DNA of 64,000 nt. Source: Letharia columbiana (taxonomy: Eukaryota > Ascomycota > Lecanoromycetes > Lecanorales > Parmeliaceae). Below the pieces are notes generated by a model. That model saw nothing but the letters and a program-made list of their open reading frames with translations. It had not been told where the DNA came from and ran no database searches. Below, piece after piece: positions 1 through 64,000 of this stretch (its first letter is position 1; every line of letters begins with the position of its first letter). Where the stretch lies: assembly GCF_014066305.1 (NCBI RefSeq), contig NW_023501168.1:1-64000 (forward strand). Reading direction: 5' to 3'. Made by a program: the position numbers and the translations under genes.

Positions 1-207
1 TTAGCTAGCGAATATAGACTATAAAAGATATAGTGTCGTTATAGGGTTCAATAGTATATTTGATAGTAGAACTAATCTCTAAAGAATACTAAAACTCCAA
101 GACATGCGAAGTAGACCTATATTCGCCAAGCCCCTAGACATATAAAGCATGTCATTAAAACTAGATTCTAAAAGGGACTCTAATGTAGTATATATGATAT
201 CGGCGCC
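1..207 (-). repeat. Left LTR (3' LTR) of Gypsy-1
   Basis: Aligns along its length with 6849-7062, sharing for example the stretch around 'gatagtagaactaatctct' and the end 'gatatcggcgc'. The two copies differ mainly by C/T and G/A changes. The outer edge is at or beyond base 1. The inner edge is approximate because both copies also share the next few bases (cttag). Confidence 0.8.
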
Positions 208-3200
208 TTAGCGTAATTAGCGTTAAGGTCTATAACATATTAAGCCTAATAATTGCCTTTCTTTCTAGGCCCTAGTCTCTAGACGCCTAAGTAAAAATAA
301 AACGTTTATTAAAAAATCTTTAAATTCTAGTAGGGAAATAAGGGAAAAGAGTCGATTTATTAAGTTTATAATATCGTTTTAATAACGCGGTAGAACTAAC
401 TCTTACGCGCCGTAGGCGCGTGATTAATATATTATATAATAATATTAATACTACCTTCGAGAATAATATCGCTTTTATAATATTAATTAATAGTAATCTA
501 TAGCAAGTCGATGCGCTTAATATCGGTATTTCTATAGCGCTAGTTAATAGCCTCTATAGCGAATAATATTAGATTTAAAAACTTATAATAAAACCTCGAA
601 AACCCAATAGATAAAAGAAGGGAGAAGAGTTTTCCTATAGACAACGTTGTTTCTATAGCGTATTACATTCATAGCGAAGTAACGTAGTAATAACCTTTAT
701 TGTAGGGATTCGAAGAAAATAACTAATAGAGCGACGCGTTCGCGATAATGTCCTTAATTGTTAATTAATAATAGTAGAAATAATAACGATAGCTAGGCGA
801 CGCGGTCTAATAAATAATAGCAAAATATTATCGCGTCGCTACTATCTGCGTTACTAAGTGCTATTCGCTAATAATAACGCTATAATAAAAAATATAAAAA
901 CCTCTTTTGGATTATTTATTTTTGTTCTTCGTAACTTCTAACGCCCCTCTTATAAGTGCTTGCTTTGACGTTACAACGTCGATATTAATACTAACGTGAG
1001 TGTAGTATATCTTATTATATTAGTAGTCTGCTTCTCTTTGTTATAAGTATCTTACTATTACCGATCGCGTCGATACGTAGGCTGACAATTTTACAGTACC
1101 TTTTTTCAACAATAATAACAACTTTAATAATAAGTGTATAGTCGCTTTGTAGGCGCGACTACTAACCCTTAACTATTTCTATCACTATCGCTTTGTATAC
1201 GTATCTACTAATAAGTTCTAGTGTCTGATTTATTATATAGAACTTACTTTTATCGAGATAACGATTTATATATTCGAGATAAGTCTCCTTTTTATAATAA
1301 CTGTAAGGTCAAAAGGCGCGATATTAATCGCTATATTAAAATCCTCTTATATCTTTAGACGTAGATAAGAAAATTAATATAACGCTATCGCCGCGTTAGA
1401 TAATCTTAAAAGCTATCTCGTCGACGAGCTAAACTCGATAAGAAGATTATCTAGTAATATAAGTTATAGGGGTATACGATAACGATAACTTCGGCCGCCT
1501 TTACTATAATTGTAGATCTCTAAGGCTAGCTCGTAGCGGCATATAAGCGTATAAAGAAATTGAAGGGAATAAATAAGTTACTAAAGGAGGAGCTTAAGAG
1601 CCTTCGTCGATATATAACGAACGTTGATGAGTATTAACTCGAAGACTATACTTTAACTATCTTCTCGTTAAAAAACTAAGTCGATAGATTTAACTCGAGA
1701 TCTAATGCTGAGATAACGAAGAATACTTAAGTAACAACCTTTTTTAGTAATAGCGCTAATGTGAGGTTCTTAGGTAGTTCTTTAATAACTGCTCTAGATA
1801 AAAACATATCTATATTAATAGCACGTATCTTAATATAATAAACTCTCTTCATAGTAGAGTTTAGTAGATAGTTAAATAATATAATTATTTTATTAACTTA
1901 TATCTTAATAATAGTAAGTATAGAGGAGTGCGTATATAGTATAAGTATTATCTAAAAATATATCTAATCTAGTCGATAGTTATATCTAATTTCGTTATCT
2001 TCGCTTACTCGCCGTTAATTTATATAATTAATTAAGCTCTTTAATAATAAGAGACTTATTATTTATTATTTAGTGCTTTCGTTTACTATCTATCTACTTA
2101 TAGATTTAAGTTAGCTCGCTAGTATTAATAAGTTTATTATCTAATAGTTATTAATTATACTCTTCGCCCTAACTAGTTTATTTAACTTTATATTAGACGC
2201 CTTTCTTATACTTAACCTTATTAATAATTTCTTCGATCTCTTAAAGCTTATCGTTATCGATAAGATCGAGGGCCTATATAAAGGCTTTCGCTGCGTTATC
2301 ATAATCGCGAAAATAATAAGATTTAAGTAACGATATATAAAAGGTATTATAAATTCTATACGTCGAGGGTAGAAGTAGGTGATATGTCTACGCCCCTATC
2401 TTATCTATAATCTAAAATAATCTCACGAATTTATAAAATAACTTCTTGCTTAGACATTTCTACTTTAGATTCTTAGTCGCTAGTATTATTAAATTGCTTA
2501 TCTTATAGCTTTAAGGCTAATATATTTTATTATAATACTTAGACTAAGCCGTAACCGCGCTGCGAAAGCGCTTTATTATCTTATTTCTTAATACTTATAA
2601 CTTCTTTATTCTATTATTTACAGCGGATATCTCCCCCTTAATAAAGTCGTTCTTAATCTCTTAACGGATTTTAGAATAATATTTATATATTAGAAAGAAC
2701 GATATCATTTCGATAAAGGAATGTCAACTGTTTATATAAGCGAACTCTGCTATTAATAGTTATTTCGCTTAAACGTTTTACTTATCGTTAGCGAATATAT
2801 ATAAGAAGTATTTTAGCATCTAATTTTACCGCTTAGTCTACCCGTTAATTTACGAGTAAAAAACAATACTTAAGCGTCGCTTAATTTTAGAATAAAAGTA
2901 AATAACGAACTAGAAGCTACTGATAAATATAGAGCCTCTATTACTAATAATACCGTTTAGCATATTATAGCGATATACTATTTTGAAATAAAATACTTTT
3001 ATTAGCTAAGCGGTATCGATCGTAATAGATATAGAAATATATCTTATTATTTTTATAAATCGATTTACTATAACCAGAATAGTATCGTAAATAATACTCT
3101 TATACTTACTCGCTAATAAATCGATAATAAAGTCTATAGAAATTTTCTTTTATAGCTTAATAATGACGGGAAGCGAGCTTAACTCGCTATATAAGCGATG

Positions 3201-4439
3201 TCGCGAAGCTTTAATTTGCTAATAAATATTATATATCTTAATATAGTCGATAACTTACTTTAGGCTTTCATTCTAATAATATTTATAGATAAGTAGCTTA
3301 TACGTCTTCACAGCGTTAAAGTATTTTAATAACGAATTATTATAATATTTACTAATAAGCTCTTCTCTTAAAGCCTTATCTCTAGAAATATAGAGATAAC
3401 TATTATATCTTAATAGTTCCTCGAAGTCTAAGATCTATACTTAGCTGTGTACGCGATACTTAATCGCTAACTTATTAACATTAGTTCGAAAAGAGCTTAT
3501 CTAATTATTATAGGCTTGTAAGTCTTAAATCAATATTTTTATTAGCCTTTAGAATACGTTATAAGTAGTCTCTTAAATAACCTTAGACTCTCTTCTAGAA
3601 ATAATTATCTAGACGCCGATAATACGAAATATGAACGCTATCGCCGCTATAATCTCTTTATTCCTTTATAACTACTTATCGCTAATTTAAAGTATAAGCT
3701 TATTCTATAGTATTAATAAAAGTTTAATATTTAACGATAAAGTTTCTTTATAGTTAGGGCGCCGCGATAGCGAATTAATAGAATTTAATTTATCTATTTA
3801 ATAAAAAATCTTAAAGTTATAAGTAGCTAACTTTAACGCTTAACGAGCTTATTTAAAGTTTAGTTTCTTCTACTTTATAAAGCTTTTAAGATTATTATAA
3901 TTCGTTAGAATCTTAATATAAAATGTACTATCTTCTAGATAGTGATATTATTACTTTATAGACGCTATAATAGCGAATAACTCTTAATTATAAATCTTAT
4001 AGTTTTACTTCGTAGAAATTATTTTTCTAGATTAGAATACTATTAATCGTTAATAATTATTCTTATTTAATTATAAAAGTATAGCTTTTATATCGAAGTT
4101 AAAAGCGTCGGTCTTAAGATGTAGCTTTAAATTTAAGTCGTAATGATATAGAAATAGCGCGGTTGCGAAAGTGCTTTAAAGCTATTAAAACGCCAGCTCC
4201 GTATCATCTATCCACTCTAACGACCTAGATTTTTTATTATTCTTACTTTCTTTAAGTAAGTTAATAAGTAATATTATTATATTAGAATAATTATAGATAA
4301 ATCGCTAATAAAAATTAGTAAAGCTTAAAAAGACTTATATATCTCGATGACTTTTTAATTTTAGTCACTCCTTAATAATAGCGATATATTTTTAGTTTAT
4401 TACGATATCTTTAGTAGATATGATAAACTTTAGAAATTT

Positions 4440-4960
4440 AACCCGCTCGGTATAGAATTAATACTTCTTTAGACTGGTGTATAGTTGAAACTGGCGTAGA
4501 CGCTTAAGTACTTACTTAACGTATCGCTAATGCTTCGCTAAATTAGTATTATAAATTAGAATATTATTTAAATATATCACGCACGTTATATTTATTAGAC
4601 TCGTAAGGGCTCTATTAATATACGCTTAAAAAGTTATCGATATATTAGCGAGTCTAAAAGATATAATTAAATATTCGAAGTAGTCGTAGCGACTACGGAA
4701 CGCTATTTTCTACTCATCGCTTTCTTTAATTCAGATTCGATGATAGATATCCTTAAGGTTTAGCTTTATAAAGACTTTAGCGTTGTATAAGCGGTTTAGA
4801 GTCTTAGTAATTAGGGGTAGCGGGTGTCGATTTTTAATAGTTATCGCGTTTAGGTCTCGATAATCAACGTAAAGACGAAGCCCCTTATTCTTTTTAAGAA
4901 TAAAAAGGATCGATACTTCGACTGAGGAAGTCGAATAGCGAATTCAATCTTTTTAAAGGG
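4440..4960 (-). pseudogene. Reverse transcriptase relic of Gypsy-1
   Basis: On the minus strand three RT blocks can be read in family order. First comes a block resembling SPILFVKKKDG...DYRGLN (about 4960-4850). Next is LKDIYHRI followed by FRSRYDYFEYL (about 4760-4670). Last is AYINRAL, then YLNNILIYN (about 4630-4550), which matches the catalytic YLDDILIYS of Ty3/Gypsy with both aspartates changed to asparagine. That change is a G-to-A transition, the RIP signature. Several in-frame stops interrupt the region. Naming as Ty3/Gypsy RT is secure; the enzyme is dead. Confidence 0.88.
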
Positions 4961-6549
4961 AGTTCTCTAGATAGCGTCGTAGCTCCGCCAACTTCGTTTA
5001 AGATAGATTATATAAAGGGCTATATAACGACTTTTTACCGCTCTTAATCTTAATGATATAATCTCTCTACTTAAGCGTAGACAAGATCTCTACTTTTTCG
5101 TTGAAAAAAATGTTGTTAAACTCTAATAACTTCTGAGGGAGCTTTAAACTACGCCTGTTTTCTAGTTTCGCTTCGCGCTACCGCGATGTATATAATTATA
5201 AATACATTTAACTTCTATTCAATAATTCGAATAAATTTAGTTGATTCTTCAACCTACAATTTGCTAGCGTTGACTTTAAATCGCTATTACTCCGTCGCTG
5301 AGTCTAGTAATACTTGTAATTGACTTAGCCCGGGTATATTTAATATGATATTAAAGCCTTTTTAATTAATAGTATAGAAGAGTGTACTACACTTTCTACT
5401 CTAATCTTAGCTGTTTACTAATTAATAGTTTAACTAATACGCGCTATAGTAATATATACTTTAATCGCTTAGCGTTTTCGATTATAATAAGATAACGTTA
5501 TAAAATTCTAAGTCTTATTAGACCACGAACTTTTGTGAAATTAAATTAATATACGCTCCAGTGTCGAGTAGAGTAACGAGTTACCTTTGTTTACTCTAAA
5601 GCTTTATTTACCCCTTTATAAGAATAGAAGAGATTATCTCTATTAATTATCGTTCTTATCTCGCTTCTAAGACAATTATAAGACCTAATCTTTTTTTGCT
5701 AATACTATATCGATATAGGCTATAGGCGATTTATCGAGGTCTAAATACTTAGATATTTAATAACTCTATTTTTTACAATAAAAATAACTATTCTTCTTAT
5801 AGTTAGGGTTAAAGGATTCGACTTTACGCTTTATATTACTATCTTAAATACGCGCTACGTAAGCGCCGTCGTTTAAAGCTAATTTAAGCTTTAAAATTCG
5901 ATTCTTTAGAGGCTTATTCTTAGCGAACCCCCTTAAAGACTTCGAATAAGAATCGCTATTAGAGCGTACGCGTTTTAAAATCTTTTCCTATATAATAGTC
6001 TAAATAAGAATTTCTTTCCATTATTTCGGCACACTATTAGTACTTAGAATCTTATTCTTAAACTCTAGTCTAAGCTTAGTCAAAAAGAAATTAGCTCGAT
6101 ACTTCTTAGAAAATGAAGTTATATAGACCTCTAGCTCCTTTAAATAGATCTTGAAAATAGATACCTTCTAATTAAAGCGTTATTTAGTCTCCTCTCACTT
6201 TTCGTAGGCGAAAAGATAGCGATTTACTAGATTCGCTACTAAATCAAGTAGAAACTACTTAAAAAATTCGAAAGTTATACCCCCCAGGCCATAGGTTTAA
6301 TAGTATTCATATTATTAGATATTAAAATCGCCTTCTAAGAATTATATATAATAAATAATCCTTGATTAGTTGATAGTAAAATACTTAGAACTTATAAGAA
6401 ACTTAATTTCGACTTCGCGGAACTAGCAAAAATACTCTCTCTCACTAATCCTTTTATAAATATATTTTTTTTTAAAGAAAAGTTTTCCCCCTTTTTATTA
6501 TATTTTTTAGAGACAAAAAAGAAATAGGTGTAGGTAGATCTTCGCTTTC

Positions 6550-6577
6550 AAAAAAAAAAAAAAAAAAAAAAAAAAAA
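6550..6577 (+). other. 28-base poly-A run inside Gypsy-1
   Basis: An uninterrupted run of about 28 A followed by 'ccccaaacggg'. It has no counterpart in neighbouring sequence and lies near the expected 5' leader/gag of the minus-strand element. Together with similar runs at 14104, 40800 and 50201 it looks like a base-calling or assembly problem rather than biology. Confidence 0.5.
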
Positions 6578-6848
6578 CCCCAAACGGGAATCTTTAATTA
6601 AAACAACTTTTTTTTTTTTATTTTAGACGACGATTTTTGACTCTAGCGACTATAAGATGTTCTTCTATAGTAAGATCTTCTACTAATAAAAAATTCTCGA
6701 ACTTATTATCGGCGCTATAGTGACTCTCGATATTACCTTTGTTTTCCACTATACGATTTAGAGGTAAACTCGACATTGTAATAATAATAAACCTTTTCCT
6801 TTAAAAGGTAGAGAGGATTAGAACTATAAGGGCGTAGTTTACTAGTAG

Positions 6849-7062
6849 TTAGCTAGTAGATATAGACTAAGACTAAAAAATGTAATATCGTTATAGAATT
6901 TAATAGTGATATTTGATAGTAGAACTAATCTCTAAGAAATACTAAAACTTCGGGGTATATGAAGTAGATCTATATTCGCCAAGCTCTTAGGCATATAAGA
7001 CATGTTATTAAAACTAGACTCTGAAAGGGACCTTAATATAGTATATGCGATATCGGCGCACT
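6849..7062 (-). repeat. Right LTR (5' LTR) of Gypsy-1
   Basis: Direct repeat partner of 1-207. On the minus strand it starts TGCGCCGATATCG, consistent with the TG start of an LTR. Gypsy-2 starts almost immediately after it, so the two elements abut. Confidence 0.8.
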
Positions 7063-7067
7063 TAGGT

Positions 7068-7180
7068 GGTAAAAAGATAATTTTTCTTCTATAAAAACTA
7101 GTTATCTAAATATATCTTAATATTAAATTATATTAAGTCGTATTCTTAGCTTCTATTAAATATAATCTATAATATATATT
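7068..7180 (-). repeat. Left LTR of Gypsy-2 (inner edge uncertain)
   Basis: Matches 14005-14103 over about 100 bases with mostly C/T and G/A differences. The right-hand partner keeps more CA and TG (for example 'gattgcctaaatacatc' against 'agttatctaaatatatc'), so this copy is the more mutated. Confidence 0.7.
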
Positions 7181-10059
7181 AATAAAAGAAAGAAAGGTAG
7201 CGTTCTCGCTATAAGTAATTAATTACTTTAAGTAAGAATAAATCTCGTAGTAAAGCAAAGAAAGTTATAGCAAAGAAGGTCATTTCTTTAGAGAAGTCAG
7301 ATAAGGATTTTAAGCAAAGAAACCTCTTTTTAGCAAGAATAATCTTTCTCGAAAGATATTTTACTGAGTAAGAAGTCGTACGCTACGGCGGGTAGCAGAA
7401 GGATTTAATAGCGAGGCGGGCGATGATATAAGTAAAGGTGGATTTACGAAGATCGTTTAAATTGATAGTAGGAAAGTCTTTTAAGAATAGTCTGGTTTTC
7501 TAGTAGTAGTAGCTTAATTCCCGATAGCGTTAACTTTAGAAGATTTCTTAGCCAGTACTTTTATAGCTTTCTTTTCTCGATAATTTCTTATAGAATTAGT
7601 AGAAATTCGGGCGTTATATTCTACTATAAGATTCTTTGCTTTTAAGAAGATATATAGTAGATATTAAACATTATACTTCTTATTACTATTCTTTTAATAT
7701 ATTAAGTACTTAATATTTCTTTTAATTTCCCGTCTATTACTTAATTTCTTGATTTCGAATAGTAGAAAATTAGTAGTAAGATTTAAGTTTATCTATTCTT
7801 CTTCTTTCTTTACTAATTATAATAAATATAATTTTCTATAATAAAAATCTTTAGTTTAGTCTAATATAGGCTTTAATTAAATTATAGATATTATAAAATA
7901 AATATATATAATACTCGAAAGATCTAATTAATAAGTAAGATTTTCGACTTTCTTTAATATCTTAAATAATTTAATTTTCTAATTAAAAAGTTTAAGATTA
8001 ATATTAGAAATAGAGTAGCTATAATATAGCCTTAAATAAATTAATAATCTCTCGCGAAGATTAATAACTTTATAATTATTATTATAGCGAGTTTTTATTA
8101 TAGTATTAGCGAAAGTAATAGTATTATTAGTTTTCTCTTATTTAATAAAATATAGTTAATTAAGATTCTCTAGCGATAAGTCTATAAGTAATTTTAAAGT
8201 ATTTCTTACTCGAAATCTATAGACGATTTTATTTAATATAAATCTCGTTAATATAATTAAGTTATTAAGATATATTTAAAGAAATAAAAGTACGTTTAAT
8301 TAATTATTTATATTAATAATAAGATAAAATTATAAAATAATCTCGATAATCTAATTTATTCTTTCTAATTATTTATCTATTTAAAAATAATAAGTAGTTA
8401 AAGTTACTATAATAGTTTTAAGCTTCTTAAAAATAGTTTTTTAGAAGATACTTATAAACTTAGTATTACGGTCGCTAATAATAATAATAAAAATATCTTA
8501 ATTATAAGATATTAGAGTAATAAGTAAAATATTTATCTAATTAGTAATAATCTATTTATTAAATTCTAATATAAGAAGTTTTCTTTTAAAGAATTTATAA
8601 GTTATAATAAAAAGTATATTTTTATCTTTTTAGAAAGAAAGTATAATAATAAAATTTATTATTATAATATAGAATAAAATTAATAATATAAAAATTAAAT
8701 TAAGCTCGCTATAAGTAAGATATTATTTAATTTAATTAAGTTAATATTTAGAGTAATACTTTAGATAAGTTTAAAGATATTTTAATAAGCTTTTAATATA
8801 GATTAATAGCGAGATCTTAGTATAAGTAATATAAAAACTAATATAGAAATTCTAATTATATATTAGCTAAAAAACTTCTTATTATATAAACTTAGAAATA
8901 TAAAGCTATTACTTATTAATATAATTAAGTATAATATTATAAATAAGATTATTATATTTTTAAAAATAAAGTTTTTTTAAAAGATTAGGCTTAGGCTACT
9001 TAAGTTAGTTAAAACTCTTAATTTATTAAGAATTCTTATTATATATCTTAATAAGGCGTTTTTTAAAATTATTATTTATTTCTATTAAGATTATATAATA
9101 GACTAAGATTTCTTTAAGCGATATTATTTATTTATTTAATTCTAAAATACTCTTATAAAGACTTTCTAGAACTACTTACTTTTCTTCGAAATTTATATCT
9201 ACTTAAAGTCTAAATAATACGTTAGAGATAATATTTATTTTACTAGTCTTATAATATATAGTAAGATTAAATCTTAATAAATATTAAGAAGTATAAATTA
9301 GCTAAAGATTTAATTTATTAATAAATAACGTGAAAAGCGTAGTTTATCGAGCGATTTAAATTATAATAAAGTAATTAATATAAATTACTATTAATAATCC
9401 TCTTAATATCTTAATTAAATATTTAATTTTATAAATTACTTAAATTATAATAGTAATCTTAAACTTTATAAATTAATAATTATATTTTATAATATTAATT
9501 AATTTACTTAGAAATATTATAACTTATATATCTTCTCTAGTAAAAGCGAAGACTTTTTTTTTTTTTCGTATATAATAAATTATAGTAGCGAATTCCTATA
9601 TTTTAAAACTATCGATATCGATATATTACTTTTATTTTTAATTAAAGTATATTAGAAAGAAGAGCGAGCGAAAAGTATTCTATAAATTCTAGAAGATAGA
9701 AATTTCTTTTTAAGTTAATTCGTAGCGTAGCTATATAGAAGTTCGCTTATATATAAATTTAATAAGTTACTTTTTAGAAGTAGCTTTGAATTAATCTAAA
9801 GAAATAGTAGACTTAATTATTATTACTTAGATAAGAGAAATCTTTCATTTCTATAATAACTAAGTACGCTATATATAATAAAAAATCGAGTTTCTTAGTT
9901 ATTCTATTAAGTTAAGAAAGATCTTTAAATTATAAAGATTTAATAAAAATTAAAGCGTAGTAATTATTTTAATCTTTTTCTCTACTATAAATATATTAAG
10001 AAAATTAATATATTATTCTAATAGTATTATAAATAATTTTTTTAGAAAGAATTTTATTA

Positions 10060-10330
10060 ATATTAGAGAAGTATATTTCTCTTATAATAATTAAAAAAGC
10101 TATTAAATATAAGATTTATATTTTTAAAAGATTCTATTAAAGATAATAATATTATTTATAAAAATATATATAAAAGTATAAAGTAGACGTAGTAAGGTAT
10201 TCATCTAATATTATATATATAATAAAGATCTCTTATACTCTATAAATATTATATTAAATTCTTCTTAACCGCGATAGCTAATAATAGTAAATTTATATCT
10301 ATTAGAAAGCTTTATATTAAATTAATAAAA
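10060..10330 (-). pseudogene. Reverse transcriptase relic of Gypsy-2
   Basis: Minus-strand translation gives a sequence resembling FT(V/I)xSHRGQEEFN, a YxxSPxYxQRxxD-like stretch, then FINNIIIF, which corresponds to the catalytic F(I/V)DDI(V/I)IF of a fungal Ty3/Gypsy clade, again with DD changed to NN. A possible weak RNase H/linker end (TLSR) appears near 9250 on the same strand. Frame shifts between blocks suggest small indels in addition to RIP. Confidence 0.68.
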
Positions 10331-13300
10331 TTATATAACTTCGTTTATAATAGAAATATAAGTATATTCTACTATTAAAATAATAATATCTAATTATAAA
10401 AATAATAAATAGCTATTATTCTCTATTATAATATTAAATTCTCAAATATTAATAATAACTCTTTTCTTATAATCTTATAATATATTTTATTAAATTATAA
10501 AATAAAATTAATTATAAGAAGTAGACTACGTAGAGAAACGAAACTTTTTTTACTATTATAGCTTATCGAAAGTAATATTAACTACTTCTTAATCTTTATA
10601 ATTAAAAAAATAGATCTTTAATAACTTTACTTTAGCGTTTAGCTTTAATAAAATTAATATTTATTATTCTTTAGAAATATCTATAATACTTTCTAAATCT
10701 ATAAAGATATCTTTAAATTCTATTATAATAGAGCTAAAAGTATAATAAGCCTTATTCTTACTATAGATAATTACGTTATTTAAAAATATATATTTAAAAT
10801 TAAGATCTATCGTAATAATAGAATTTATATTAATAGAATTATTTATAATAGCGATAATAATAAATATTTTTAATTAATCCAAAGTACGCTATCTATAAGC
10901 TATTAAGTTTATTAATTTATAAAAATCTTAATAATATTTATTTATAATATACTCTACTATAATATTTAATCTTATATTTCTAGAAAATATAATTAATACT
11001 TTTATAGAATTTCTTATTTATATAAAAGTTATAGTAGAATCTATAACGTAAATAAAAATATTACTTTCTCTTTCGAGGAAAGTTAAGAATTTAAATTTAA
11101 ATAGATAATTATAATTATTAGAGAGCGTATTATAATATTTAATTAAGATATTTATTATAAAATTAAATAATAATATAAATATAGACTTTACTTTTATAAC
11201 TCGTTTAATTTAAAAATAAGACTTTATCGTAGAATAAGTAGAAATCTTAATAATTATCTATAATAGTAAACTATAATTTATAATCTAATAGAAACTTATA
11301 TAATATAAAAATATTTATTTTAATTAATATATTAATCTTAAGATTATTTATAAAATAAATTTTTATCTATATCTTAATAAGAGTAGCTTCTTCTATACTT
11401 TCTAGATTTTTTAAAAAATATAAATTTATAAGAATATATTTTATAATATTAATGATTCTATTACCGTAGCCTTAGATCGATATAAAAAATATTTATTTTT
11501 AAATTTATTTCTCGAAGTTAGATAAGAAAGCTAGTAAAGCTCGATCTTCAAGAGTAATCGAGTATCTAAGATTTAGATAAACTTTCATATTAAAAGAATC
11601 TAAATTTAGGCGAGTATCTATTTTAATATACTAGAAACTATAAAAAGCGATTTCTTATTTATATTCTAGCGATACTATAATAGTAAACTTAATAATTTTT
11701 AATATAAAATTCGTCTTAATAATATAAGTATCTACTTTAATAGTATATTTAAAATTCTTAAAATTCTCGAGATTCTTATAATTTTAGTATTACTATCTAA
11801 AATAGCTTATTTCTAAATTTAAACTTCTTATAGTATCGCTAATAAGAGTATTCTAATAGCGGCGAGTCGATAAAGTTAACTTTCGATTTTATACTTCTAT
11901 AAGATTCGTAAAAGCTAAAGTAATCGTTTTTTTACTTCTTAATATTCTTCTTATTATAGTCGTTATAAAAGCTATTAGAATTCTTCGAGTAACTTAGATT
12001 CTATTAAGAATTATTAAATCTCTTTATTTTATTAATTAGAATTTAATAAACTCGCTACTCTTATAATTAGAAAGATTAAATAATAATAATCTAATAGATT
12101 TCTTTAAATTAATATAAGATATAACTAGACTAAAAAGATTAGCGAGAATTATACGCGTTTTACTATTAATATTAATTTAGACTAATAATAATCTAACGCT
12201 ATATTAATAAAGCTAATAGTACTTATTATACGTCTCTTTAAGAATAGCTTTAATAAGTAAGATCATTACTTTAATAAGCTAATTAACGATTTTAAGATTA
12301 ATTATAAATTTAATAATTCTATTAATTAGAGAAAGCTGAAGATTACTACTATAGTCGATCGAAATTCTAAAAATTAGAGTTCGTAGATCGATTAGATATA
12401 CCTCTTACTTAATTATATTAATTAAGATTATCTTTATAAGATAGATTTAGTATATAAGAAGTATTACTTAAACTAAGCTTCATTATTCTTAAAGTCTTTA
12501 TCTATTATTAATTCTTTCTTATATCTATTATTATAAGAAATTAATTTAGCGTAATTTAAATAGTAAATAGATCTATATTAGACTAGAACTCGATATTAAA
12601 ATTATTTTAAATAATATTAAGCTAATTATATTTATTATCGAATTTTATTATTTTAATAACTTTAATAATAGTTATAGTATATTTATATAACTTACGATAT
12701 CTTATAATATTATTAAATATATATTATTTCTTAATAATAGTAGCTATTCTCGATATTTTAATAAACTTAAATCTCTCAAATAAAGTAGTACTTTATTTTT
12801 TAATATTATTATTATAAGTTAGTAGATACTTCTTATTATTAATAAACTAATATATATATTACTTAAATACTTTACTTTAAAGATAGATTTATAGATTATT
12901 TCGTAGTAGCTCTATACTCTTAATTTTATAATATTCTTAATTTTATTAATAAAGATAATAATATCTTAAAAATAGATTTCTTTCTTAATATACTCTATAT
13001 TTATTATTATATTAGAAGATTTACTATTATAGAAAAAATCGAAAAATCTAATATCGCTATTAAAAAAATAGAATTTATTATTTTTATTAATAATATCCTA
13101 TTCTAATATTTCTAGATTTTCTAGATTTTCTAGTAAATCTAATAAGTTAGAAGATCTTGAATTTAAATAATTTCTTATATAGCGATTAATGACACTAATA
13201 ATAATTATTTCTATATTAATAACTTAAGAGTTTACTTAAAATTCTTTATCTACTATTTTACTATTATTACGATAGCGAATAATCTCATTAATAGAGATAT

Positions 13301-14004
13301 TTAAGGTTTTTAATAAATAATATTATAAATTGCCGAACTTAGTAGTAAGTTAAGAATTACTATTTAGAGATCTAATAAATAAGATATCTACTTACTTTAA
13401 AGAAGTATATCTTTCTACTTCTAAAGTATTATTAATAGATAGAAAATCGAAAAAACGATATTCCTAAGTTATAGATTCTTAAAAGAAATAAAGTATTATT
13501 TTTAGAATAATACGGTCGATAGCTTAATCTTCTAATTAAGTTTATTAAAAAAGAGAATTAAATAAAGAAAAACGAGATCGTATTTATTAATCTCTCGATA
13601 ATAATAATATTAATTTAATAAATCTAAAGATATTCTTAATAAAGTATTAAATAATCTTTTAAGTAATTCTATTAATAAGAGAGCTTACTTAATAATCGAA
13701 GATAATAAAATCTTATAGTAATTAAGTCTAAATAACTATATTATAGAAAGCTAGCTTAATAAATATATAGAAGCGAAAGATAAAGAAGTACGAAGATTCT
13801 TTATTTTTATATTTAAAAAAGTATAAGAATTCTTTACTTTAGAAAGTATAAGGATCCTCGACTTTTACTAATATTAGTGGAGAACTCTATTAGTTTCTAG
13901 TAGTAAGTTATTATATAATAGCTACTACTATATAGATATTACTACTACTATTATAATAACGTACGATTCTTAGAAATCTTTCTAAAAAAGACGTTTCTTA
14001 AGTA

Positions 14005-14103
14005 ATAAAAAGATGATTCTTCTTTTATAGAAACTGATTGCCTAAATACATCTTAATATTAAGCCATATCAAGCCGTATTCTTAGCTTCTACTAAGTATA
14101 AAC
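14005..14103 (-). repeat. Right LTR of Gypsy-2, truncated by poly-A
   Basis: Partner of 7068-7180. It ends abruptly at 'aagtataaacc' where the poly-A artefact starts. Confidence 0.7.
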
Positions 14104-14118
14104 CAAAAAAAAAAAGGG

Positions 14119-14210
<92 letters not shown>

Positions 14211-14215
14211 CCCTT

Positions 14216-14283
<68 letters not shown>

Positions 14284-14316
14284 AAAAAAAAAAAAATTTA
14301 AAAAAAAAAAAAAGGG
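14104..14316 (+). other. About 200 bp of nearly pure poly-A; probable assembly artefact
   Basis: Almost continuous A broken only by short pieces (gggaaaattt, ttt, cccccttc, t). It interrupts the right LTR of Gypsy-2 and abuts the start of an unrelated repeat family at about 14318. A genuine retroposon tail would follow a 3' end, whereas this precedes the 5' end of the next element. I treat it as an unresolved or mis-assembled junction. Confidence 0.6.
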
Positions 14317-14317
14317 C

Positions 14318-17300
14318 GGCGATGATAACACGTTCTAGAAGCGCTAGTAGCGGCGTCTAGCTAATAGTACTTAAGTTTATATATAATATCTTAACGTAAT
14401 AACTCTAAGAGCTTAATACCTAAGAAATTCAGCTATAGACTCTTAACTATTTTCTAATAAAATATCTTTATATCTCTATTAAATACTTAAAAAAAACTAT
14501 ATAATAGACGAAGTCTTTTTATTATTCTAATAAACTACTTTATTTAATATCTCGCTATTACTATATTATTCTTTAAGATATATATATATCGCGATATAAA
14601 AAACTTTTTTATTAGATCGAAGTAGTTAAAAGAAGTAATAATTAAAATCTAAAAATTAAGAGTCTTATTAAAAGATATATTTTAAAAAATCTAAATTAAA
14701 ATATAATATAGATAATTAATATATTATATTAATTATTAATATAACGCTATAATATTAATATCTAACTCTACTAAAATTATTATAAAAGAGTCTTCTCTAA
14801 ATTAATAATTTAAAATTATTAATAAATAATTTATTAAGAATTAGCTAAATAACGAAGTAATATAAGAGAATAGTATATTATTAAAGCGTAGTTTATTTTT
14901 AAATAAGCTATAATCTAATAATAAAGTAGATTTAATATCTATTAAGTTCTATTAATCTTCTCTCTCTTAATATAAAAAATATTTTAATCTAAATTCTTTA
15001 AAGAAGTAAATTATTAAAAAAGAGAATATTAATTAATATATATTAAAGAAGAAGAAAAGAAGAGAGCGAAAGAGAGTTAAGAAGAATAAATAATATAAAA
15101 AGAGATAAAAGATAATAGAGGAGTTAAGACTAAGAGAAGAAGATTTTTCTTAATTCTATAAATTCTATAAATAAAATTATTAATTATAAAATTACGATAG
15201 ATTAATAAGAGAAATAACCCCCCTATTTTTATTATTTAAAATATTAATCTTTAAATAAAATCGAGTTAATATTCTTAATTTCTTTTAATTATTAATAAAG
15301 AAGAAGATAAAAAAGACTTAGCTATAGAAGATAAATTCGATTTATATCTTATCTTTAATAATAAAAAGCGAGATATTAAAAGAAGTAGTTTTATCGAGTT
15401 ATATTAAATCGAAGTTTAGATCTAGATTAAAACTTCTATATATATTAATATAAGAGAGTAAGATAATATTTATTCGATATAGTAAGAAAGAGAGAGATAT
15501 TATCGCTTTAGCGATATCGGTCTTTAAAGATAATAGATAACTTTATTTAAAAATATTATTCGAATTATAAGAAAAGTAGAATAAATTAATTCTAAAATAA
15601 ATTATAAAGAAATTAAAGAAAATTATAAAGCTTAAAAATATAATATTTATAGAATTTTATAACGTTAAAGACTAAATAATATATTATTACTCTTTTATAA
15701 TTATTAAAGAAATTAAAAATTAAAGCTTTTATATTAATATCTTAATTATAAATATTATTAAATATTATATAAAGAGATCTTAAATATATATAATAAATAA
15801 GAGTTTATTAAATGCTATAGATTTTTATCTTCTAGCTATATAGATAGTAGAGATAAAAAACTTTAAAAATCTAAAATTTTAATTAATATATTAGAAGTTT
15901 AAAGGCGTTATAAGTAATAAGATTATAATTATTTTTAAAAAAAGTTTTAAAATATATAGCTTTAAGTTTATAATTAAGATAATTAGAAGTTAAAATATAA
16001 TAAAGCGTTTAATATTAGATTTAAATTAATAAATTTAATTAAAATATATAATATTTATAGAAAAATATATTTAATAATTAAATGCGAGGAATTATAGATA
16101 TTAAAATCTATAAATATTATAAAGTTCTTTTTTATAAAGAATAGATTTATTATATTATAATTATAGCTATATATAAAATATAAATAATTTTACTTAATAT
16201 TTATTTAATTTTAAATTTAGATTATTTTAGAAAAATATATAATATAATATAGAGTTATAAAATTAATATTCTACTACTTTAAGAGATAAATCTATTTAAT
16301 AAAATTATAAAATATTATAAAAGATTATTTTTATAAATAGTTATTATAATTTATCGAGTTAAAAAGAATAAAATCGCTATTATTATAAATACTAAATTTA
16401 TAAAATAATAAAGAGATAAAAACTTAAATTATATTCTTTATAAAGAGAATAATAAAAGAATTTTAGTTTATAGAATTAAATATAAAGAATATATATTTAT
16501 AATAACGTCGATATACGCCTTAATTAAAGAAATTATAAGACTATTATAACTAAAAGTAAATATAAAAATACTTAAATAAATATCGCTATAAATACTTTAT
16601 AATATAATAGAAAGAGATTAAAATTTTACGCTAATCGCTATAAATAAAATCTTTATAATTCCTTTACCTTTCTTATAGCTATAAGCGCTATTCGAATTAT
16701 TATTAAAGCTTAAAAAAGATAAAGTATATTATCTAATAAACGATTAAAGAATTTAAAACTCGAACTTTAGAGTCTTTATATACTTCTTAAACGATAGAAT
16801 TTTAATCTTTAGAATTAATTAAATTTATATTTAAGATAATTAAATAGAAGAGTTAAAGGGTTAGAAGATAGCGTTTAATAAATTATTTATTAATTATAAA
16901 ACTATAATAATTATAATAAAAATAATCTTTATAACTATTTAAAAATTTAAGCGATAAAAATTATTATTTTTATTTCTATAAAGAAATTAGATATAAGTCT
17001 TATATTTAAAGATATTATAAATACTTTTAAAGGAAAATTTAATAAAAGAATAAATGAATTATAAGATATTAATAATATAATTTATAAAATATATCGTAAA
17101 GAATAATTATAGGGCGAATTAGAAAATTAAGTATAATCTATAGCGTAATCGTCTATAACTATAAAAGAAAAGATATCTTAAATTATTAAATTTCGAATTA
17201 GAGAAAAAAATAGTAATTATTAAAACGCGTAAGAAATAGCTTATAGATATATATAATTAATTCTATTTCTATAATATTATAATTAAATATCTTATTCTTA

Positions 17301-20300
17301 ATAAAAAGTTAATAAAATAATTTTTTATAAAAGCTAGATATATAAATTATAGCTTTATTAAGACTCTAAAGAATAATTAAAAAGAGATATATATAGATTT
17401 AAAAGATATTCTTAGAGTAGTAATAAATTATTATTAAAATCTTTATAATATAAAATTCTTAGATAAAAGCGCTTAAAATAAAATTTTATAATATATAATA
17501 GATTAAATAAAGCTCGATAGATATTATTAAAATAAAAAGCTCTATTAAAGCTTAAGAGATATAAATTACTATTTATTAAATATTCTTAAAAATCTCGCTA
17601 AATAAAGATAATCTTTTAAGCGAGTTTTATAAGATTATTATAGAATAAGAGAAGAAAAAAAAAAAGAAATTCTAATTATTATTATATAATTAATCTTTTT
17701 TTATAATTAGATATAGTAAAAATAAAAACTCTTAAAGTATTAAATAAATAAGATTCTTATTATTCTTTTTAAAAATAAAGATAAATAAATTAATATTAAG
17801 AATTATCGCTCTCTATTTATTATAAATATAAATTATAAAATCTTTATAAATATTTTAATATAATATTTAATAAAGGCTTTAGATAAGATAATTAGCGAAT
17901 AATAATTAATCTTTTTATCGAAGAGACTAATAGATAATAATATTAAAATAATTTAGTATTTAATAACTAAGTATAAACTTATTAAGAAATTATTATAAAA
18001 GTAAAAGAAAATCGCTATTCTTTTTCTTAATTAGAAAAAAGTATATAATTAAATTAATTATAAATTTCTTCTAGCGATTTTAAAAGAATTAAATATATTT
18101 AAGAAATTTATTATTTAGATATAGCTTATCTATAAAGAAGCTAAGATTAAGATTTATATTAATAATTATATTAAAGAAATAATTATAATATAAAATAATA
18201 TAAGATAAAGAAATTCTTTAAGCTACTCTCTATTTGTAATTATAATTAAAGATCTAATCTAATATATCATTTATAACTCTTAAATCTTAAAAATATAAAT
18301 AAAAAATAGAATATTAAAGATAATAATATATATTAATAATATTATAATTATTATATAATTTTAAAAAAAGATAGATATTATAATAATAATTTTAAAGGTT
18401 TATTATATTATAATTAACGCGAGAATTAATTAAAATAAGTTATATATACTATATATAGAAAATATTATTTATATTTATATTATTAATATAAAGAAAATTT
18501 TCTTTAATAATCTTTATAAATATCTAGAAATATTAATTAAGATAGATATTAATTATTAGTTAAATAATTTTTAAATTAAAATTCTATAAAAGACTAAGAA
18601 ATTAATATAAAACTAATTATAATTTTATTTATTCTTTAAAAGTAGAGTAATAATTAAAATTATCTTTATAATATCTCTTTCTAAATTTATTTTATAATTT
18701 TTATATATATTTTTAGCGATATATAATAAGTTAGAAAAGAAGTATTATAAGTTAATATAAAATAATAAAATTTAAGATATTATTTATAATTTCTATATTT
18801 ATTATTAGATAAAAGAAGATAAAGTTAAAATAATTAATCTATAAGTTATTATTAATAAGAGCGTTATAATTATAATTAATAGAGTAATTAACTCTTTTAA
18901 ATTAATATAAATTATTCTAATTAAAAATATTCTAGCGTTATATATTTAAAGTCTTTTATATATTTTAATATTTATTAATTTTTAAATAACTTAATTCTTT
19001 AATTAATTTAATTATATTTTAAAATTAATATAAATTATCTAATAGCGATAAAAAAAGATATTTATATAAATTTTTTAAGTTAAACTTTCTTTAATTACTA
19101 CGAAACTACTAGTAACGCTAATATTTTATTATTTATTATTAAAGAAAATCGATTTAGAGAATATAAAAAAGTTTAATTTTAAGATATAGTAAGCTTTATA
19201 AAATAAGAATATTAGAGTCTTAAAAGATATATAAAACTTAATATACGCGGTTCTAATAATCTTAATTAAAATAATATATAATAAATACTCTTTTTAGATC
19301 GACTATATTATTAATAAATTAATTTTTAATATTATTCTATTAAATTAGCGCTTATTACTCTTATCTTTATATATATAAAAATTAGATATACTTTAATAAA
19401 AATACTTTATAGAGATTAATAATTATCTTATTTCTTTATTAAAGATTAGCTTTTAATAAATATATCTTATAATCTTAGATAAGAGATTAAAAGCTATTAA
19501 TTTTAGCGATAGAATTAAAGGTCTTATTCTTATCTATTAATATCGCTATAGATTAAGAGTCTTAATAAATAAAATATAAATTATAATTTATAATAAGTTT
19601 AAAATATCATATATAAGAAATCTTCTTTAACGATTACTTTATAAGAAGATTTAATTAAAGACTAATTTTATTTAAATATTAATATAATAATAGCTATATT
19701 CTATTTATAGTATTAATTAATTTTTATTTTATATATAAATTAAGTATATAGTATTAAAAGCGATATAAGAAGAGTTTTTTATTATTTTAAATCGATTAAC
19801 TCTTAATTCGATATTTAAGATAAAAATTATTAATAAGATAATCGCTTTTATAGTACTTAGTCTTAATCTAAAAAATATTAATAAAAGATAATAGAATATC
19901 CTCTATTAGATTATTATTTAATCTTTATAAAAATATTATTTATTATATAGTTTTAATAACTTAGTTATATACTAGTTCTTAGATATTATCTAAAATTATT
20001 ATTAAATTTTAATTTAAAAATAAATCTTTATAAATCGAGTTTTATATCTTTATAAGAGATATTAAATTAAAAAGTATAATATATAAATATTTAAGAATCT
20101 TTAAGACGAGTTTCTTAATTAAATAAAGATTTATAAAGATCTTATTTATATAATATCTTACTCTTTTATAATAATAAGTTAAATTAAATAAAGAATAGTA
20201 GAAATAATTAAGAAGTTAAATAATATTATAAAGAATTAGAATATAAATATTAGCGATATTAGCGATTAGAATAAATTAATAAATCTAAATTTACTATTTA

Positions 20301-20535
20301 GATAGTTTCTCTTTATTTTATTTATCTTCTCTTTTATCTCTAATTTATTTTATTTAGCGTTAATTTAATAGAGTTACTTAATATAGTTTTTCTCTATAAA
20401 GACCTTCGCGTAATACTCTATATATACTTAGATAAGAGTGATTTACGAGTTTAAGTCCCTATAGATTTTTAGATGGGATATCTTCGTTAAGGCGGCTATC
20501 TTAGCTAAATAGTCGAATAAAATAAATAACTTTAG
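14318..20535 (+). mobile_element. RIP-degenerate repeat family R6, copy 1 (about 6.2 kb)
   Basis: Aligns over its whole length with 50238-56455 and with the partial copy from 60602. All copies start near 'acgttctag(a/g)(a/g)gcgct' followed by a relatively GC-rich leader, and the two complete ones end in 'cgaataaaataaataacttt'. I see no LTR pair and no terminal inverted repeat. An A-rich (TAAA-like) tail and a length of 6.2 kb would fit a non-LTR (LINE, Tad1-like) element, but I could not identify RT motifs after RIP, so this is a guess. Orientation is assumed from the A-rich end. CA and TG are nearly absent. Confidence 0.7.
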
Positions 20536-23500
20536 TTAAAAGAAATAATTTTCTTAAACTCTAAAAATCGTCTTAATATAAATCCTAACGATTTTATATT
20601 TATCGAATTTTCTAGAATTATAAAAAAACGTTTAATAATATAATTAGATATTATAAAATATATAACTAATTAAGTTAAAGAGTTAATCGAGAATTAAAGA
20701 AATTTAAGAAATTTATAATACTTTAAAAATATTTATTAATAAGATTATATAATTATTTTAATAATTATTAATAGATTAATTTAAAAGAAGCTAGGCTATA
20801 AATCTTTCTTTTATATAAATCTTTAATTAATATTAATATAAATATTATCTAAATTATTTATCGACTTCTATTAAAAATTAAAAAAAGTTTTATTAATTTA
20901 AAGTCGATTAATAATTTTTAAATTAAGAATTAATTTAGTATATATTAAATAACTAAGAAGATTTTTAGATTTAACTTAATATAATAAAAGAAGAATTAAA
21001 AGAATTAGATACTCTTAATCTATCTTTTAAACTTATAAATAAATAAATTTATTAATTATTATTTATTATTAATATTAAATAATTATTTTTAACTCTAAAA
21101 CTTTCTATAGCGATATTTAAGATTATCTTTATAAGTATTAATTCTCTTCGATAGAATATATACTTTAATACTTCGCGTTCAAAAGATAAAAACTATTAAA
21201 AATCGTTAAGATTAAAAGATAAAGCGCTTAGATTTATATAATTAAAAAATTAAAAAAATTTAGCTAGATATATATTTAAAAAAAATTATAAATTAGATAG
21301 ATTCTCTAGCTACTAATTTCTTATCTTAATATTAATTAACTTTTTAAATTATTATCTTTCTATCTCGCTAGAATATAAAATTAAAAAATCTAGAAATTTA
21401 TTTAAATCTTCTTTTAAAAATTCGTTAAAATTCGAAATTTTAAAGATTTATTTAAGAATTTTATCGATAATCGAAGAAGTTTAATTACTCGATAATTAAG
21501 AATAAGTTAATTTATTTATAAATAAGAGTTATTTAATAAGATATAAAGCTTCGTCGAAGCTAGAATCTTAATCTTAAATTTAAAATTATTTCTAGATAAA
21601 ATTATTATTTAAAATTAATTTTAAATCGCTATTAGAATTAAAATAATTATTTATTTTAAAAATATAATTATCTATATATTTAAAATAATCGCCTCTCTCG
21701 AGAATATAAAATTTTTTAAAATAATTTTTAATTATATAAGTATTTAAACTATTAGAAATCTTTAAACTAATAAAAAGCTTTAAAGCTTCGCTTAAGAAAT
21801 ATTATAATATTTAATTCTTAAAAATACTTCGCGATTTTCTTTATTCGTTATTTTTAATATATCGCGAAGTTAAAAGATAATACTTTTATTCTTTAAATAT
21901 TCTTAATATATCTAAAAAAGATATTTTAGAATAATATAATAATCTTTTTATAAAAGTTCGCTAGAAGATAAATTATAGTCTAATAATATAGAAAGATAAG
22001 CTTTATTAAAAATATTAATTAAATTATTTTAAATCTCTAAAAAAAACGAAAAAGATAAAGTTTTAATTCGATAATTCTCTTATTATATTAAATTAATACT
22101 TAATAAGAAAAATTAATTATCTATATAATCTCGAAGTTATTAATAAAAATATAATTATTAGATATCTCTAATAGAGATTAAATATAAATTTAGTTTTTAT
22201 TATATTTATATATAAAAAGAGAGATATAATTAAGAATTTTAATAGATAAATTTATAATAATAAGATAGCGATAAAGCGCGTTTATAAGATAAATTAATTT
22301 CGCTAAAAGTTTAATTTATTAATAATTTTAATACTAATTAGAATTTAATGATTTTTTAAAAATTTAATAATAAAAGAGTTAGTTTAAATTATGAAGTCTA
22401 AATTTAAAATTAATTTAAATATTAAATTTAAGTAATTATTAGAAATATCTAAAATTAAAATAAATAAATATCGATTTAAGAGATTATCTCTCTATTTTTA
22501 TAGATATTATAGCGAAGACTATTAAGATAATAATTATTAAGAAAATAATTAAAAGATTATAAAGATTAATTTAAAAAAAAAATTAATAAAAAGAATAATA
22601 ATAATAAAAACTATAATAAGAGAGAAGAGGAAGATCTTAATATTTATAATCTCGAGACTTATATAGCTTTAAAAACTTTAATAAAAAAGAAAAATTAGAG
22701 GGAATTCTTCTAAAGCTTCTAACTAATAATCGAGATTCGTTTAAAAAAAACTTTATTATTATATTAGCTATAAGAATATCTTTAAATATTATATTAAACC
22801 CTCGATATTATTTATAAATATTTTTTAAAAATATTAATAATTTAAATTTCGCTTTAACGTTAATTATAAATATAGAATTAAAAAATAATAATAAACGTAA
22901 TATAATATTTAAGAAGTTTTTTAGTACTATAAATAATTATTATAATAAAAATAAATAAATTTATAATTTTTATATAAACTTTAACTCTAGAGTATTTTTA
23001 GTATTTAATTAATATCGTTTAAAACTTTTTAATTAGAATAAAGTCTATTTTATATCTAATAAGAGAAGACTTTATTATAAAAGAGTAGAAACTAATATAT
23101 TACTATTACGAGATTATATATTTTTCTTTATTAATATATATATAGTAATTAGAGAAAAAGTAATAATCTTAAAAGAATTTTATATTATATTTAATTTATT
23201 TTATAATATAATTATTAATATTAATATTTTAAAATAAAATAAAATAAAATAAATATTTAATAAAAAAAACTTAACTTTATTATTATTAAAGATAAAAATA
23301 AAATTTCTATTTAGATAACTCGAAAAATTTTAAGAATTAAGATTAAGATTCTAGAGTTATTATTTATATCTATACTATTAATAAGAATAAAAATCTTATA
23401 AATATTAAAATATAAAAAGATTAATATTTATATAATATTAATTATAATTTTTTAATTAAATATAAATTAAAATATTTCTATTTAATATCGACCTCTAATA

Positions 23501-24213
23501 TCGAGAATACTCTTATCTATTTAAATTTATTTTTATTATTAATTTTTAGCTTAAAATCTTTATTTTAAATATTTAAATTATAATTAATAATAATTCTTAA
23601 GCTATTTCTATAGTTAACTTTAGAGAATAGTTTATTAAAGTTTATAAAGATTAATTATTAGAAAGATTATCTATTTTTTAAAACTTAATTAAATTTATAG
23701 AAATAAATTTTTATTTTATTAATATCTTTACGAGAAAGTTTAAAAAGAAATCGAATATATTATATATTATAGATTTTTTAAAAGAAGTTATAATATTATA
23801 AATAGATATTTCTAAATATTAGAAATTAGAATATAAGAAATAAATTAAAAAGATATTTAAAAAATATTAATTACTATTCCGGTTTAATCTAAGACGTTTT
23901 AATAATAAAATCGAAATATTAATATCTTTTAAAATAAAATTAAATTTATTAGATTTAAATAAAATCTTTATAATTTATCTTAGTAAGATCGCTAAATTAT
24001 AGATTTTATTTTAAACCTACTAATAAAATAAGATTACGTCGAGAAGATACCTCTAGAAATTCCTTTAATTACCTTTTTATCGATTTTTATAATATAAAAA
24101 AATAATAAATCTCGAGTTATCGATTTAAGAAAGATAAATATTAAATTATATCTCGACGTCTATTCGCTTTTTAAGTAGAATATTATATTAAAAGTATTAA
24201 GCGAATTAATAAT

Positions 24214-24394
24214 TGTTGAAAGTAGGATATTAGACATATTAGAAAAGAATAATTGTTACTAAAAGACTGATTATTGATTTATGGAATATACGAATATTTA
24301 TATATATAAAATAGATGGCTGATGGTGGCTAGTAATTACTAGCCCTGATAATACGCGATATATATGCGATAGCCGAAGGGGCTAGTATTATAAT
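24214..24394 (+). repeat. 5' terminal repeat of TRIM copy 1
   Basis: Aligns with 25139-25321. It carries more C-to-T and G-to-A changes than its partner (ggatattagac against ggataccagac). It contains the perfect 18-bp palindrome GGCTAGTAATTACTAGCC at 24327-24344. Confidence 0.8.
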
Positions 24395-24562
24395 ACTCCC
24401 CGACAGCCTTAGAAGCTAAACCCCAGCACATCGTATTTCATATGTATTAGTTTTTCAAATCCACGCTTTGTATTCGGGATTGATTATTTGCCTGGCCTCG
24501 TTAAATCTATAAAAAACCCCGATAGGGAAAATAGAAAGAGTGCCGGGGCTTTTGAATACCCG

Positions 24563-24950
24563 TTTCGGGACCTCGGAATGATATGAGGGTTTTTGATGTT
24601 TTGCCCGTATTGTTTCGGGACCTCGGAATGATATGAGGGTTTTTGATGTTTTGCCCGTGTTGTTTTGGGACCTCGGAATGATCTGAGGGTTTTTGATGGT
24701 TTGCCCGTATTATTTCGGGACCTCGGATGAAATGAGGGTTTTTGATGTTTTGCCCGTGTTGTTTCGGGGTTTTGATGGTTTGCCCGTATTGTTTCGGGAC
24801 CTCGGATGAAATGAGGGTTTTTGATGTTTTGCCCGTGTTGTTTCGGGACCTCGGAATGATCTGAGGGTTTTTGATGGTTTGCCCGTATTGTTTCGGGGTT
24901 TTGATTTTTTGCCCGTATTGTTTCGGGACCTCGGATGAAATAAGGATTTT
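24563..24950 (+). repeat. 50-bp tandem array inside TRIM copy 1
   Basis: About seven full units and two shortened ones. Units begin at 24563, 24613, 24663, 24713, 24762 (30-base short unit), 24792, 24841, 24891 (30-base short unit) and 24921. Each full unit contains TTTCGGGACCTCGGA, then GAGGGTTTTTGAT and TTTTGCCCGT. The short units lack the middle 20 bases. The mutated copies at 39660-39840 and 46570-46830 keep about three to five units, so copy number varies between insertions. Confidence 0.88.
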
Positions 24951-24982
24951 AGTTCGATATTTTTTGTGTAGGGATTGAATGG

Positions 24983-25029
24983 CGATAGCCCTCTCGTCGG
25001 TGGGTACGAGCCAAAAAAATGGGCTATCG
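24983..25029 (+). repeat. Nested stem-loop in TRIM copy 1
   Basis: The outer stem CGATAGCCC (24983-24991) pairs with GGGCTATCG (25021-25029). The inner stem CTCGT (24993-24997) pairs with ACGAG (25006-25010). The same arrangement can be traced in the two RIPed copies (about 39570-39625 on the opposite strand, and 46870-46920). It could be a packaging or other RNA structure; that is inference. Confidence 0.65.
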
Positions 25030-25138
25030 TTATAGGGTGTATCTATTTATAAACGATCACCTGAAGACTTAGTTTGATATCTCTTAGAAAGTGTAAGGAT
25101 ATTTTGATACTGCCCTGCCCGCTTCCGGGCTCATAACC

Positions 25139-25321
25139 TGTTGAAAGTAGGATACCAGACATGTTAGAAATTGAATGATTGTTACTGAAAGACTGATTAT
25201 TGATTTATGGGATATACGGATATTTATATACATAAAATAGGTGGCTGATAATGGCTGGTAATTACTAGCCCTAGTAATACGCGACATATATGCGATAGCC
25301 GAAGGGGCTGGTATTGTAATA
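25139..25321 (+). repeat. 3' terminal repeat of TRIM copy 1
   Basis: Partner of 24214-24394, with fewer RIP-type changes. The last bases are ambiguous because the flank is also AATAAT. Confidence 0.8.
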
Positions 25322-26750
25322 ATAATCTTCTTATTCATTAATATAATTAAAGAGTTCTTTTAATAACTTATTAAATCGTTAAATTAATAAAAAATTATTT
25401 TTATTAATTCTTATTAAAAGTAAGAATAATTAAAAATCTCTATTATAGATCTTATAAATTTTTTAAATTTTTTCTAATATCGAATAAAAAGACTTCTCGC
25501 TTTATATCTTTAATAATTTATTCTAGTCTATATTAATAATATTATTATTTTTTTAATATTTCTTAATAATTATATTAAATATCTCGATTAGATATTAGAT
25601 TTACTAGAAAAAAATAAGATAACTCTCTTACTCTTTAAGTGTTATTTTACTTATTTACGTATTATCGCTTTAAAATATTATATTTCTAAACTTAATCTTA
25701 ATATTATAAAAGAAAAAATCGAAATAATTCGAAAAATAATCTTTTCGAGAAATCTTAGATAGCTAAAAATTAATTTAAGTTTCTTTAATTATTATTATAA
25801 ATTTATAGAATATTATATAACTATCGCTAGATTTTTAATTAAATTTAAAATTAAAAGTTTTAAAAGAAGCTTTAATAAGAATAAATCTCGATAAAATTAT
25901 ATAAAGAAGAAATAACTTTAATTAATATTAATTTAGGTTTTATAAAAATAGCTAAAGCTTTTAAATTAAATAAACTTATTATTAAAGAAGTAAATTTATA
26001 AATTAATTTAAAATATTATAAAATCTAAAAGATATTAAAAAATAAACTATATAATATATTAATACTCGTTTTCTTAAATTTTAATTAATTATTTATATTA
26101 TATATTAATAATAGTAAAAAGAAAGATTACGAGATAATACTATATTAAATTAATATTAATAAAATTAAATAATTAATTTTATTTCTATTACGCGATTTTA
26201 GTAATATTAAGATTTAATATTAAATTATAAAATTAAAAATTAATACTCTAATTTAAATATTGATTAAACTTTTCTAATTTTTTAATAATAGAGATTTTAT
26301 AATAATTACTAATTATATTATTTTAAAATCTATTTTTTAAAATAAAATTAATAATCGTTAATTCGCTTAATTAAATAAATAAGCTTTATATTTATTAACT
26401 TTTTAATTTAAAATAAAATTTATATATAAAATTTAAAGAACTTATAATAATATTAATAAATTATCTCGATTTTTTATTAAAGACTTATCTATAAAAGAAA
26501 TATTAATAATAAATTTAGATATAATTAATATTTTTTCTATAGTAATAGTATAAGTTAAAAAAATTCCTTAATAAAATTTCTATAACTTTATCTAATAATT
26601 TATACTTTAATTATATCTATAAATAAATCTAAAAGTAAATAAAGAAGATTAAAGATTTAGAATTTAGCTTATAAATTATCTATTAATTCTATTATCTCGA
26701 TATTAATTTAGAATTACTATCTAGGCCTCTCGCGTAGATCTAAACCTGTT

Positions 26751-26840
26751 AATCAACGGTTATATAACGGTTCAACAACTATTTAAGACATGTAACCGTT
26801 AGCCAACGGTCAATTAGCGGTCAATCAACGGTTGAAAAAC
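26751..26840 (+). repeat. Left subterminal 11-bp-spaced repeats
   Basis: Units spaced by 11 bases: AACGGTTATAT (26755), AACGGTTCAAC (26766), then a looser stretch including inverted AACCGTT (26794-26800), then AACGGTCAATT (26805), AGCGGTCAATC (26816) and AACGGTTGAAA (26827). An 11-base spacing puts successive sites on nearly the same face of the helix. Such short, mixed-orientation subterminal words are typical transposase-binding regions of CACTA-type elements; that role is inferred here. Confidence 0.65.
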
Positions 26841-27247
26841 AAGCACAAAGTTCCATGATTTCTCAACCATAACCTATCAGTCATTCAATGGTTAATTACC
26901 AGGTTTAATATCAAAGTTGATAAAGTACTTCTTGAAGCTATTCGCAACTATGAACAGCATAGTGCAGTATCTATAGATGATGTAGTCTATCGAAGCCTTT
27001 GGCATACATGATCATGCTCTATGCAGACTAAAGCTATGGTGCTCTCTGTATGTAATGCCTTGCTGCGTCCTCCTGCAAAGCCTCAAGTCAGTGTCAAAAT
27101 ATGTAGTATTGCGCTGGGGAACGAACACATACCAATTGAAGCCATAGGTGAAGCAATAGGTAGTGAAGCCATAGGTAGTGAAGCCATAGGTAGTGGAGCC
27201 ATAGGTAGTGGAGCCATATGTAGGTTGCTGAAGCCTTCGGCACACCA
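26841..27247 (+). other. Non-coding left spacer, including 15-bp minisatellite
   Basis: Spacer between the left terminal repeats and the stop codon of gene A. It holds GAAGCC-type words at 26992 and 27230 and the minisatellite listed separately. Short frames exist on both strands here, but they are just translations of the 15-bp repeat (IGSEA or GSTTY peptides). It probably contains the 3' UTR of gene A. I see no clear polyadenylation signal. Confidence 0.55.
27138..27223 (+). repeat. 15-bp minisatellite (GAAGCCATAGGTAGT)
   Basis: Units start at 27138 (12-base partial), 27150, 27165, 27180, 27195 and 27210 (diverging). Two units are GGAGCC instead of GAAGCC, and one is GAAGCA. It ends 6 bases before a copy of the island word AAGCCTTCGGCA. 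It lies downstream of the gene A stop codon. Confidence 0.9.
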
Positions 27248-28851
27248 TCACCAACCGCTATTACCATCTTCTCCACCATCAGAGACCATTTCACCGTCCT
27301 CCTCATCGCCGTCGACATCTGATACCTGGTCCTCGCCTACATCAACATCAGATTCTCCTGTAGTTGCGTCCGAGTCCTGATTAATGTCGACCTTCGGGCG
27401 TTTCTTGTACTGCACGCTGCGGGGTATTATACGCTCAGGATAGAAATCGAGCGACTGATGTTCGAATCCAGTCTTCTGATGGAGAGCGTCAAACAGGTCT
27501 AGGAGGTGCTTGCGTGTGTACTTTGCCAGCAATGGATTGATCGGATCCTCAAGGTGTAGCTCCGTCAAGCGGGAATGCGTGACAAGCTGCAGAAAGGCAT
27601 CTAGGTAGTAGAACAATTAGTCATTGCATTTGCAGCAGGCTTCGGCAGACCCATGAACAGGCATGGCAGGGGACTTACATTTGAGGAATCTCAGCCCATC
27701 TTCGGTAATCACCTCGAAATCCACTGCTTCAATTCCAAATCTGAACACACTCTCCAGCCATTTGGAATCGTACTCCTTGCGGACCTCCGCCTTGATACCC
27801 GCAAACGTCGATAATTCCGAGCGCAGCGCTTGACGCTTCAGACCTGTAGCACTCTTGATCCATCGCTGTATCCACTGTAGCGCCCACTTGAGGACCTCAC
27901 CTTTCCATGTCTTGTACGAACGTTGGACACGATACTTAGCCTCCCTGTATACTTGATGATCACTCCTCATACCTGGGAAGATAGCCCGAACGGGTTCGTC
28001 TGCGTAAGTATTTGACAGGAAGGTAAGAAAATAGCGCCTGGTCAACAGGTTCAACTGGGAGAAGGCCTCTGCTTCAGACTTTGACGAGTGTGTAGGGTCT
28101 TTGGTCCTCCTTTTCATAGTGCTGAACTGGCTTACAACAGCATCGTGTCCGTTCGTCTGACTCTGCGAATTGCTCCCAGGCATCAACGTTGCCGTCGAAT
28201 TACTTCGACTTCTCTCCTCCCCATCGAGAGTCTCATCGTCCCCTACACTCACGGCGTGCCGTGCATTTCCTGCTGAAACCTTCAAAGTCGTATTTGTAGG
28301 CTTGATGGTAGGAGGCTTGGTGGCAGCCGTAGCAGGCTTCGTGCGTGGGGGTTTGGAAGCCTCCGGCATGGGCTGCGTGGCAGCTGTGGCAGGCTTCGGG
28401 CGTGGGGTCTTTGAAGCCTCCGGCATGGGCTGTGTGGCAGCTGTGGGAGGCTTCGGGCGTGGGGTCTTTGAAGCCTCCGGCATGGGCTGTGTGGCAGCTG
28501 TGGGAGGCTTCGTGCGTGAATGCTTGGAAGCCTGCGGCATGGCCTGGGTGCTGGACTTCTTGGCCTGGGAAAATTGTTAGCTCAGAGCTGTGGAAGTGTC
28601 AGGTAACGTATTACTTTAGCAGGGCTGCTACATGGAGACGCATCGTTGACCTCTTCTGCGTCCGACTCGTCAAGAGATCGTTTACGTCGACGTCCATTAT
28701 GTTGAGACATGGTCCTCGCCAGCTCGTCCCTAGACTCGCTGTTCTGGATAAGAGGTCTCTCGGGTGTGGTATTGCGTGTCCTGGATCTAGGCTTGGGCTG
28801 CTGAGAGCCTGATACCTGTGATCCACGCTGGGTAGCCGGTTTACCTACCAT
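27248..28851 (-). CDS. Gene A: unrecognised 491-residue protein with 19-residue repeats
   Basis: Three exons: 28851-28615, 28564-27679 and 27600-27248 (stop included). Intron 1 (28614-28565, 50 bp) is GTAATA...GCTAAC...CAG. Intron 2 (27678-27601, 78 bp) is GTAAGT...CTAAT...TAG. Both keep frame, giving 491 residues. The N-terminus is Ser/Pro/Arg-rich, with RRRKR (54-58) as a likely nuclear signal. Four 19-residue repeats (MPEASKTPRPKPPTAATQP type) cover about 88-163. A globular, Trp/Tyr/Arg-rich domain (about 250-455) contains WKGEVLKWALQWIQRWIKS and ends near FYPERIIP. The tail is strongly acidic (Asp/Glu/Gly). I do not recognise the domain. It is divergently transcribed from gene B. By position it may be a DNA-binding accessory protein, but no motif proves that. 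Intact with no RIP. Confidence 0.72.
28313..28540 (-). repeat. Four 57-bp coding repeats in gene A
   Basis: Four tandem units of 57 bp in frame, each encoding 19 residues starting MPxASK. The MPEAS codons are a copy of the island word (TGCCGGAGGCTTC), so the coding repeat grew from the same word that forms intron arrays in gene B. Units differ by a few bases, and the first (MPQASKHSRTK) is the most divergent. Confidence 0.88.
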
Positions 28852-29501
28852 TATGGAAGCAATCGATGAAATATTCCTGCAGCTATGATAATTGGAGAAG
28901 AGAGGAACTTAGGCGAATCATATATCTCGTTGTGGAAGGAGCTGTCTGAAGTATCTCCAGGCTAAATTAAGTATCCGCGGCAGACTTTGGCGCCAAAACT
29001 TACCTAATCTCTCCATCTCCCTCGTAGAATAAATACACCTTCGTGCCCTCTTCAATTCTCGCAGTCCTGACCGCAACTCAAGAAAAACGAGCAGGCCAAC
29101 AAACGACAATATGCTTGGAGATGTGGGTCTCGCTGCAGAAGGCTGCTGCAGAGCAGTCTATCGGTTAGACCAGGTACCATCACGAAATCATGAAAGTACG
29201 ACTGCGAGCCTCTCTCTGTATACATGGGGCGAGAGTTGTCACTCATTTGCGCGTTGCTTAATTTCTGCATCTACCTTAGTCATAAATTCACTCTTTATGA
29301 GGAAGGTGCAAAATAAATTCCATCAGTTCTTGAAACCTCAATTCACGAGTCCTTGACCACCTCACTTCAACATCATCACCACAACTCGCCCTGCACGAGG
29401 CTGCAACCTAGTCTGACCGAAGTCTTACGCAGATAGATAGACACTCTGTAAGTTAACCCGCCTATCCTATTATTCTATGTCTAAAGCCTCCTGCAGTCAC
29501 G
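28852..29501 (+). promoter_or_regulatory. Divergent promoter region between genes A and B
   Basis: 650 bp between the start codons of gene A (minus) and gene B (plus), so it must hold both promoters and 5' UTRs. A candidate 5' UTR intron for gene B lies at 29448-29496 (GTAAGT...CTGCAG, 49 bp), ending five bases before the ATG. No clear TATA box or CCAAT pair stood out. Small frames on both strands here lack support and look accidental. Confidence 0.5.
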
Positions 29502-32500
29502 ATGGTGTTCTCATTGATCGGAGTTCGCGAGGAAGAGCTGGCTTTCCGCAAGCACGAAGATCTTCGTGCAGAACTAGGATTCGTGGACATGAATGAAATG
29601 AAACGCTTCGTTAAAAGTGATCGATTCAGACCGTACTTCGAAACCTACGCTTATGCCTGGATACTACCGCAACAAAAAGCCGTGAAACATGTGGGCACGT
29701 CTCGTGGACGAGGGCCACAATTCATCACAGTCGAGGAGCGCATGCTTGTTGGGGAGCGGTCAGGGTCTGACAAGTTTTCAACTCCATACCCTGACAAATC
29801 TAATTGGGATCAAATGGACCATTGTGCCTACGCAATGTACGGCATTTGTCGCGCCAACACCAAGAGTGCTTCGGGATTGTTCTTCAACAAAGGACTTTCG
29901 CCGGCGCAAATCAACCTGAGAGTTTGGTTGCTCATTAAATATGAGGAGTACAATTGGGCCCCCTCTAGACGCCTCCCACCAGGAGGTACGCGAGACCCTT
30001 CCGCAGAGAGTGAGCCAGAGCGTTCAGTAAGCACCCAGCTGCTGCAGCCTTCAGCGAGCACTCTGCAACAGGCCAGCAACACACCGCAGCCTCCGACTCC
30101 GAATCTGCCAGATCGTTCGGTAGGTGCTCGTTCGGTAGGTGTCTTCAGAAAGCACCCTTTCGCAGACATGCTAACCCCGAGCAGGGCAGTGTACCACCGC
30201 AGCCTCCTACAACCCCTCCCCGACTCACTCCTCCACCGCCTCCGTCTCCTGAGGATGAGCGGCTCGCCCGAATTAGGCTTGCCACTAACTTCCCATCGAG
30301 TGCTGCTCACAATCAAGAGATAATACAACCCGACAAGTGGGTGGAAGTTGTACAGTCAAATAACCAGAAGCTTGAGTTCGATCGTGATGTTGACGAGGAG
30401 AACAAAGATAGCATTGAGACTGAGATTTTGACAAACGCTCAAATAATGGCGATCGAGAATGGAGCTAGGAAGTTTGATATCAAGGAGCGGTTTTGGAAAG
30501 CATGGCTTATCGACGAGTTGATTCGAAAGGGTAATGATGTGAGGGCTTTCAAGGAAAGTCTTGAACTAGCTGGACAAATTACTACTCGCATTGCAGATCA
30601 TGATCAGAAGGCCTGGTTTGACAAAGTCACGCGTGATCAGGGAATAGACACTATTCAGTATCAGCCGTGGGATGATGCAGCAGCGGCGGAATTTGACGCG
30701 CAGCAGTCATACTTCGACAGTGAAGACTACCAGCGGGAAGATCTCGAGGACTCGTGCCGTCTACTTCACATACCTTGGTACGGTGACAAGACTATCTTCC
30801 GCATGCCTGGTATGAACCTATCTCAACAGCTCAAGTTTTGGCAGCCAGTAGCCGTGAAGGCGATCATTGAGTTTTGTCTACAGCCTCACTTGCGGGCCTG
30901 CTTTCTAGCAGACTACACCGGCCTGGGGAAAACATGGATTATTGTTAGCTATCTCTTATGGGTAAGCCCCTTTCTATTAATATGCATGCCCTGCCACAGG
31001 CTTCCTGCCACAGGCTTCCCGCCACAGGCTTCCCGCCACAGGCTTCCGCAGACAGGCTTCCGCTGCAGGCTTTCGCTGACTGTTGATCTAGCTCCAGAAA
31101 TTCCGTGAGGATATTCCTGCCAAGGACCGACCCCTTGCGAAACCAATCCTTATCCTAATGCCCAAAGCTCTCATATCGCAGTGGATCAAAGCTATTGACC
31201 TCATCGCCCCAAACGCCTTCGAAGTATACAAGTACCATGGAGATACTCGACGTTCGAAGCCTATCGCAAATGAGCGCACGGTCATGGGAACTCTCCATCA
31301 CGCACACGAGCTGTTCGATGGAAAGGAGCAGCGTTCCAGAGCCATAATCATAAGCAGCTACACGACATTCGCGGTTCGCCATGGTCCCGCAGCTATTCGA
31401 AAGCACCGGATCAACAAGTTGGCCATGTCGAAGACGGAGGCTGACAAGATTCGCTTTCAAGCAGACGCTCTTTGGGAAGGAAGCTTGGAAAATTGCTTTG
31501 ACTTGGTGGTCAACGACGAATGCCACCTATTGAAATCTCTCTCTGCCGATGTCTCCAATTCGGTGTTGTGGTTGAATGCTTTGCGCTACATCATGATCAG
31601 CGCCACCCTCATCCCTAATGGCATCAGTGACTGGTTGGGCTATATGCCCTTTGCCGAACCATTTGACGCTGACGAGTGGTGGTCGGAGAGATCACTTGCG
31701 GAGATGCGCTTTAGGGATGACGAAGATCCGTTCTCCGTTCCTGACGAGCATGTAGCAGCTAAGCTGCAGCTTACCGTTCGCGCTGTGAAGGATTGGATTC
31801 TTACTCACCGAATAGATCCTGCCGAGCAAGGTTTCCGAATGGCCAAGATGTGGAAAAAGCTAGTGATTCGCCGCACCCCACAGAGTCGAATTCCTTTCGG
31901 AACAGGTCGTAAGATCGCTGATTCTCTACCGCGTGTCAAAGCTGCTATCATCAATTGTTCATTCAATGAGGAAGAGCGAGGGTGGTACATTGAATCCGAG
32001 AAGAAACTTACTGGCCAGCTCCTTGTCCCTGGAGAAGGGACAAAACCGGCAAAGTGGTCGCTGGCGGTACAGCGCAAGTTACTATTGTTGACGACATGGA
32101 TCAGTCTCCCTAATCTAGATGAGATCCAGAACCTGAAGTCAACTAACATGAAGAGAACTTTTGATGAGGAGCGTTTCTTTCTCGAGTGGTTTACGGCTCA
32201 CACAAAACCGAGTATGGAGAACCCGGGCCCATTGCTCCAGGAATTGCTTGAGGGTGCGCCGAAGCTACGTGCTCTACTTCGCAATGTTCGCAGCCAGGTA
32301 TGTACATGCTTTGCTGTTTCTATGGGTGTGCGACAGGCTTCCTGCCACAGGCTTCCGCAGCAGCCTCCCACAGATGTCTCTCTACAGCAGCCTTCCGCAA
32401 ATGCTAATTTCGCCGTAGGTTGTGAGAGACCAGGAGAAGATCCTGATCTTCTGTCAATTACCGGCTGTCACGGTACTCCTCGTCGCAATCTTCCGACTTC

Positions 32501-33039
32501 TCGCGATCGATTGTGTAACCCTCGGTGCCTACCAGCAGGCAGAAGAGCGCGATGCTGTTATCACGGCGTTCACTGAGTGTACCGATCGGGCTCAGATTCT
32601 GATCACGACATACGCGGTGGGGTCGACTGGTCTGAACCTACAACAGATGTGTTGGAGAGTTCACATGGTCGAGTGTGCGCACAATTTGGGTGTCCAGGCC
32701 CAAGCCCTCGGACGCGCGGTACGTGTGGGAAACCCGAGCGCGGTGGTATGGATGTATGAATACTACGTCGCTGGTAGTTTTGACAGTCGAATGATCTGGA
32801 GAAATATTGAGAAGGCTATACCGCAGGCAATGGCGGAGTTGAATCGACAGATCTTCAACGGCGGAGATGATGCAGGAGACGTCACCGTCGATCTCGGAGA
32901 ATGGGTGTTTAAGGAGGGGGAGATGGTAAGATACGATCGAATTGAATGGAATGAGTGGGATAGGCCTCACATCTTGTCACCACACGAGGTGCTTCAGTAT
33001 ATCCTGTTGCAGCGAAAGGGCGAGGAAATCCTCCTTTAG
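29502..33039 (+). CDS. Gene B: SNF2-family superfamily 2 ATPase/helicase-like protein (1,078 aa)
   Basis: Four coding exons: 29502-30134, 30185-30961, 31092-32297 and 32419-33039. Introns are 50, 130 and 121 bp with GT...AG ends and branch-point-like GCTAAC, GCTGAC and GCTAAT. Residues 1-150 form an unknown conserved-looking domain; a Pro/Ser/Gln-rich linker follows (about 155-240). The ATPase core has motif I ADYTGLGKT (Lys about 460), motif Ia MPKALISQW (about 493), motif II NDECH (Asp about 612), motif III SAT (about 640), IFCQ of motif IV, STGLNLQ of motif V, and motif VI QALGRAVRVGN (967-977). SNF2 proteins translocate on double-stranded DNA and remodel DNA-protein contacts. DECH replaces the usual DEAH/DEGH, and Tyr-Thr replaces Glu-Met before GLGKT. 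No extra reader domain was seen. The first donor could instead be at 30120. Confidence 0.88.
30992..31077 (+). repeat. CAGGCTTCC array filling intron 2 of gene B
   Basis: Six copies of CAGGCTT(C/T)C with spacing starting at 14 bp (CACAGGCTTCCTGC) and shortening to about 12-13. It takes up two thirds of the 130-bp intron and stops just before the branch-point-like GCTGAC. The copies differ at the base after CAGGCTTCC (T, C or G). Confidence 0.9.
32332..32399 (+). repeat. CAGGCTTCC/CAGCCTTCC array in intron 3 of gene B
   Basis: Four degenerate copies of the same word as in intron 2 (CAGGCTTCC twice, CAGCCTCCC, CAGCCTTCC), again placed just upstream of the branch-point-like GCTAAT. The two introns share this sequence but not position or phase history. 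Confidence 0.85.
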
Positions 33040-33750
33040 GTATGCCAAACCCTGCTGCTGAAAGCTTCTATCCTACTGATTTCTCTATCTACAGGTGATA
33101 TGCGGAAGCCTGCGGCATGAAGCCTGTGGCAGGAAGTGTGCTGCGGCGGCATCTTTGACCGAAGATATGGCAACTACTTGATCATGGCATGTCTTTGAAG
33201 CTTCTGGCAGAGAGGCCCTTCTTTCCTTTCTACGACCTACATTATAGTGATTGCAACCTGTGCGCCCTAGTGGCAGTTGGAGACTACTACGGTAGTCTTC
33301 AGAGGGAGAGTCGACAACTCCAGTACAGGTTGCATCAAATTCTTGCTGTATGTATATATGGCGGCCGCAGGGACGTAAGTCCAACCAGAACTTTTCATAC
33401 TCGCAAATCCATTGATCAAGTCCGAGAAATCTGCACCGAAAATGCAATGCGCACTATCCAGCACTGCACCTAAGAAGCTCAGTGACTCATATAGCCCACC
33501 TAGGCTAACAACCGACGTTTCTATTATAACTGAATGTCTGATTAAGGATTGTGAACTTGAATTATATACCATTGCCGATAGCCCATCGAGATGCGCTAAG
33601 GCTTACTTACAGAGTTCATGCGGCTCTCCGATAAGGTTACGCTTCCAATTCTGTAGTCTCCACTCTCCCCCTCGTCCGAAGTCTTTTGGCAGGTCCATAT
33701 TTGTCCAGAATTGCCCATTGAGAATCATCCTATTGGTTCCCCATTGAAGA
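33040..33750 (+). other. Intergenic region B-C with a probable 3' UTR intron
   Basis: 711 bp between the TAG of gene B and the ATG of gene C. Directly after the stop codon, 33040-33094 has all the signals of an intron (GTATGC...TACTGAT...CTACAG, 55 bp). Its downstream flank starts with two copies of the island word (33098-33130). From 33160 on I see only short frames with no conserved-looking features, including a 111-codon frame ending at 33747. The promoter of gene C must lie here. Confidence 0.5.
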
Positions 33751-36700
33751 ATGACATCCCGACCTCGCAAGATAAATCAACTGCGAGTACTCAACTGGAA
33801 CACTAACGATAATGATCGGTCTTCATCACCTCCGAGTCCGAACCTTACCTATCACACCCGCGACGATGTGACCGATAACGAGACACCTGCTAGCTTTCCC
33901 GATGACCTTCCCCCTGCCGGTGACCTTCCTCCTACCGATGACTTTGCCCCTTCAAATGACTTTCCTGCTGGGCATTTCCAAGATGACCAAGATTCCTTTA
34001 GACAGCCTGATGAAGGCTTCCGCAGTGAGACACTTTCACCCGCAGCCTCTAGCGATTCCTTTAGGCAGCCTGATGAAGGCTTCCGCAATGAGACACTTTC
34101 ACCCGCAGCCTTTAGCAACAACGAGAGCAATGAGCAGATGGGTGACGATATGAGCATCGATTCACCATCTCACGATTCCGACGGAGAGGTGCACGGGCAG
34201 GGGCAGGCATACACAGCTACAGACAGTGACGGGGATTCAGGCGGTGAAGATGATGAAGATCTATTCATTGTATTTGATTCCCCAAGATGCAGTGTCGTCG
34301 TACTGATCATCGCACAGCCCATCGGAGAAGTCAGCAGAGTACCTCAAGAATCTCGACCACTTACCTTCCTTGAACTGCTTGAAGACCTTAACGCCTCCAG
34401 CGATGAGGATGAACAACCAGCTTCTCCATCACCAAGTCCAGAACCGCAGGACCTAGAGCGGACACCCTTACCAGTCCTTTCCCATCAAGCTCAATCACCG
34501 GCTCCCTCCCCAACTCCGTCATTTGAAATAATTGTCCAGCAAGGTGGGAAAGACACCCTACCTCCACCACTACATCTGGCATTAGGCCTATGGTTCGAGA
34601 AGTCGGGTGGGTCGCGGGCAGACTACGTAAGACTGCGAGAGGTTTTCCAGCTGTCGAAGCCTTCAGCAGCAGGGAGCTCCATGGTTGAGGAAGGGAATGA
34701 GGACTCGGAACTAGACATGCATACCCTCCCGTTGAAGCTAGATACACTGAAGCGGCAGATTCGTCGACATATTCCCTTATTGCAACTGTTACGGAAGCCT
34801 CTCACAGTCATGATCGAGAAACAGCCATCACTGCCGCAACGAGAGAAGGGTATGCAACGACAAAGCATTGAACGTCAAGCATGGCAATATTGGTATGAAC
34901 CCTTGGACCTTATACGCACCATACTATCAGCGACATATCTACGCGAAAAAATGTTCTTCGGGATGGCACAGTATGTGGATGAGCCGACAGAGCTTTGGCA
35001 GTCACATGCATGGGGATCTTCCATTCGGTCAACGTCAGGGGAAGTTTGTCATACCCAGAAAAGGGCACTTATCATTCCTGGGGATCTAGTGCGAATCCGT
35101 TCATCTCCATATCGTATCGGACGTGTGATATTCATTGGTCGCGATTATCGACAAGGCGCAACAGGACACATTGTCATAACATTGCAGGCAGTTGCAGACC
35201 ATGGAGCATCTATTCTCGACAGCTTCGACTTGAATCTAGATAATGAGCATGAGCTCTTTCTTATAGAGGATGTTTTGCTAGAGCAGACTCCGCAATCTAT
35301 CACCCGACATCTTGATATCTATTATGATCGTGACTTTGGAGGAGATGAAGAAGAGGTTGTCTATCCAGACGATCGTCGCTTCATTCGAAGGGTTCTCAAT
35401 TTCAATTCGTCTACTATACGGCCTCTGCGTCAATTACATCCGACCCGTGGCGAGCTCGAGATAGCACATTTTGGTCGTGATTATCTCGAAGCCGTTGTCG
35501 CAAAATCTCCTATCAGTTTTCCCTACCTCCTCTTTGTTGATGATTTCGGTATTCACAGAAATATGTACCGTGCACTTAAAGCATTTTATCTTATCCCGGC
35601 ATGTCTAGACTACGCGGAGCGTAGAAAACTTGCGAATGTGTTTACTCTATCCTTGGGACCTCATGGTGCCAACATCAAGGACGTGGTGGAAGCCTTCCGC
35701 AAACCCATACAGGATCTGGACCGTGGGATAGAGCTTGAAGTCAATGGCGTTACGGACATATTTTGGGCTTTCGCCTTGACATTTCTTGGGGATATGCCCC
35801 AGCAGGCAGACAATGGTGGCTTCATGAGGCATACCGCTACTATGGGCTGTCGCACTTGCTATTGCTCGAAAGATGAGAGGGCGAATTTGGATTTTGATAT
35901 CGTAGGGAACGGCAGGTATCATTGGGAGACTACTCAACAACGCGAATTTGCTGGAGATCTCGACGGTGCCGAACTCAAGGAGTTCATTCAGGATACCGGT
36001 ATACGACTCGATGCCCCCCCAATCGCGAAGCTGGCGCCATCCTTGGATCTCATTCAGTCTAGAGCCTATGACGCTCCCCACTCGGAGTGGAGAGGTTTGG
36101 GGAGGATTCTCCAGGGATTCTTGATGACTACGATTCTCACCAAGCGTAAATCTACTACCTATCTCAAGGCATTTTAGAAGTTCTACTTCCCTTCTGAGTG
36201 AAAGCGTATTTAAAGCCCGACATTCTATATTTAGTTATAGTTACTTTCGGAGGCAGGTAAAGCTACTCTACTGGCGCCACTGATTCTACGTAGCAAAGCA
36301 ACAATCGGATGGATCCGTCTCCCGTTCCTACAGGCTGCGGAAAAAGTCATGACCTTCGAAACAACGCCACTCCAGGCTATCGTGCGGGCGTTCGGACTTA
36401 TTGCTCGATCTAATACCGTTGTTGGTAGTCAAAGGTATACTGAGCCAACCATACTACATCAACAGATTCTGGATGCGCGCAAGGCTTACCAGGAGCTAAT
36501 CACATGTGCGACGCCCGCTGCGGGAGGCTTCGGTAACCCTGGTGAGGATGAGGATGATTCCGAAGATGGAACCGCCCTGGAGGAAGTCCTTTCGGACGCA
36601 GCGCACAGTGACTCGGAAACAGAAGTGCTACAGCATATGCCGAAGCCTAAGCCAGCCAAGGCCAAGGGAAAGGGAAAGGGAAAGGGCAAGGAACGAAGGA

Positions 36701-37748
36701 AACCTCGTGGTAATAAATTCGAGAAGCTTCTCAAGCTTCCGAATGTTCACGCAGGCCTTCATCTTGCAGATAATGCCAGGGAGTATGCGACAGTCATGAA
36801 TTCGAATGTTTTGGCGGGAGAATTGAAGCACAAGTTGTTTACACCGTTTTCCCCGCAATCGCAGTCACTGACAGTCGCTCCCAGGGTCTTCAAAGGCATG
36901 GCAGACGCTGCGGCGCCACCAAACTTGATGGGTTATCTATTCGCAAAGGACGTGATGCGGCAGTCATTGCGACTGGGCTTGGTAGGTGCTTGGGATCATG
37001 ACCATCCAGATATGGTGGAAGCACTTAGATTGCTTAATGACCAGTGTGCGACGTTGGTACAGAGCTTTCTTCCAATCGGTGAGCAAGATCTAGATGAGGG
37101 TTATGCGGAAGGCTTCCACAGCGTTATGGGAGATGACGAGCACTGCTCTACGCAGGTCTCGCTCAGGGGGTTTGTACTTGATGGATTCTTTCGCATCAAG
37201 GCGACGACCAATCTAATGAGACTTGACCCACAGCATAGCTTTATTCAGCACTTCATGGCCGCCTACAGGAACGAGTATAGTCTTAATGTGTTGGACTTTG
37301 GTACAGCTGCTTTGAAATGGTATCGCAGGATTGCCTACACAGATCCGTGAGTGTAGCGCAGCGTATGCTCCTTGGATAGGCTGACGGAGCCTTCCCCAGG
37401 GCCAATCGGAGACATGTGTACAGTGTCAATGACTATGTGCAGGTTGGCACCAGAAAGGGTCAACTGCTACAATGTTTTGCGCACACCTATCGCCGGAAGA
37501 AATACGCTTTTCTTGTCGTGCATGTCATGACAGAGCTGCGTCAAGGCGATCTGGGAAATGTTGGAGATGATCCAGTGCTGGATACAGTGCTGGACCTTCC
37601 AGTGTACAGGCGACAGGCAAATCAGTATGTGTACGGATTGCCAGCCCTACATCATGATACCATTTACATGATCGACGTTCCCAACGAACCAGACTGGCCA
37701 GATGAGTCGCATTATTTAGAATGCACATGGGGAGTGGCATACTTGTGA
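33751..37748 (+). CDS. Gene C: Tnp2-like (CACTA/EnSpm-type) transposase (about 1,277 aa)
   Basis: Exons 33751-36145, 36257-37346 and 37400-37748. Introns 36146-36256 and 37347-37399 each keep frame (one splits CGT, the other CCG). The N-terminus is Asp/Pro/Ser-rich with acidic repeats, including two 21-residue units (DSFRQPDEGFR...). The core has LFVDDFGIHRN (Asp 597/598, probable first catalytic acid), then NVFTLSLGPHG, FLGDMPQQADNGG (Asp 681) and GCRTCYC (Cys 700/703/705, zinc-binding in the family). A Lys/Gly-rich basic linker precedes LLKLPNVHAGLHLADNAREY (His about 963) and YAEGFHS (Glu about 1083, possible final catalytic acid). Such enzymes cut transposon ends by an RNase H-fold mechanism. 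A 48-bp in-frame intron (34270-34317, TACTGAT branch) is also possible and would give 1,261 aa. The family name rests on motif pattern, not on a search. Confidence 0.72.
34002..34127 (+). repeat. Two 63-bp coding repeats in gene C
   Basis: Two adjacent copies of a 21-residue unit (DSFRQPDEGFR, ETLSPAA). GATGAAGGCTTCCGC in each unit is again the island word, here read in a different frame (EGFR) from gene A (PEAS). Confidence 0.85.
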
Positions 37749-37938
37749 GAGCTCGACAGGTGGGCTTGCTTACATTGCTGAAGGCTTCGGCGGAGTGCCA
37801 TGTACTTGTGTATGTATAAGAGCGAACGAGTCACTAATTATCTATAGTGAGAGAGACTGCAAGAGGCTGCAATACTGATATACGGTGAAGACACTGCGGT
37901 AGGCTGCGTAATTATGATTAAGGTAGTTACATAAGGGT

Positions 37939-37994
37939 AGAGGCGGTTGTTCGCCTATCAAATAACCGCCTCTATTCGTTTTTTAATAGGCGAA
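37939..37994 (+). repeat. Two overlapping inverted repeats near the right end
   Basis: AGAGGCGGTT (37939-37948) pairs with AACCGCCTCT (37964-37973). TTCGCCTAT (37950-37958), inside the first loop, pairs with ATAGGCGAA (37986-37994), outside it. The stems interlock, so only one can form at a time, or they form a pseudoknot in RNA. It could be a terminator-like or switch structure, or subterminal recognition DNA. Confidence 0.75.
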
Positions 37995-38070
37995 TAACCA
38001 AAAACGTTATTGAGGTTGTTCAACCAACTAAAGACCTCTTCCCTTAGAACCCACTACGATTATAGTTTTA

Positions 38071-38103
38071 CAACCGTTCTACAACCGTTTTATAATGGTT
38101 ATA
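38071..38103 (+). repeat. Right subterminal repeats, inner block
   Basis: Three units at 11-base spacing: CAACCGTTCTA (38071), CAACCGTTTTA (38082) and TAATGGTTATA (38093, diverged). Same word as at the left end, opposite orientation. Confidence 0.65.
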
Positions 38104-38334
38104 ATAATTTTTATTTTTATTTTTTTTACTAAGTCTCGAATAGGCTAGTAGTATTATATGATATATCTTCTAATATAAAAATTTCGCTAAAATTCGAAAA
38201 AAACGAATTTTAAGTTGTTAGCGTTGATATTTAAGCTTATATATACTAAGCGAATTTTCAGCCCTATAAAGAACTTTAAAATTAAAATTTATTTTTAGTT
38301 ATTATATAGATTATTTATAGTTCTATAAGAATCG

Positions 38335-38439
38335 TATAACCGTTCTACAACGGTTTTACAACCGTTCGACAACCGTTCGACAACTGTTACGTGACCGTCA
38401 CGTGACCGTCACATGACCGTTGAACAACCGATGTGAAAT
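38335..38439 (+). repeat. Right subterminal 11-bp tandem array
   Basis: About nine units of 11 bp, drifting from CCGTTCGACAA (twice) to CCGTCACGTGA and CCGTCACATGA, then CCGTTGAACAA and CCGATGTGAAA. Variants CACGTGA introduce CACGTG, an E-box-like sequence. The exact 11-base period equals about one helical turn. Confidence 0.85.
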
Positions 38440-38528
38440 TATGAGTTAGGATAATTCTTCTAACGAGTATGAATTGAGTTTCGTATCGGTTGTATATCGG
38501 TGATACATCGGTTGTTTATCGGTTATTA
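38424..38528 (+). repeat. Large imperfect palindrome at the right end
   Basis: The arm ACAACCGATGTGAAA (38425-38439) is matched, with two changes, by the reverse complement of 38480-38495. The second arm continues as units ATCGGTTGTAT, ATCGGTGATAC, ATCGGTTGTTT and ATCGGTTATTA at 38485, 38496, 38507 and 38518 (11-base period), complementary to the array at 38335-38439. The centre (38446-38465) has its own hairpin, GTTAG/CTAAC. Confidence 0.7.
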
Positions 38529-38580
38529 GTTATAGAACCGTTGTATAACGGTAATATATCTTTAGTAATGGCCAGGACAG

Positions 38581-40798
38581 TAATATTAAAAAATAAGAAA
38601 GATATAATAGAGATTTAGATAATAATATATTTCGATTAGATCTATAGATTTTAAAGAATTCTCTATAAATTAATCTTTAATTAAGACTTTAAATTTATTA
38701 ATATATTCTAAAAAACGTTATTCTTAAAATATAAGATAATACTTAAAATAATAATAACTTATTATTCTTCGATAAATAAGTAAATAGAATATATAAATTA
38801 AATAATAAAGATAATTTTATAATATCTACTTATCGATAAATATAAAAAAAATTAAAATATTCTACTATTAAAAGTTAAGTATTTTCTAAATATTATAAAA
38901 AATACTTTAACTTTTATTATTTCTTTCGAAGTACTTTATAAAGTTAAATTTAGAGATTTTCTAATAAATATAATCTTAAATAAAAATTTAATATCTATAG
39001 ACTTTATTAAAATTTAAAAAATAATTTATAATAATATTTCTAACGCTATTAAGTTTATATAAACTAAGATAATTATTAGATATAATATTAAATATAGAAT
39101 CTCTAATTTAATTAATAATATATATTTTAAATTAGCTAAAACTAAAGATATAGATTATTATATCTTTAAGAATTTCTTATTATTTATTAAAAAAGTCGAT
39201 TTATATAGAATTCTTAAAAAAGATTAATACTTTAATCTATAAGATAAAACTTCTATCTAATATATTTAGAGTTTATTTTATTATAATACTAGCCCTTTCG
39301 GCTATCGTATATATATCGCGTATTACTAGAGCTAGTAATTACTAGTTACTATTAGCTATCTATTTTATATATATAAATATTTATATATCTTATAAATTAA
39401 TAATTAGTCTTTTAGTTATAATTATTTAATTTCTAATATATCTAATATTCTACTTTTAATAGATTATAAGCTCGAAAGCGGGTAGAATAGTATTAAATAT
39501 TCTTATACTTTCTAATATAAATATTAAACTAAGTCTTCGATAATCTTTTATAAATAGATATATCTTATAGCGATAGCCTATTTTTTTTAGCTCGTATCTA
39601 TCGACGAGAGAGCTATCGCTATTTAATCCTTATATAAAAAATATCGAATTAAAATTCTTATTTTATCTAAGATCTTAAAATAATACGGGTAAATCATTAA
39701 AACTCTTAGATTATTTCGAGGTTCTGAAATAATACGGGCAAACCATCAAAATTCTTATATTATTTCGAGGTCTCGAAACAATACGGGCAAACTATTAAAA
39801 CCCTTATTTTATTCGAGATCTTGAAACGGGTATTTAAAAGCCTCGGCACTCTTTCTATTTTCTCTATCGAAGTTTTTTATAGATTTAACGAGGTTAGATA
39901 AATAATTAATCTCGAATATAAAGTGTGGATTTAGAAATTAATATATATAAGATATAGTATATTAGAATTTAAGAAATCTTAGCTTTTAGAGTTATCGAGA
40001 AGTATAATAATATTAATTTCTTCGACTATTATATAATATATCGCGTATTACTAGAGCTAGTAATTATTAGCTATTATTAGTTATCTATTTTATATATATA
40101 AATATTCGTATATTTCATAAATTAATAATTAGTCTTTTAATCAATTTCTAATATGTCTAATATCCTACTTTTAACATATTTAATTATTTTAATTATTTAT
40201 CTAAAGTAGATTAAGTTAAACTCTTTTAATAGAGAGATATTTTTATTTATATCTATAATTATTAAAGAATAAGAGAAGTATATAATAGAGAAGATTATAT
40301 ATTAAAAGAAATGAGGGAAGAAGAATAAATATCGTATACGCTAAAAAGAGTACTTCGAAATTACTTAAAAATCTATTAGTATATTTCGAAAGAATATATT
40401 AAAAATAGTCGAGAAATTCGAGAAGTTAAGAATATGAAAATAAGGTTATAAATTCTCGCTTTCTTTTCTATCCTTATAAAATAAGAATAGATTAAAATAA
40501 ATCTAAATCTTTTTATTATTATACTTCTATCTTTATTTATATAAATATATTTATATCTTATTTTAATTTAATAATATTCTACTCTAATTATATTTTATAT
40601 TTATTAATATATAAATATTATATATATAAATACTATATATATAAATATTACTATAAAAATAATAACGCTTTCGTTTTTTATTATTAATATAATTTATTAA
40701 AAGCTTTATATATAGATATAAGAATATCTCTAAAGAGGAGATTAATTCTTATCTAATTAATTAATCGCGAATTAAAATAAATAATAATTATATTTAGC
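38581..40798 (+). mobile_element. Gypsy-3 right arm (integrase core to 3' end), carrying a TRIM copy
   Basis: Similarity to 56838-58160 begins exactly at TAATATTA (38581), inside the integrase core of Gypsy-3, and continues to about 40798. It is interrupted only by the reversed TRIM at 39283-40176. Both copies are heavily RIPed, this one more so. It ends where a homopolymer stretch starts, so any 3' LTR is lost or unrecognised. This is the other side of the element whose left arm lies at 20536-26736. Confidence 0.78.
39283..40176 (-). mobile_element. TRIM-like element, copy 2 (reverse orientation, RIPed)
   Basis: Reverse complement of the 24214 element. Terminal repeats are about 39283-39465 and 40015-40176, the latter ending ...TTTTAACA (TGTTAAAA on the minus strand). 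The 50-bp units are reduced to about three (39660-39840). The empty site is visible in the other Gypsy-3 copy: AGTTTATTCGATTATTTTAATT near 57530. Here the flanks read TTATT before and TTAATT or TATT after the element, which fits a 5-bp target duplication altered by RIP. Confidence 0.8.
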
Positions 40799-40926
40799 GT
40801 TTTTTTTTTTAAAAAATTTTTTTTTAAAAATTTTTTTAAAAAAAAAAAAAAAAATTTATATTTTTTTTTTTTTTTTTAAAAATAAAAAAAAAAAAAAATA
40901 TTTTTTTTTTTTTTTAAATTTTTTTT

Positions 40927-40957
<31 letters not shown>
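40799..40957 (+). other. Poly-T/poly-A stretch; probable assembly artefact
   Basis: About 160 bp of almost only T and A homopolymers (runs of more than 20). It cuts off the end of Gypsy-3 and the start of the next repeat. Similar to 14104-14316. Confidence 0.6.
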
Positions 40958-40959
<2 letters not shown>

Positions 40960-43900
40960 GTATAAGGCGGAAAGTGGACGATCTATATAAGGAAGGTTAG
41001 CCGAGCATACCTGTTCGGAATCTATTCTAAATCTATTAGGCTTCTCGAGTCGCTTTCGAAGTCTATTAGCACCGTATTTTATATAATAATATCTTTAGCT
41101 AAATAGTATATTAATACGACGTTAAATAAGATATATTATTAAGATATAATTTTAAAAGATATATTATTAAATATTATTATACTATTTTTATATATATCTC
41201 TATTAGCGTATAATATAGAATAGAGAATATATAGTAAGTTAATCGAGGCTAAGCGAGTAGTAATTTATAATAATAGATTTTATCTTTAAATTTAGAGTAA
41301 TTAATTAAAAGGAAAGATAGAGATTATAACTAGCTTTATATATCTTTCTTAATCTAAGTTATAAGATAATGACGAGACTTATTAGAGGGTTACGTAGATA
41401 GATTACGAAGACGAAGATAAAAGTAAATACTATATATACTCTATCTATCTATCTTATCTTCACATTATAATTAATTATCGAAAAACTTATCGATATTATA
41501 TTACCCTCTTATCTAGTTACTATAGTATATCGATATATTATTAAATTAATATTCTAATTAAAGTTAATATTAGAGAATTATAAGAGCGAGTCTTCTATTT
41601 AAAGTTATAGTATTTATTTTATAAAGGCAGAGTAGGTAAAGATATAAATAATATTTTTAGATAGAGTTAAAATGTATAATAATATATACTCCTCTAATAT
41701 CTATATTATATCTTTTTATATAGAAAAAAGAAATCTAATATCTATAGAAATGTATAGAGAATATTAGAGCTTAAAGATAAGACTTAAATAAGTATAATAG
41801 ATAAGATTAATAGATAAGATAGATAGATATTAGATATAATTCTATAGTTATAATAGCGAGATAGAATATATTATTACTATAAAGGACTTTCTCGCTATTT
41901 AAATATATTATATCGACTAATATAATATTAAATAAATACTCTTTATAATTTTATAGTAGCTAGGATATATTTGATAGTCTTACTCTAAGAATATCTAATA
42001 ATTATATATCTTATTATATTAATTAGCTTATAATAAATATAATTCTATAATATAATATTAGATAATAAAAGAGAATTAATTAATTTATAAAATACTTTTC
42101 GAAAGTAGCTCTTTCTTCGAATTAATATCTTAATTCTATATATATTATAAGCTTACTTTACTAAGTAAATATTATAAAATTTAATTTATCTAAAAGATAT
42201 CTAAATATATATTTTAAGAAATATCTATTTTATAAAGTAAATATTATATATTATAAATATTATAATATTATATCTTCGTTAAAAATCTAATATTTTTCTA
42301 ATTTAGTAGAATAGTAAAATATAATAAGATATAATATTTTTATAGAATTATAGTAAGAAAGTAGATAGAGTTATATAGAAGATAAGAGAAATAGAGATTA
42401 TATATTTTTTAGATTAAGATAGAGCTTATAGTATAAATAGATATATTTATTTCGAAGGCGGAGTCTTTAGAAATAGATAATTAATATTTTTATTCGATTT
42501 AATTAAATTAGTAGATTTATATCTAGAATAGTACTTTTTTAATTTAATATATATAAAATCTTTAATATCGATATAATACTTCTTAAACTTCGCTATAATA
42601 AAAATTTACGTTAAAAGAAAGTTTCGATTATATTTAGAGTTATATAAGATTTATAAATTTATTATTTAATTTATATAGAGCTTAACTCTTATAGCGAAGT
42701 TAATTTATATATTTTAAGATATATTAGAAATAGATATATAGCGAAGAAGTAGAGAATAGAATAAAAGAATTTATTTTTAAAGTAGAAATAAAGTATTAGC
42801 TTTATATTAGACTTTATAATATTAATATATTTATTTATAAAATTAAAGATCTAATTAAATATATTAAAAGAATATTTAAAAACGAAGAATTTAATAAGCG
42901 ATATATATTTAGAGATACTTTCGAGAGCGTAATTCTTATTATTTTTAATATAATCTTAAATCTTAATTTATAAATTATTAATATAGATATTATAATAAAT
43001 ATAAAGTTAAGAATTATATCTATATATTCTAAATAGTATAGATCTTTTAATTACTTTTATTTTAATTAATTCTATTATTACTCTTCTCTTATTTTTAACT
43101 CTATCTTATAATCTTATCTTTTTATATAATCTTAATAATAAAAGTATAAAAAGTTATTTTAAATTTTACTAGATATATAAGTTAATAATAAATTCTAAGT
43201 TTATTAAAAGTTATATATATATTAGCGAAGATATTATTAACTCTATTTAATACTTTTTTAAAAGAATTATTAAGAATACTTATTTTTTTAAATTTAAAGA
43301 TAAATATTAGAGATTAAATAATAAAGCTATCTTTTAATAAAGCGATCTTTATCTTAAATTTATTAAGCTTATTATTCTCTTCTTTATTTAATAATATATT
43401 ATAACTCTAAATATTTAGAATTAATCTTTATTAATAATATAATTAAATTAAGTAATTTATAATAAAATTTGAAGCGTACGCTTAAAGCTATTATCGTTAT
43501 TTTTATTTTTAAAATCTATCTTCTATTAATAAGATAGCGAAGATATATAATAATTCTTTTATAAAATTAAATATCTATTCTTCTAATCTAGAGTCTAAAT
43601 TTTTTACTTCTTTATATTAATCTTAGATATATTCTTTTAACGTCTTTTATTAGAGATTAATTTAGAGAAAATAAAATTTAATTAAAATTAAGATTAGATA
43701 AGATTCTTTCTTATTATATTTTTTATTAATATATTTAAAATTATAAATATATTAAGATAGAGATAATAAAAGATCTTATATATTAGATTTTAAATATATA
43801 AATAAATAATATAAGCTCTATCTAAAGAATAAAGATAATAAATTAAAAAGTTAGAGAGATAAAGAAATTTAAATATTCTCTACTTACTTTTAACTTAATA

Positions 43901-46021
43901 GATTTAAATATAAATATATAATTAATTTTTTTCTTATATCTAATAGCGTTAATATTTTTCTATCTATCGTAGTTATATTATTAATATTATTATTATATAA
44001 TATTTAAATTATTCTTCTATTCTAGCGCTATCTAACGCTTTTATATAAATTATTAACTATATCTTATTAGCTCTCTAATATTCTATTATCTCTTTATTAA
44101 AAACGCTATCTTTTATTATTTAATATATATTTAAAAAGAGTAAAATCTAATATATTTAAAGAGTAGAGAAGTATTTATATTAATAGTTTATATATAACTA
44201 CTATATATAAACTTTAAAAACTTATCTTTTAAATAGAATTATAAGAATCTAATTATCTCTATTATCTATTATTCTAAATCTATTATTAGAAGAGATATTA
44301 GATATATAGAATATAATTATAAAAGATTAATAATAAGTAGAATAGCTATAAAAATAATTAGATATTATAAATTTCTATAATTATAAAATAAAATATAAAT
44401 ATTTTTAAATTCTAAAGACTAGAGTATAAAACTACGCTTTCTCTACTTTCTCTAATATTATAATAATATTAAATATAAACTAATAATATTATAATAATAT
44501 TTATTTATAATATATATCTAGTATTCTAATTTATAGCTTAACTACTTATAGGCTTTTTCTAATATTCTTTAAAATATCTTTAAAATCTTCTATCTCACCC
44601 TATCTCTCTTAATCTTCTTCGCTATCTTAAATCTTCTCGATATTCTATATAGCTTTTCTAATAATTTTAATAATACTATTTATTTAAGCTTCGCTTTTAT
44701 AATTATAATTTTTTATTTTAAAAATTTATTACTATTATATATATAAATATAAATTTTTAAAGAATATAAACTTAATTTATAATATTAAATAAGAATCTAT
44801 AATTTTAATTATATCGTTCTATTTTAAGATTTAAATTCGATATTATTAAGCGATAATAATTAAATAATTCTAAGTGAAAGAATAAAAGTAAAAAATAGAA
44901 ATATAATAATAATATATTTAATAAATTTAATAAGTTTATAAAGTTTAATAAGTTTATAAAGTCTATAAAGTCTATAAAGATTATATTATAAGATAAGATA
45001 TTTATATTACTTAAGATTATTACTAATAATAACTTTAATATAAGTTTTCTATTATTAATATATACGCTTTTATTAATTTTTAAAAACGCTATTTTTATTA
45101 TTAATAATTTATTTAAATATATAAAGAATATAAAAGTAAAAGATCTTATTTACGAAGCTCTAATTAACGATCTTAACTCTTTATTCTTAAAGATCTCTAT
45201 TAATACGCTATCTAATTTTCTCTTATCTTTTAAATTTTCTTAATAATTTTTTTTAAATAACTTTAATAAGCTAGCTTAAGATAAGTTTATTATATCTTCT
45301 AATAAAAGTATATTATTATCTTTATATTATTTTTTAATAATAAATCTATTAAAAGAAGTATTATATAAGCGAGCTAGTTAAGAGATAAAGATATTTTTAA
45401 TAATATTAAATTTATAATATAAGATATCTAATATTACTTGATAAAACTATTAGAATTTATTAGAGATATTTAATCTTCTCGAGAATTTATAGATATTTAA
45501 AGATCTTTCTTACTCTATTATAATTTTTAAGAAATATATTAATATATAATTATTATTAATATAATTATAATATTAGAAGATAGATATAATATAAGAGTAG
45601 TTTTCGATATAAAGTAAGTAGAAGAAAGTTTAAATTATAAAGAGTATAATATATTTCTTTAATTTTATTAAGCTATTTAAGACTATACTTTTATTAATTA
45701 AATTTTATATTAAGATTTATATAAGAATAATATATTTTATTAATTAATTTTTTAAGCTCTATTACTTTTTAATATAAACTTCTTCTATTAAATCTTATTT
45801 AAGAGAATATATATTCTATTTTAATTAAACTTCGATCTTTCTCTCTAATATTATCTACTATTATTATAAAAAAAAGAATTATTTCTATTAAAATAATTAT
45901 AAATATTATATAATTTATATCGCTACGATTAATAGAAATAAAATAATTATTAGAGAAATAATTAATTAAGTTAGAATTCTCGTAAATCTACTCTATATTA
46001 CGAGCGCTTTTAAATTAAAAA

Positions 46022-46220
46022 GAATTAGATTTTTCGATATTGATATACTTAATAGCTAAAGAACTATTTCTCTTAGAATAAAAATCTCTTTTATTTAAGT
46101 CGAGAATAAGTTTATATTAAAAAAGTTAATATATATTTTAATTATCGCTATAAGAGATTAGATATTAGACTAAATAGAAATATATCGATATATTAATTAA
46201 GATTTATAATACGTTAAATC
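46022..46220 (+). repeat. Direct duplication, left copy (next to TRIM copy 3)
   Basis: About 195 bp that recurs, RIP-diverged, at 47205-47392. This copy ends exactly where the TRIM starts (ACGTTAAATC then TATTAAAAG). The other copy continues into TTCGAGC instead. Confidence 0.8.
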
Positions 46221-47180
46221 TATTAAAAGTAGAATACCAGATATATTAGAATATTGATTGAAACTAAAAGACTAATTATTAATTTATAAAATATACGAAT
46301 ATTTATATATATAAAATAGGTGGTTAATAATAGCTGATAATTACTAGCTCTAATAATACGCGATATATTATATAATAGCCGAAGAAGCTAATATTATAAT
46401 ACTCTCCGATAGCCTTAGAAGCTAGATTCCCTAAACTCTAATATATTATATCCTATATATATTAGTTTCTAAATCCACGCTTTATATTTGAGATTAATTA
46501 TTTACTCGACCTTATTAAACTTATAAAAAACCTCGATAGGGAAAATAGGAAGAGTGCCGGGGCTTTTAAATACCCTTTTAGAACCTCGGAAATAATATTG
46601 AGAGTTTTTTTATTTTTTGTTTTTTTATTGCTTCGGGACCTCGGAATAATCTGAGGGTTTTTGATATTTTGCCCGTATTGTTTCGGGACCTCGGAATGAT
46701 CTGAGGGTTTTGTTGGTTTACTCGTATTATTTCGGGACCTCGGAATAATGTGAGGATTTTTGATTGGTTCGGGTCCTCGTATGATATAAGGGTTTTTTAT
46801 TCGTATTAATTTCGAGACCTCGGATAAAATAAGGATTTTAGTTCGATATTTTTTATATAAGGAATTAAATGGCGATAGCCCTCTCGTCGGTGGGTATAAG
46901 TTAAAAAAATAGACTATCGCTATAAGATATATCTATTTATAAATAATTATTGAAGACTTAGTTTAATATTTATATTAGAAAGTGTAAGAATATTCGATAC
47001 TACTCTACCCGCTTTTAGGCTTATAATCTATTAAAAGTAGAATACTATTAGATATATTAGAGATTGAATAATAATAACTAAAATAATTATTAATTAAGGA
47101 ATAATTAGAATATTTATATATATAAAATAGTATATTAATTTATGAAATATTAATAATATAATATTATATATATATAATAA
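46221..47180 (+). mobile_element. TRIM-like element, copy 3 (RIPed)
   Basis: Same orientation and order as copy 1: terminal repeat from 46221 (TATTAAAAGTAGAATACC), about five 50-bp units (46570-46830), stem-loop region (46870-46920), and a second terminal repeat from 47029 that fades out by about 47180. Internal parts keep some GGGACCTCGG units unmutated, while the ends are RIPed. Confidence 0.78.
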
Positions 47181-47204
47181 AATCTTAATATTAATAAAAA
47201 TTAG

Positions 47205-47392
47205 ATTTCTAATATTAACATTAATAACTAAAAAACTATTTCTTTTAAAATAAAAAGCTTTTATTTAAATTAAGAATAAGTCTATATTAGAAATTAATAT
47301 ATATTTTAATTATGTTATAAGAGATTAGATATTAAATTAAATAGAAATATATTAATCATATTCAATTAAGATTTATAATATATTAAATCTTC
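47205..47392 (+). repeat. Direct duplication, right copy
   Basis: Partner of 46022-46220, with both C/T differences and small indels. It lies just beyond the decayed second terminal repeat of TRIM copy 3. Confidence 0.8.
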
Positions 47393-50200
47393 GAGCTTAA
47401 TAATAAAAGTACTTATCTATTATAACTCTTTATATTTATTTATAAAGTATTAAAGTTAAATATATATAGTCGTATATATCTAGCTAGCTTTACTATATCT
47501 CTATATCTTTTAATTTCTCTTTTTATCTTTATTAATACGTTTAATTTATATTAGAATATATATTAATTTCTAATAGAAGTTTATATTATAATCGCTAGTC
47601 TAAATTAATAAAAGAGAAAATAAAGAGTTAATATATTACTTTTAGTACTTAATTTATATATTAACGACTTTAAAGATATAATTAAGATTTTAGAATTTAG
47701 ATTAATAATTTTAAATTATAATATTAAAATTAATCTTAATAATGTAGATATATTTATATATATCTATATTATAGTTTTTATAGAAGATATAAAATAATAA
47801 TAGAAGAATTCTAGCTTTATATCTTCGATTATTAATAGAGAATATTTAAAATATCTAATTATAAAGAAGTAAAAAGCGAATTTAACTTTTAATATTATAC
47901 TTAATACTCGCTATTATTATTAAATTCTATATAAATAAATTAAAAATAATATATTTATAAATAATATTAAATTTTTTTTAAAGTATAGAAATAAGATCTA
48001 AATAGACTTCGCTAATTATTATTATATTATCTCTAAATATTATATATAATCGACTTAAAGATATAATATATTCGAAATATATTAGAATTATTAAATAAGC
48101 GTAATATATATTATTTGTTATTATACTTATTAACGTTAATATTAATATCTATTATGCTAAGCTTTAATACTTTTTCTTTTTATCTAACTAAGATTAATTA
48201 TAATTATTTAAATATTATCTTATTAATTATTAAATATAAAAATATAATAAACTCTTAATTATTATATTTTTATTTTTATAAATCTAGCTATAATTTAAAT
48301 AGATTAATTTTATATATCTAAAAGTTATAGAAGTAATAATATCTTCGACGTTAAATTTTAATAGCGTTAATTTAATTATTATATATTACGCTATTATAAT
48401 TAAAAATAATATTATAATTCTAATATAGAATATAAGTTAAATAAATTAATAAAATATAATATCGCTATTATTATAATTAAGAAAGATATTTTAAAGACTC
48501 TATTAATACGCTATTCTTATTTACTCTAAAAACTTTAAACGCGATAATTATCTTATCTTCTTTAAATAAATAATATTAATTAATTTTTTAGACGATAATT
48601 TTAAAGTAGAAAGTATATTTAAAAATAGCGAGTTATAATATTTAAGTTATTTAGAATATAAATATTTAATAGAGATTTTTAAGATTAAGGGCGGTATTAT
48701 AAAGTAAGTAGTAGTATTTTATAATATTATAATATATCTAAATATATATATTACTCTATATTATAAGAACGTAATTATGAAGTATATTACTTCTAATAAT
48801 TATATTACTCTTAGCGATAAGAATAAATATAAATATATATATAGAATTCTTCTTATTTATCGCCTTTATATTAATTTAATAAAAAAGATTCTTTAAAAAA
48901 ATAATAATTTAAATTAATTTTTAAGATATAGAAAAGGTTTTATTTAGTAAAGAGAGCTTATATTAAACTCTACGCTTTATTCTCGCTAATTTATATATAT
49001 TTATTAAGTCTAGATTAATTATAAAGATAATAAGAATATATTTAAAATACTTTATTCTTTTAATTAACTTACTACTTTACTCTAAGTTAGATATTAAAAA
49101 GAATAACTTATATTAATTTTAAATAATAATTATTAGAGATATAGCTTATAAAAAATTATTAACGCTAAAATATCTAGATTATAAATATATTATAAAAAAT
49201 TTAGAATAGCCTTTATAGTTTAATTAGCTTACTCTTAATAATTTATTCTTAATATTATTATAATATATCTATAAGATAAATTATAAAAAGTCTAATATTA
49301 TTTTATTTAAACGCGTTAAATTATAATAATATTAAAAGCTTAGCTTTATAAATTAATAAGATATCTAATTATCCTCTCTTTAATAGCTTTTATATCTCTA
49401 TTATTTATTTATATATATAGACTTAATAATAGCTATAAAAATCGCTATCTAGAATAAATAGTTATTAATAAATTATAATAGAGTATCTAAATATTAAATT
49501 ATATTTAATATTGAAGATTTTATTACTATTTAAAACTTCGACTTAGCTTAAATTAATAATATCTTCTTATATAAGCTCTCTAAAAAACGTATTAGATTAT
49601 TTACTAGAGTAATTATAATATAAAACTTTAAAGAATTAAAGCTTAATTCTATTTTTAAAGTTTTTTATTAAAAATTATTAAAGATAGTATAGATCGTTAG
49701 ACTTTTAAATATCGATATAAGAAAGTATTATATTTTATATATAAGTCGTAAAGAGTATAATAATAAGATTAAAGGGAGCTTAGAGAGAGGTGATTAGGCT
49801 CTTTTATTAAATTATAACTATAATATTTAATTTATATAAACTAATAAACTTACTTTTAGACTAATATACGAGTTAAATATTTTATTTTTAGATATTTTAA
49901 TTAGCTATTATTTTAGACGATTTTTTATTTTAAATAGAATATCTCGAAGATAGAAGTAATAAAAAGATGAAAGTTACTAAGTATATTATAAGTTAAATAA
50001 TATAGATAAATAAGCCCTTTATTAAATTTCTATATTTCTATTTTATATTTATATTTTATCTATTATAAACTAGCTAATCTAGCGGAGAAGCAGATTTAAA
50101 ATATTAGATTTACGAGAATATACGAAGAGCGTAATACGACTTTCTAAGATATTTCTTTTTTAAAAAATTAGTAATTAAAAAATAAAATCCCTTTATAAAT

Positions 50201-50237
50201 AAAAAAAAAAAACCTTTTAAGGGGTTTCCCCGGGAAG
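50201..50237 (+). other. Short poly-A and GC patch at a repeat junction
   Basis: Twelve A, then 'ccttttaaggggtttccccgggaagagg' immediately before R6 copy 2. Composition is unlike either neighbour. It resembles the other poly-A junctions and may be a consensus error. Confidence 0.4.
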
Positions 50238-53200
50238 AGGTACGTTCTAGGGGCGCTGGCAGCGGCGTTTAGCTGGTAGTACTCGAGTTTATATATAGTA
50301 TCTTAACGTAATAACTCTAAGGGCTTAGTACCTAAGGAATCCAGCTATAGATTCTCGACTATTTTCTAATAAAATACCTCTATACCTCTATTAAATATCT
50401 AAAAAGAATAAATAACTATATAATAGACGAAGTCTTTTTATTATTTTAATAAATTACTTTATTTAATACCTCGCTATTACTATATTATCCTCTAAAGCGT
50501 ATATATATTATAACGCGAAAAACTTTTCTATTAGATTAAGATAGTTAAAAGGAATAACGATTAAAATTTAAGGGCTAAGGGTTTTATTAGAAGATATATT
50601 TTAAAAAATCTAAATTAAAATATAATATAGATAATTAATATATTATATCGATCGTTAATATAACGCTATAATATTAATATCTAACTCTATTAAGATTATT
50701 ATAAAAGAGTCTTTCTTAAATCGAGAATTTAAAATTATTAATAAATAATTTATTAAGAATTAGTTAAGTAACGAAGTAGTATAAGAAAATAGTATATTAT
50801 TAAAACGTAGTCTATTTTTAAATAAGCTATAATCTAATAATAAAGTAAACCTAATATCTATTAAATCTTATTAATCTTCTCTCTCTCGATATAAAAAATA
50901 TTTTAATCTAAGTTTTTTAAAGGGGTAAGTCGCTAATAAAAAGAATATTAATTAATACACATTAAAGAAGAAGAAAAGAAGAAAGCGAAAGAGAGCTAAG
51001 AAGAATAAATAATGCGAGAAGAGATAAAAGATAATAGAGGAGTTAAGGTAAAGGGAAGAAAACTTTTTTAGCTCTATAAATTCTATAAATAGAATTATTA
51101 ATCGTAAGACTACGATAGACTAATAGGAAAAAATAATCTCTCTATTCTTATCGTTTAAAATATTAATCTTTAAATAAAATCGAGTTAATATTCTTAACTC
51201 TCTTTAATTATTAATAAAGAAAAAGATAAAGAAGGCTTAGCTATAGAAGATAAGTTCGATTTATACTTTATCTTTAATAGTAAAGAAGCGAGATATCGAG
51301 AGAAGTAGCTTTATTAAGTTATATTAAATCGAAGTTTAGATCTAGACTAAAACTTTTATATATATTAATATAAAAGAGTAGAGTAATATTTATTTAATAT
51401 AGTAAGAAAGAAGAAGATATCGCCGCTTTAGCGATATTAGCTCTTAAAGATAATAAATAGTTTTATTTAAAAATACTATTCGAACTATAAGAAAAGTAGA
51501 ATAAACTAATTTTAAAATAAATTATAAAGAGATTAAAGAAGATTATAAAGCTTAAAAATATAATATTTATAAAATCTTATAATGTTAAAAACTAAATAAT
51601 ATACTATTACTTTTCTATAATTATTAAAGAAGCTAAAAATTAAAGCTTTTATATTAATATTTTAATTATAAATATTATTAAATATTATATAAAAGAGCTT
51701 TAAGTATATATAATAAATAAGAGTTCGCTAAACGCTATAGATTTTTATTTTTTAGCTATATAGATAGTAAAGATAAAGAACTTTAAGGGCTTAAAATTTT
51801 AATTAATATATTAGAAGTTTAAAGGCGTTATAAGTAGTAAGATCGTAGTTATTTTTAAAAAAAGCTTTAAAATATATAGCTTCGAGTTTATAATTAGATA
51901 ATTAAGATCGAAATATAATAAAGCGTTTAGTATTAGATTTAGACTAATAAATCTAATTAAGATATATAATATTTATAGAAAAGCGTATTTAATAATTAAG
52001 TGTAAGGAATTATAGGCGCTTAAATCTATAAATATTATAAAGTTCTTTCTTATAAAGAATAGATTTATTATATTATAATTATAATTATATATAAGATATA
52101 AATAATCTTACTTAATATTTATTTAATTTTAAATCTAGATTATTTTAGAAAAATATATAATATAATATAGAGTTATAGAATTAATATTCTACTACTTTAA
52201 GAGATAAACCTATTTAATAAAATTACGAAATATTATAAAAGATTATTTTTATAAATAGTTATTATAATCTATCAAGTCGAAAAAAATAAAGTCGCTATTA
52301 TTATAAATATTAAATTTATAAAATAATAGAGAGATAAAGATTTAAATTATATTCTTTATAAAGGGGGTAATAAAAGAATTTTAATTTACGAGATTAAATA
52401 TAAAGAATATATACTTATAATAATATTAATATACGCTTTAATTAAAGAAATTATAAAACTATTATAACTAAAAGCGAATATAAAAACGCTTAAATAAATA
52501 TCGCTATAAACGTCTTATAATATAATAGAGAAAGACTAAAATCTTACGCTAGTCGCTATAAATAAAATCTTTATAATCTCTTTACCCTCTCTTATAGCTA
52601 TAAGCGCTATTCGAATTATTATTAAAGCTTAAAAAAGATAGAATATATTATCTAATAGACGGTTAAAGAATTTAAAACTCGAATTTTAAAGTTTTTATAT
52701 ACTTCTTAAGCGATAGAATCTTAGTTTTTAGAATTAATTAAATTTATATTTAAGATAATTAGATAGAAGAGTTAAAGAATTAAAAGATAGCGTTTAATAA
52801 ATTATTTATTAATTATAAGACTATAATAGTTATAATAAGAATAATCTTTATAGCTATTTAAGAATCTAGGCGATAAAGATTATCGCTTTTATTTCTATAA
52901 AGAAATTAAATATAAGCTTTATATTTAAAGATATTATAAATACTTTTAAAAGAAAACTCGATAAAAGAGTAAATAATTTATAAGATATTAATAGCGTAAT
53001 TTATAAAACGTATTATAAAGAATAATTATAAGGCGGATTAGAAAGTTAAGTATAATTTATAATATAATCGCCTATAACTATAAAAGAAAAGATATCTTAA
53101 ATTATTAAATTTCGAATTAGAGAAAAAAATAATAATTATTAAAACGCGCGAGGAATAGCTTATAGATATATATAATTAATTCTATTTCTATAATACTATA

Positions 53201-56200
53201 ATTAAATATCTTATTCTTAATAAGAAGCTAATAAGATAATTTTTCGCGAAGGCTAAATATATAAATTATAGCTTTATCGAGATTTTAAAGAATAATTAAA
53301 AAGAGATATATATAGACTTAAAAGATATTCTTAGAGTAGTAATAGATTATTATTAAAATCTCTATAATATAAAACCCTTAAATAAAGACGCTTAAAATGA
53401 GATTTTATAATATATAATAAATCGAGTAAACTCGATAAATACTATTAAAATAAAGAACTCTATTAAAGCTTAAGAGATATAAGTTATTATTCGCTAAGCG
53501 TTTTTAAGAATCTCGCTAGATAAAGACGGCCTTTCAAGTAAAGTTCTATAAAATTATTATAAGATATAAGAAGAAGAAGAAGAGGGAAATCTCGATTATC
53601 ATCGCGCGATTAATTTTCTTTTATAATTAGATATAGTGAAAGTAAAAACTCCTAAAGTATTAAACGAATAAGATTTTTATTATTCTTTTCAAGAATAAAG
53701 ATAAATAAATCGATATTAAGAATTATCGTTCTCTATTTATTATAAATATAGATTATAAAATCTTTATAAATATTTTAATATAATATTTAGTAAAGGCTTT
53801 AGACGAGGTAATTAGTAAATAATAATTAATCTTTTTATTAAAGAGACTTATTAATAATAATATTAAAATAATTTAATACTTAATAATTAAGTATAAATCT
53901 ATTAAGAAGTCGTTATAGAAGTAAGAGAAAATCGCTATTCTCTTTTTCGATTAGAAAAAAGTATATAATTAAGTTAATTACGAGTTTCTTCTAGCGATTC
54001 TAAAAGAATTAGATATATTTAAGAAATTTATTACTTAAATATAGCTTATCTATAAAAAAATTAAGATTAAGATCTATATTAATAGCTATATTAGAGAAAT
54101 AATTATAATATAAAATAATATAAAATAAGAGAATTCTCTAAGTTATCCTTTATTTATAATTATAATTAAAGATTTAATTTAATATATCGCCTATAACTCT
54201 TAAATCTCGAGGATATAAATAAAAAATAGAATATTAAAGATAATAATATATATCGATAATATTATAATCGTTATATAATTTTAAAAAGAAATAGATATTA
54301 TAATAATAATCTTAAAGATTTATTACGCCGTAACCGACGCGAGAATTAATTAAAATAAATTATATATACTATATATAGAAAATATCGCTTATATTTATAT
54401 TATTAATATAAAGGAAATTTTCTTTAATAACTTTTATAAATATTTAAAGATATCGATTAAGATAGATATTAATTATTAATTAAATAATTTTTAGACTAAA
54501 ATCTTATAAAAGATTAAGAAATTAATATAAAACTAATCGTGATTTTATCTATCTCTTAAGAGTAGAGTAATAATTAAAATTATCTTTATAATATCCCTTT
54601 TTAGATTCGCTCTACGATTTTTATATATATTCTTAGCGATATATAACGAGTTAGAAAAAAAATATTATAAGTTAATATAAAATAATAAAGTCTAAAATAT
54701 TATCCGTGATCTTTACGTTTATTATTAGATAAAAGAGAATAAAGTTAAGGTAATTAATCTATAAGCTATTATTAATAAAAGCGTTATAGCTATAATTAGT
54801 AGAGTAATTAACTTTTTTAAATTAGTATAAACTATTCTAATTAAAGATATTCTAATATTATATATCTAAAGCTCTTTATATATCTCGGCGTTTATTAATT
54901 TTTAAATAACTCGATTCTTTAATTAGTTTAATTATATTTTAAAGTTAATATAAGCTATCTAATAGCGATAAAAAAAGATATCTATATAAATTCTTTAAGT
55001 TAAATCTCTTTTAATTATTATAAAACTATTAATAACGCTAATATTCTATTATTTATTATTAGAAAAAATCGATTTAGAGAATATAAAAAAGTTTAATTCT
55101 AAGATTTAGCGAGCTCTATAAAATAAGAATATTAGAGTCTTAGAAGATATATAAAACTCGATATACGCGATTTTAATAGTTTTAGCTAGAATAGTATATA
55201 ATAAATACTCTTTTTAGATCGACTATATTATTAATAAATTAATTTTTAATACTATTTTATTAAATTAGCGCTTATTACTCTTATTCTTATATATATAAAA
55301 ACTAGATATACTTTAATAGAAATACTTTATAGAGATTAATAATTATCTTATTTCTCTATCGAAGATTAGCTTTTAATAAATCTATTTTATAATTTTAGAT
55401 AAAAGATTAAAAGCTATTAATTTTAGCGATAGAATTAAGAATTTTATTCTTATTTATTAATATCGCTATAAATTAAGAATCTCGATAAATAAAATATAAG
55501 TTACGATTTATAATAAGTTTAAAATATTATATATAGAGAATCTTCTTTAACGATTACTTTATAAGAAGATTTAATTAAGAATTAATTTTACTTAAATATC
55601 GATATAATAATAATTATATCTTATTTATAGTATTAATTAATTTTTATTTTATATATAAATTAAATATATAATATCGAAAGCGATATAAAAAGAGTTTATT
55701 ATTATTTTAGATCGATTAACCCTTAACTCGATATTCGAAATAAAAATTATTAATAAGATAATCGCTTTTATAATACTTAACTTTAATTTAAGAAATATTA
55801 ATAAGAGATAATAAGATATCCTCTATTAGGCTACTATTTAATCTTTATAAAAATATTATCTATTATATAATTTTAGTAATCTAATTATATATTAATTTTT
55901 AGATATTACTCAAAGTTATTATTAAATTCTAATTCGAAAGTAGATTCTTATAAATCGGGTTTTATATCTTTATAAGAGATATTAAACTAAGAAGTATAAT
56001 ATATAAATATTTAAGAATCTTTAAAATAAGTTTCTTAATCGAATAAAGATTTATAAAGACTCTATTTATATAATATCTTATTCTTTTATAATAATAAATT
56101 AAATTAAGCGAAAAATAATAGAGATAATTAAAAAGTTAAATAATATTATAAAGAATTAGAATATAGATATTAGTAATATTAGCGATTAGAATAAATTAGC

Positions 56201-56455
56201 GAACCTAAATCTATTATTTAAATAATCTCTTTATTTTATTTACCTCTTTTTATCTCTAATTTATTTAATTTAGCGTTAATTTAATAAAGTTACTTAATAT
56301 AATCTCTCTCTATAAAGGCCTTCGCGTAATACTCTATATATACTCAAGCGCGAGCTGATTTACAGGTTCGAGTCCCTATAGATTTTTAGATGGAGTACCT
56401 TTATTAAGGCGGCTATCTCAGCTAAATAGCCGAATAAAATAAATAACTTTCAAAT
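50238..56455 (+). mobile_element. R6 repeat family, copy 2 (complete, least mutated leader)
   Basis: Full-length partner of 14318-20535. The first 120 bases keep more G and C (TTCTAGGGGCGCTGGCAGCG) than copy 1. Near the 3' end (about 56360-56372) it has GGTTCGAGTCCC, identical to an RNA polymerase III B-box. Copy 1 has 'gagtttaagtccc' at the same place. It ends in the same A-rich tail, followed directly by Gypsy-3 sequence, so it may be inserted in that element. Confidence 0.72.
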
Positions 56456-58165
56456 CAATCATTAATTTAGAATTATTTTATATACTAGATAAAAGATTAA
56501 ATTACTTATATATTCTTAAATTATTAACTTATAAAGTCTTAAAGTATAATTATAATTATTATATCTAAAAGAATATATATCGAATATATAATCGACTTTA
56601 TAGTTTAATATACTTTTCGAAGATATAGAAGATAATCTAAAAAGTATATTAATAGTTATCTAATATATTAATTATTAAAACCCTCTTAATAATTATTATA
56701 TAAATAATTTTAATTAATAAAAAGTTTCTAATAGCCGTTAAAAGAATTATTTATAGACTTTATAATTAGATTATCTCTAATTTTTAATAAATATAATTAT
56801 ATCTTAATAGTTATTAATAAATTTTTTAAATTCGTTTAATTAATATTAGAGAATAAGAAAGATATAATAAAAATTTAAGCGGCTCGATATTTCGATCAGA
56901 TCTATAGATTTTAGAAGATCCCCTATAAATTAATCTTCGATTAAAACTTTAAATTTATTAGTATATTCTAGAGAATATTATTTTTAAAATATAAGATAAT
57001 ATTTAAAATAATAACGACTTATTATTCTTCGATAAATAGATAAATAAAATATATAAATTAAATAATAGAGACGGCTTTATAATATCTACTCGTCGATAAA
57101 TATAAAAAAAATTAGAATATTCTATTATTAAAAGTAAAATATTTCTTAAATATTATAGAGAACGCCTTAACTTCTATTATTTCTTTTAAAGCCCTCTATA
57201 AAGTTAAATTTAGAGATTTTCTAATAAATATAATCTTAGATAGAGATTTAATATTTATAAACTTTATTAAAACTTAAAAGATAATTTATAATAATATTTC
57301 TAACGCTATTAAGCTTATATAAACTAAGATAATTACTTAATATAATATTAAATATAAAATTCTTAATTTAATTAAGAGTATATATCTTAAATTAATTAAA
57401 ACTAAAGATATAGACTATTATATCCCTAAAAATTCCTTATTATTTACTAAAAAAGTCGATTTATATAAAATTCCTAAAAAGATTAATACTTTAATCTATA
57501 AGCTAAAACTTCCTCTTAATATATCTAAAGTTTATTCGATTATTTTAATTATTTATCTAAAGTAAGATTAAATTAAACTCCTTTTAATAAAGAAATATCT
57601 CTTTTTATATTTATAATTATTAAAAAATAAGAGGAGTATATAATAGAGAAGATTATATATCGAAAAAAACGAGGGAAGAAGAATAAATATCATATACGCT
57701 AAAAAGAATACTTTGAAATTATTTAGAAATCTACTAATATACTTTCGAGAGGATATATTAGAAATAATTAAGAAATTCGAGAAGTTAAGAATATAAAAAT
57801 AAGGTTATAGATTCTCGCTTTCTTCTCTATATTTATAAAATAAGTAAATTAAATTAAGATAAAATTAAATCTTTTTACTATTATATTTCTATCTTTATTT
57901 ATATAAATATATCTATATCTTATATTAATTTAATAATATTCTACTCTAATTATATTTTATATCTATTAATATATAAATATTATTTATATAAATATTATCG
58001 CTATAATTTACTTAAAAATAACGACGCTTTCGTTTTTTATTTTTTATGCTAATATAATCTATTAAAAGCTTGATGTATAAATATAAAAATATCTCTAAAT
58101 AAGGAGATTAACTCTTATTTAATTAATTAATTATAAATTAAAAGTAAATAATAGCTATATCTAAT
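56456..58165 (+). mobile_element. Gypsy-3, second copy (integrase to 3' end)
   Basis: Starts within the integrase N-terminal region right after R6 copy 2 and continues through the integrase core to about 58165. It lacks both the gene island and the TRIM, so it is the reference 'empty' version for 26736/38581 and for 39283/40176. No LTR was recognised at its right end. Confidence 0.78.
56462..57110 (+). pseudogene. Gypsy-3 integrase relic
   Basis: Plus-strand frame reads SKKYINSYLIYQLLKPS (about 56640-56690), the zinc-binding C-x2-C of the integrase with both Cys turned into Tyr by G-to-A changes. It is followed by DFIIRLSLIF, YILIVINKFFKFV (the VVVDxFSKF block, catalytic Asp to Asn), ARYFDQIYRF and an IFD-stop-NFKFIS block (the SDRDxxFxS region). 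Stops are frequent. These are the ordered blocks of a Ty3/Gypsy integrase. Confidence 0.82.
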
Positions 58166-60601
58166 TTGCGTTTCTTAGTATAAACTATTATTATCTAAAA
58201 TTTACTTAAAAAGAAATCTAAAAAAAATATCTTTCTAATATTTCTATATTTTTAAAGATTTAAAGAAATATTATAATCTATATTTCTTAGTATAGACGAC
58301 TTTAAAGGTTATTTGATATCGATTTTATAATATAATAACGCGGTACTTCTTAATTATCTCGCTAAATCTAAATTTAAAAATCTTTTTAAACTTTATAATA
58401 GAATTTTTATAGTATTAAATAATTAATATCTCTACTTCTTAATTTAAAATACTTTATAATTATTAATTCGAAAAGTACTTTATTATATTATAAATAAAGC
58501 CCTTTAATTAGTTATTAATAATATTATTATACTTTTAAATTTTAATAAAATTCTCTACTAAATAAAAGAAGACGTTAGTCGCTATTCTTTTATCTCTTTA
58601 TTTATTTATATTTTCGATTATAATAATTATTCTCTATTTAATACTTTTTAATTAATTTAAATAAAGACTTACGCGAAGATATTAAAGTAGCTAGAAATTT
58701 TAAAAGCTTTTTATATTTACTATTTAAAAGATCATTAAAAAAGTATTAATCTATAAAATAAAGATAAGAACTTCTTATTTTTAAACTATAATAACTATTT
58801 AAAGATTCGCTATAAAGTATTATTAATTATAATTTTAAGAATAGATTAAGTCTTAAATTATTTTAGAGAAATAATTAATATTACTTCGAAAATCGCTTTT
58901 AGCTATATTAATTTTTAGAGTTTTTAATAAATTATTTTTAAAAACGCGGATAAAGCTTTTTAGTATATTTATAATAATTTAAAAAAATTATTAAATATAG
59001 ACTAAAGCTAAGACTAGAGTAACTTCTTATTATATTTCTTATTAACTCTAGATCTAGCTATATTAGCGCTTTAAGCGCTAAAAAATCTAAATTACTTATT
59101 TAATATAATCTTTATTATTTTAAAAAGATTTAAAATCTTAATAATCGATATAAAAAATAGAAATATTTTTATTACTTATTAAAATCTCGATAAATTAATA
59201 AATCGCTAGATTTTTAATAATTTAAATAATAAAGAAAAGTTTAAGAATATTATATTATAACTTTAAACTAACTATATTAAGAAGTTAGAGTAATCTATTA
59301 TTAATAGATTTTCTATTTATATTATTATCGATATTATTAATAATATTACTAAAAAGAAATTTCTTCTCTATTATAAAATCTTTATAATCTTATTTAATTT
59401 TTAAAAGTTTTATATAATAAAATTATATATTAAAAATAAATTTAAATTTTAAAAATTTAACTTTAATTTAAAAGAGTAATTAATTTAAAACTTTATATTT
59501 TATAAAATATTAATTATATAAATAAATAAAAATAGCGTTAAACGCTTTATTATATAAAATATATATTAATTATATAAAAATCTTAAAGAGCGTATAAAGC
59601 TTATATATAAGATCTATTTTATCGCTTAAAAGAGTATAAAAAATAGAATATACTCTAATAAACTCGTAAAAGACGCTAGAGAAAAGATGATATAATACTA
59701 TTATCTAAAAGACGTTTATTTAAATAACTATAGAATTTTAGAAAATTAAGATATTCTAAAAATCCTTTTACTAAATAAATAATAGAGATTTAAGAAGTCG
59801 TAATTTCTTTTAATTTTATATCTTAATTAAATATTAACTATAATTTTAATATTAAGCTCTCTTAAATAGACTTTATTAAAAGCTTTATTAATTAATATCT
59901 TATTTTTAATTATATAGCTAATCTTATTTTTAAGCTTTATCTTAATATTATTAATAATAAATTTTTTAAAAATTAGATTTTTTAAAAGTAAGATATTAAT
60001 AGAGTTAAGAATAATAGAGATTAGATTATTTAAATAAGTTATTAATCTATCTATTATTATTATCTTTATTAATTATAAAATTTAAACTTTAATAATCTTT
60101 AATTTATATTAAAATAACGCGATAGTAATTCTAGCGAATAAATTTTTAATATTAAAGATAATAATTATTATAATAAATAGAAAGTAGATTAAATAAAATA
60201 TTAATATTATTTTATAAAAAAGCGATAACGCTATTAAGACTCTCGCTGCGGAGTTTTTAAATATAAAATCTCTAATTATTTAATATAAAAATTAGAATTT
60301 TAGAATTTTCTTAATACTTAACGAATAAATAAGCCTAGAAAACTATATCTAAATCGATAAAATTTCTAATATTAATATTAAATACCTATCTTCTTATTAA
60401 TACTTTTTATTTACTTTAATATTCGAGATAAGCTTTTTTTTTTTTAAAAAAGAAGATATTATAATTATAGCTATATCTATTAATACTATAGCTTAATATA
60501 AACTAATATAACTTAGCGCTTAATATAGCTTAGTACTCGATACTTTAGCTATAGCTTAACACTCGATATCTTAGTAATAGCTTTTCTTCTTTTAGAAGTA
60601 T
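58166..60601. repeat. RIPed unclassified sequence
   Basis: 2.4 kb of AT-rich, RIP-biased sequence without readable frames on either strand. The right edge (about 60490-60590) has a short repeat built on CTTAGTACTCGATA / GCTTAACACTCGATA. No family could be assigned. Confidence 0.45.
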
Positions 60602-63600
60602 CGCCGACGATGATAGTACGTTCTAGGGGCGCTAGCAGCGGCGTCTAGTTAATAGTATTTAAGTTTATATATAATATCTTAACGTAATAACTCTAAGGGT
60701 TTAGTATCTAAGGAATTTAGCTATAAACTCTTAGCTATTTTCTAATAAAATATCTCTATATCTCTATTAAATATTTAAAAAAAACGAATAATTATATAAT
60801 AGACGAAGTCTTTTTATTATTCTAATAGATTACTTTACTTAATATCTCGCTATCGCTATATTACTCTTTAAAACGTATATATATTATAACGCGAAAAACT
60901 TTTTTATTAAAATAAAGTAGCTAAAAGAGATAATAATTAAGATTTAAGAATTAAGAATCTTATTAGAAAATATATTTTAAAAAATCTAAATTAAAATATA
61001 ATATAGATAATTAATATATTATATTAATTATTAATATAACGCTATAATATTAATATCTAACTCTATTAAAATTATTATAAAAGAATCTTTCTTAAATTAA
61101 TAACTTAAAATTATTAATAAATAATTTATTAAGAATTAATTAAATAATAAAGTAATATAAGAAAATAATATATTATTAAGACGTAGTTTATTTTTAAATA
61201 AATTATAATCTAATAATAAAGTAAATCTAATATCTATTAAATTTTATTAATCTTTTTTCTTTCGATATAAGAAATATTTTAATTTAAGTTTTTTAGAAAA
61301 ATAAATTATTAATAAAGAGAATATTAATTAATATACGCTAGAGAAGAAGAAAAGAAAGAATAAAAGAGAGCTAAGAAGAATAAGTAATATAAAAAAAGAT
61401 AAGAGATAGTAAAGGAGTTAAGATAAAGGGGAGAAGATTTTTTTTAATTTTATAAATTTTATAAATAGAACTATTAATCGTAAGACTGCGATAGATTAAT
61501 AAGAGAAATAATTCTTTTATCTTTATTATTTAAAATATTAATCTTTAAATAAGATCGAGTTAATATTCTTAACTTTTCTTAATTATTAATAAAGAAAAAG
61601 ATAAAGAAGATTTAACTATAGAAGATAAGTTTAATTTATACTTTATCTTTAATAATAAGAAGTAAAATATCGAGAAAAGTAATTTTATTAAATTATATTA
61701 AATCGAAGTTTAGATCTAGATTAAAATCTTTATATATATTAATATAAAAGAATAAAGTAATACTTATTCGCTATAGTAAGAAAGAGAGAGATATCGTTAT
61801 TTTAGTAATATCGGCTCTTAAAAATAATAGATAGCTTTATCTAAAAATATTATTTAAATTATAAAAAAAAATAAAAAAAATAACTCTAAAATAAATTATA
61901 AAAAAATTAAAAAAGATTATAAAGCTTAAAAATATAATATTTATAAAACTTTATAACGTTAAAGACTAAATAATATATTATTATTTTATAATTATTAAAG
62001 AAATTAAGAATTAAAGCTTTTATATTAATATTTTAATTATAAATATTATTAAATATTATATAAGAGAGTTTTAAGTATATATAACGAATAAGAGTTTACT
62101 AGATATTATAGATTTTTATCTTCTAATTATATAGATAGTAGAGATAAAAAACTTTAAGAATTTAAAATTCTAATTAATATATTAAAAGTTTAAGAGCGTT
62201 ACGAGTAATAAGATTATAATTATTTTTAAAAAAAGTTTTAAAGTATATAGCTTTAAGTTTATAATTAAATAATTAAAATTAAAATATAATAAAGCGTTTA
62301 GCGTTAGATTTAAATTAATAAATTTAATTAAAATATATAATATTTATAAAAAAGCGTATTTAATAATTAAGTATAAGAAATTATAAATATTAAAATCTAT
62401 AAATATTATAAAGTTCTTTTTATAAAAAAATTAAATTTATTATATTATAATTATAACTATATATAAGATATAAATAATCTTATTTAATATTTATTTAATT
62501 TTAAATCTAGATTATTTTAGAAAAATATATAATATAATATAAAGTTATAGAATTAATATTCTATTACTTTAAGAGATAAATCTATTTAATAAAATTACGA
62601 AATATTATAAAAGATTATTTCTATAAATAGCTATTATAATCTATCGAGTTAAAAAAAATAGAATTATTATTATTATAAATATTAAATTTATAAAATAATA
62701 GAGAGATAGAAACTTAGATTATATTCTTTATAAAGAAGATAATAAAAGAATTTTAATTTATAGAATTAAATATAAAGAATATATATTTATAATAATATTA
62801 ATATATATCTTAATTAAAGAGAATATAAAACTATTATAATTAAAAGTAAATATAGAAGCGCTTAAATAAATATTATTATAAATATTTTATAACGTAGTAG
62901 AGGGAGATTAAAACTTTACGCTAATCGCTATAGATAAAGCCTTTATAATCCCCTCGCCGCCTTTATAATTATAAGTATTATTTAAATTATTATTAAAGCT
63001 TAAAAAAGATAGAGTATATTATCTAATAAATAATTAGAGAATTTAAAATTTAAATTTTAAAGTTTTTATATATTTCTTAGATAATAAAACTTTAATTTCT
63101 AGAATTAATTAAATCTATATTTAAGATAACTAAATAAAAGAATCGAAGAGTTAAGAGATAGCGTTTAATAAATTATTTATTAACTATAAGATTATAATAA
63201 CTATAATAAGAATAACCTCTATAATTACTTAAAAATCTAAGTGGTAAAAATTATTACTCTTATTTCTATAAAGAAATTAAATATAAGTCTTATATTTAAA
63301 AATATTATAAATATTTTTAGAGGAAAATTCGATAAAAGAGTAGATAATTTATAAGATATTAATAATATAATTTATAAAATATATTATAAAGAATAATTAT
63401 AGGGCGAATTAGAAAGTTAAGTATAATCTATAGCGTAATTATCTATAACTATAAAAGAAAAGATATTTTAAATTATTAAATTTTAAATTAGAGAAAAGAA
63501 TAGTAATTATTAAAACGCGTAAGAAATAGCTTATAGATATATATAATTAATTCTATTTCTATAATATTATAGCTAAATATCTTATTCTTAATAAGAAATT

Positions 63601-64000
63601 AATAAAATAATTTTTTATAAAGGCTAAGTATATAAATTATAGCTTTATTAAGACTTTAAAGAATAATTAAAAAAAGATATATATAAATTTAAAAGATATT
63701 CTTAGAATAGTAATAGACTACTATTAAAATCTTTATAATATAAAATCCTTAGACGAGAGCGCTTAAGACGAAATTCTACGATATATAATAGATCGAATAA
63801 GCTCGATAGATATTATTAAAATAAAAAGTCTTATTAAAGCTCGAGAGATATAGGCCGCTATTTATCGAGTATTCTTAAAAATCTTATTAGATAAAGATAA
63901 TTTTTTAAGCGAGTTTTATAAGACTATTATAAGATATAAGAAGAAGAAAAAAGAGAAAATCTTAATTATTATTATATAATTAATTTTCTTTTATAATTAA
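60602..64000 (+). mobile_element. R6 repeat family, copy 3 (cut by window end)
   Basis: Aligns with the first 3.4 kb of the R6 copies at 14318 and 50238. It shares with copy 1 a few extra bases at the start (GATGATA before the CGTTCTAG leader), which puts the true 5' end near 60602. It is strongly RIPed. Confidence 0.72.

Follow-up and report, generated by a model that had tools for sequence, protein, structure and literature searches.

A probable three-gene DNA transposon carrying an SNF2-family ATPase in the genome of Letharia columbiana

Do three spliced genes that lie together in AT-rich DNA of Letharia columbiana, one of them encoding an SNF2-family ATPase, belong to a single mobile element and, if so, where does that element end and what might its ATPase do? 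The window in which we addressed this question (a stretch of 64,000 nucleotides, bases 1-64000 of contig C133 in the 52.2-Mb, 161-contig assembly GCF_014066305.1, whose contigs supply the C-numbers used below) holds three multi-exon genes, A, B and C, within 27248-37748, as judged by GT-AG splicing rules and open frame; by eye, good fungal branch-like and acceptor sites are present in six of their seven introns. By base composition, the GC content of the block is about 0.5 vs. about 0.12 in its flanks. A first-pass annotation had read the region from 26737 to 38580 as one multi-gene DNA transposon, and we consider it quite probable that A, B and C are all genes belonging to a DNA transposon of the CACTA/Plavaka/Transib-like (CMCT) type, one that is present in multiple copies and was active recently, B and A having putative roles in it, although its extent and the state of one of its genes differ from that reading (Table 1). 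All copy counts given here refer to this one genome.

Table 1. Features of the three-gene element in the window and places of its copies in the assembly.
Feature	Position	Strand	Details
Left flank	26317..26716	+	AT-rich host repeat, position 1
Left-end TA dinucleotide	26715..26716	.	Half of target-site duplication
Left terminus	26717..26727	+	CTATCTAGGCC; nine RIPed copies and the window alike inward, unlike outside
Body of three-gene transposon	26717..38025	+	Homologous to RIPed copies throughout; own last 254 bp absent in the window
Left subterminal array	26759..26840	+	AACGGTT/AACCGTT-like words
Gene A, 491 aa	27248..28851	-	Exons 28851-28615, 28564-27679, 27600-27248
Gene B, SNF2 ATPase, 1073 aa	29502..33039	+	Exons 29502-30119, 30185-30961, 31092-32297, 32419-33039
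Gene C, transposase, 1277 aa as spliced	33751..37748	+	Exons 33751-36145, 36257-37346, 37400-37748
In-frame segment with five stops in C, 111 bp	36146..36256	+	Intron or RIP-like lesion; colinear with relatives' coding sequence
Fusion point of three-gene element and separate MITE	38025..38026	.	
Right part of ~0.7-kb MITE	38026..38580	+	Own AACCGTT words, right terminus GGCCAGGACAG; not original element
Right-end TA	38581..38582	.	MITE's own target-site half
Right flank	38581..38982	+	The left flank's host repeat, 363-364 bp onward in 5/5 other copies read
Three-gene places (12)	C27, C34, C53, C12 (0.83 Mb), C7, C2 (1.73 Mb), C9 (0.80 Mb), C4, C48, C73 (165-174k), C20, C6 (1.31-1.33 Mb)		
Partial places (five)	C6 (1.26 Mb), C5, C73 (92-102k), C62, C12:768k		No B found at C6 1.26 Mb; A only at C12:768k

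Pieces of A, B and C compared with the assembly gave at least 28, 33 and 61 matches, respectively, and at 12 places besides the window all three genes recur in the same order and orientation, A(-) B(+) C(+), with about 12 kb separating A from B in the C6 copy at 1.31-1.33 Mb. Clusters of matches were grouped by place by hand, giving 12 complete and five partial places out of 17, and lower-identity matches were left out except for those of a second subfamily. Because the three-gene block is present in the genome many times over in mutated form, we conclude that it moved as one unit. Recurrence of the genes in a common order with shared ends was what the first-pass annotation had proposed to look for, and it is found within this one genome, where we saw neither A, B and C at separate host loci nor a lack of shared ends. 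The matches at the copy places are full of TAA and TAG stops, and across 46 aligned loci (some overlapping, with all 12 three-gene places and four of the partial ones represented) 39,524 of the 40,098 differences from the window (98.6%) are C>T or G>A, compared to 109 in the reverse direction and 465 transversions. This mutation pattern, along with the AT-rich repeats and the introns, suggests a filamentous ascomycete in which RIP operates. Without RIP-type changes, identity to the window is 98.6-100%, from which it follows that before RIP set in the copies resembled the window copy at about the 99% level. In this assembly we found no un-RIPed three-gene copy apart from the one in the window and, since all 12 of the others are RIPed, B gives no protection from RIP. 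In the coding parts of 22 loci, the frame by net indel length was kept in A in seven of seven loci and in B in five of seven (four without any indel). Indels in C are in-frame, but also frame-changing in several RIPed copies (there are 12 in the C9 copy), which makes its frame before RIP harder to judge than the frames of A and B. A scan of viral contigs returned four pattern matches and no relative.

The copies also define the ends of the element, which is about 11.5 kb long and has TA followed by CTATCTAGGCC at its left end and CTAAAYAG followed by TA at its right. On the left, the copy alignment moves the boundary from 26737, where it had been annotated, to 26717: nine aligned copies are conserved from CTATCTAGGCCTCTCGCG on, except that the first bases differ in C2, and the C4 copy agrees with this terminus. 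On the right, the copies run 254 bp beyond the point that matches 38025, through AACCGCTATT-like words, to CTAAAYAG. Among 15 right-end regions fetched, six have this terminus, each 254 bp past the 38025 point; it is lost in C53 and C2 and altered in C73, the C20 piece is too short, the C9 match ends at 37882, and the regions of C12, C7, C48 and C73 92-102k, placed by estimated distance, gave no match. Both ends could be read in five copies, four of which have equal 2-bp duplications (AA/AA in C27; TA/TA in C34, C4 and C6 1.26 Mb) and one unequal dinucleotides (TA/AG in C6, 1313-1335k). The two termini match each other over a few bases only. AACSGTT-type words number nine in the 134 bp at the left of the window copy and 16 in the 555 bp at its right, vs. 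three in the 11,175 bp between; 2000 base shuffles of the end stretches gave means of 0.11 and 0.33 for left and right. For the one 11-base form searched, GCAGGCTTCCG, the counts (23 sites vs. 14 for the reversed control) do not support the internal word as a feature of the host genome at large.

The earlier right boundary, 38580, is rejected as the terminus of the element, as 38026-38580 belongs to a separate MITE. One multi-gene transposon does recur with left and right ends that its copies have in common, but not with the right end that it had been given, and words of one type are indeed dense at both ends of the annotated block, although the right array is the MITE's. At 24 further places, a match to this repeat starts at the same base and extends for at least 520 bp at 78-96% identity. 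The seven MITE copies that were read in detail begin 125-147 bp to the left of this base, at a terminus resembling C[CT]GTCCTGCCC (in one of them mutated), and close on the right with GGCCAGGACAG or a near variant; TA lies outside the right end in all seven cases, and the copies are 672-707 bp long. In all five copies of the host repeat that we fetched, 363-364 bp separate the counterparts of the two flanks of the window copy, each of which lies at a TA. The simplest history is that one host repeat received both the three-gene element and, about 364 bp away, a MITE, and that a single deletion of about 0.75 kb then fused the two. This deletion would have taken the element's right end, the intervening host sequence of 363-364 bp and the MITE's left portion, leaving the copy with a foreign right end. 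Given that their ends are similar, the same transposase may serve both MITE and element.

Gene C carries a transposase motif set (D597, D681, C700xxC703, H963xxxH967 and E987) of the D, D, C2C, H3H, E form listed by Kojima for the CMCT clade in the accessible text of that study (PMC12730594). The Tnp2-like label that C had received holds at the motif level but goes no further, since no Pfam transposase model was reached and nothing meaningful appeared up to E 10. An AlphaFold2 model of part of C and one relative (539 aa) had a mean pLDDT of 29.2. Elsewhere in the genome, an open transposase related to C (C73:178152 on) is 36% identical to it in alignment and has the motifs in the same order; its match to the Plavaka model (Pfam PF18759) is sub-threshold, at 17.2 bits vs. 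a cut-off of 26.3 (E 0.003). A search of the genome with PF18759 found matches at four other places, none of them in the three-gene family.

Gene B encodes an SNF2-family ATPase with two RecA-like lobes in which motifs I, Ia, II (DECH), III, IV, V and VI were all located (Pfam SNF2-rel_dom, 9e-22; Helicase_C, 5.8e-8), so that the complete SNF2 core described in the annotation is confirmed. Among solved structures, the B protein matches SNF2-type remodellers and a single chain called a DEAD/DEAH-box helicase, weakly in every case (13 sequences, best E 1.4e-7). Open pieces of B persist in two GC-normal relics, one of 195 aa at 50% identity (C64; pN 0.34, pS 0.78) and one of 73 aa at 73% identity (C2, 93.6k; pN 0.15, pS 0.86), and the C64 relic also carries a piece of C (68% identity; pN 0.23, pS 0.94). 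As synonymous change in the relics is saturated and amino-acid change is not, selection seems to have acted on B in the past, with the saturation of pS making the estimate of constraint a coarse one. A divergent subfamily (C2, 1803-1815k; C18, 388-399k), which is RIPed and 26-36% identical over longer alignments, likewise holds all three genes. With B recurring in this subfamily and showing constraint in the relics, the three genes look like a lasting set, and B like more than a passenger, as far as sequence comparison can tell. The protein of gene A has a basic N-terminus, an acidic tail and a middle that is mostly helical in a low-confidence model (AlphaFold2, 164 aa, mean pLDDT 47.6); a Pfam search with A gave no match.

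Is the copy in the window itself still complete? All three genes are multi-exon, as annotated, but whether all three are intact depends on the 111-bp segment, because C is open only when this is spliced out. We give slightly less than an even chance to the possibility that C is dead here, the segment being a RIP-like lesion in an exon and not an intron. The segment is in frame and colinear with the coding sequence of the C73 relative and of a GC-normal relic on C7, both of which read through it as coding (the relic with one stop), and its five stops fall on amino-acid positions there, namely Q, W, R, W and W in the C7 relic and R, W, Q, A and Y in C73. In addition, no good branch site is apparent in it by eye, and positions with A or T in the window but G or C retained in some of the RIPed copies number four in its 111 bp vs. 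56 in 11,309. Against a lesion are its GT-AG ends, its in-frame length, the open exons downstream and the finding that in all 14 aligned copies it is as in the window except for mostly RIP-type changes, which makes the segment older than the burst. A separate matter is whether the window copy could have moved as a chimera, with the left end at 26717 and the right end formed by 38026-38580 acting as a working pair with a TA duplication. TA does lie on both sides of the copy, and CTATCTAGGCC and CTGTCCTGGCC have 8 of 11 terminal bases in common; yet the spacing of 363-364 bp between the flanks in the host-repeat copies is what two insertions and a deletion predict, and none of the 10 right ends aligned is a second chimeric copy, making such a movement very improbable.

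How does the three-gene element compare with known systems? A 2012 meeting report (PMC3520738) relates that Kapitonov described Entons and Intons of fungi, which were said to have five to six conserved proteins and to come from En/Spm and IS3EU ancestors, and a brief passage of Bao and Jurka (2013, PMC3627910) names an SNF2 helicase in both. Like the three-gene element, Entons are fungal, said to be En/Spm-derived and have several conserved proteins including an SNF2 helicase; compared by these descriptions only, they differ in having five to six conserved proteins vs. three genes here, where small unrecognised ones are possible. The element resembles an Enton in kind, a kind barely described in those passages, and, with comparable elements of fungi already touched on in 2012-2013, the idea is not wholly new; the annotation did not know of a described element with such a gene set, for which this is the closest precedent. 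In the open literature covered, SNF2-bearing fungal elements were found only by combining these two short passages. As far as the accessible text of PMC12730594 describes them, Plavaka elements share the D, D, C2C, H3H, E motifs with C, and PlavakaA has 2-bp duplications, but C lacks a PF18759 match and the termini are CTATC..CTAAAYAG here vs. TGT..ACA or CATCA..TGATG. We do not class C as Plavaka, since profile and BLAST comparisons of C and the C73 relative with a canonical Plavaka from the same assembly yielded no real match. EnSpm/CACTA elements differ in their CAC..GTG termini and 3-bp duplication vs. CTATC..CTAAAYAG and 2 bp here. ESTA elements are EnSpm-like with TA duplications, but their families carry a TET/JBP gene, and they are set apart here by their description in the available text of PMC12730594, where SNF2 is unmentioned with them and the word is absent from the main text as a whole. 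KolobokH and AcademH are likewise fungal DNA transposons with an accessory helicase but, in the portions of the sources available (PMC9587614, PMC10045372, PMC10799480), KolobokH has a RecQ-type helicase and a transposase of another superfamily and AcademH has 9-10 bp duplications.

How might three such proteins work together? We propose that C would bind the termini and arrays and then cut and paste the element, and that B would clear or slide nucleosomes to let C reach the donor ends and target TAs in AT-rich, presumably heterochromatic DNA. In En/Spm, TnpA helps assemble the ends, and A would play a similar part here. The copy in the window was probably inserted after the surrounding repeat was mutated, as an un-RIPed copy lies there in an AT-rich, presumably RIPed repeat. 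Flank GC is 0.10-0.32 at all nine left ends of copies and 0.12-0.27 at all six right ends, which fits, without proving, a role of B in reaching such DNA; AT-rich DNA may also surround the copies only because they survive there or because RIP has spread into it.

Two other views of B deserve consideration alongside its proposed role in transposition. It is possible, if somewhat unlikely, that B is a counter-defence that opens silenced chromatin for expression of the element and not for the transposition reaction. The sampled copies all lie in AT-rich DNA, as this would have it, and TET/JBP genes of fungal transposons are thought to aid escape from methylation-based silencing (as stated in the accessible part of PMC12730594), but RIP was not escaped by any of the 12 other three-gene copies, and the present observations would fit a role at the ends just as they fit this one. 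The alternative that A and B are host-derived passengers, with transposition needing C alone, is in our view decidedly improbable. It is favored by a GC-normal island on C73 (175.1-184.6k) that has a related transposase and in which tblastn with E up to 1 found no B; however, B stays with C in the divergent RIPed subfamily and in a relic, the relic pieces have pN well below pS, and the frames of A and B were kept by net length in 7/7 and 5/7 loci, respectively.

There may even be a CMCT lineage in which an SNF2 remodeller has become fixed in the transposition machine and lets the element move into and out of RIP-made AT-rich heterochromatin, a product of the host's defence that would thereby become its preferred home; we offer this broader proposal as an unlikely one. 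The genome of L. columbiana provides a natural series: a single copy free of RIP, a dozen RIPed ones with about 99% identity to it before they were mutated, a divergent three-gene subfamily and a related element for which the search for an SNF2 gene gave nothing. Transposases have to act on chromatin, and with an SNF2 motor encoded by the element itself, the question of how they get through it becomes open to a small assay.

A further GC-normal island, on contig C73, carries an open transposase related to that of the three-gene element (a 1037-aa frame) and a possible minus-strand gene, a 163-aa frame, at the position of gene A. BLAST detected no similarity between this frame and A, and no SNF2 gene was found in the island, which is possibly a two-gene relative of the three-gene element. 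In the relic on C64 the piece of B directly adjoins the piece of C, which lies antisense, and both pieces are open. The canonical Plavaka transposases on C86 (L095) and C112 (L096), which score above the Pfam cut-off and whose matched stretches contain no stops, form a separate family.

Features within the window and at related loci
Feature	Location	Content or size
Relic in GC-normal DNA	C64:179942-180748 (L085)	Piece of B and piece of C
Second GC-normal island	C73:175.1-184.6k (L078, L016, L079)	
57-bp tandem repeat	window 28314-28598	Within gene A
Another repeat, inverted copies either side of the three-gene element	window 24248-25322; 39278-39937; 40036-40139	
MITE	window 38026-38580 (part); L056-L062	Full length 672-707 bp

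Around genes A, B and C, the word AGGCTTC/GAAGCCT is repeated at window 26992-37783, in exons, introns and spacers alike. With the gene A tandem left out, GAAGCC/GGCTTC occurs 27 times in this interval against 6.2 expected, the maximum in 300 simulations being 14; the genome-wide frequency of an 11-base form is near chance. The tandem itself differs from the window by one unit at two of the seven RIPed loci, one being a unit longer than the window and the other a unit shorter.

The inverted flanking repeat contains a tandem array of roughly 50 bp, its left copy is the less AT-rich, and its TACTGCCCTGCCCG motif (from 25108) resembles the ends of the MITE. The MITE is flanked by TA on both sides, and the seven copies read, which share 93-96% identity with the window part, have apparently hardly been RIPed despite exceeding 400 bp in length.
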